From Lachnospiraceae bacterium 3-1 (lineage in GTDB: Bacteria > Bacillota > Clostridia > Lachnospirales > Lachnospiraceae), in NCBI GenBank assembly GCA_000403255.2, contig KE159579.1:1-36183 (forward strand): 36,183 nt of DNA, read 5' to 3'. Below, piece by piece: positions 1 to 36,183 of this stretch (its first letter is position 1; every line of letters begins with the position of its first letter). A model generated the notes under the pieces. The model was not told the origin of the DNA. It did not search any database and was given only the letters and a program-made list of their open reading frames with translations. Position numbers and translations under genes: made by a program.

Positions 1-315
1 CTCCGCGAGGACGCGGAGGATGAAGAACAGGCCATAGCCGGAGTAAGGGACGATGAAGTCCGGGAGGATGGCATGGGTATGGCCGCAGGTACAGATGAGG
101 CGCATGATACAGAGGCTGTGGCGGACAGGGACACCACTTATAAAGTCGACCAGGGAACGGCCATAATAGGCATGGATGCGGCAGGAACCCCTGGCCCCAC
201 AGCAGGGACAGGTCTGAAATTCCGGGTGGAATCTCTTCATAAAGGAATCAAAGAGGGCTTTTGATGAACTTTTTATGCGGATTAGCTTGCAAAACAGGGA
301 GTTTTCTCTTATCAT
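1..315 (-). CDS. DUF6431 domain protein, N-terminal part (runs off window start)
   Basis: Reading the minus strand from ATG at 315 gives an open frame to base 1, about 105 residues. It carries a CPCCG motif near residue 41, then RIHAYYGRSLVDFI, RHSLCIMRLICTCGHTHAILPD and IVPYSGYGLFFILRVLAE. I recognise this pattern as DUF6431, a family of zinc-binding, transposase-like proteins common around mobile DNA in Clostridia. The four cysteines (CxxC and CxCG) probably bind zinc. The C-terminal part, where a helix-turn-helix or catalytic region would be expected, lies outside the window. No strong ribosome site precedes the ATG. The gene diverges from the conjugation genes, which suggests an insertion just upstream of virB4. 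The function is not established. Confidence 0.75.
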   Translation of the reverse strand, partial: MIRENSLFCKLIRIKSSSKALFDSFMKRFHPEFQTCPCCGARGSCRIHAYYGRSLVDFISGVPVRHSLCIMRLICTCGHTHAILPDFIVPYSGYGLFFILRVLAE

Positions 316-664
316 AGTATATGTCGGTGGTGCCGGAGCCTCACAAGTGGGACATGATCCCGTATACGGCAGGCACACTGGTATGTGAGAGAAAGAACGA
401 ACTGTTGGAGGGGCTGTTCTTTCTCTTTTTTTTGTTCCATAAAAACTATATCGGAATGACATGGGATGGTCAAGAGGGAAACGTGCCGCATCCTACAGCA
501 CGCTCTTGTAGATAGTATTTGACACTTGAGAATTTAATTTGACGTTTTTGTGCGGGAGACAGGAACTTTAGTTTGCTGGGCTACACATTATCTTAAATGG
601 GGAATTTTTATCCTATTTATCTGTAATAAAAGGCATACAGAGGTATGCAGAAAAGAGGTTAAAC
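316..664. other. Intergenic stretch between DUF6431 gene and virB4
   Basis: No convincing gene was found. A plus-strand frame from 321 (reading SVVPEPHKWDMIPYTAGTLV) could be the remnant C-terminus of a conjugation gene, because a strong terminator begins only about 70 bases later, but I could not identify it. Two TTGAC-type hexamers (519-524 and 539-544) occur without a good -10 box. The genes that normally precede virB4 in ICEs (TcpE or PrgI type) are missing, so the ICE is probably interrupted here. Confidence 0.4.
389..434 (+). terminator. Rho-independent terminator
   Basis: A perfect 10-bp stem, GAGAAAGAAC (389-398) with GTTCTTTCTC (416-425), is followed directly by nine T residues. It would end plus-strand transcription coming from a truncated or lost gene to the left, and it separates that gene from virB4. 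Confidence 0.85.
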
Positions 665-3421
665 ATGGGATTATTTTCAGATGGATTCAAGGAACTGAAA
701 AAGGCGGATGTACCCCTTTACAGAACCCCGAAATCCATACAGGAGACAATAGAAATCGTATCGGTGGCAGAAAACGGGATATTTGAGGTGGGCAGGGGCA
801 GGAATGCGTCCATGAATAAATATTCCAAATGCTACCGTTTTACGGACATTAACTATACAACGGCAAATGAGGAGGAGCAGGAGAGCATTTTTGAAAGGTA
901 CTGCAAGTTCCTAAATTCGCTGGACTGCCAGTTCAAAATCACGGTCAACAACAAGAATAAGGACATGGCGGATTTACGGGAGATGGTGCTGCTTTCCTAC
1001 AGGCAGGACGGTTTTGACCGGTTCCGTAAAATTTATAACGATATTATTGAGGACAAAATCCGTGAGGGCAGGCAGGGAATCGAGCAGGAACGCTACCTGA
1101 CGCTGACGGTGGAGAGGAAGAACTTTGAGGAGGCAAAGGCGCAGTTTGCCACGCTGGAGGCTGTGCTGCACAAAGGGTTTGGGGAGCTTGGCACGGAGAT
1201 CGAGCCTCTGTCCGGCAATGAGAGGTTAAAGGTGCTGCATGACTTTTACCATCTCGGCAGGGAGGACGGCTTTGATTTTGACATCCGGCACGCAAAAAAG
1301 GTAGGCGCTGACTTCCGCAATGACTTATGTAACGGGATGCTGAAATACTTCCCGGAGCATATCGAGGACGAGGGCAAGTTTGTGAGGGCGCTGTTCATCA
1401 AGAAATATCCGAGCAGCCTTTCTGACAGGTTCTTAAATCTAATTACTTCCTTACCGGTCCACTCCATTGTGAGCATTGACGTGGTGCCGGTGCCAAAGGA
1501 CATGACGACAAAGGAGCTGCAGAAGAAATACCTCGGCATTGAGAGCGACATTATCAAGCAGCAGCGGGTAAGGAATAAGAACAATGATTTTTCCTCGGAA
1601 ATTTCCTATGCAAAACGCATGGAGAAAAAGGACATTGAGGAAATCATGGACGACGTGAGGGAAAACGACCAGTGCTTATTTTATACGGCGGTCAGCATTA
1701 TCCTTGTGGCAGAAAGTAAGGAGGAACTGGAAAGCGTGACGGAAACGGTGGAGAGCATTGGCAAGAGCCATTCCGTCACCATCGACATCCATTACCTGAA
1801 ACAGCGGGAGGCACTAAACACCGCACTCCCCATCGGGGTAAGGCAGGTGGAGACCATGCGTACCATGCTCACACAGTCCCTTGCGGCATTGCTGCCGTTT
1901 AACGTGCAGGAATTGAATGATGCCGGCGGCAACTATTACGGCATTAACCAGATCAGCAGGAATATCAACGTGGGGAACCGCAAAACACTGATAAACGGCA
2001 ACGGGTTCATTTTCGGGGTGCCGGGTTCCGGCAAGTCCTTTTTTGCAAAGCAGGAAATGGGCAGCGTGTTCCTTAACACCGATGATGATGTGATAATTAT
2101 AGACCCAATGGGGGAGTATTTTGACATTGCGGAAACCTATGGCGGTGCGGTGGTAAATTTATCCGCTTATACAAGGAATTTTGTCAACCCGCTGGAGGCG
2201 GATATGGCGCACATCAATGAGAAAGGGCTGCGGGAAGTGATTGCGGACAAGTCGGAATTTATGCTTTCCCTCTGCGACCAGTTATTGGGCAATGCCCTGA
2301 ACCAGAAACACCACTCCATCATAGACCGCTGTGTCCGGGGGCTTTACATGGCGGCATGGAAACAGCAGCGGGTTCCGGTCATGTCGGATTTTTACCGCAT
2401 ACTCAAAATGCAGAAGGAAATGGAGGCACAGGAACTTGCCCTCTCCCTTGAACTGTTTGTGGAGGGGTCGCTTAACATTTTCAACCACCATACAAATGTG
2501 GACGTGGATAACCGTTTCACAGTGTATGGCATACAGGATTTGGGGAGCCAGCTTGCACCGGTGGCAATGCTTGTGATGATGGAGGCGATTCAGCAGAGGA
2601 TTTTGGATAATGCAAAGCGGGGCAGGGCAACGTGGCTGTATATTGACGAATGCCATGTGCTGCTTGGCAGTGAGTACAGTGCGAAGTATTTGCAGCAGCT
2701 ATGGAAGAAAGTGAGAAAGCAGGGCGGGCTCTGCACCGGTATCAGCCAGAACGTGTCGGATTTATTACAGAATTATATCGCAACGACACTGTTATCCAAC
2801 AGTGAATTTGTGGTGCTGCTAAAGCAGTCCAATGTGGACAGTGCAAAGCTGGCGGAGACCATAGGCGTGTCGGATGCACAGTTACGTTTCGTCAGCAATT
2901 CTTCCAGTGGAACCGGGCTGTTAAAATGCGGGAGCGTTGTCATTCCTTTTGACAACAGGATAAGCAAGGATACGGATTTGTACCGTCTGTATAACACGAA
3001 CCTCCATGAGAAGATAGCGGAGGGGGCATTGCAGGGGAAACCGGACAGCGGTTTTGGCAGCAGGGCAGGAATGGCAGATGGATTTATGCCGCAGCCAGCG
3101 GTACAGGAAACAGGGCCGGCAGATGATTTTTTGCCGGAATGGGCTATGCCGGAAGTGGCAGCGCCGCAGACAGAACCGGCGGGGGATTTTATGCCGGAGC
3201 TAGAAATGCCGGGATGGGACATGGCAGAAAGTATTTCCCCGGAAAGCAGCAGCCGGACGGACAGCATGGGATTGTTTTCAGAGGAGACAGCACCTACAAA
3301 AATATATGAGCCAAAGCGCCATAAAAAAGAAAGCGGTTCTGATTTCACGGGAACAGTGCCGGCATTTCAGGAGACGGAACAGACAGACAAAGCAGGCGGA
3401 GACTGGATGATATATGGTTAA
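665..3421 (+). CDS. VirB4-like conjugation ATPase
   Basis: This is the cytoplasmic ATPase that powers the type IV secretion channel of the ICE. Of its 918 residues, the N-terminal 400 form the VirB4/TraE entry domain. Walker A GVPGSGKS is at residues 451-458, IIIDPMGEYF lies near 480, and a second acidic motif, LYIDECH, lies near 658, followed by the KVRKQGG and SQN segments typical of VirB4/TcpF proteins. The ATG at 665 is preceded by AGAGGTT. From about residue 795 the protein continues into a low-complexity acidic, proline- and methionine-rich tail with degenerate DFMPE/DFLPEW units, longer than usual for the family. It is followed by a structured intergenic region and the hydrolase gene, the usual order in these elements. 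Confidence 0.93.
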   Translation: MGLFSDGFKELKKADVPLYRTPKSIQETIEIVSVAENGIFEVGRGRNASMNKYSKCYRFTDINYTTANEEEQESIFERYCKFLNSLDCQFKITVNNKNKDMADLREMVLLSYRQDGFDRFRKIYNDIIEDKIREGRQGIEQERYLTLTVERKNFEEAKAQFATLEAVLHKGFGELGTEIEPLSGNERLKVLHDFYHLGREDGFDFDIRHAKKVGADFRNDLCNGMLKYFPEHIEDEGKFVRALFIKKYPSSLSDRFLNLITSLPVHSIVSIDVVPVPKDMTTKELQKKYLGIESDIIKQQRVRNKNNDFSSEISYAKRMEKKDIEEIMDDVRENDQCLFYTAVSIILVAESKEELESVTETVESIGKSHSVTIDIHYLKQREALNTALPIGVRQVETMRTMLTQSLAALLPFNVQELNDAGGNYYGINQISRNINVGNRKTLINGNGFIFGVPGSGKSFFAKQEMGSVFLNTDDDVIIIDPMGEYFDIAETYGGAVVNLSAYTRNFVNPLEADMAHINEKGLREVIADKSEFMLSLCDQLLGNALNQKHHSIIDRCVRGLYMAAWKQQRVPVMSDFYRILKMQKEMEAQELALSLELFVEGSLNIFNHHTNVDVDNRFTVYGIQDLGSQLAPVAMLVMMEAIQQRILDNAKRGRATWLYIDECHVLLGSEYSAKYLQQLWKKVRKQGGLCTGISQNVSDLLQNYIATTLLSNSEFVVLLKQSNVDSAKLAETIGVSDAQLRFVSNSSSGTGLLKCGSVVIPFDNRISKDTDLYRLYNTNLHEKIAEGALQGKPDSGFGSRAGMADGFMPQPAVQETGPADDFLPEWAMPEVAAPQTEPAGDFMPELEMPGWDMAESISPESSSRTDSMGLFSEETAPTKIYEPKRHKKESGSDFTGTVPAFQETEQTDKAGGDWMIYG

Positions 3422-3525
3422 GGCGAAAAGAACGGTTAAACCGCTGAAAGACAGCGGCAAAATCATTCTATATTTTCGCCTGGGAAGAACGCTTAGCGGA
3501 CAAGTCCGCAGTAACAGCGTTCTTC
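3422..3525 (+). other. Two consecutive strong stem-loops between virB4 and hydrolase gene
   Basis: Hairpin 1: GGCGAAAA (3422-3429) pairs with TTTTCGCC (3473-3480) and encloses CCGCTG/CAGCGG (3441-3456) and a CGGTT/ACCG stem. Hairpin 2: GAAGAACGCT (3484-3493) pairs with AGCGTTCTTC (3516-3525), with an inner GCGGAC/GTCCGC stem. A short T-rich run (TTTCATTT) follows. It could be a terminator or attenuator, an RNA-processing site that sets relative expression, or a DNA-level cruciform. Confidence 0.7.
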
Positions 3526-3575
3526 TTTCATTTCGGAGTTATTTATGATGGCAGGGGAAAGGAGGTTCGGAAAGA

Positions 3576-5501
3576 TTGAAAATCAGAAAAACAGACGACA
3601 GGCCGATGGTAATCCATACAAAGAAAAAGCCCAAGCTGCACCTGCATACGGGGAAAAAGCCGGTGGTAAGGAAAAAGGCGGGGAATACATCCGTAACCGT
3701 AAAAAGAAAAAAGCCACATTCAGGTATCAGGGAAAGGCTTACAGAGTCCGGGAAGTCGGTCAAGGTCCGTAACCAGAGACTGAAAACGATGGCGGCAGCA
3801 GGGATAAGAACCGAGGCAGGCCAGGTGGAGGGTGGCGAGGAAATAAAGGAGAGCCTTGATCTGGCAGCGACAGTGGCAGCCCCGGCAGTGGGCGTCACGT
3901 TCGGGGCTGGAAAGCTGTACCGCAGGAAAAAGGCAGAAAATAAGGAGAAGGAAAGAAAAGCAGGAATTAAAAAACAACAGGGGCAGAAAGATACCGGGCG
4001 GGTTGAAACTTCTGACCGTTCCGGGAAAGATGCTGGTAATAAGAAAAGAGGCCAGAATGGGAAGAAAAGAAAGGGCAGTAAGGACAGTTCTGGTAAAAAG
4101 CGCAGAAAAGGTTCCGTCAATGGTGCCGTTAAGGGGCATATGATTGACACGTTCCTTGAGGCTTTCCGTACAGAGCGCCAGGAGCAGAAAGATTTGATAA
4201 CGTCCACAAAGTCGGCGGCAAAGGCGGCTGCCCTGCTGCTTGCGAAACAGGCAGCGGTTGTATTGGCGCCGGTACTTCTCATTGTATTTTTTGTAATCGC
4301 CATAGCGGGAATTATTGTGGTTGCCATACTGGCGGTTATTTATAATTCCCCCCTTGCTATCTTCTTCCCCCTGCCGGACACCGGGTATGACAATCCCCGG
4401 ACGGTGCTTAGCGAGTATTACCGGGATTTTAACAGTGGGATTACAGCACTGGAGGAACAGGGCTATACCGTCACTTACCAGAACAGCGAGGACGGCGTAC
4501 CGGTATCAAATTTTAACGATACCCTTATGGTGTATATGGTAAAGTACGGCACCGGGCAGGCGGCCTATGTCATGGATGATGAGGGGAAGAAACACCTGAA
4601 GGAAGTCTTTGATGAGATGAATTATTATGACAGCGCAAGCAGTAAGACGGAGATTCCGGCAGGAAAATCGTTAGGTGAGGTTGTCACCACGGGCTACTGC
4701 AACTGTTCCCTCTGCTGCGGGAAATGGGCAGGCGGGCATACTGCCTCCGGCACTGTTCCCAGAGCAGACCATACGCTGGCGGTGGACGCCCACAGCCCAA
4801 AAGTGCCGATGGGTACAAAAATCGTGATGAATGGGAAAACGTATAAGGTGGAGGACACAGGCAATTTTGCCAGATACGGCACGGACTTTGACATTTATTT
4901 TGATAACCATGCGGCAGCGCAGGCATGGGGAAAGCGGAAAGTAGAGGCGTTTCTGGCGGAGGGCGACGAGAATACCGTTGAGGTCACGGTGTCCGGCACG
5001 CTGGTACACAACCTGACGTACAAGGATTACCTTGCACTGAATAAACTTACAGAAGAACAGAAAGACTGGCTGGAATCCATGATGGATGATGACATGCAGG
5101 AGAATTTTGCAGCAGGCATCGGAGGACAGGCGGTTGCTGACCTTGCCATGACAAAGATCGGCTGCCGGTACAGCCAGGACAAGCGGTATCAGGAGGGCTA
5201 TTATGATTGCAGCTCGTTAGTGCAGAGATTATATAAGGAGGCAGGCATTACCCTCCCGGCAACGGCAGCAGCGCAGGGGAAATACTGTTATGACAACGCT
5301 ATGATAATCAATAAGAAACAGTTAAAGCCGGGGGATTTGATATTTTATTCCTATGAGGAAAACGGGGAGTTCCGCAATATCTCCCATGTGGCAATCTATG
5401 TGGGGGATGGGAAGATGGTCCATGCGGCAAACCCGTCAAGGGGCGTGGTGCTTGATCCGCTGCGGACAAACAGTGTTGTATTTTATGCCAGACCGTATTA
5501 A
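3576..5501 (+). CDS. Membrane-anchored 3D-domain and NlpC/P60 peptidoglycan hydrolase of the conjugation channel
   Basis: The protein cuts peptidoglycan locally so the mating channel can cross the wall. The 641 residues divide into a very basic Lys/Arg-rich cytoplasmic N-terminus (1 to about 220), one hydrophobic segment (about 225-260), an extracellular stalk, a 3D (double-psi beta barrel) domain with TTGYCNCS, DTGNFARYGTDFDIYFD (about 370-460), and a C-terminal NlpC/P60 cysteine peptidase with catalytic YYDCSSLV and HVAIYVGDGKMVHA. The start is a TTG at 3576, ten bases after AAAGGAGG (3558-3565). An in-frame ATG does not occur earlier. It is the counterpart of the Tn916 ORF14 lytic protein, although ORF14 pairs a lysozyme-like domain with NlpC/P60, whereas here a 3D domain takes that place. 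Confidence 0.88.
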   Translation: MKIRKTDDRPMVIHTKKKPKLHLHTGKKPVVRKKAGNTSVTVKRKKPHSGIRERLTESGKSVKVRNQRLKTMAAAGIRTEAGQVEGGEEIKESLDLAATVAAPAVGVTFGAGKLYRRKKAENKEKERKAGIKKQQGQKDTGRVETSDRSGKDAGNKKRGQNGKKRKGSKDSSGKKRRKGSVNGAVKGHMIDTFLEAFRTERQEQKDLITSTKSAAKAAALLLAKQAAVVLAPVLLIVFFVIAIAGIIVVAILAVIYNSPLAIFFPLPDTGYDNPRTVLSEYYRDFNSGITALEEQGYTVTYQNSEDGVPVSNFNDTLMVYMVKYGTGQAAYVMDDEGKKHLKEVFDEMNYYDSASSKTEIPAGKSLGEVVTTGYCNCSLCCGKWAGGHTASGTVPRADHTLAVDAHSPKVPMGTKIVMNGKTYKVEDTGNFARYGTDFDIYFDNHAAAQAWGKRKVEAFLAEGDENTVEVTVSGTLVHNLTYKDYLALNKLTEEQKDWLESMMDDDMQENFAAGIGGQAVADLAMTKIGCRYSQDKRYQEGYYDCSSLVQRLYKEAGITLPATAAAQGKYCYDNAMIINKKQLKPGDLIFYSYEENGEFRNISHVAIYVGDGKMVHAANPSRGVVLDPLRTNSVVFYARPY

Positions 5502-5508
5502 ATTTCTG

Positions 5509-5537
5509 TTGACACCATATATGACACCATTTATAAT
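5509..5537 (+). promoter_or_regulatory. Consensus sigma-A promoter with direct-repeat operator for hicAB
   Basis: TTGACA (5509-5514), a 17-base spacer and TATAAT (5532-5537) form a perfect consensus promoter eight bases after the hydrolase stop codon. The octamer GACACCAT occurs twice (5511-5518 and 5523-5530), 12 bp apart, across the -35 box and spacer. This is a good candidate operator for the HicB antitoxin. Confidence 0.85.
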
Positions 5538-5557
5538 ATTTACAGGGAGGTATGCTG

Positions 5558-5812
5558 ATGTCAAAATGGGATAAACTATTAGAAAAAATAGGCTCTTTGT
5601 CAAAAGACATGCGTTTTGATGAGTTGCGGAAGGTGTTGGAGAGTTACGGCTACAGGATGAGCCAGCCGAAAGGCGGCAGCAGCCACTGTACTTTTCGGAA
5701 AGAAGGGTGCAGGCCGGTTACGATTCCAAAGCACGAACCGATAAAAAAAGTATATGTGGAAATGGTTAAGGAAGTAATAGAGAGTGAGGTGGATACCGAT
5801 GACGCTGAATGA
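5558..5812 (+). CDS. hicA: HicA family mRNA interferase toxin
   Basis: HicA toxins bind and cleave mRNA through a double-stranded-RNA-binding-like fold. This 84-residue protein has the family signature: LRKVLESYGY, then GGSSHCTF with the conserved histidine, then VTIPKH. I chose ATG 5558 because AGGGAGG (5544-5550) lies seven bases upstream; the ATG at 5552 is only one base from it. The gene overlaps hicB by 14 bases, so the two are probably translationally coupled, and it has its own consensus promoter. Within the ICE it probably acts as an addiction module. Confidence 0.9.
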   Translation: MSKWDKLLEKIGSLSKDMRFDELRKVLESYGYRMSQPKGGSSHCTFRKEGCRPVTIPKHEPIKKVYVEMVKEVIESEVDTDDAE

Positions 5813-6161
5813 ATATATGGAGCTGCCTTACCGCATGGAGGTTGTGCCGGATAAGGAAGAAGGGGGCTATGCCGTGATGTTCCCGGAACTGCCGGGCTGC
5901 ATGACCTGTGGGGAAACTCTGGAATCGGCAGTAAGCAATGCGGAGGACGCAAAAAAAGAGTGGATTTTGGCCGCACTGGAGGAGGGGCAGGAGATTCCGA
6001 TGCCGGACGGACTGAATGATTATTCCGGGCAGTTTAAGTTGCGGATTCCCAAAAGCCTGCACCGTCAGCTTTCCGAACAGTCCAAGCGGGAAGGAATCAG
6101 CATGAACCAGTATTGCTTATATCTTTTATCAAGAAATGACGCAATACATTCGCAGGGTTAG
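5799..6161 (+). CDS. hicB: HicB family antitoxin
   Basis: HicB neutralises HicA and usually represses the operon. The protein of about 120 residues has the HicB core (GGYAVMFPELPGCMTCGETLESAVSNAEDA) in the N-terminal half and a C-terminal Arc/MetJ-like ribbon-helix-helix segment (FKLRIPKSLHRQLSEQSKREGISMNQY). The start at ATG 5799 is preceded by GAGGTGG (5786-5792). It overlaps hicA. Direct repeats in the promoter are the likely binding site of the ribbon-helix-helix domain. A terminator follows. Confidence 0.9.
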   Translation: MTLNEYMELPYRMEVVPDKEEGGYAVMFPELPGCMTCGETLESAVSNAEDAKKEWILAALEEGQEIPMPDGLNDYSGQFKLRIPKSLHRQLSEQSKREGISMNQYCLYLLSRNDAIHSQG

Positions 6162-6191
6162 GCTACAATAAAATAACAGAGTAATGGATAG

Positions 6192-6229
6192 AAGCATCTA
6201 AGCCTTATATTGGGTTTGGGTGCTTTTTT
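6192..6229 (+). terminator. Terminator after hicB
   Basis: The stem AAGCATCTAAGCC (6192-6204) pairs over 13 positions, counting G-T wobbles, with GGTTTGGGTGCTT (6213-6225), and runs into T6. It separates hicAB from the next ICE gene. Confidence 0.7.
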
Positions 6230-6252
6230 CGTGGAAAAGGAAGGAGAGGACT

Positions 6253-7122
6253 ATGAAAATACAGGATATGGTTCTTGTGATTGAGAACATCAAAGGAAAA
6301 GAAACAAACATGCTTATGACGGTAAAAGAATACAAAGAGGCCTATCTGTTTGTATCGTCTTTATCAAGGGAGGAATCGGCACAGGCATTGAAGGAGCTGT
6401 TTGACACAAAGTTTTCGGAACCGGGGAAAGGATGGGCGGAGAGATATATTACGGCAAACAAAAGCTATTATGCCAAATTTTGCAGCGGCAGTGATGAGCT
6501 GCAGTGTTTCCTCCACGGGAGTTACAATGACGATAAGGAGTTCCGGTTTGACCGGGAGGAAAGCAGCCCGGAGTGTATGTGGGCGCTGGAGGAATACAAC
6601 CTGGATGTGAACGGTGGGGCAAAGGGAAATATGTTCCACTATGAGCAGCGGGAGCATGATTTCAAGCCGGGGGAAGTGCTGCATAACTTCAATGGCACGG
6701 ATTACAAAGTGATGGAGTGCTACAGCAGAAACAACTTACTGATGATGAACATGGCAGCGGGGACTTTCCTTGTAGCAGTGGGCGTGGCATATTATGACCG
6801 CTATCCCCATGCCGGGGAATATACAAAGGAGAATGCGGAGACCGGCATTGAATGGGGGCATGGTCATTATCTTTCGGGAAAAATGTCTGACATTGATTTT
6901 GCGGCACTCCGGGCGGAATATTGTGAGCCCTACAAGCAGAAAGGAAACAGTTTTTCGGTTGAAATAAGGGAAGTGCTGTCAAGGGTGGAAAATATCCATG
7001 CGGAAACGCTTGGGGATGCCATTGACAAGGCAATGGAGCTGTATAAACATTCCGAGATTGTTCTGGATGCGGGGGATTTCAGGGATGTTTCCTACCTCCC
7101 GGCAAAGGCAGAGGGCAGATAG
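6253..7122 (+). CDS. ICE protein with C-terminal DpnD/PcfM-like domain
   Basis: A protein of 289 residues. The last 50 residues (SFSVEIREVLSRVENIHAE, then IVLDAGDF) match the short DpnD/PcfM-like domain found in conjugative plasmids and ICEs, whose role is unknown. The first 240 residues, including WAERYITANKSYYAKFC and a FLVAVGVAYYDRYPHAG segment, I do not recognise. ATG 6253 is chosen over the upstream GTG because AAGGAGAGG lies just before it. The gene ends 12 bases before the methylase/helicase gene, so the two are likely co-transcribed. Confidence 0.7.
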   Translation: MKIQDMVLVIENIKGKETNMLMTVKEYKEAYLFVSSLSREESAQALKELFDTKFSEPGKGWAERYITANKSYYAKFCSGSDELQCFLHGSYNDDKEFRFDREESSPECMWALEEYNLDVNGGAKGNMFHYEQREHDFKPGEVLHNFNGTDYKVMECYSRNNLLMMNMAAGTFLVAVGVAYYDRYPHAGEYTKENAETGIEWGHGHYLSGKMSDIDFAALRAEYCEPYKQKGNSFSVEIREVLSRVENIHAETLGDAIDKAMELYKHSEIVLDAGDFRDVSYLPAKAEGR

Positions 7123-7134
7123 GGGGAAAAACGT

Positions 7135-9177
7135 ATGGGCGTAGAATATTTGGCACGCCAGATTTATCAGGATGTAATTACACGGGTAACACGGACGGAG
7201 GCAGACTGGAAGGCGGTCTGCCGTCTGGCAGGGCAGATATACCGGTATGAGTTTGACAACGTGCTGATGGTGTATGCACAGAGGCCGTCATCCACGCTGG
7301 TTGCCGATTATGATATATGGAAAAAGGTACACCGGTATGTCAAGCGGGGCAGCAGGGGGATTGCCATCTTCCCGTCAAGGGCATTAAAGCCGGGGATGCG
7401 GTATGTGTTTGACATCAGCGATACCGGAGGAAAAAATGTAAAGCTGACATGGGATTTGGAGGGGGAGAACCTGCCGGATTTGCTGTCGGCACTCCACAAA
7501 CGGGGAGAGGTCCCGGAGGCACCGAAAACAGACAGAAAAAGCTGTATGGAGCATTTAAAAGCCTTTACAAAGCAGGAAGTGCGCGGTATTCTAAAAGAGG
7601 ACTTCGGGAAACAGTTTGCCGAGGCCGCCATGCTTGCAGGACGTGAGATAACCGGCGGAGAAAATGAAATGCCAGAGCTTGCCGCACAAAGGCTGGTTTT
7701 TAACAGTATATTTTATGCGGTGGGGACAAGATGCGGATTTGACCTGGGCAGCGGAGAACAGGACTTAGGTGCAATAGTTAATGTGAAAGACGAGGGCTGC
7801 ATTAGCGTACTTGGTACTCTGGTAAGTGACGTATCCTGTACCGTTCTTCGGAATATGAACCGTGAAATCATGAGTATTGAGAAGGAAAGGAAGGCAAGGC
7901 GGATGGGACATTCGCCTGACAAATTGGGGAGCAGACACCCCCATTTGCAGCAGAACCAAAAGCGGATGGAACAGCCGCTTGGAAAAGGAGGCAGGAATGG
8001 CACTGGAGATCAGTTACCACGAGGGAGAGGACGGGATGCTGTACCCGGACATCAAAGCAGCGGAGCAGACGGAAACAGGGACGTTAGGGAAGTTCGGAAT
8101 CATGGCGAGGGAGTATCTGGAGGAAAACTACCCGCAGAGATACCGGAGCCTGGTAAGATTCGGGAACCTCTACACGAAACTGAAAGAAGTGGAGGAGGAG
8201 GCAAACCGGATGTTGGACAGCCTCATGGAGAAGTATCTGGAAAAACACAGGCCGGAGAACCCGGATTCCACAATGGAGATGTTCCACATCAGAAAGCAGG
8301 GGATGATGGAGGCGGAGGAAATTATTCGCCACAACCTGATAAACCAGTTTCATTAGAAACGCAGGAAGAACTGAATAAAGAGCTGGATGACTTACATTCA
8401 TTTGGTACAAAAAGGGAAGCCGTTTACAGACAGGCTTCTCTTTTTGATTACAAGGAAACAGGGATGGATGATGGGGAGGAAGAACTGTACCAGACGGCAG
8501 AGCCGGAGGAGGAGACTTTTGATGATTTTGCCATTCCGGACGAGGCAGACCAGATGGGAATACCGGATGCCGTTCGGTTTGAGCAGGCAGAACGGGAAAA
8601 AGAGCAGGAGAAAAAATCATCTGCCATCGCTGGCAAGACAGACGGAGCAAACGCAGAGGACGTCGCAGGGAACACCCCAACAGGAGAAAATCTGTTTTCA
8701 GATACTGCCTTTACTGGAAAAAAAGAGCAGATTCCAGTGGCAGCAGATGATAAAAATAAAGTACAGCCCCAAAACTATGTGATTGACCTCCACCATCAGG
8801 AGACCGGCGGGGAAAAGACACGTTACCAGTGGAACGTGGATGCCATCAGAACCTTAAAGCGGGTGGAGGCAGAGGGCAGGAACGCAACCCCAGAGGAGCA
8901 GGGAATTCTTGCGAAGTATGCCGGGTGGGGCGGCACGTCACAGGCATTTGATGAAAAGAGCGAAGGCTGGCAGAAGGAGTATGCGGAACTGAAAACACTC
9001 CTTACCCCGGAGGAATACCGGGAGGCAAGGGCAACAGTGACGACGGCATTTTACACGCCGCCTGTGGTTGCCGCTGCTGTGGGGGAGGCACTGGTGCAGT
9101 TCGGGTTTCAGGGCGGGAACGTGCTGGATATAATAGTACCGAGATTGATACGAAGGATAGGTGCAAAAGCGGCTTAA
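7135..9177 (+). pseudogene. Giant ICE methylase/helicase protein, truncated by insertion at about 9129
   Basis: Intact homologues are proteins of some 2,000-3,000 residues with an ArdC-like N-terminal region, an N6-adenine methylase and SNF2/DEAD helicase domains. Here residues 1-150 hold the ArdC-like start (VCRLAGQIYRYEFDNVLMVYAQ), residues 288-407 are a low-complexity Gly/Arg/Glu linker that overlaps tnpV in another frame, and residues 560-665 begin the methylase (ILAKYAGWGGT, LLTPEEYREARAT, FYTPPVV). The sequence then reads GGNVLD, where PxCGxGNF should follow, but instead runs 15 unrelated residues to a stop. The SAM site and everything after it are lost, so the gene is broken by the element starting at about 9129. 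Confidence 0.85.
7997..8356 (+). CDS. tnpV: TnpV-like transposon protein, fully nested in another frame
   Basis: A 119-residue protein starting MALEISYHEGEDGMLYPDI, followed by LGKFGIMAREYLEENYPQRY and a long helical C-terminus. This matches the TnpV family of Tn4451/ICE elements (pattern xGKYGxxxxxYLxEHR), thought to be an accessory or excision-related factor. It has an excellent ribosome site (AAAAGGAGG at 7983-7991, five bases before ATG). The whole gene lies inside the methylase/helicase frame but is read one base later, so the two genes are overprinted. The larger protein shows only Gly/Arg/Glu low complexity here, which suggests that the TnpV frame is the constrained one. Confidence 0.85.
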   Translation: MALEISYHEGEDGMLYPDIKAAEQTETGTLGKFGIMAREYLEENYPQRYRSLVRFGNLYTKLKEVEEEANRMLDSLMEKYLEKHRPENPDSTMEMFHIRKQGMMEAEEIIRHNLINQFH

Positions 9178-9451
9178 ATCCCTTGATTTCAAGGCTTTTC
9201 TGATTTGGTAGATCTGTAGGTTTTATTTTTTTGCCTATTAGGAGCGGATGGCTGCTTACTTCTGGTGCATAATTGAACGAACCTTATAAAAATGAACGAA
9301 CCTCTATGTGTTCGTTCATTTTTACGGTTATACATCTATCGCCAAGACTCTAAAATATATGCACCGGAAACGCTGCTTTTCGGCAGCAAAATTTGAATGT
9401 ATACTTGACAATAAGCAGCGTATGTGGTATCATTAAAAATGAGGTGGAACT
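9178..9451. other. Left-end intergenic region with repeats
   Basis: A 14-bp perfect inverted repeat, AAAAATGAACGAAC (9288-9301) and its complement (9310-9323) with an 8-base loop, lies here. TGAACGAACCT occurs twice in direct orientation (9274-9284 and 9293-9303). The inverted repeat has A-runs and T-runs outside, so it could be a two-way terminator, or with the third copy an operator for the controller protein. A small palindrome CCTTG-ATTT-CAAGG sits at 9181-9194. A TTGCCTATTAGG sequence near 9231 weakly resembles the leader element seen at 18264 and 23127. Confidence 0.55.
9405..9433 (+). promoter_or_regulatory. Promoter of controller-methyltransferase operon
   Basis: TTGACA (9405-9410), a 17-base spacer and TATCAT (9428-9433) lie 18 bases before the XRE gene start. 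The promoter serves the controller and methyltransferase genes, which are one base apart. Confidence 0.8.
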
Positions 9452-9802
9452 ATGCCAAATTTAGGTGAAATGATAAAAGCTAAAAGAGAAGCCGCTGGGT
9501 TATCGCAGAAGAAATTAGGAACTGCCTGTGGTTTAAGTGACAGCGAGATAATGAAAATTGAAAATGGCCAGCGAAAATCGCCAAATTGGAAAAACTTGTG
9601 CAGCATAGCGCAGGCATTGAATTTTCATCCTTTTGAAATACTATTGGCGGCAGGTTACATTACCGAAAAAGATATTAACCCCTGTGTTAATCTTTGTGGT
9701 TTAGAGAAACTGGACGAAAAAGAAATGGATATGCTTCAGATTTTTATTGATTTTTTGATTTCCAGAAAAGATGCCAAGGGGATTTCAGAAGGAGGGCTTT
9801 AA
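9452..9802 (+). CDS. XRE-family regulator, probable restriction-modification controller
   Basis: A 116-residue protein with an N-terminal Cro/CI helix-turn-helix (MIKAKREAAGLSQKKLGTAC, then SDSEIMKIENGQRKSPNW) and a short helical C-terminus. The position directly before a C5 methyltransferase (one-base gap) is that of controller proteins that time methylase and nuclease expression. GAGGTGG lies five bases before the ATG. Its likely targets are its own promoter and the TGAACGAAC repeats upstream. A phage repressor is the alternative, but no divergent lysogeny genes are present. Confidence 0.75.
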   Translation: MPNLGEMIKAKREAAGLSQKKLGTACGLSDSEIMKIENGQRKSPNWKNLCSIAQALNFHPFEILLAAGYITEKDINPCVNLCGLEKLDEKEMDMLQIFIDFLISRKDAKGISEGGL

Positions 9803-9803
9803 T

Positions 9804-10856
9804 ATGCCATACAGATTGGGAGAATTATTCTGCGGTCCGGGCGGAATAGCATGGGGCGCGCTTCATGCAGATATTGGAAATCCCGAATTTTCAATCATAC
9901 ATCAGTGGGCTAATGATTACGATGCAGATACATGTGCAACATACAGACGCAACATCTGCCGGAATGCTCCTGAAACAGTTTATCATGGGGACGTCCGCAC
10001 GCTTGACATGGATCAGCTTGCTCCTATTGATGCTCTTGCGTTTGGTTTCCCTTGCAATGACTACAGCGTTGTGGGCGAACAGAAAGGCATGGACGGACAC
10101 TTTGGGCCGCTCTATTCTTACGGCGTAAGAGCACTCCGGCAATTCAGACCACAGTGGTTTGTAGCTGAAAATGTCGGCGGATTGAGGAGTGCGAATGGAG
10201 GCAATGCACTTACGAAAATTCTTGACGATTTAAGGGATGCCGGTTATATAATCACTCCGCATCTTTATAAATTTGAAGAATATGGTATTCCGCAGGCAAG
10301 GCATAGGCTGATTATAGTAGGCATTCGTGATGACATAAATGTAAAGTTTGGTGTGCCGTCCACGGCTCCATATGCGGGCATTGACAATTCCTGCAGGACA
10401 GCAATTGAAGTACCGCCAATACCAGCGAACGCTTTCAATAATGAACAGACAAGACAGTCTGAAATGGTAGTTCAGAGGCTTGAGCATATTTTGCCAGGTC
10501 AGAACGCATTTACTGCAGATTTGCCGGAGGAACTGCAGTTAAATATTAAAGGAGCTAAAATCAGCCAAATATACAAGCGGCTTGACCCTGACCGGCCGTC
10601 TTACACTGTAACGGGTAGCGGCGGCGGCGGAACACATATTTATCACTGGGCAGAGCCGAGGGCACTTACAAATCGTGAAAGAGCAAGGCTTCAGACTTTC
10701 CCGGATACCTATGAATTCATTGGAGGGAAGGAAAGTGTACGAAAACAAATCGGCATGGCTGTACCGTGCCGCGGCGCTCAGATTATCTTTGAAGCAATAT
10801 TGCGATGCTTTGCAGGAATTGATTACGAAACAACGGAAGCGAGAATAAATGAATAG
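9804..10856 (+). CDS. DNA (cytosine-5) methyltransferase of the defence island
   Basis: Transfers a methyl group from S-adenosylmethionine to cytosine C5 and so protects host sites. The 350-residue protein shows the family motifs: FCGPGG (9-14, SAM site), PC with catalytic Cys84 in GFPCNDYS, ENVGG (122-126), QARHR (164-168), a target recognition region, and the C-terminal RALTNRERARLQTFP. I used ATG 9804 because GAAGGAGGG precedes it. It faces the Vsr/Z1/PLD operon across a shared terminator. The target sequence cannot be read from the protein; NgoFVII-type partners suggest a GC-rich site. Confidence 0.92.
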   Translation: MPYRLGELFCGPGGIAWGALHADIGNPEFSIIHQWANDYDADTCATYRRNICRNAPETVYHGDVRTLDMDQLAPIDALAFGFPCNDYSVVGEQKGMDGHFGPLYSYGVRALRQFRPQWFVAENVGGLRSANGGNALTKILDDLRDAGYIITPHLYKFEEYGIPQARHRLIIVGIRDDINVKFGVPSTAPYAGIDNSCRTAIEVPPIPANAFNNEQTRQSEMVVQRLEHILPGQNAFTADLPEELQLNIKGAKISQIYKRLDPDRPSYTVTGSGGGGTHIYHWAEPRALTNRERARLQTFPDTYEFIGGKESVRKQIGMAVPCRGAQIIFEAILRCFAGIDYETTEARINE

Positions 10857-10862
10857 CAACAG

Positions 10863-10903
10863 AACAGCGGTGCCAGATTTGAAAAGACAGGCACCGCTGT
10901 TTT
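10863..10903. terminator. Bidirectional terminator between methylase and vsr
   Basis: A 12-bp perfect stem, AACAGCGGTGCC (10863-10874) with GGCACCGCTGTT (10890-10901), with T-run downstream, lies between the converging methylase and Vsr genes. It can end transcription from both sides. Confidence 0.85.
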
Positions 10904-10911
10904 CAGCACAT

Positions 10912-11325
10912 TTAGTGTATAATATCGTTGTATAGCTGCAGGAGGTTTTCCGCAGCGACTTTTTTCTTCAGCTGGCATTCCCATATAACAAGAACCCGCC
11001 AGCCCTGTTTCGTGAGGAGCTTTTGGTTTTCCGCATCTCGCTCAATGTTGCGGGATATTTTCTGGTGCCAGTATTCTTCATTGCTTGATGGCCACACGAA
11101 CCTGCCGCAATCGTGTTTGTGCCAGAAGCATCCGTTGACAAAAATGACAGTCCTATATTTAGGGAGTACGATATCAGGGCATCCGGGGAGACGGCGGACA
11201 TTTTTCCTGTACCGCAGTCCTTTGGAAAACAGATATTTTCGTACTGTTTCTTCCGGCTTGGAATTGGTGCTTCTGATATGAGACATATTTTTGCTTCGGA
11301 CTTCTTTTGAATGTGTATCAGCCAT
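10912..11325 (-). CDS. vsr: Vsr-family DNA mismatch/nicking endonuclease
   Basis: Vsr nicks beside T:G mismatches made by deamination of 5-methylcytosine, and Vsr-like nucleases also occur as restriction subunits. The 137-residue protein keeps the Vsr layout: KNMSHIRSTNSKPE at the start, catalytic Asp51 in GCPDIVLP, the FVNGCFWHKHDC zinc/active-site segment (63-73), and Asp97 in RNIERD, then LVIWECQL. It begins one base after the Z1 gene, with GAGGA before the ATG, as the last gene of the minus-strand operon. Pairing with a C5 methylase fits repair, but its place in the Z1/PLD operon leaves open a direct role in restriction. Confidence 0.93.
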   Translation of the reverse strand: MADTHSKEVRSKNMSHIRSTNSKPEETVRKYLFSKGLRYRKNVRRLPGCPDIVLPKYRTVIFVNGCFWHKHDCGRFVWPSSNEEYWHQKISRNIERDAENQKLLTKQGWRVLVIWECQLKKKVAAENLLQLYNDIIH

Positions 11326-11326
11326 A

Positions 11327-13171
11327 TCAGTCCTCGATCACATCATAGTAGACCGAACCTTGCGGAAGTTTAATGTTCGGAACCCACAGTGATCTTCCTC
11401 CCCATCCTTTAGTGCCGGTGACCTGATACATCGTGAGGACAACTTTGCGCGGGAATGATCCGCCAAGCTGCCAGTCATTCGGCGACAGCAGGGCACCGGT
11501 TCCCTTGGCAACATCTCTGTTCCTGCGGACAATCAGTATCCCCTGCGTCGTAGGCACTTCAGCAAGCATCATGTCGAATATGGCCGTAAATGATGACAGC
11601 TTGAAATCAGGGTCTGCGGTAACATGAGATAAAATTTCTTTTATGAAACGGAGATTGACTTGGTAGTATGGCTCGTTTTCAGAAAACTGAGCAAGAAGTT
11701 CAGTAATCTGTTCAATGGTATCATTATCAGGGGAAAGCGGATAGTAGTTTGTGCCTCCGGATATAGCTGCCACATGGTCGGTATCAAGCACATTCTTCCG
11801 GGTAGGGTTCAATCCTTCCGGGTAATAAATCTTAATATCGTCAATGCCCTGTTCAACTTGTGATATGATGGCATTGTTGGTGGCGTTAATATCCGCGAAC
11901 AGCTTATACAGCCGTTCATCGATATATACCATCATCATTCCGGGATCGCGGTCGTACCCAAACATCCGGCTGTGCTGCCACATGGTGTCAGCCTGCGGCT
12001 TTTTTGCTGTCCGTGTATAATATAAAGTCTGCAGGCCCGGAAAAGTAACTCCGCGGCCTAATGTGTTTCCGCCAATTACAAAATTGCATCCCTCAGAATA
12101 TTCATTGCTCTCAACATCTGTCTTCCCATTCATGACAAGAATTTTTGCTTCATCATTTGTTAAAATCTGAGAGGCAGTATCTATAATTTGATTAAAAGAA
12201 ACTTTGGCAGATTTTGATGGCGTAAGCAGGGCATATTGTTTTTTCAGTTCCGCGGAAAAGGCACCTTTCAGATTTGCCTTGCACCACTCCAGTTCCTTTT
12301 CGATATGTGAAGCAAAATTTTGATGGGCAGACTGCCGGACGCTTGGATGAATAAGGCAGTTCGATACGCTGCCGCCAGATGCGAAAATCTGAGCAGAGAC
12401 AAGAATATGTCTTATTACAATATCCCGCTCAGCCTGATCCAAGGTGTCTAAATAGGTAACGCAATCGGGTCTGCCATTTTTCGGGAAAAAGAAATCTCCG
12501 CCGAGGTACCCTTTTCCTGGGTTGAAATAATAAGTGAAAAGCGGATGCCAGCCAGATGCCATTGTCTGCAGGAAGATGGCCTGCGGTGTGCCAGTCACCT
12601 GCAGGTACAAGCTGCTTGAAGCACCGCTGCGGATGGAATCCAAATATTTGTTGATAGATGACTGCCCTTTTTTGTTGATAAGTGTATTGAGAGAAGCGGC
12701 ATCAGCCTCATCGTCAATGATAAAAAGTGGATTGCCGCGCATAAAGCCTGTCGAACTAAAGATATTTGCCCATAGTTTTAGTATACGCGCATTCTTTTTC
12801 AGAACCACAATTGTTGGGAGAATCAAGCTGTTTTCTGTGAATATGCCCGCATCGTTTTCTCCGCAGATGCAGTATCCCTCCAAATCTGATTTTACACGGT
12901 CGAGCGTCTGCTGCTGAAGCACGACATTATCTGTTGTGAGCAGGACAAAGACTGGGAAACCCAAATCGGTGGCCTTACATATGATTCCGAACATCTGTCC
13001 CGTTTTGCCAGACTGCACGTTTCCAAACAGCAGGCCAATTTCGTGGCTTGTGAATGAAAAGTTTTTCAGGTATTTTCCGCCAACTTCTTCCGCTGTGGCA
13101 GATATTGATTCTGCCAGTCCTGCATTTCCGCGCCCAGTTATTCTGTTTAGGTAACTTTTTAAATATTGCAT
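11327..13171 (-). CDS. Z1-domain superfamily 2 ATPase of a restriction system
   Basis: Z1 proteins are helicase-like ATPases found with methylases and nucleases in unusual restriction-modification operons. In 614 residues I see Walker A GNVQSGKT (50-57), Walker B DDEAD (153-157), VTGTPQA (motif III-like), and the Z1 hallmark GGNTLGRGVTFPGL followed by ADTMWQHSRMFGYDR, which holds the arginine finger. The start at ATG 13171 overlaps the PLD gene stop (TGATG), and GAAGGAGATG lies upstream, so translation is coupled. It probably remodels DNA or translocates for the PLD nuclease. The protein appears short compared with some family members, but both ATPase lobes are present. Confidence 0.9.
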   Translation of the reverse strand: MQYLKSYLNRITGRGNAGLAESISATAEEVGGKYLKNFSFTSHEIGLLFGNVQSGKTGQMFGIICKATDLGFPVFVLLTTDNVVLQQQTLDRVKSDLEGYCICGENDAGIFTENSLILPTIVVLKKNARILKLWANIFSSTGFMRGNPLFIIDDEADAASLNTLINKKGQSSINKYLDSIRSGASSSLYLQVTGTPQAIFLQTMASGWHPLFTYYFNPGKGYLGGDFFFPKNGRPDCVTYLDTLDQAERDIVIRHILVSAQIFASGGSVSNCLIHPSVRQSAHQNFASHIEKELEWCKANLKGAFSAELKKQYALLTPSKSAKVSFNQIIDTASQILTNDEAKILVMNGKTDVESNEYSEGCNFVIGGNTLGRGVTFPGLQTLYYTRTAKKPQADTMWQHSRMFGYDRDPGMMMVYIDERLYKLFADINATNNAIISQVEQGIDDIKIYYPEGLNPTRKNVLDTDHVAAISGGTNYYPLSPDNDTIEQITELLAQFSENEPYYQVNLRFIKEILSHVTADPDFKLSSFTAIFDMMLAEVPTTQGILIVRRNRDVAKGTGALLSPNDWQLGGSFPRKVVLTMYQVTGTKGWGGRSLWVPNIKLPQGSVYYDVIED

Positions 13172-14331
13172 CAATCAGCATCTCCTTCCATATCCTCCGG
13201 CTTGAACGACAGCATCCAAACATCCAGCTCATTTCCTTCCCCGTCCAAGGCGGTTTGGCCTGTTTTTTTCAGATACAGATTTTCACAGCCATACTCCTGC
13301 AGGATTTCCTTTGTAATCATACCCTTGCGGTCGGTATCCTTCTGTGTATCATTGATTGGGGCAACCAGTCCTGCTGCGACAAGACGTCCTTTGAGCCATC
13401 TGCCCATAATCAGTTCATCACCAACCGCGCTAAATTGTTTATTGCCGTCGCTTGTGGTATGTGCTTTGAACCAATAGCCATCATCAGTAACGATAAAAAA
13501 CGGTACATTCTTTTCGGGGTATCCATCAATATGGGTGATTTCCTTGGCAACTGTCAGCTGCGTTTCGTACCAGTCGCGGGATTTTCGCCTGCTTCTTGGC
13601 GCGGCATAACAAACATTTATGTTGGATTTTGTGAAATGCCGTCCATCATCCATGTGGCGTTCCGCCGCTGCAGGAACCTTGAGCGGGAGCATGAATGACG
13701 CATATGCAGCACAGCGCCTGTAGAATTCCACATTTGTTGGCGGAACCTCTGTAACGAGTTCAATTCCTGATAATGCGTTGTTTTTTTCAAAAATCAGCGG
13801 CATATCAGAAATCTCATTGATATTGGCAGAACAGCTGGGTTGTTTCAGTTTGTTCAGGAATTCAGCAATCTCCCGGCATTCATCGGCGTTTGTCGTTAAT
13901 GAAGCGATTTCGTATTGCCTGCGGTTGGATGCCTCGAGCTTCAGGACTCCAAGATTTGCTGAGCCAATGATAGCCGCAAACGGCTCGCTGTCTTTATAGA
14001 AACAATAAATTTTCCCGTGATATTTGAAAGCACGAACCATACGGATTTCCCCTATTCCGGAATCAGCCCATTTTCTATGTATTTTTACAGCTGTGTGGTA
14101 GGAACTTTCCGGCATCCCCTCGATGTAATACATACCAATGTTCAGGCAGATTGTGCCGATATTGCATTCCGCCGCCAGTTCGTCGAGTTCCTCTAACGAT
14201 GCGCGGGAAACATACCCGACAGCAATTTCCAGGCGGTCCGCTTTGGTCAGCTGTTCCTTAAAGCAGTCAGCTATGGTCTGCTGACCGTCTTCGGCTGCAA
14301 GCGGAAGAATGTCAGAATAAAGCAGTTTCAT
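13171..14331 (-). CDS. NgoFVII-like restriction endonuclease (PLD fold)
   Basis: The protein of 386 residues has an N-terminal phospholipase D-like nuclease domain with the HxK motif (His105, Lys107 in YHGKIYCF) and IIGSANLG at 122-128. A C-terminal region (about 220-386; KSRDWYETQLTV, WLKGRLVAAGLV) resembles the B3-like DNA-binding domain of NgoFVII-type enzymes. Such enzymes need no metal ion and usually act as dimers. AAGGAGG precedes the ATG. It sits between an XRE regulator and the Z1 ATPase, so it is the probable cutting subunit. Sequence specificity is unknown. Confidence 0.87.
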   Translation of the reverse strand: MKLLYSDILPLAAEDGQQTIADCFKEQLTKADRLEIAVGYVSRASLEELDELAAECNIGTICLNIGMYYIEGMPESSYHTAVKIHRKWADSGIGEIRMVRAFKYHGKIYCFYKDSEPFAAIIGSANLGVLKLEASNRRQYEIASLTTNADECREIAEFLNKLKQPSCSANINEISDMPLIFEKNNALSGIELVTEVPPTNVEFYRRCAAYASFMLPLKVPAAAERHMDDGRHFTKSNINVCYAAPRSRRKSRDWYETQLTVAKEITHIDGYPEKNVPFFIVTDDGYWFKAHTTSDGNKQFSAVGDELIMGRWLKGRLVAAGLVAPINDTQKDTDRKGMITKEILQEYGCENLYLKKTGQTALDGEGNELDVWMLSFKPEDMEGDAD

Positions 14332-14343
14332 CTCAAATCCTCC

Positions 14344-14547
14344 TTAATCGTCAATCGTTTCCATGATATCATCCATGTGTACGTTCAGCGCTTCGCAGAT
14401 TTTCAGAAGCACATCCGTGGTAACATTTTCGCATTTCCCAAGTTTTGCTATTGATGCCGAGCTGACACCGGCAGCAACCTTCAAATCATGTTTATTCATT
14501 TCTTTATCTATCAAAAGTTTCCATAGCTTGTTGTAGCTGATTCTCAT
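14344..14547 (-). CDS. Small XRE-family helix-turn-helix regulator
   Basis: A 67-residue Cro/CI-like protein that is almost entirely helix-turn-helix (LWKLLIDKEMNKHDLKVAAG, then SSASIAKLGKCENVTTDVLL). It lies between the NACHT gene (20-base gap) and the PLD nuclease gene (12-base gap) in the same operon. It is a second regulator besides the controller at 9452 and could autoregulate the nuclease operon. Confidence 0.85.
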   Translation of the reverse strand: MRISYNKLWKLLIDKEMNKHDLKVAAGVSSASIAKLGKCENVTTDVLLKICEALNVHMDDIMETIDD

Positions 14548-14567
14548 CGTGGGTTGTCGGCTCCTTT

Positions 14568-16961
14568 CTAATCGTCAAACAAACTGTCTGAATCGTTCTC
14601 TTTCTCAATTCTTGTTTTCAGTTCATCATAATATTTTTTGACATTGCAGTATTCCCGAAGAATCGGAAATTCGGCCTGTTCCATGAAATCCCTAAGCCAT
14701 GCATACTTTGCCGGATTTTTGCGAAGCTCATATATTTCAATTTCAACAGTGATTCCCACTTCATCCGGACTCCCAAAATAATCAAAATACCGATATGGAA
14801 GATCTTCTTCGGCAAATATGGTAGTATCCTCAAGGATTTTTTCGTTTATACAATCAGGATCAGGATAATTATAGAATCCATCGTCATCCGTAAATTCCCT
14901 GTAGGCTGACACCCATTTTTTTGTCGGCATCTCATAGATTTCTTTCGGCCATCCGTAATCATCGAGATCAGAGACTGCTTCCAGTTGCTTTTCCCTGAGT
15001 ATCGACTGGTACAAAAAAGACTGCGGTTCGTTCGGGTAGGAATCGCCTGTTTCGCCCTCCTCATAGTAAAGAGCAGGATACATACGCTCCAAAAACTCCC
15101 AATATTCTTCATCGTCCCCTGCCGTAGAGCAATCTGCTATGAGGCTTTCCAGAAATGGCAGAAAGATAAATCTTTCAACCTTGGCAGGAATCATATCATA
15201 GAGCATGTCGAATGTTCTGTCCGTGTAGGAACGATGCTGCATCTTTTCAAAAAAATCGCCGACCTTTTTCAACTTGTTATCGTAACTGGATGCAAAATGT
15301 ACGGCGGCGAAGTATTCCTGGAAAGAGCGGTGAATGAAAAAATATCTTTCTCCCTCGCGGTACATAATACAGAGGTTATCGGTAAGGTCAAGAAGAAAGT
15401 CTCTCGGCTGGACACCAGTAAGTTCGGCATAACTGTCTTTTAGAACCTTTGACATATAAACTGAAAAATTTCTTTCAGTGAATTCCAGGATTTCCTCTGT
15501 ATAAGTTCTGGCGCAAAATTCCGCAAAGTATTTTGCAAACTCTTCAGGTGTCAATTTTGTATGGAGGCTTCGCTTGAATGTGCCCTTTGACGCATCATGA
15601 AGCCTTGCCATCGTTTCATACGCTTTTGAATAGAAAACGTGCATCTTTGCAGGAACCTCACCAAAAGTGGTGTATGTCATCAGCATTATCGTTAATAGTA
15701 GCGGATTGCTGGCAAATTGATAGTGGGAGGCATATAGGTGCCTGTCCAGGTCTTTCATAAAATTTTCCTTTGCAGCAGTATCCCAAAATTCCAGTTTTTG
15801 TACAAGTTCAAGAGCCTGTTCTTTTGTCAGTTCCTGTATATCAAAAACAGAAAACTTGGAGTATGCGATAAACGAAAAAACGGGACGAGATGTGATGATA
15901 ATAGTATTGCCTGGATAAGACTTGATAAAGGCTTCTAAGTCCAAATCGAAGTTCTCCCTAATGGTACTCTGAATTTCATCAAGGCCATCCATAAGTAAAA
16001 TCATATTTTTCTCTTGAAGCGAGGAGATGATGTCATTTTGGGAAACGACAGCATCAAATTCTCTTGCGGATTTCCATATGAAATCGACAATCCCGCTGGT
16101 AGTGTCTTTGTAAGCTTTCAGAGGCAGAAGGAAAGGTGTACTTCCAGTATCTGCAGATTTCTCTGCCGATGATAAAAACAGATGCGTGAGCAACATGGAT
16201 TTCCCAATTCCGCCGGTGCCTTCGATAATGATGTATTTTGATTCGGCCTCTAACTTTTCTACGGTCGCATTGCTGATGGTTTTTTCTGATTTGAAATCAC
16301 GTACTCCTGTGGCACGAAATTTTCTGTAGTGAACATTATTGCATACATACAGTTCATAAAATGGATGTGGTTTTTCAGCGTAAAGCAAGGTTTTCTTTGT
16401 GGAGTAATATGACACTGCGGCATCCAGATATTTTTGGAACGGACTCGCTGCGCCTTTATCTGCTGCCCGTCTTTCTAAATACAGAACACCGTCCTGATAC
16501 TCTCCGAGATCCGGAGCGACACCATTGATATCCATTATAATTGGCGTTATCGTGTCAGGCTTTGAAGCACCTTTAGGAGTGCTTTTTTTATTTGCACCGG
16601 CAGCCTGAGTGATGATTTCTACGAATAAAGCCGCAAGCTCATCTCCGGCACTATTGGGTTCGATGCCTGGTATAGCATTTTGGAAAACCGTGCAGAGATT
16701 CTCTCTGACCGCATCCGAAAAGTTGCCTATGTATGCGGAAAATTCCATGGGTTCGACATAGGTATTTATTTTCTTCGAAATTCCTGATATGGAAGTGTGT
16801 CCATTGTAAAAACCCTTATAGCTACTGTTCTTATAGCCGTCCAAGATATCGCTTCCGTCATCGGTAGTAATGGAATCAAAAAGTGTCTTCGCAAAACTGT
16901 GGGTGCTGGCCCCATTTCCTAAAACAGAAAACAGTTTATTTGCAAACTCATTAAACTGCAT
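14568..16961 (-). CDS. NACHT-domain STAND NTPase, probable antiphage sensor
   Basis: A protein of 797 residues. The N-terminal 200 residues are a domain I do not recognise (starts FNEFANKLFSVLG). The NACHT module has Walker A GTGGIGKS (248-255), Walker B ILLMDGLDE (321-329), the sensor-like TSRPVFSFIAY and the NACHT helical region with NPLLLTIMLM and FFIHRSFQEYFAA. The C-terminal 250 residues are acidic, rich in Tyr/Asp/Glu, with no clear repeats. ATG 16961 follows TAAGGAGGATATT, which is better placed than the upstream ATG at 16979. Bacterial NACHT proteins defend against phage, usually by oligomerising after sensing a phage product. Here the gene leads the XRE-PLD-Z1-Vsr operon. Confidence 0.88.
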   Translation of the reverse strand: MQFNEFANKLFSVLGNGASTHSFAKTLFDSITTDDGSDILDGYKNSSYKGFYNGHTSISGISKKINTYVEPMEFSAYIGNFSDAVRENLCTVFQNAIPGIEPNSAGDELAALFVEIITQAAGANKKSTPKGASKPDTITPIIMDINGVAPDLGEYQDGVLYLERRAADKGAASPFQKYLDAAVSYYSTKKTLLYAEKPHPFYELYVCNNVHYRKFRATGVRDFKSEKTISNATVEKLEAESKYIIIEGTGGIGKSMLLTHLFLSSAEKSADTGSTPFLLPLKAYKDTTSGIVDFIWKSAREFDAVVSQNDIISSLQEKNMILLMDGLDEIQSTIRENFDLDLEAFIKSYPGNTIIITSRPVFSFIAYSKFSVFDIQELTKEQALELVQKLEFWDTAAKENFMKDLDRHLYASHYQFASNPLLLTIMLMTYTTFGEVPAKMHVFYSKAYETMARLHDASKGTFKRSLHTKLTPEEFAKYFAEFCARTYTEEILEFTERNFSVYMSKVLKDSYAELTGVQPRDFLLDLTDNLCIMYREGERYFFIHRSFQEYFAAVHFASSYDNKLKKVGDFFEKMQHRSYTDRTFDMLYDMIPAKVERFIFLPFLESLIADCSTAGDDEEYWEFLERMYPALYYEEGETGDSYPNEPQSFLYQSILREKQLEAVSDLDDYGWPKEIYEMPTKKWVSAYREFTDDDGFYNYPDPDCINEKILEDTTIFAEEDLPYRYFDYFGSPDEVGITVEIEIYELRKNPAKYAWLRDFMEQAEFPILREYCNVKKYYDELKTRIEKENDSDSLFDD

Positions 16962-17663
16962 AATATCCTCCTTATCCAAAGCTGTCCAAGCCTATCCACA
17001 CATATCTTTCACCGCCGAGTAGTGCCAGCTTGGTTTTGTATAATGAAAAAGAACTTAAGGCAGAGAGGGTTCGCTTTGCACCAGATGGCAGACGGTGCGA
17101 AAACGGCAGAAAACTTAAGTATCAATTTATTGTAACATAAAAATGTGAATTTTACTACTGCTTTCACAAATTTATTTTTCACGATTATTGCAGATGAATC
17201 TGCTATCAGTAATTTCCCTTCCTAAAACACATTAATCTTTAAACTTAGGATGGGCATCAGGACAGGGGAATGCATGAGTGTCCAAGATGCGGTGACAATT
17301 GCCGTATTTGAAAGGAAGTGATTTGTTGCAGTTCGGTTTACCTATAGGTATGAAGTAAAGGGCTGCTTCAAGAATTATTTAGAAATACAAATCGTTATAT
17401 GAGTTATCAGGAACATTGATGTTCTTCTGATAGATGTCAATGGAGCAATGCTTCGAGTAAAAAAATCACAATAAGCCTGATTACGTATAAGGGCAATGTT
17501 GGATACATAAAGCTGTTTCCGCTGATTCGGTCAGTGGGGAAGCGGCAGCATGTACCCTTTATTCCTTATACCATTTTTCAGGCATGGGATAACCGGGTGC
17601 ATACCGCATCCGGCTTTTTGTACCTTATTGTCCTTCCCGTCAAGCAGGCGGAAAGGACAACCT
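16962..17663. other. Intergenic region between the defence operon and the phage replication module
   Basis: About 700 bases with no gene I can support. It must hold the divergent control region for the minus-strand NACHT operon and the plus-strand phage genes. CTTAAG occurs at 17053-17058 and 17113-17118, and TCTGCC three times on the minus strand, but no clean -35/-10 pair was found. A leader-like element with CCTATAG lies at 17320-17360. A 6-bp inverted repeat GAACAT-TG-ATGTTC is at 17411-17424. TTGTCCTT/AAGGACAA flanks the ribosome site of the 17664 gene and could sequester it. Confidence 0.5.
17320..17360 (+). promoter_or_regulatory. Divergent copy of the recurring phage leader element
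   Basis: The run GATTTGTTGCAGTT, then GGTTTACCTATAG (ending at 17347) resembles the elements at 18264 and 23127, and is also followed by a small hairpin (TGAAG/CTTCA). It is weaker than the other two copies. Confidence 0.4.
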
Positions 17664-18260
17664 ATGAAAATCAAGAAAACGCCGCAAGACAAGAGAGGTA
17701 CTTACAAATTATTTGATGACAACGGAAATTTTGTCACCGAATACAAGCCGGGAGAGCATGGGATTAAGGATGTGGATATCCTTGCTCTTCATAAGATGGA
17801 CGACCACGAGGTGTACATCAACGCCAAGGAAAACAAGCTGCCGGAATGGTATCAGCCTATTTACGACAAGTGGAAGGAGCAGTTCATCGCTGATTTCAAG
17901 GAGAAATACGGAAGGGAGCCGTTTGCGAATGAAATCCCCGGAAAGCACCGAGTATTGGAATCACTGGACGGGCAGACCGATCCTGACGGCGATGACCTGG
18001 GCGACAGCAGCCGCCTGGAGGAGCAGCTGTCTGTATCGGATGAGGAAGAAGTCCCGGATACGATCATCCGTCTGCGGGAGCTTGTGGCGGCAATGCCGGA
18101 ACAGTGGCAGAAGGTCTACCGGCTTGTATTTATGGAAGGACTGTCCAAAGCGAAAGCTGGAAAAAGGATTGGCATCAGCGATGTCCGAGTCGGCCAGCTG
18201 GTGAAGAAGATCAATGCTGCCATCGCTGAAGATGAGACTTTGAAAAATTTATACAGATAG
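17664..18260 (+). CDS. Phage sigma-70 region 4-like protein
   Basis: A protein of 198 residues. The last 70 hold a sigma-70 region 4-like helix-turn-helix (RLRELVAAMPEQWQKVYRLV, then SKAKAGKRIGISDVRVGQLV), while the first 120 are charged and not recognised. ATG 17664 follows GGAAAGG (17650-17656); earlier in-frame starts lack a ribosome site. It is the first gene of the phage early region, so it may act as an early transcription regulator. An inverted repeat around its ribosome site could control translation. Confidence 0.7.
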   Translation: MKIKKTPQDKRGTYKLFDDNGNFVTEYKPGEHGIKDVDILALHKMDDHEVYINAKENKLPEWYQPIYDKWKEQFIADFKEKYGREPFANEIPGKHRVLESLDGQTDPDGDDLGDSSRLEEQLSVSDEEEVPDTIIRLRELVAAMPEQWQKVYRLVFMEGLSKAKAGKRIGISDVRVGQLVKKINAAIAEDETLKNLYR

Positions 18261-18263
18261 TAC

Positions 18264-18320
18264 TTCGGATTCTGCCATTTCCTTTTGCCTATAGGGTTGT
18301 AAGGGACAAACGATACAACC
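18264..18320 (+). promoter_or_regulatory. Leader element A: conserved 31-mer plus hairpin
   Basis: Bases 18264-18294 match 23127-23157 at 25 of 31 positions, both ending in GCCTATAG. A hairpin follows (GGGTTGTA/TACAACCC, loop AGGGACAAACGA). The 18345 gene starts soon after it. The TATAG could be part of a phage promoter and the hairpin part of the 5' leader. Confidence 0.6.
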
Positions 18321-18344
18321 CTTGCAGAAAGGAAGATATCGGAT

Positions 18345-18557
18345 ATGGCGCTGAAACATAGAATCCGCATCAATGTCACGGACGAAAAATCCAGGACAAG
18401 GGTACTGGAAGGCGCGGATTGCAGGCTACCGATGAGACTTCTCCATCTGCTTTTCGGGGATTTCACAACGGTATACCTGCTCTCGCCTGGACAGAGTGTG
18501 GAGTCGGTAGAAATTCATGAAGTCAAAGGAGGGAAAAAGGAAAATGAGCAGGATTAA
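18345..18557 (+). CDS. Small phage protein of unknown function
   Basis: A 70-residue protein beginning MALKHRIRINVTDEKSRT and ending in a charged tail. No family was recognised. GAAAGGAAG lies upstream. It overlaps the next gene by 14 bases, so the two are likely coupled. It may be a small DNA-binding or regulatory protein; the sequence alone does not say. Confidence 0.6.
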   Translation: MALKHRIRINVTDEKSRTRVLEGADCRLPMRLLHLLFGDFTTVYLLSPGQSVESVEIHEVKGGKKENEQD

Positions 18558-18906
18558 GTTGCTTTTGAATGTCATTGAGGATGTCCGCTCTTTGGGAGAC
18601 AGCCTGCAGGCACTTGCAGATGCAATGGCAAGCGGCGAGCCGAAGGAAGAACCGAAGAAGAAAATCAGGACAAAAGAAGAGCCTAAGCCGAAGGCGCAGG
18701 AGCCTGCTCCTGCAGAAGCGGAACCGGAAAAGAAACCGCTGACGCTGGAAGAAGTCCGTATGGTGCTGGCGGAAAAATCCCGTGCGGGATATACGGCGGA
18801 GGTCAGGAGCCTCATCACACAGCATGGGGCGGATAGGCTGTCGGATGTTGATCCGGCGGAGTATGAAGCCCTGCTTTCGGAAGCGGAGGTGCTGGGGAAT
18901 GGGTAA
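18544..18906 (+). CDS. Phage early protein (often labelled rRNA biogenesis protein Rrp5-like)
   Basis: A 120-residue protein with an N-terminal helix (IKLLLNVIEDVRSLGDSLQA), a Pro/Glu/Lys-rich linker and a C-terminal segment TLEEVRMVLAEKSRAGYTAE, then LITQHGADRLSDVDPAEY. I recall this family next to DUF2800 and DUF2815 genes in Firmicutes phages, where databases often name it Rrp5-like without functional support. The C-terminus resembles the helical repeat seen in single-strand-annealing and SSB partners. ATG 18544 follows AAAGGAGGG. The stop overlaps the start of the DUF2800 gene. Confidence 0.7.
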   Translation: MSRIKLLLNVIEDVRSLGDSLQALADAMASGEPKEEPKKKIRTKEEPKPKAQEPAPAEAEPEKKPLTLEEVRMVLAEKSRAGYTAEVRSLITQHGADRLSDVDPAEYEALLSEAEVLGNG

Positions 18907-20032
18907 ACATGCACTTCTTTCCGCATCCTCAAGCCACCGGTGGCTTGTCTGCCCGCCGTCCGCAAAACTCTGTGCGGAAGTGGAGGACAAGGGTAGCGAA
19001 TATGCCGCAGAAGGCTCGGATGCACACGCTTTGTGTGAGTACAAGGTGCTGAAATATCTCGGAAAAGATGTCAAAACCCCGACTGCGGCACTCTCTTTCT
19101 ATGACGAGGAAATGGAATGCTGCACAGATGATTATGCTGCCTATATTTTTGAAATCGTGGAAAAAGTGAAGGACACCTGCAGGGATCCCGTTGTCCTCGT
19201 GGAACAGCGGCTCGACTTTTCCAGGTATGTGCCGGAGGGCTTTGGCACGGGCGACTGCCTGATCGTAGCGGACGGGACGCTTTATGTGATTGATTTCAAG
19301 TATGGCAGGGGCGTGGAAGTTTCTGCCCTGGAGAATCCGCAGATGATGTGCTACGCGCTTGGCGCACTGGAGCTTTTCGATGGGATTTATGACATCACAT
19401 TGGTCTGCATGACGATCTACCAGCCGCGCCGGGAGAATGTCAGTGTGTCCACAATGTCAAAGGCTGACCTTTACCAATGGGCGGAGGAGACCCTCGCCCC
19501 TATCGCAAAACTCGCCTATGACGGCAAGGGAGATTTCAAGGCCGGGGAACACTGCCGGTTCTGCAAGGTCAAAGCGACCTGCAGGAAAAGGGCGGAGTAC
19601 AACCTCGAACTGGCAAAGTACGACTTTGAGATGCCTGCTGAACTGGAAAACGCGGAGATCGCCGCCGTCCTTGCGAAAGCGGACGAGCTGGCGGCATGGG
19701 CGGCGGACGTGAAGGAATACGCCTTGGCGCAGGCACTTGCGGGAGTGGAATATGACGGCTGGAAGGTGGTTGAAGGACGCTCCAACCGCAGATACATCAA
19801 TGAAACGGCAGTCGCAGACACAGTAAAACAGGAGGGCTTCGATCCGTTTGAGCATAAGGTTCTCGGCATCACGGCCATGACAAAGCTGCTCGGAAAGGCA
19901 AAATTCGACAAGCTGCTCGGAAACCTGGTTGAAAAACCAAAGGGCAAACCGGCTTTAGTACCCGCGTCGGACAGACGCCCGGCTATGAACAATGCGGCAA
20001 ACGCCGCAGACGATTTTAAGGAGGAAAATTAA
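18899..20032 (+). CDS. DUF2800 phage nuclease (RecB/PD-(D/E)XK type)
   Basis: A 377-residue protein. The N-terminus has SSSHRWLVCPPSAKLC, the middle has the nuclease core (GTGDCLIVADG, VIDFKYGRGVEVSALENPQM), and C-terminal cysteines in CRFCKVKATCRKR probably bind an Fe-S cluster with the early cysteine, as in AddB/Cas4-like nucleases. ATG 18899 overlaps the previous gene by 8 bases; the upstream part of the frame is antisense-like and has no ribosome site. It works with the DUF2815 protein and DNA polymerase in phage recombination-replication. Confidence 0.85.
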   Translation: MGKHALLSASSSHRWLVCPPSAKLCAEVEDKGSEYAAEGSDAHALCEYKVLKYLGKDVKTPTAALSFYDEEMECCTDDYAAYIFEIVEKVKDTCRDPVVLVEQRLDFSRYVPEGFGTGDCLIVADGTLYVIDFKYGRGVEVSALENPQMMCYALGALELFDGIYDITLVCMTIYQPRRENVSVSTMSKADLYQWAEETLAPIAKLAYDGKGDFKAGEHCRFCKVKATCRKRAEYNLELAKYDFEMPAELENAEIAAVLAKADELAAWAADVKEYALAQALAGVEYDGWKVVEGRSNRRYINETAVADTVKQEGFDPFEHKVLGITAMTKLLGKAKFDKLLGNLVEKPKGKPALVPASDRRPAMNNAANAADDFKEEN

Positions 20033-20596
20033 ATGGCAAATTTCACTAACCCGACAAAAGTTATCACAGGACCTGGCACCAGATGGAGCTATGCCAATGT
20101 GTGGCAGGCAAAGTCCATCAACGGCGGCGCGCCGAAGTTCTCGGTGTCGCTCATCATCCCGAAGTCGGACACGGCTACGGTAAACAAAATCAAAGCCGCG
20201 ATCCAGGCTGCCTACGAGGAGGGGCAGTCCAAGCTGAAGGGCAGCAGCAAGGCCGTACCCGCGCTCTCCATTTTGAAAACCCCGCTCCGTGACGGCGACC
20301 TGGAGCGCCCGGACGATGAAGCCTACGCCAATGCGTACTTTGTCAACGCCAACAGCAGTACGGCTCCCGGAATCGTGGATGCTGACCGCCAGCCGATCAT
20401 CGACACCTCGGAGGTATACAGCGGCGTGTACGGCAGGGCGAGCATCAACTTTTACGCCTTCAACAGCAATGGAAACCGCGGCATCGCCTGTGGTTTGAAC
20501 AACCTTCAGAAGATCCGTGACGGGGAGCCTTTGGGCGGCAAGACCAGAGCCGAGGACGATTTCGCGGACGAGAGTGAGGACGACTTCCTCTCGTAA
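20033..20596 (+). CDS. DUF2815 single-stranded DNA-binding-like protein
   Basis: A 187-residue protein starting MANFTNPTKVITGPGTRWSY with the core SVSLIIPKSDTATVNKIKAAI and ending in an acidic tail (DDFADESEDDFLS). The OB-fold-like core and acidic C-terminus match phage SSB proteins of the T7 gp2.5 type; DUF2815 is their usual label. AAGGAGG precedes the ATG and no base separates it from the DUF2800 stop. It would coat single strands for the polymerase. Confidence 0.85.
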   Translation: MANFTNPTKVITGPGTRWSYANVWQAKSINGGAPKFSVSLIIPKSDTATVNKIKAAIQAAYEEGQSKLKGSSKAVPALSILKTPLRDGDLERPDDEAYANAYFVNANSSTAPGIVDADRQPIIDTSEVYSGVYGRASINFYAFNSNGNRGIACGLNNLQKIRDGEPLGGKTRAEDDFADESEDDFLS

Positions 20597-20614
20597 GCAC
20601 ATAGCATAACGGCG

Positions 20615-20652
20615 GGCGGCGGGAATGTCTGATTTTGGACGATCCCGCCGCC
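20615..20652 (+). terminator. GC-rich hairpin before polymerase gene
   Basis: The 10-bp stem GGCGGCGGGA (20615-20624) with TCCCGCCGCC (20643-20652) is followed by TTTAATATT. It may partly end transcription before the polymerase gene and so lower its expression relative to SSB. Confidence 0.65.
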
Positions 20653-20678
20653 TTTAATATTCAGGAAAGGATGACAAT

Positions 20679-22616
20679 ATGGGAAAAATCAAGACGCTTT
20701 CGCTGGACTTGGAGACCTACAGCGATGTGGATTTATCCAAGTGCGGCGTGTATAAATATGCGGAATCCCCCGCTTTTGAAATCCTGCTGTTCGGCGTGTC
20801 AGTGAACGGCGGGGACATTGCGGTGTATGACCTGGTGCGGGGCGATGAAGTGCCGAAGGAGATTATTGCGGCACTTTCCGATGAAACGGTTACCAAGTGG
20901 GCATATAATGCGGCGTTTGAACGGGTGTGTCTGTCAAATTATCTTGAAGAATGGCTGGAGCCGGAGGGCTGGCGCTGCACGATGGTGTGGTCGGCTTACC
21001 TTGGGCTGCCGCTTTCACTGGAAAGCGTGGGTGCGGCGCTTGGGCTGGAAAAGCAGAAGCTGACCGAGGGCAAAGACCTGATTCGCTATTTCTGCGTTCC
21101 CTGCAAGCCCACCAAGGCGAATGGCGGAAGGACACGCAACCTGCCGGAGCATGACAGAGAGAAATGGGAGCGTTTCAAAACATACAACTTCCGTGATGTG
21201 GAAACGGAAATGCAGATACAGCAGCGGCTTTCAAAGTTCCCCGTACCAGATTTCGTGTGGGAGGAATACCGCCTCGACCAGGAGATCAATGATCGGGGCA
21301 TCGGCGTGGACATGGAGATGGTGCGTCGGGCAATCGCCATGGACGGGCACTCCAAGGCGGAGCTGTCGGCGGCAATGAAAAAACTGACGGAACTGGAGAA
21401 CCCCAATTCCGTACAGCAGATGAAGCAGTGGCTTTTGGAGAATGGGATGAAGACGGATGCGCTGGATAAGAAGGCGGTGGCGGAACTGCTGAAGGATGCG
21501 CCAGAGCCGTTAAAGACCGTGCTTACCCTGCGTCAGCAACTTGCCAGGTCATCGGTCAAGAAATACACGGCGATGGAGAATGCGGTATGTGCCGACAGCC
21601 GCGCGCATGGGATGTTCCAATTTTATGGAGCCAATCGCACCGGGCGGTACAGCGGACGCATAATCCAGCTTCAGAACCTGCCGCAGAACCATATCCCGGA
21701 CTTGACGCAGGCACGGGCATTGGTGCAGTGCGGGGATTATGACGCTCTGAAACTGCTCTACGAGGATGTCCCCGACACGCTCTCGCAGCTCATCCGAACG
21801 GCGTTTGTGCCGCAGGACGGCAGGAAATTCATTGTGGCGGACTTTTCCGCCATTGAGGCCAGGGTGATTGCATGGCTTGCCGGGGAGAAATGGCGGCTGA
21901 AGGTGTTCGAGGACGGCGGCGACATTTACTGCGCATCCGCAAGCCAGATGTTCCGCGTCCCCGTTGAAAAGCACGGCGTGAACGGCCATCTGCGGCAGAA
22001 AGGCAAAATCGCTGAGTTGGCATTAGGCTACGGCGGCTCGGTCGGCGCACTGAAATCCATGGGTGCTTTGGAGATGGGGCTTGCCGAAGAGGAACTGCAG
22101 CCGCTGGTGGATATGTGGCGGAGTTCAAACCCACACATTATCGAACTTTGGTGGGATGTTGACCGCGCGGTGAAGGAGTGCATCAAAAAGCGGATATTCA
22201 CGGAGACACACGGCATCCGCTTCGTTTACCAGAGCGGCATGATGTTCATCACGCTCCCGTCCGGCAGGCGGCTTGCCTATGTGAGGCCGGGGATCGGCGA
22301 GAACCGTTTTGGCGGGGAGTCCGTCACCTACATGGGCGTGGGCGGCACGAAGAAATGGGAGCGGCTGGAAACCTTCGGCGGCAAGCTGGTGGAGAACATC
22401 GTGCAGGCGGTCAGCCGGGATATCCTGTGCTACGCCATGCGGACACTCTCCTGCTGTTCCATCGTGGCGCACGTCCATGACGAGATCATTATTGAAGCGG
22501 ACAGGCGGATGTCCCTTGCCGCCGTTTGTGAGCAGATGGGCAGGACGCCGCCATGGGCAAAGGGACTTCTTTTGCGGGCGGACGGATACGAATGTGATTT
22601 TTACCAGAAAGATTAG
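20679..22616 (+). CDS. Phage family A DNA polymerase
   Basis: A replicative polymerase of 645 residues with a 3'-5' exonuclease domain (LSLDLETYSDVD at 8-19, carrying Asp and Glu) and a family A polymerase domain: motif A DFSAIEARVIAWLAGE, motif B RQKGKIAELALGYGG, motif C VHDEIIIEA. The 5' nuclease of host Pol I is absent, as usual for phage enzymes. GAAAGGATG precedes the start. It replicates phage DNA with the VapE primase-helicase. Confidence 0.95.
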   Translation: MGKIKTLSLDLETYSDVDLSKCGVYKYAESPAFEILLFGVSVNGGDIAVYDLVRGDEVPKEIIAALSDETVTKWAYNAAFERVCLSNYLEEWLEPEGWRCTMVWSAYLGLPLSLESVGAALGLEKQKLTEGKDLIRYFCVPCKPTKANGGRTRNLPEHDREKWERFKTYNFRDVETEMQIQQRLSKFPVPDFVWEEYRLDQEINDRGIGVDMEMVRRAIAMDGHSKAELSAAMKKLTELENPNSVQQMKQWLLENGMKTDALDKKAVAELLKDAPEPLKTVLTLRQQLARSSVKKYTAMENAVCADSRAHGMFQFYGANRTGRYSGRIIQLQNLPQNHIPDLTQARALVQCGDYDALKLLYEDVPDTLSQLIRTAFVPQDGRKFIVADFSAIEARVIAWLAGEKWRLKVFEDGGDIYCASASQMFRVPVEKHGVNGHLRQKGKIAELALGYGGSVGALKSMGALEMGLAEEELQPLVDMWRSSNPHIIELWWDVDRAVKECIKKRIFTETHGIRFVYQSGMMFITLPSGRRLAYVRPGIGENRFGGESVTYMGVGGTKKWERLETFGGKLVENIVQAVSRDILCYAMRTLSCCSIVAHVHDEIIIEADRRMSLAAVCEQMGRTPPWAKGLLLRADGYECDFYQKD

Positions 22617-22624
22617 GTGGCCAT

Positions 22625-22939
22625 ATGGAACGGCTGCGGATTGAATATGAGACGGGATATATGGAACTGAATATAGCCGTGTTTTTCCCCTGCCCTATTC
22701 AGAAGGCACGGAAGATTGCGAAACTTATCAACCGGTACTGCTCCGATGAGACAAGGGCAGAGCTGCTTTCCACTCTGTGTGAGCTGGCGGACGGATATGC
22801 GGCGCTTTGCGGTGAGCATAAGCGGAAGATGTCGGAACTGTCAGAGGACTCGTCCGGGTACTGTTACTGGAGGGCGCAGTTTAACAGGACGGAAACGCTA
22901 CGGAAAAGGATGGAGCGGAACATCAGACTGATACAGTAG
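22625..22939 (+). CDS. Small hypothetical phage protein
   Basis: A 104-residue protein, largely helical and charged (QKARKIAKLINRYC, RMERNIRLIQ). No family was recognised. The ATG follows AGGTGG, eight bases after the polymerase stop, so it is in the polymerase operon. A strong terminator follows. It may be a polymerase accessory protein, but that is only positional. Confidence 0.6.
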   Translation: MERLRIEYETGYMELNIAVFFPCPIQKARKIAKLINRYCSDETRAELLSTLCELADGYAALCGEHKRKMSELSEDSSGYCYWRAQFNRTETLRKRMERNIRLIQ

Positions 22940-22950
22940 CAAAATGGATA

Positions 22951-22997
22951 AACGGGCATCTGTTTTACTCCTTGGCAGACAGATGCCTGTTTTTTTA
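22951..22997 (+). terminator. Rho-independent terminator
   Basis: A 13-bp stem (one G-T pair) from AACGGGCATCTGT (22951-22963) and ACAGATGCCTGTT (22979-22991), running into T7, ends the polymerase operon. The following 200 bases hold no gene but contain leader element B. Confidence 0.9.
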
Positions 22998-23126
22998 TCG
23001 TATCAGGTCAGCGCAATTTTGTGCCGGCCTCGTTTGCATCACAGGAGATTTAACGCATCGGATTCCCGTTTTGGGAATGTGCCTGCAGGTCATACCAGAC
23101 ATTTATAAAAATTTTTCGGCGGCTGC

Positions 23127-23182
23127 TTCGGATTTGGCAGTTTTCCTTTGCCTATAGAGGCAGGAGACAGCAAAGACTGCCT
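23127..23182 (+). promoter_or_regulatory. Leader element B: conserved 31-mer plus hairpin
   Basis: Second copy of the element at 18264 (25 of 31 identical, 23127-23157, ending GCCTATAG). The following hairpin has a different stem (AGGCAG/CTGCCT) that still pairs, and a similar loop (GAGACAGCAAAGA). The antirepressor gene starts 30 bases later. Confidence 0.6.
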
Positions 23183-23211
23183 TACTTTACAGAAAAACGG
23201 AGGTAATTCGT

Positions 23212-24006
23212 ATGCATGAATTACAGATTTTTAAGAGCGAGGAATTCGGCTCTGTCCGCACAATGGTCATTGGAGACGAGCCGTATTTTGTCGGAAAAGA
23301 TGTGGCGGGGATTCTCGGCTACAAGGACACCTCGGATGCGCTCAAACGCCATGTTGACAGCGATGATAAGCTGAGTCGGTGTTTTACCGACTCAGGCCAG
23401 GGCCGCGAAATGTACGTCATTAACGAGAGCGGTCTTTACAGCCTTATCCTCTCAAGCAGGCTGCCGGCGGCGAAAAGGTTCAAACGCTGGGTAACGTCCG
23501 AGGTGTTGCCCGCCATCCGAAAGCATGGCGTGTATGCGGTGGACGAGCTGCTTGCCGATCCCGACACGCTGATTGCGGCACTTACACAGCTGAAGGCGGA
23601 GAGGGAAAAAGCAAGGGTGCTGACGGAGACGGTGGCTGTCCAGAAGCAGCAGATCGCAGAGATGAAGCCGAAGGCGAGCTACTACGATGTGGTTCTGAAC
23701 TGCAAAGACCTTGTGGCAATTTCGGTAATCGCCAAGGACTACGGCTGGTCGGCTAACCGCATGAACCGGTATCTGCACGGAAAAGGCGTGCAGTTCAAGC
23801 AGGGCGGCATCTGGCTGCTGTACCAGAAATATGCCGAGAGGGGCTACACAAGCACCAAAACCCACAGCTATCCGGCAAATGACGGCACCGTCCACACGAA
23901 GGTACACACCTACTGGACGCAGCAGGGGCGGCTGTTCATCTACGACCTGCTTAAGGCGGACGGCATTCTGCCCACGATGGAACGGGAGGACGGATATGAT
24001 GATTGA
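23212..24006 (+). CDS. Phage antirepressor with BRO-N and KilAC domains
   Basis: A 264-residue protein. Residues 1-105 form a BRO-N domain (FKSEEFGSVRTMVIGDEPYF, VGKDVAGILGYKDTSDAL, INESGLYSLILSSRLPAA). A coiled linker (130-155) leads to a KilAC domain (about 160-258; ISVIAKDYGWSANRMNRYLH, WLLYQKYAERGYTS). ACGGAGG precedes the ATG. Such proteins counter phage repressors or regulate early genes. It starts a new transcription unit after a terminator and leader element B. Confidence 0.92.
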   Translation: MHELQIFKSEEFGSVRTMVIGDEPYFVGKDVAGILGYKDTSDALKRHVDSDDKLSRCFTDSGQGREMYVINESGLYSLILSSRLPAAKRFKRWVTSEVLPAIRKHGVYAVDELLADPDTLIAALTQLKAEREKARVLTETVAVQKQQIAEMKPKASYYDVVLNCKDLVAISVIAKDYGWSANRMNRYLHGKGVQFKQGGIWLLYQKYAERGYTSTKTHSYPANDGTVHTKVHTYWTQQGRLFIYDLLKADGILPTMEREDGYDD

Positions 24007-24430
24007 TAAGAAAAACTCGGAAGGGTACATGGATCCGACCACATATCACGCACTGACAAAAATCGAAAAGGAAGAAAAGGCGGCCCGCAGGGCTGCCTGC
24101 TTCCGGCCGCTGGTCTATATCTGCAGCCCGTTCAGCGGCGACATTGACAGCAATACCGAAAAAGCACGGCGCTACTCCCGCTTTGCGGTTGATAAGGGCA
24201 CTATCCCTCTGACCGTACATTTGCTTTTTCCGCAGTTTCTGTCTGAAAAGACGGAACGCCCGCTTGCCCTCTATATGGGCAAAGTGATCCTTGCAAAATG
24301 CCAGGAGGTATGGGTGTTTGGCAGCCATATATCTGAGGGCATGGCTGCGGAAATTGTGAGGGCGAAAAAGTTGGGCAAGACTATCCGCTATTTCACAGAA
24401 GGATTGGAGGAGGTTAAGGCAGATGCGTGA
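23996..24430 (+). CDS. Nucleoside 2-deoxyribosyltransferase-like phage protein (DUF4406/DUF7768 type)
   Basis: A 144-residue protein with a Rossmann-like start VYICSPFSGDIDSNTEKARRY, then FPQFLSE and VWVFGSHISEGMAAEI, a pattern shared with the deoxyribosyltransferase superfamily. Phage members may trim nucleotide pools or sense nucleotides, but the substrate is unknown. GGGAGGA (23984-23990) precedes two adjacent ATGs at 23996 and 23999, either of which could be used. It overlaps both neighbours by a few bases. Confidence 0.75.
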   Translation: MMIDKKNSEGYMDPTTYHALTKIEKEEKAARRAACFRPLVYICSPFSGDIDSNTEKARRYSRFAVDKGTIPLTVHLLFPQFLSEKTERPLALYMGKVILAKCQEVWVFGSHISEGMAAEIVRAKKLGKTIRYFTEGLEEVKADA

Positions 24431-26756
24431 TTTACCAATTGCTTACGGACACAGCAGCCATGCGAAGAAATGGTCGAACAAGACCACGACTTTCGATGAC
24501 CTGTGTGAGAGACTGAAAACCACCATCCGGACGCCGGAGTCGGTGGAAGAATACGCAAAGATGAAGTCAAAGGAGCGCGAAGCGGCAAAAGACCACGGCG
24601 GCTTTGTCTGCGGAGCCCTGACAGGCGGCAGGCGTCTCTTGCAGAATGTGGCGTGCCGTTCCGTGATCAGCCTGGACGGGGACAGGGTTACGGCGGTGTT
24701 TGTGGACGATTACAAGAATCGGATGAAATACCGCTCCTGCCTTTACTCCACGCACGGTCATGTGCCGGAGAGTCCGAGGGTGCGGGTACTGATTCCGCTT
24801 ACGAGGGATGTGACGCCGGAGGAATATGTCGCCATCTCAAGGTATGTGGCGGAGGAGCTTGGCATCGATATGTTTGACGAATGCTCCTATATCCCGAACC
24901 AGATGATGTACTGGCCGAGTACGCCGTCGAACGGCGAATACCTGTATCTTGTGACGGACGGCGGCTGGCTTGACCCGGATGATATCCTTTCGGCGCATCC
25001 CGAGTGGACGGATCCGGCAAGGCTGCCCACGTCCTCCAGGGAGAGCGAGGCGAAGGGTGTCAGCGATAAGAAACAGGCGGACCCTTTGGAGAAGGACGGC
25101 ATTGTCGGCGTTTTCAATAATGCCTATTTTCCCGTCAATCTCGCTATGGATGCCTTCCTGGGTGACATTTACGAGCTGTCATCGGACGGCAGCCGATACC
25201 GCTATAAAGAGTCGAGCAGCCAGCCAGGTGTGGAAATCAAGGAGGGCGGCAAGTTCGTATACAGCCACCATGCCAAAGACCCGGCGTATCTGAGACTCTG
25301 CAGCGCATTCGACATCGTCCGCATCCACTTGTTTGGCGGTGATGACGACAAGAAATCCTTCCGGGAGATGGCGGATTTCGCAAGTAAGGACGAGAAGGTC
25401 AAGCTGCTGATTTTGGAGGAAAAGCAGAGGGGCGCGGCGGACTTCGCGGAGGACGATGATTCCTGGAAAAAGCAGCTGGAATATGAATCCCGGTCAACGG
25501 CTCTGAAAAATTCACTCCATAATATCACGCTGATCATGGAGAACGAGCCGAACCTCAAGGGCATCGTTTTCAACCAGCTCGCCGACGGGATGGAGATTAA
25601 GGGCGAGGTGCCGTGGAAGCATCCGGCGAGGTTCTGGCGGGACGCGGACGACGCCCAGCTCATCAGCTTTGTGGATTCCCACTACGGCTCGTTCTCCGAC
25701 AGGAACTACCGCATCGCTGTCACGAAGGTGACGGACGACCGCTCCTACCATCCCATCCGTGAGATGTTCGAGTCGCTTCCTCCATGGGACAGAGAAAAGC
25801 GAATGGAGACCGTGCTGATTGATTACCTCGGCGCGGAGGACAGCCCCTATGTGCGGGCGGTCACGAGGAAGTCCCTGTGCGCGGCGTATATGCGGGTATA
25901 CCATCCCGGAATCAAGTTCGACACCATGATTGTCTTAAACGGGGCGCAGGGCATCGGCAAAAGTACGCTGATCGCCGCCCTCGGCGGGGAGTGGTTCTCC
26001 GACAGTCTTGTGCTCTCCGACATGAACGACAAGACGGCGGCGGAGAAGCTGCAGGGGTACTGGATTCTGGAAATCGGCGAGCTTGCGGGCATGAAGAAAG
26101 CCGACATCGACAAGGTCAAGGCGTTCATTTCCCGCCAGGACGACAAGTACCGCGCCAGTTTCGGGCGGCGGGTGACGCCGCATCCAAGGCAGTGCGTGTT
26201 CTTCGGCACGACCAACAGCGAGAACGGCTATCTGCGCGACATCACGGGGAACCGCCGCTTCTGGAACGTCAAAGTAAGCGGACGGGGAAAGTGGAAGCCC
26301 TGGGAGATGACCGGCGAAGTCATAAAGCAGATTTGGGCGGAGGCCGCCGAAACTGCCAAGGCGGGCGAAAAGCTGTATCTCGACGCGGACCTTGAGGAAT
26401 ATGCCAAAAAGGAGCAGCGCGAGGCGATGGAGCAGGACGACCGCGAGGGCATCGTGCGGAACTACCTGGATATGCTCCTGCCGGAAGGCTGGGGCGGCAT
26501 GGACCTCTACAGGCGGCGGGAATATTTCCGCGACCAAGACGATCCCACGAGGACGGAGGGGACCGTGATGCGGCAGACCGTCAGCAACATTGAAATCTGG
26601 TGCGAATGCTTCGGCAAGGGCAAGGAGGAGATGCGCCCCTCCGACTCCTATGCCATATCCGCCATCATGGTGCGGATTGAGGGATGGGTGAAAAGCGGCG
26701 TGCGACAGATGCTCCCCATCTATGGGCGGCAGCGCATATATACGAGGACAGCCTGA
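24423..26756 (+). CDS. VapE-like phage primase-helicase
   Basis: A 777-residue protein. The first 300 residues look like a primase-polymerase region (CRSVISLDGDRVTAVF, GHVPESPRVRVLIPLTR), and residues from about 430 form the virulence-associated protein E ATPase: GAQGIGKSTLIAALGG (Walker A, about 507-514), ILEIGELAGMKKAD, FGTTNSENGYLRDITGNRRFW. These proteins load at the phage origin and unwind DNA. GGAGGAGGT lies upstream. A repeat-rich, AT-rich candidate origin follows directly. Confidence 0.92.
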   Translation: MRDLPIAYGHSSHAKKWSNKTTTFDDLCERLKTTIRTPESVEEYAKMKSKEREAAKDHGGFVCGALTGGRRLLQNVACRSVISLDGDRVTAVFVDDYKNRMKYRSCLYSTHGHVPESPRVRVLIPLTRDVTPEEYVAISRYVAEELGIDMFDECSYIPNQMMYWPSTPSNGEYLYLVTDGGWLDPDDILSAHPEWTDPARLPTSSRESEAKGVSDKKQADPLEKDGIVGVFNNAYFPVNLAMDAFLGDIYELSSDGSRYRYKESSSQPGVEIKEGGKFVYSHHAKDPAYLRLCSAFDIVRIHLFGGDDDKKSFREMADFASKDEKVKLLILEEKQRGAADFAEDDDSWKKQLEYESRSTALKNSLHNITLIMENEPNLKGIVFNQLADGMEIKGEVPWKHPARFWRDADDAQLISFVDSHYGSFSDRNYRIAVTKVTDDRSYHPIREMFESLPPWDREKRMETVLIDYLGAEDSPYVRAVTRKSLCAAYMRVYHPGIKFDTMIVLNGAQGIGKSTLIAALGGEWFSDSLVLSDMNDKTAAEKLQGYWILEIGELAGMKKADIDKVKAFISRQDDKYRASFGRRVTPHPRQCVFFGTTNSENGYLRDITGNRRFWNVKVSGRGKWKPWEMTGEVIKQIWAEAAETAKAGEKLYLDADLEEYAKKEQREAMEQDDREGIVRNYLDMLLPEGWGGMDLYRRREYFRDQDDPTRTEGTVMRQTVSNIEIWCECFGKGKEEMRPSDSYAISAIMVRIEGWVKSGVRQMLPIYGRQRIYTRTA

Positions 26757-26779
26757 GCCGTCCAATGCCTGTCCCAGTG

Positions 26780-27029
26780 TTGTCCACAGCCGCAAAACGC
26801 AGGCGGCACAAGGCTTTTTGGCACATCCGTGGACAACTGGACAGAAAAATCTATATAAGGCAAAAACATTAAATTTTATAATAGCGGCCACGTTCCGCAT
26901 ATATGCACACGTGCGTATTTCGCGCGTAAGGGAAAATTCCGTCCACTTGTCCGCAGAAACGCTGAAATGCCTGTAATACCAAGGTTTTCAGCGTGGACAG
27001 GCGGCACGGACAGGCGGTGGACGGGACAA
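26780..27029. other. Candidate phage replication origin with GTGGACA iterons
   Basis: GTGGAC(A)/(T)GTCCAC units recur in both orientations: TTGTCCACA (26780-26788, one base off the DnaA box TTATCCACA), GTGGACAA (26829-26836), TGGACAG (26838-26844), GTCCACTTGTCC (26941-26952), GTGGACAG (26993-27000) and GTGGACGGGACAA (27017-27029). An AT-rich stretch (about 26845-26885) sits between them. The site lies just after the VapE helicase gene, where Firmicutes phage origins are often found. Confidence 0.6.
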
Positions 27030-27051
27030 CCGATGGAAGGAGGATATCAAG

Positions 27052-27570
27052 ATGATAAAGAATGGCAGGCCATACACCAATGAGAACGGATGGGAGGACG
27101 GTGGGCTGATTACCGACCATGGCGATGAAGTGAAAAAAGCGGTGGATGGCTGGATTGGGAAGAACATCCGCACCGCAAAGAAGATACTTCGGGGGCGGAC
27201 GAGCTATGGGATGAAGCACATCCTGGAGCATGACACGGGCATCTACCTTACGAACAACGAGTTCAAGGACGCCATGCTGCTTGCGGGATATTCCCCCGTG
27301 AATCCGGGGGAACTGAACTGGCGGTACCGGATTGTCCTTACCCGCGACATCAACGACAATCCCAGCCCATTCTTTAAGTGGGCAGAGAAGTTCAAGTCGG
27401 AACCGTCTCCCTGCGGGGATTTCGTCAGGGATATGCTGAGGGACTTTGGTTTCCCCAAAACGGCGAGCCACCGGGCAATCTCAAGCTACCTGTGGCAGAC
27501 AGGAGCCTGCACCGGGGCGGTTGATGCTTTCGAGGAACTGTGGAGGGCATATGCGGGAGAAGAGCATTGA
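27052..27570 (+). CDS. Hypothetical phage protein
   Basis: A 172-residue protein with conserved-looking segments VDGWIGKNIRTAKKILRGRT, SYGMKHILEHDTGIYLTNNE and GYSPVNPGELNWRYRI. No family can be named with confidence. AAGGAGG precedes the ATG. Its position between VapE and VRR-NUC suggests a replication-associated role. It overlaps the VRR-NUC gene by 20 bases. Confidence 0.65.
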   Translation: MIKNGRPYTNENGWEDGGLITDHGDEVKKAVDGWIGKNIRTAKKILRGRTSYGMKHILEHDTGIYLTNNEFKDAMLLAGYSPVNPGELNWRYRIVLTRDINDNPSPFFKWAEKFKSEPSPCGDFVRDMLRDFGFPKTASHRAISSYLWQTGACTGAVDAFEELWRAYAGEEH

Positions 27571-27838
27571 ACAGAAATTTGTCCACTCCGTAAAAGCGGC
27601 GGGCGGCATCGCGCCGAAACTCGTCTCTCCGGGATTTGACGGGATGCCCGACCGCATGGTGCTGATGCCGGAAGGCAGGATTGCCTTTGTGGAGGTAAAG
27701 GCCCCCGGCGAAAAGCCGCGTCCGCTGCAGCTCGCAAGGCACAGGCTCCTGCGGCGGCTGGGCTTCAGGGTGTATGTGCTGGACAGCGGGAAACAGATCA
27801 CACGCATCATTGATGAGATTGGAGGTGATGCCGAATGA
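27551..27838 (+). CDS. VRR-NUC phage endonuclease
   Basis: A 95-residue VRR-NUC (PD-(D/E)XK) nuclease: FDGMPDRMVLMPEGRIAFVE, with Asp and the Glu-Val-Lys catalytic triad (FVEVK), then a C-terminal helix QLARHRLLRRLGF. Such proteins often act as Holliday-junction or branched DNA nucleases beside SNF2 helicases. ATG 27551 follows GTGGAGGG; the upstream part of the frame is out of character. It overlaps the helicase start by four bases. Confidence 0.88.
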   Translation: MREKSIEQKFVHSVKAAGGIAPKLVSPGFDGMPDRMVLMPEGRIAFVEVKAPGEKPRPLQLARHRLLRRLGFRVYVLDSGKQITRIIDEIGGDAE

Positions 27839-29204
27839 AGTTCATACCACACGATTATCAGTCCTATGCGATTGATTACATTGAGAACCATAAGACAGCG
27901 GCGGTTCTCCTGGATATGGGCTTAGGCTGAGCAAGACCGCAATTACTCTGACGGCAGTAAACGATCTTTTGTTTGACCGCTTTGAAGCCCATAAAATCCT
28001 TGTGATAGCTCCTTTGCGGGTAGCGAGGAACACATGGGCGGATGAAATCAAAAAGTGGGATCATTTGGGCGGTCTGAAATACAGTGTGGCGGTCGGCACG
28101 GCGGAGGAACGGCTGGCGGCTCTCCAAAAACAGGCGGACATTACCATCATCAATCGTGAAAATGTGCAGTGGCTTGTGGAAGACAGTGGCGTTCTCTTCG
28201 ATTTCGACATGGTGGTGATTGACGAGCTTTCCTCTTTCAAGAACCACCAGACGAAGAGGTTCAAGGCATTGATGAAAGTCCGGCCGAAGGTGAAGCGCAT
28301 CGTGGGGCTGACCGGCACGCCTTCCAGCAACGGCCTGATGGATTTATGGGCGGAGTTCCGGCTGCTGGACATGGGCGGGCGGCTTGGCCGGTTCATCGGG
28401 CAGTACCGTACTTCCTACTTCCGGCCGGATAAACAGAACGGGCAGGTGGTGTTCTCCTACAAGCCGCTGCCGGGTGCGGAGAAACAGATATACGGCAAGA
28501 TTTCCGACATCACCATTTCCATGAAGTCCACCGACCACCTGCAGATGCCGGAGCTGGTAAATTCCAGGTACACGGTGTACCTTTCCGAAACGGAGCGGGA
28601 GAAATACGAGGAACTGAAAAAAGACCTTGTCCTGCGGCTCCCGGATGGTGAGATCACAGCCGCCAATGCCGCATCCCTTTCCGGGAAACTGTCACAGATG
28701 GCAGGTGGCGCAATCTACACGGATGCCGGAGAAACAGTCGTCATCCATGAAAAGAAACTGGATGCGCTGGAGGACATCATCGAGGCGGCATACGGCAGGC
28801 CGGTGCTTGTGGCCTACTGGTTCCGGCATGACCTTGAGCGGATCTCGGAGCGGCTGCAGAAACTGAAAATCCCGTATGCCAGGCTGGACACGGGCGGCAG
28901 CATCCGGAAATGGAACGCCGGGGAGATCCCGGTGGCGCTGATCCATCCGGCATCCGCCGGACACGGCCTCAACCTCCAGGGCGGAGGGAACACGCTTGTG
29001 TGGTTCGGCCTTACCTGGTCGTTGGAATTATACCAGCAGACGGTGGCGAGGCTGTGGCGGCAGGGGCAGGCATCCGAAACCGTGGTGGTGCAGCACATCA
29101 TCACGGAAGGCACCATAGACGAGCGGATCATGAAGGCGTTATCCGAAAAGAACACCACGCAGGCCGCATTGATTGATGCGGTGAAAGCCGATCTGAAAAT
29201 ATAA
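27835..29204 (+). pseudogene. SNF2-family phage helicase, frameshifted in Walker A
   Basis: From ATG 27835 the frame reads MKFIPHDYQSYAIDYIEN, then AAVLLDMGLG, and hits TGA at 27928-27930. The next frame (one base back) continues with SKTAITLTAVNDLLFDRF and the rest of the helicase to 29204: VIDELSSFKNH (Walker B-like DE), GLTGTPSSNGLMDLWAEF, HPASAGHGLNLQGG and VARLWRQGQ. The break falls inside the Walker A motif. A one-base loss or a 5-base gain would explain it. A restart at ATG 27969 would lack the ATP-binding lysine. No slippery heptamer was seen, so this is probably a broken gene or a sequence error. Confidence 0.85.
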
Positions 29205-29289
29205 GCCAGTCAATGACAATCTGAGCCAAATAATGAAAACCAGTGACAATCCAGGGGCAGTAAAAATTTTCTTTTGGAGGTATCAGATT

Positions 29290-29751
29290 ATGGGAATCGC
29301 ATGGAAGTACCTGGATAAGAAGTCGGCAGCGGCAGACGCAGTGAAGGATTACAGCAGCATGAAGTTCATCATTGAACACACAGATGATGAGATTAAAGCG
29401 GCATATGAAAAAATGGGCGGGATCAGCAGCCCGCAGTTTGACGGGATGCCGCATGCGCACAACCCCCATGCCGCAGAGGACAGGATGGCGGAGGGAGTGG
29501 ATGAGATCAGCGTCCTGCGGGAGCGGTACCGGCAGGCAATGGAATATATGGCGTGGTTCGTCCCGGCATGGGAGGAACTTTCGGAGGATGACCGCTATGT
29601 GCTGGATGCGTTCTACAGCGAGGACAATGAATACGGTAGCAGCGCGGCGGAGGATGTGGCGGAGTACTTCGGGATTGAGCGTGCATCCGCATACAGGAGA
29701 AAGAACCGGGCATTGGCAAAACTGACCACCCTGCTGTTCGGCAAACCATAA
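29290..29751 (+). CDS. Sigma-like phage late regulator
   Basis: A 153-residue protein. The C-terminus (LSEDDRYVLDAFYSEDNEYG, VAEYFGIERASAYRRKNRAL) is a sigma-70 region 4-like helix-turn-helix of the DUF1492/ArpU-like type that often sits before phage packaging genes. TTGGAGG precedes ATG 29290. It ends the early region and could turn on late transcription downstream. Confidence 0.8.
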   Translation: MGIAWKYLDKKSAAADAVKDYSSMKFIIEHTDDEIKAAYEKMGGISSPQFDGMPHAHNPHAAEDRMAEGVDEISVLRERYRQAMEYMAWFVPAWEELSEDDRYVLDAFYSEDNEYGSSAAEDVAEYFGIERASAYRRKNRALAKLTTLLFGKP

Positions 29752-29816
29752 TGTCCACTTTGTGAGATGATTTATCCGTTTCGGCGTGGTATGCTGATAG
29801 GGTAAAAAAAATGTCA

Positions 29817-29859
29817 AGAGGGCCTTCGTGGGAGCATTGGAATCCTGCGGGGGCTTTCT
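29817..29859 (+). terminator. Hairpin between late regulator and IS110/HNH
   Basis: AGAGGGCCTTCG (29817-29828) pairs over 12 positions, counting G-T wobbles, with CGGGGGCTTTCT (29848-29859). It is followed by TTATG only, so termination would be weak. It may instead be a leader structure of the late operon. Confidence 0.5.
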
Positions 29860-29992
29860 TTATGTCGTGAGTCCAGCTAATAAATGTCAATAGGTAAATG
29901 AAAAATATTTTTCTTCTAAAAAAGGGCAGACTTTCCCCTTGGTGAAAATATCATTTTTTAAAAAGATATTGATTCGTTGGATTTGCAGTGTT

Positions 29993-31309
29993 TTATGCAG
30001 CTATGTCGCATTTAGCAGCATTGTATTGTTTGATATGTTCCTGCGGAGTAATGATTTCAAAAGGCTTGTTATCTCTGAGCATTGCAAATATTATGTTGCA
30101 TACCTTGTGTGAAACAGCACCCATTGCCACAAGCTTGGGTTTTGCTCCACATTTTTTGAGATAGTAATCCCGGAGTACTGGATTTTTAGCTTCACCTGTA
30201 CGGGATACACTGATGCTTTGTAAAGTTAGTGTATGAACAACGCGCCTGGCTATGGCAGAGCCTCTTTTGGACATTTGGATTTTGGTACCTTCAAATTTGC
30301 CGGATTGTTTTACTGACGGATCAAGACCAAAGTAAGCAAAAAGTTGTTTTGGTTTTGAAAATGCAGAAAAATCACCAATCTCTCCCATGAGGGATATGGC
30401 AGATAAGAAACCGGCACCTTTGAATGTTTCGATCAAGTGAATCTGTTTCACAAAATCGGTATCTTCATTAGCATTTACGAGTTCGTGCATTGCTTCTAGA
30501 ATGCTGCCGATTTCTTCATCATATTTGCGGATGAAGCTGATATAGAGCCGAATCCGCTTGATGTTGCTGTCAATGATGTAACCGAACTCATTTGCTTCAT
30601 GAGCAGCCTGGATAATGGCATTATACTTGTTTTGAGCATATGTAAGCCCAAAACGGGCAGTTGACTTGATGATACCAATAATCTCTTGTTTGTCTGCTTC
30701 AATAAAAGCAGATGGAGAGGAATAAGTTTCCAATAAGGTAAGGGATGTATTAATTGTAACCTTGGAGAAAATGCCAAGATATTGTGGAAATGCCATGCGA
30801 AGTTCACCTTGGAGTTTGTTCACGTAAGCGCTGCGGTTATCCATTAAGTCATAGTATTCACGACATAGATTACGACAGTTCAAAGCAAGGTCAGAAGGCA
30901 TGAGAGAAACCTTTAAATCAGGTTTCAAACCAACCAAAGCCGCTTTTTTAGAATCAAAACGGTCATTATGTACTTTTCGTATGTTGATATTTGTGCTATT
31001 CTTAGTGATGATAGGATTGATAACTGAGCAGTTAAAACCCTTATCACGAAGATAGCAGAAGAGTGGGTAATGATAAATTCCCGTGGATTCCAGGAAAATG
31101 CGACTTTCCAAAGAATACAGCTCTTCTGCTTCTTTTATTTTAGAAACAGCGGTTGTAAGGGAACTCATTTTGTTGTGTAGGATTTTATAAGGTTTTCCTA
31201 CAAACTGTTGGTTTGGAAGTGCGATAGACATCCATGAGAAGTCAGCACCGACATCAATACCAACAGAGATGAATAGATCCTCAGGATTAAAAATAACTTT
31301 GTTTGGCAT
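29993..31309 (-). CDS. IS110-family DEDD transposase (bridge-RNA-guided recombinase)
   Basis: A 438-residue protein. The N-terminal RuvC-like DEDD domain shows Asp19 (VGIDVGADFSW), Glu74 (FLESTGIYHYPL), Asp116 and Asp119 (HNDRFDSKKAAL). The C-terminal Transposase_20 domain has FKGAGFLSAISLMGEIGDF, FAYFGLDP and MSKRGSAIARR with the catalytic serine. ATG 31309 follows AAAGGAG; a GTG at 31360 is in frame but lacks a ribosome site. The gene looks intact. Confidence 0.93.
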   Translation of the reverse strand: MPNKVIFNPEDLFISVGIDVGADFSWMSIALPNQQFVGKPYKILHNKMSSLTTAVSKIKEAEELYSLESRIFLESTGIYHYPLFCYLRDKGFNCSVINPIITKNSTNINIRKVHNDRFDSKKAALVGLKPDLKVSLMPSDLALNCRNLCREYYDLMDNRSAYVNKLQGELRMAFPQYLGIFSKVTINTSLTLLETYSSPSAFIEADKQEIIGIIKSTARFGLTYAQNKYNAIIQAAHEANEFGYIIDSNIKRIRLYISFIRKYDEEIGSILEAMHELVNANEDTDFVKQIHLIETFKGAGFLSAISLMGEIGDFSAFSKPKQLFAYFGLDPSVKQSGKFEGTKIQMSKRGSAIARRVVHTLTLQSISVSRTGEAKNPVLRDYYLKKCGAKPKLVAMGAVSHKVCNIIFAMLRDNKPFEIITPQEHIKQYNAAKCDIAA

Positions 31310-31655
31310 GGGTGAAAGCTCCTTTCTGATAGGAATCCATTTCCAATCTGGCAGGTACACAACCTAGCGTGTTATACGGGTATCGCCTTCCGGTTCCCAA
31401 CCAGCTAAAACATAAAACCCTGTCGAATGGACTAATTGACTCACTTGTAGGTATAGGCTGATGAAAATCAGCTTCCCAAGGAGGTGAACATTCTTTATCC
31501 TATCCTAAGGGATAATACCTTATGTTTCATCTGGTGTCTATCAGGAACCGTCAGACATGATAATTATTTTTGGATAACATCTGATGAAGGAAGAACACCT
31601 TCTTCTGTTATCTGATTTATAGAAACTTATTAAACAAGTAGTCTTGATTGACTAC
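31310..31655 (-). ncRNA. Candidate IS110 bridge RNA in the 5' (left) end
   Basis: Downstream of TATAAT (31667-31662 on the minus strand) a 5' hairpin GTAGTC-aatcaa-GACTAC (31655-31638) follows. Four guide-like segments then appear in order: TCACCTCCT (31487-31479) equals the left target flank plus CT core; GTGAG (31444-31440) equals the complement of core plus right flank; TTAGCTGG (31408-31401) equals the element's right end; CTAG (31367-31364) weakly matches the complement of the left end. A 6-bp hairpin GCTGAT-TTTC-ATCAGC separates the first two. This matches the target-loop then donor-loop order of IS110 bridge RNAs. In the integrated copy the HNH start supplies TTGGCA, 17 bases from TATAAT, so the RNA may also be made here. 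The 3' end is not defined. Confidence 0.7.
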
Positions 31656-31683
31656 ACCATTATTATACTAGGAGGTGAGGGCA

Positions 31684-32043
31684 ATGCCAAGAAAACCGAA
31701 GAGGCCGTGTTCCTTCCCCGGATGCCCAAAGCTGACGGAGGGACGGTTCTGTGAGGAGCATGGGAAGCAGGAGAACCGCCGCTACGAGAAGTACGACCGT
31801 GACCCGGCTGTACGCCGTAAGTATGGCAGGGCGTGGAAACGAATCCGTGACCGCTACGCCGCAAAGCACCCGTTCTGTGAGGAGTGTCAAAAGAAAGGTC
31901 TGCTGCGGCCGGTGGAGGAGGTACACCACAGACTGCCATTGGCAGAGGGCGGGACGCATGACGAGGCAAACCTTGTGTCGTTGTGCCAGTCCTGCCATGC
32001 AAGGATTCATGCGGAGCGGGGCGACCGTTGGAATAAGCATTAA
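31684..32043 (+). CDS. HNH endonuclease of the packaging module
   Basis: A 119-residue protein: Cys-rich start CSFPGCPKLTEGRFCEEHG, then FCEECQKKGLLRPVEEVHHR (first zinc ligands and the catalytic HH), LPLAEGGTHDEANLVSLCQS CHARIHAE (N and final H). HNH proteins adjacent to terminases are needed for DNA packaging or cos cleavage in cos phages. ATG 31684 follows AGGAGGT (31670-31676). The IS110 element is inserted exactly in that ribosome site but its last two bases recreate it. Confidence 0.92.
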   Translation: MPRKPKRPCSFPGCPKLTEGRFCEEHGKQENRRYEKYDRDPAVRRKYGRAWKRIRDRYAAKHPFCEECQKKGLLRPVEEVHHRLPLAEGGTHDEANLVSLCQSCHARIHAERGDRWNKH

Positions 32044-32059
32044 ATCATTGTGTGCGGGT

Positions 32060-32180
32060 TCCTTACAGAGATTTCTGCCAGCCGGGAGGGGCGGGTGGAA
32101 TCTCCACAAGGGACCCGCCGGGGAACGGGCGTGGGGTGTCACGCATAAAAACCGGAAATCAAACGGGGGATTGCCCGCCC
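32060..32180. other. Candidate cos/packaging region
   Basis: The 230-base gap between HNH and small terminase genes is rich in G-runs and contains an inverted repeat GGCGGGT (32090-32096) and ACCCGCC (32113-32119), plus CGTGGGGTGTCACGC (about 32130-32144). GC-rich inverted repeats between HNH and terS are where cohesive-end sites are often found. No cut position can be read from the sequence alone. Confidence 0.4.
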
Positions 32181-32211
32181 GGAGATTTCCCTGAAATAAA
32201 GTCTTTCAAGG

Positions 32212-32243
32212 TGCTGCGGCGTTTGATTTCCGCAGCATTTTTT
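32212..32243 (+). terminator. Terminator before small terminase gene
   Basis: TGCTGCGG (32212-32219) pairs perfectly with CCGCAGCA (32230-32237) with a 10-base loop, then T6. It ends the HNH transcript or attenuates the packaging genes. Confidence 0.75.
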
Positions 32244-32273
32244 CAAAAAAATCAATGAAACGGGGTGGAAACG

Positions 32274-32807
32274 GTGGCAAAAGACGGCAGCGGGCGCGGC
32301 GGCGCAAGGCCGGGGGCGGGGAGAAAACCGAAAGTCCTCACGGAGAAGATCAGCGAGGGGAAGACGGCGGAGGTGATGATGGAGCCTGCCGAACTGGAGG
32401 GCGTGGATGTGCCGCCCGTGAAGGACTTCCTCAAGTCCCCGCAGAAAAGCGGGCGGGAGCTGGTGGCAGAGGAGGTTTTCAACGAAACGTATGCATGGCT
32501 GAAAGCGAGGGGCTGCGAGAAGCTGGTCACCGTGCAGATGGTGGAGCAGTACGCCATGAGCGTCTCCCGGTGGATTCAGTGCGAGGAGATTGTTTCCTCC
32601 ACTGGATTTTTGGCGAAGCACCCGACCACGGGGGCGGCCATCGCCTCCCCTTACGTTTCCATGAGCCAGTCCTACATGAAGCAGACCAACTACTGCTGGA
32701 TGCAGATATACCAGATCGTGAAGGAGAACTGTTCGGTGGAGTTTTCGGGGAACACGCCAATGGATGATACGATGGAGCGGCTGCTCCGCGCGAGGAAAGG
32801 AGTGTAG
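32274..32807 (+). CDS. terS: Phage terminase small subunit (P27 family)
   Basis: A 177-residue protein starting MAKDGSGRGGARPGAGRKPK, the usual P27 small terminase start, then helical segments including LVAEEVFNETYAWLKARG, VEQYAMSVSRWIQ and KQTNYCWMQIYQIVKENC. The small subunit recognises phage DNA and recruits the large subunit. I chose GTG 32274 over GTG 32265 because GGGGTGG lies five bases before it. The large subunit should lie downstream but is outside the window; the two methyltransferases come first. Confidence 0.85.
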   Translation: MAKDGSGRGGARPGAGRKPKVLTEKISEGKTAEVMMEPAELEGVDVPPVKDFLKSPQKSGRELVAEEVFNETYAWLKARGCEKLVTVQMVEQYAMSVSRWIQCEEIVSSTGFLAKHPTTGAAIASPYVSMSQSYMKQTNYCWMQIYQIVKENCSVEFSGNTPMDDTMERLLRARKGV

Positions 32808-32813
32808 AGGAAA

Positions 32814-34091
32814 ATGGGAAAGACAACAACCGAGATGCAGCTTGTGCCGCTCTCCAAATTAGTGCCGTATGTAAACAACGCACGGACGCACTCGCCGGAG
32901 CAGCTCACGAAGCTCCGCTCGTCCCTGCGGGAGTTCGGCTTCATCAACCCGGTCATCATCGACCGGGAGTTCAATGTCATCGCGGGGCATGGCAGGATCA
33001 TGGCGGCAAAGGAAGAAGGGATTGCAGAGGTTCCGTGTGTGTTTGTGGACTATCTGACGGAGGCGCAGAAGAAAGCCTACATCCTTGCGGACAACAGGAT
33101 GGCTCTGGACGCAGGATGGGATGAGGAGCTGCTCCGCATCGAGATCGAATCCCTGCAGGGCGCGGATTTTGACGTGTCGCTGACGGGCTTCGGTGAGGAT
33201 GAGATCGCCGACCTTTTTGCCGGGGACGGGGAGAAGGATGTGAAAGATGATGACTTCGACCTTTCCGCAGCCTTGGAGAAGGCGGCGTTCGTGGAGCGGG
33301 GCGACATCTGGACGGTGGGCAGGCACAGGCTGATGTGCGGGGACGCCACCAGCGCGGAGGATGTGGCGGCGCTCATGGACGGGAAGAAGGCAAACCTCAT
33401 CGTGACGGACCCGCCGTATAACGTCGCATTCAAAAGCGGCAGCGGGCTTTCCATCCAGAACGACAGCATGGAGAACGGGGAGTTCTACACATTTCTGTAC
33501 AATTCCTTCCAGAACATGGCGGCGCATCTGGAAAAAGGCGGCGCGGCCTATGTGTTCCATGCGGACACGGAGGGGCTGAATTTCCGCAAGGCGTTCGTGG
33601 ACGCGGGGTTCCACCTTGCCGGGGTGTGCATCTGGGTGAAGAATTCCCTCGTGCTTGGGCGCTCGGACTACCAGTGGCAGCATGAGCCTGTGCTGTACGG
33701 CTTCCTGAAGAACGGCAAGCACCCGTGGTATTCCGACCGGAAGCAGACCACCATCTGGAACTACGACAAGCCGAAGCGGAACAAAAACCACCCGACCTCA
33801 AAGCCGCTTGACCTGCTCGGCTACCCCATCTGCAATTCCTCCCAGGAGAACGCCATTGTGCTGGACACCTTCGGCGGCAGCGGCTCCACGATGATGGCGT
33901 GCGAGCAGACGGACCGCATCTGCTGCATGATGGAGCTGGATGAGAAGTATGCATCGGTCATCCTGCGGAGGTATGTGGAGGACACCGGGGATTCGGAGAA
34001 TGTGTATGTGGAGCGGGGCGGGGAGAAGATCCCGTACTCCGCACTGGTAAAGGAGGTGCAGACGGATGCAGGACAGGGAACTGATGATTGA
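32814..34091 (+). CDS. ParB-like plus DNA N6/N4 methyltransferase
   Basis: A 425-residue protein. Residues 1-110 form a ParB/Srx-like domain (LVPLSKLVPYVNNARTHS, INPVIIDREFNVIAGHGRIM). The rest is a beta-class DNA methyltransferase with catalytic TDPPYN (about 199-204) and SAM motif FGGSGST (about 352-358). DPPY suggests adenine N6, but cytosine N4 is possible. Such fusions are common beside phage terminases. AGAGGAAA precedes the ATG. It probably protects phage DNA from host restriction. Confidence 0.92.
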   Translation: MGKTTTEMQLVPLSKLVPYVNNARTHSPEQLTKLRSSLREFGFINPVIIDREFNVIAGHGRIMAAKEEGIAEVPCVFVDYLTEAQKKAYILADNRMALDAGWDEELLRIEIESLQGADFDVSLTGFGEDEIADLFAGDGEKDVKDDDFDLSAALEKAAFVERGDIWTVGRHRLMCGDATSAEDVAALMDGKKANLIVTDPPYNVAFKSGSGLSIQNDSMENGEFYTFLYNSFQNMAAHLEKGGAAYVFHADTEGLNFRKAFVDAGFHLAGVCIWVKNSLVLGRSDYQWQHEPVLYGFLKNGKHPWYSDRKQTTIWNYDKPKRNKNHPTSKPLDLLGYPICNSSQENAIVLDTFGGSGSTMMACEQTDRICCMMELDEKYASVILRRYVEDTGDSENVYVERGGEKIPYSALVKEVQTDAGQGTDD

Positions 34092-34248
34092 AATATTCCG
34101 CAGGATACACGCCCTTGGCGGCTGTGATGCCTCGGAGCAGTTTGACCGGGGATGGGACGCGGCCGTGGCGTCCTGCGAGGACGTGCTGACAGAACTGACG
34201 GGCATCTCCTATGATGGCCTGGAGGATGGAGGCGGTGCGGATGGATAA
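34066..34248 (+). CDS. Small hypothetical phage protein
   Basis: A 60-residue protein (IFRRIHALGGCDASEQFDRG, ELTGISYDGLEDG) with AAGGAGGTG before the ATG. It overlaps both neighbouring methyltransferase genes by a few bases. No family was recognised. Confidence 0.6.
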   Translation: MQDRELMIEIFRRIHALGGCDASEQFDRGWDAAVASCEDVLTELTGISYDGLEDGGGADG

Positions 34249-36183
34249 CGAGAATACAGAAAAGAAGCTGACCCTCGGAAGCCTGTTTGACGGCTCCGGG
34301 GGTTTTCCGCTCGCCGGCCTGCTTGCCGGGATACGCCCGGTCTGGGCTTCAGAAATAGAGCCGTTCCCCATCCGGGTGACCACGAAGCGGCTGCCGTCTG
34401 TGAAGCACCTGGGCGACATCAACGGCATACACGGGGATGAAATAGAGCCGGTGGACATCATCACCTTCGGCTCGCCCTGCACCGATATGTCGGTGGCGGG
34501 AAAGCGGGCGGGGCTTGGCGGGAAGCAGTCCAGCCTGTTCTACGAGGCGGTAAGGATCATAAAGGAAATGAGGTGTGCGACAGATGGAAAATATCCAAGG
34601 TTCATCGTGTGGGAGAACGTCCCCGGTGCCTTCTCCTCCAACAAAGGGGAGGACTTCCGCTGCGTCCTCGAAGAAGTCTGCTCTGTCAAGGATGAGGGCG
34701 TTTCTGTTCCTGGACCTCCGAAGGGGAAGTGGCCAAACGCAGGGGAGATCGTGGGTGACGGATACTCCGTGGCCTTCAGGCAGATCGATGCGCAGCTGTG
34801 GGGAGTCCCCCAGCGAAGGAAACGCATCTACCTTGTCGGGGATCTTGCAGGGTGGGGTGCCGGAAAAATATTATTTGAGTCCGAAGGCGTGTCTGGGTAT
34901 TCTGCGGAGGGCTTCCGCGCGTGGCAAGGAGCTGCCCGCCATACTGAGGAAGGCGCTGGAGCGGCAGGCGGCGTCCGGGAAGGAGTGACCTGCCTCTGCG
35001 ACCAGGGCGGGCAGAGGATGGACGTGATGGAGGACGCTGCCTGCACCCTGCGGGCGGAGGCGCACCACCCGCCGTGTGTTTTGGATGCGGCAGGCTTCTG
35101 CACGGAGCATTCCGCACAGGCGCGGGGCATCGGCTATGAAGAGGAAACCTCGCCTACGCTCCGCGCCGGGACGGTGCCTGCGGCGGTAATGTTTGAGAAC
35201 CATTCGCAGGACACGCGCTACACGGGGCCGCTGGAAACCGCGCCTACAGTCAGCGCCATCTACGGGATGGGCGGGAACAACCAGCCTTTTGTGGCGGAGC
35301 CGGACACACCCAAGACCATGAAGGTGAGGGCTGGAAAATCCGGCGGGGGCAAGGGCATTTTAGTCCAGGAGGATAAATCGGCGACGCTCTCCTGCAATAA
35401 CGACCAGACGGTGTTCGTGCCAGTGCAGGCTTACGGCATCTGCTCCAAGGAGAGCAAAGCCATGAAGTCCGACAATCCCCACAGTGGATTTTACGAGGCG
35501 GCAACTGCCCGGACGCTGGACTGCAACTGCGGCAATCCCTCATCGAACCAGGGAGGGATCGCCGTGGTGGAGCCGGAGGGGATGTCGGCGTTCCACATCA
35601 ACCAGAGGGACGAAGTCATCGACCTGCACGGGAAGTCCGGGGCATTGATGGCGACCCGGAACATGCAGATGCAGACTTTCGTCCTCCAGGGCTCCATGAT
35701 CGGGCGGGACGACAAAAACGGGCCGCAGGGCAGCGGCGTGAATGAGGATGTGTGTTTCAGCCTGACCGGGGCAGACCGCCACGCCGTGGCGCAGCCGACC
35801 TACTGCACCAGCAAGAATTCCCATTTCACGCGGGCGGAGAAGGAACTGGCGAACACGCTGGTGGCTACTGATTATAAGGACCCGCCCGTCATCAACGATG
35901 TGAAGGAGGAGCCGGACTACATCGTGAGGAGGCTGACGCCTACGGAATGCGCGAGGCTGCAGGGCTTCCCGGACTGGTGGTGTGACGGCCTTGGCACGGA
36001 GAACCCCGCAGAGGATGAGCTGGCGTTCTGGCGGGAGGTCTTTGAGACCCACCGGAAGATCATGGGGACTTCCAAAAAGCCGAAGACCGACAGGCAGATA
36101 CTGAAATGGCTGAAAGACCCGCATTCCGATTCGGCGGAATACCGTATGTGGGGGAACGGCATCGCGCTGCCGAACGCATATTT
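34241..36183 (+). CDS. Large phage DNA (cytosine-5) methyltransferase with repeat-rich insert (runs off window end)
   Basis: An open frame of about 647 residues to the window edge. SAM motif LFDGSGGF (15-22), catalytic Cys80 in GSPCTDMSV, ENVPGA (125-130) and QRRKR (191-195) form the N-terminal half; RRLTPTECARLQGFPDWW (from about 563) and MWGNGIAL form the end. Between lies an insert of about 320 residues with some eight degenerate units of the type TLxAxxxxxPxVh. The insert is much longer than in the defence-island enzyme. The gene follows the small ORF with a short overlap and is probably complete apart from its last residues. Confidence 0.9.
   Translation, partial: MDNENTEKKLTLGSLFDGSGGFPLAGLLAGIRPVWASEIEPFPIRVTTKRLPSVKHLGDINGIHGDEIEPVDIITFGSPCTDMSVAGKRAGLGGKQSSLFYEAVRIIKEMRCATDGKYPRFIVWENVPGAFSSNKGEDFRCVLEEVCSVKDEGVSVPGPPKGKWPNAGEIVGDGYSVAFRQIDAQLWGVPQRRKRIYLVGDLAGWGAGKILFESEGVSGYSAEGFRAWQGAARHTEEGAGAAGGVREGVTCLCDQGGQRMDVMEDAACTLRAEAHHPPCVLDAAGFCTEHSAQARGIGYEEETSPTLRAGTVPAAVMFENHSQDTRYTGPLETAPTVSAIYGMGGNNQPFVAEPDTPKTMKVRAGKSGGGKGILVQEDKSATLSCNNDQTVFVPVQAYGICSKESKAMKSDNPHSGFYEAATARTLDCNCGNPSSNQGGIAVVEPEGMSAFHINQRDEVIDLHGKSGALMATRNMQMQTFVLQGSMIGRDDKNGPQGSGVNEDVCFSLTGADRHAVAQPTYCTSKNSHFTRAEKELANTLVATDYKDPPVINDVKEEPDYIVRRLTPTECARLQGFPDWWCDGLGTENPAEDELAFWREVFETHRKIMGTSKKPKTDRQILKWLKDPHSDSAEYRMWGNGIALPNAY

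Follow-up and report, generated by a model that had tools for sequence, protein, structure and literature searches.

An IS110-group element of Lachnospiraceae bacterium 3-1 with a predicted bridge RNA and an anti-Shine-Dalgarno guide

The 36,183-nucleotide stretch of DNA analyzed here (the window), which is the entire contig C9 of the genome of Lachnospiraceae bacterium 3-1, carries an insertion sequence that very probably specifies, from its left end, a bridge RNA with an anti-Shine-Dalgarno (anti-SD) guide. By the features tested, the element belongs to the IS110 group and has a predicted bridge RNA. Its left target guide reads TCACCTCCT, which is the sequence by which the 3′ end of 16S rRNA reads Shine-Dalgarno (SD) signals. 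An earlier interpretation of the window (the sequence-only reading) had proposed a bridge RNA with four guide segments and missed that the target is an SD sequence.

The element and its guide segments

The element and its surroundings comprise the following features.

29870-31671, minus strand: IS110-group element, 1802 bp counting both CT cores (same end points in other own-genome copies; empty paralogous site)
29993-31309, minus strand: transposase/recombinase coding sequence, 438 aa plus stop, ATG at 31309-31307 (Pfam PF01548 and PF02371)
31310-31671, minus strand: left end (LE), 362 nt, upstream of the coding sequence and holding the predicted bridge RNA (from sequence)
29870-29992, minus strand: right end (RE), 123 nt (from sequence)
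31670-31671, minus strand: left CT core (shared copy ends; empty site)
29870-29871, minus strand: right CT core (shared copy ends; empty site)
31670-31678, plus strand: target half left beside the element, an intact SD AGGAGGTGA starting 14 nt upstream of the HNH gene's ATG
31684-32043, plus strand: HNH endonuclease gene (Pfam PF01844), ATG 14 nt from the core, start codon after the target SD

The 438-aa protein matched both DEDD_Tnp_IS110 (PF01548) and Transposase_20 (PF02371), hit the solved structures of IS621 (8wt6, E = 3.2e-10) and ISCro4 (9t56, E = 1.1e-10), and contains the IS110-group motif G--P----SG in the form GLDPSVKQSG. The layout is also that of the group, with a long noncoding end 5′ of the gene (LE, 362 nt), a shorter one 3′ of it (RE, 123 nt), a core dinucleotide in common, and a scarless empty site. 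Among the matches listed, the genome holds seven long copies at 100% identity, that of the window counted, plus a subtype at 87-88%, and the own-genome copies have their ends and CT cores in common. The borders of the element are fixed because contig C12 holds a paralog of its flanks (82-92% identity) that runs uninterrupted across the site with a single AG core (...TTTATGCCATGAGGAGGTGAGAGCAATGCC).

Beyond the HNH gene lie a phage terminase small subunit gene and then a ParB/DNA-methylase gene, and these neighbors therefore place the element in a prophage-like region. The gene on the other side of the element (29233-29751) had no Pfam match, and an Rfam search of 29700-31800 gave no match up to an E value of 1. 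The ParB/methylase gene (32814-34091, plus strand), which adjoins the terminase gene, carries both a ParB N-terminal domain and an N6/N4 DNA methylase domain.

Four segments of the left end are the candidate guides.

31479-31487, minus strand: left target guide (LTG) TCACCTCCT, anti-SD (5 of 3000 shuffles; covaries with left flanks)
31440-31444, minus strand: right target guide (RTG) GTGAG (covaries with right flanks)
31401-31408, minus strand: left donor guide (LDG) UUAGCUGG (matches 8 nt of the right end; no sign of covariation)
31364-31368, minus strand: right donor guide (RDG) G-CUAG (complementarity to the left end across loci)

All four were present, in the order and at the places given by the sequence-only reading. 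On the minus strand, the LTG (31487-31479) equals the left flank plus core (31678-31670), the RTG (31444-31440) is the complement of CT+CAC at 29871-29867, the LDG segment TTAGCTGG (31408-31401) equals 29880-29873, and CTAG (31367-31364) is the complement of the left-end CTAG (31671-31668). Chance was assessed with 3000 dinucleotide shuffles of 31313-31655, counting matches at least as long. An LTG match of 9 was found in 5 of the 3000, an RTG match of 5 in 911, an LDG match of 8 in 322, and an RDG match of 4 in 2249; all four together were found in 0 of 3000. From the window alone, only the LTG beats chance, and the RTG, LDG, and RDG each lie within it. The earlier claim that four independent matches make chance unlikely holds for the LTG and for the joint count and was overstated for the other three taken singly.

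Predicted fold and promoters

The structural and promoter features assigned to the element are as follows, all on the minus strand.

31349-31505: bridge RNA core, consisting of the target-binding loop and the donor-binding loop (covariance model R1, 180.9 bits, with this sequence among the model's own members)
31638-31655: 5′ stem-loop (two-sided changes in 3 of 6 pairs)
31573-31612: accessory long hairpin between the 5′ stem-loop and the target-binding loop (conserved; compensatory changes)
31497-31505: 5′ arm of the target-binding-loop stem, pairing with 31425-31432 (99.7% of cells paired; no two-sided changes)
31457-31472: target-binding-loop hairpin (two-sided changes in 5 of 5 pairs)
31419-31424: 5′ arm of the donor-binding-loop stem, pairing with 31350-31355 (two-sided changes in 4 of 6 pairs; one pair is disrupted in 23 of the 42 rows)
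31378-31398: donor-binding-loop hairpin (98-99% of cells paired; no two-sided changes)
31662-31667: −10 TATAAT of the circle-junction promoter, 17 bp from the RE TTGACA once the ends are joined
29885-29890: −35 TTGACA of the circle-junction promoter (from sequence)
31512-31540: possible internal promoter TAGACA-17-TATTAT, just ahead of the RNA core (hexamers conserved)

The structure scored was drawn up manually on the model of IS621 and from the sequences themselves, and it comprises 43 pairs in 8 helices over 42 left ends. In this set, 96.8% of cells were paired, and two-sided changes numbered 173 versus 58.4 (SD, 6.7) in shuffles and at most 18 with the partners slid. The strongest covariation lay in the target-loop hairpin and the donor-loop stem, where the two clades have CAGG/CCUG and UGAG/CUCA. 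The full left end folded better than its shuffles (z = −3.68); the 178-nt core alone folded no better than shuffles (z = +0.57). RNAalifold returned a partly different long-range structure for the full left end, and the IS621-like handwritten one was counted instead. Two hairpins had been proposed earlier, one at the 5′ side (31655-31638) and one separating the LTG from the RTG (31472-31457); both are conserved with compensatory changes. The sequence-only reading had named a lack of conserved structure around the segments in homologues as evidence against itself, and the fold proved to be conserved. The accessory hairpin (GATAACA..GAAGG / CCTTC..TGTTATC) is missing in three deep elements, L122, L123, and L126, with left ends of 274-303 nt.

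Covariance model R1, which describes the core, had matches in 18 of the 291 genomes scanned for the class and in 12 of the 299 scanned for the phylum; both counts include the own genome. Since the model includes the LTG columns, its matches favor CCTCC guides and give little information on relatives with other targets; the statement that guides stay SD-like thus refers to the first, protein-found set of homologues described below, not to R1 matches.

The arrangement TTGACA-17-TATAAT at the junction has the form of a promoter and is predicted to be one. TTGAC-type and TATAAT-type hexamers stand 17 bp apart on the joined ends in all 63 first-set homologues having both ends (63/63). At the internal promoter-like site, the hexamers are largely kept, the middle of the spacer is variable, and the −10 is weak in three short-LE elements. 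Closer to the gene, at 31317-31338 (minus strand), RNAalifold predicts a short conserved hairpin in which the transposase's own SD (AAAGGAG) can pair with a TCCT that lies upstream of it. By sequestering the SD, this hairpin may lower transposase translation.

Guides, flanks, and gene starts among homologues

One protein scan yielded the first set of homologues, 80 loci that are 63-100% identical in the best segment and belong mostly to Lachnospiraceae, Clostridium, and Tissierellales. The left end was found in 68 of them and the right end in 75, and the left ends began with CTAGTATAAT (47 loci), CTTGTATAAT (16), CTAGTATTAT (4), or CTAATATAAT (1). In the alignment of left ends, the LTG and RTG were variable within an otherwise conserved RNA. 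Guides were compared with flanks for the 76 elements whose guides could be read, 66 from the 80 loci and 10 own-genome copies, which represent 35 guide haplotypes; L022 and L023 (own-genome copies whose LE is not fully readable), L123 and L126 (guide pattern unparsed), and duplicate insertions were left out. Guides were permuted by haplotype, because related sequences count several times in such tests.

On average, 5.52 of 7 left-flank positions fitted the element's own LTG (n = 73) versus 3.90 (SD, 0.31) after permutation, and the RTG complement agreed with its own right flank at 2.47 of 4 (n = 71) versus 1.34 (SD, 0.22); for each guide, 0 of 5000 permutations were as high. The first right-flank base agreed with the RTG in 91.5%, and no distinct signal came from the fourth, for which 781 of 5000 permutations scored as high. 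A second set, obtained mostly with the covariance model and covering other families and two plasmids, gave 5.07 of 7 for the LTG (n = 44; permuted, 3.99) and 2.86 of 4 for the RTG (n = 29; permuted, 1.58), again with 0 of 5000 permutations as high for either. Nine of 54 loci failed in parsing and were left out of this set, three of its 44 (L136, L137, and L138) repeat first-set insertions, and its score is lowered by L185 (guide apparently misparsed) and L141 (border doubtful), which were retained. Within the own genome, the right flank of the window-type copies (CAC-type guide) fits the first RTG base, C, in 4 of 6, and that of the ~88% identical subtype (TAAT-type guide) begins with T in 3 of 3 (L016, L019, and L020).

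The flanks of most other copies match their own guides. This supports the bridge RNA reading, and the finding by which the sequence-only reading would have been given up, other copies at unrelated sites, did not materialize. Ten of 73 left flanks agree with their own guide at three or fewer of 7 bases. Among these poorly matching flanks, L060, L093, L095, L099, and L133 are unlike the guide, and L072, L075, L082, L107, and L121 are SD-like and either off register or a better fit to another guide. The left flanks of L095 and L133 end with TAGCTG or TTGCTGG and resemble the element's own right end, not an SD; they may represent insertion beside another copy or a rearrangement.

On the donor side, homologue loci pair a left-end CTAG with CUAG in the RNA and a left-end CTTG with CAAG. 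The first RD/RDG base after the core was complementary in 119 of 119 loci (73 and 46 per state) and both bases were in 118 of 119, the exception being L060. These loci, many of which are close copies, are 121 minus L080 and L133 (both read CTAG/CUAG by eye), and the count parsed the states CTA/CTT and CUAG/CAAG only, so that third states such as those of L187 and L188 fall outside it. On a transposase tree of 65 distinct proteins, the RD/RDG state changed 7 times, and at least 5 of the changes are forced by well-supported branches. L187 and L188, from a Peptoclostridium acidaminophilum plasmid, have a third RDG state, CCAG, which was seen before their left end was read and from which a left end of CTGG was therefore predicted; compared afterwards, the border reads CTGGTATGAT, with a left end beginning CTGG. 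The CTAG match had been rated weak earlier, as only four bases long, and this rating is corrected by the covariation of the RDG with the left end across loci.

The match between the LDG UUAGCUGG and the right end covers positions −9 to −2 relative to the core; one base separates it from the core, which is not part of it. Outside the Lachnospiraceae-type elements, mostly GCUGG alone is constant, some elements depart further, and no covariation with the right end was found among homologues. The match described earlier is thus present in the window and, beyond GCUGG, is not borne out in other clades; pairing of the LDG with the right end is consistent with these data and unproven. The comparative data support the predicted LTG, RTG, and RDG. 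Putative handshake guides fit in the window family (UC versus donor GA) and are mixed in distant families, where L142, L146, and L150 do not fit.

A gene start was scored where a start codon lay 7-18 nt from the core with an open reading frame (ORF) of at least 30 codons or one open to the end of the locus. By this criterion, a start codon (53 ATG) with an ORF stood beside 61 of 71 unique first-set insertions, most often 13 nt from the core; starts were scored likewise at 16.8% of 6300 random flank positions and at 31% of 205 GGAGG sites. The second set had a start at 35 of 44 insertions. A strict SD core (GGAG, GAGG, or AGGA) occurred within the first 10 nt from the core in 57 of the 71 insertions, or in 52 without the AG of the core. 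Twenty of the 22 distinct first-set LTGs spell AGGAG or GGAGG on the other strand, where the remaining two read AGGGGG and AGGAAGG. Annotated coding sequences start beside the left end of both plasmid copies, one for an alpha-amylase in P. acidaminophilum (LTG TCGTCTC, flank TCGTCTC) and one for a hypothetical protein in Thermoanaerobacterium (LTG ATTCCTC, flank ATTCCTC). Because the core is shared by target and element, insertion has left the SD of the window's HNH gene complete.

In the pooled flanking DNA, 30 of 68 sites matching some guide at 9 of 9 positions and 224 of 828 matching at 8 of 9 lay near a start. Insertions are therefore denser at true starts than the guide match alone gives, which points to a contribution from selection or from some other factor in addition to guide pairing. 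This excess, with real starts at 61 of 71 insertions, favors a loosely specific insertion sequence shaped by selection against gene disruption, in which insertions off SD sites are lost and the guide matches are secondary. We consider such an origin unlikely, as the right flanks and the outer left-flank bases, which follow each clade's own guide, are left unexplained by it. That the recombinase protein itself reads SD DNA, leaving the left-end RNA some other purpose such as transposase regulation, would accord with the history of IS900, for which a preference for translation start signals was already on record in 1997, ahead of the guide-RNA papers of 2024; the title of the 1997 paper by Doran et al. 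says that IS900 targets translation initiation signals. Protein reading is, however, difficult to reconcile with the covariation of guides and flanks in both sets and with two ~88% identical subtypes in one genome that differ in RTG and right flank, and we give it very little weight. Chance similarity of four segments within a hairpin-rich leader could be maintained from the window alone, where the RTG, LDG, and RDG are each within chance, yet for the LTG, RTG, and RDG the permutation tests, the RD/RDG agreement at 118 of 119 loci, and the covariation of the structure speak against it, and as an account of all four segments it is scarcely credible; the LDG match by itself may still be due to chance.

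Proposed route and relation to known systems

In the favored reading, that of a bridge RNA with an anti-SD guide, the RNA would be made from the left end, its LTG and RTG would track the flanking DNA and its RDG the element's own left end, and the CT core would be common to target and donor. The LTG, UCACCUCCU, has the letters of the ribosomal anti-SD, by which the RNA would address SD DNA. By analogy with IS621, excision would join the ends, and the sigma-70 promoter TTGACA-17-TATAAT so formed would drive the RNA; recombinase protomers would pair the two loops with their respective DNAs, circle junction and target, and a cut beside CT would be followed by insertion. Insertions would fall 5′ of start codons, the left end facing the gene, and the shared core would make the SD whole again there, as is seen with AGGAGGTGA in the window.

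The available portions of the IS621 reports (PMC11208160 and PMC11208158) describe an RNA in the left end with two internal loops, the guide order LTG-RTG-LDG-RDG, a 9-nt LTG including CT, a CT core, and a sigma-70-like promoter on the joined ends, all of which have their likeness here. The RDG neighborhood here also holds the G that in IS621, according to the same portions, faces and wobble-pairs with a T beyond RD. There are also differences: the target is REP in IS621 and SD here, the IS621 RNA is 177 nt long whereas the present left end measures 362 nt and contains an additional hairpin as well as a possible internal promoter, and the LDG match here ends at −2, without the core. The extra hairpin (31573-31612) is absent from these portions of the IS621 description.

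IS900 of Mycobacterium avium subsp. paratuberculosis, also of the IS110 family, prefers CATGN6TCTCCTT and likewise inserts at an SD and start codon, as described in the accessible part of PMC8141618. According to that part, which contains no bridge RNA, an ORF on the complementary strand (hed) spans IS900, whereas the longest such frame inside the present element has 72 codons. The seekRNA of IS1111/IS110 elements (ISEc21; PMC11187229, in the sections drawn on) is similar in being an upstream noncoding RNA that matches both target strands, with an order reversed versus the IS1111 type; the targets differ, and those sections name no SD-targeting member. In the open-access literature, judged mostly from listings, we found no paper linking an IS110 bridge RNA to an SD target; papers on RfaH and NusG retrieved for this link were off topic by title and abstract. 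SD targeting is thus already known from IS900, and it is the link to a bridge RNA guide mimicking the anti-SD that was not found in open-access papers.

A guide imitating the sequence by which the ribosome reads SD signals would offer a mechanism for the target preference reported for IS900 in 1997. The 35 guide haplotypes are natural guide/target pairs for testing bridge RNA rules, including RTG changes and three RD/RDG states, and a recombinase that is aimed at gene starts and leaves the SD intact could be of practical use for placing DNA in front of genes.

On a wider scale we offer, tentatively and with somewhat more doubt than confidence, a picture of an IS110 lineage in Clostridia and some relatives whose anti-SD LTG would be held in SD space by selection while the RTG drifts freely. 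Such a transposon would be directed to gene starts and spare expression by rebuilding the SD it invades; transcription, translation, or gene-sparing selection would also shape retention, and the bridge RNA could pair with mRNA start sites.

Among the distant matches of the covariance model, the guides of L147, L199, and L201 cannot clearly be called SD-like. The guide of L147 (..AGAACC-CT) and its left flank (..AGAAACC-CT) are alike, with no clear SD, and this locus is a possible case of natural retargeting.
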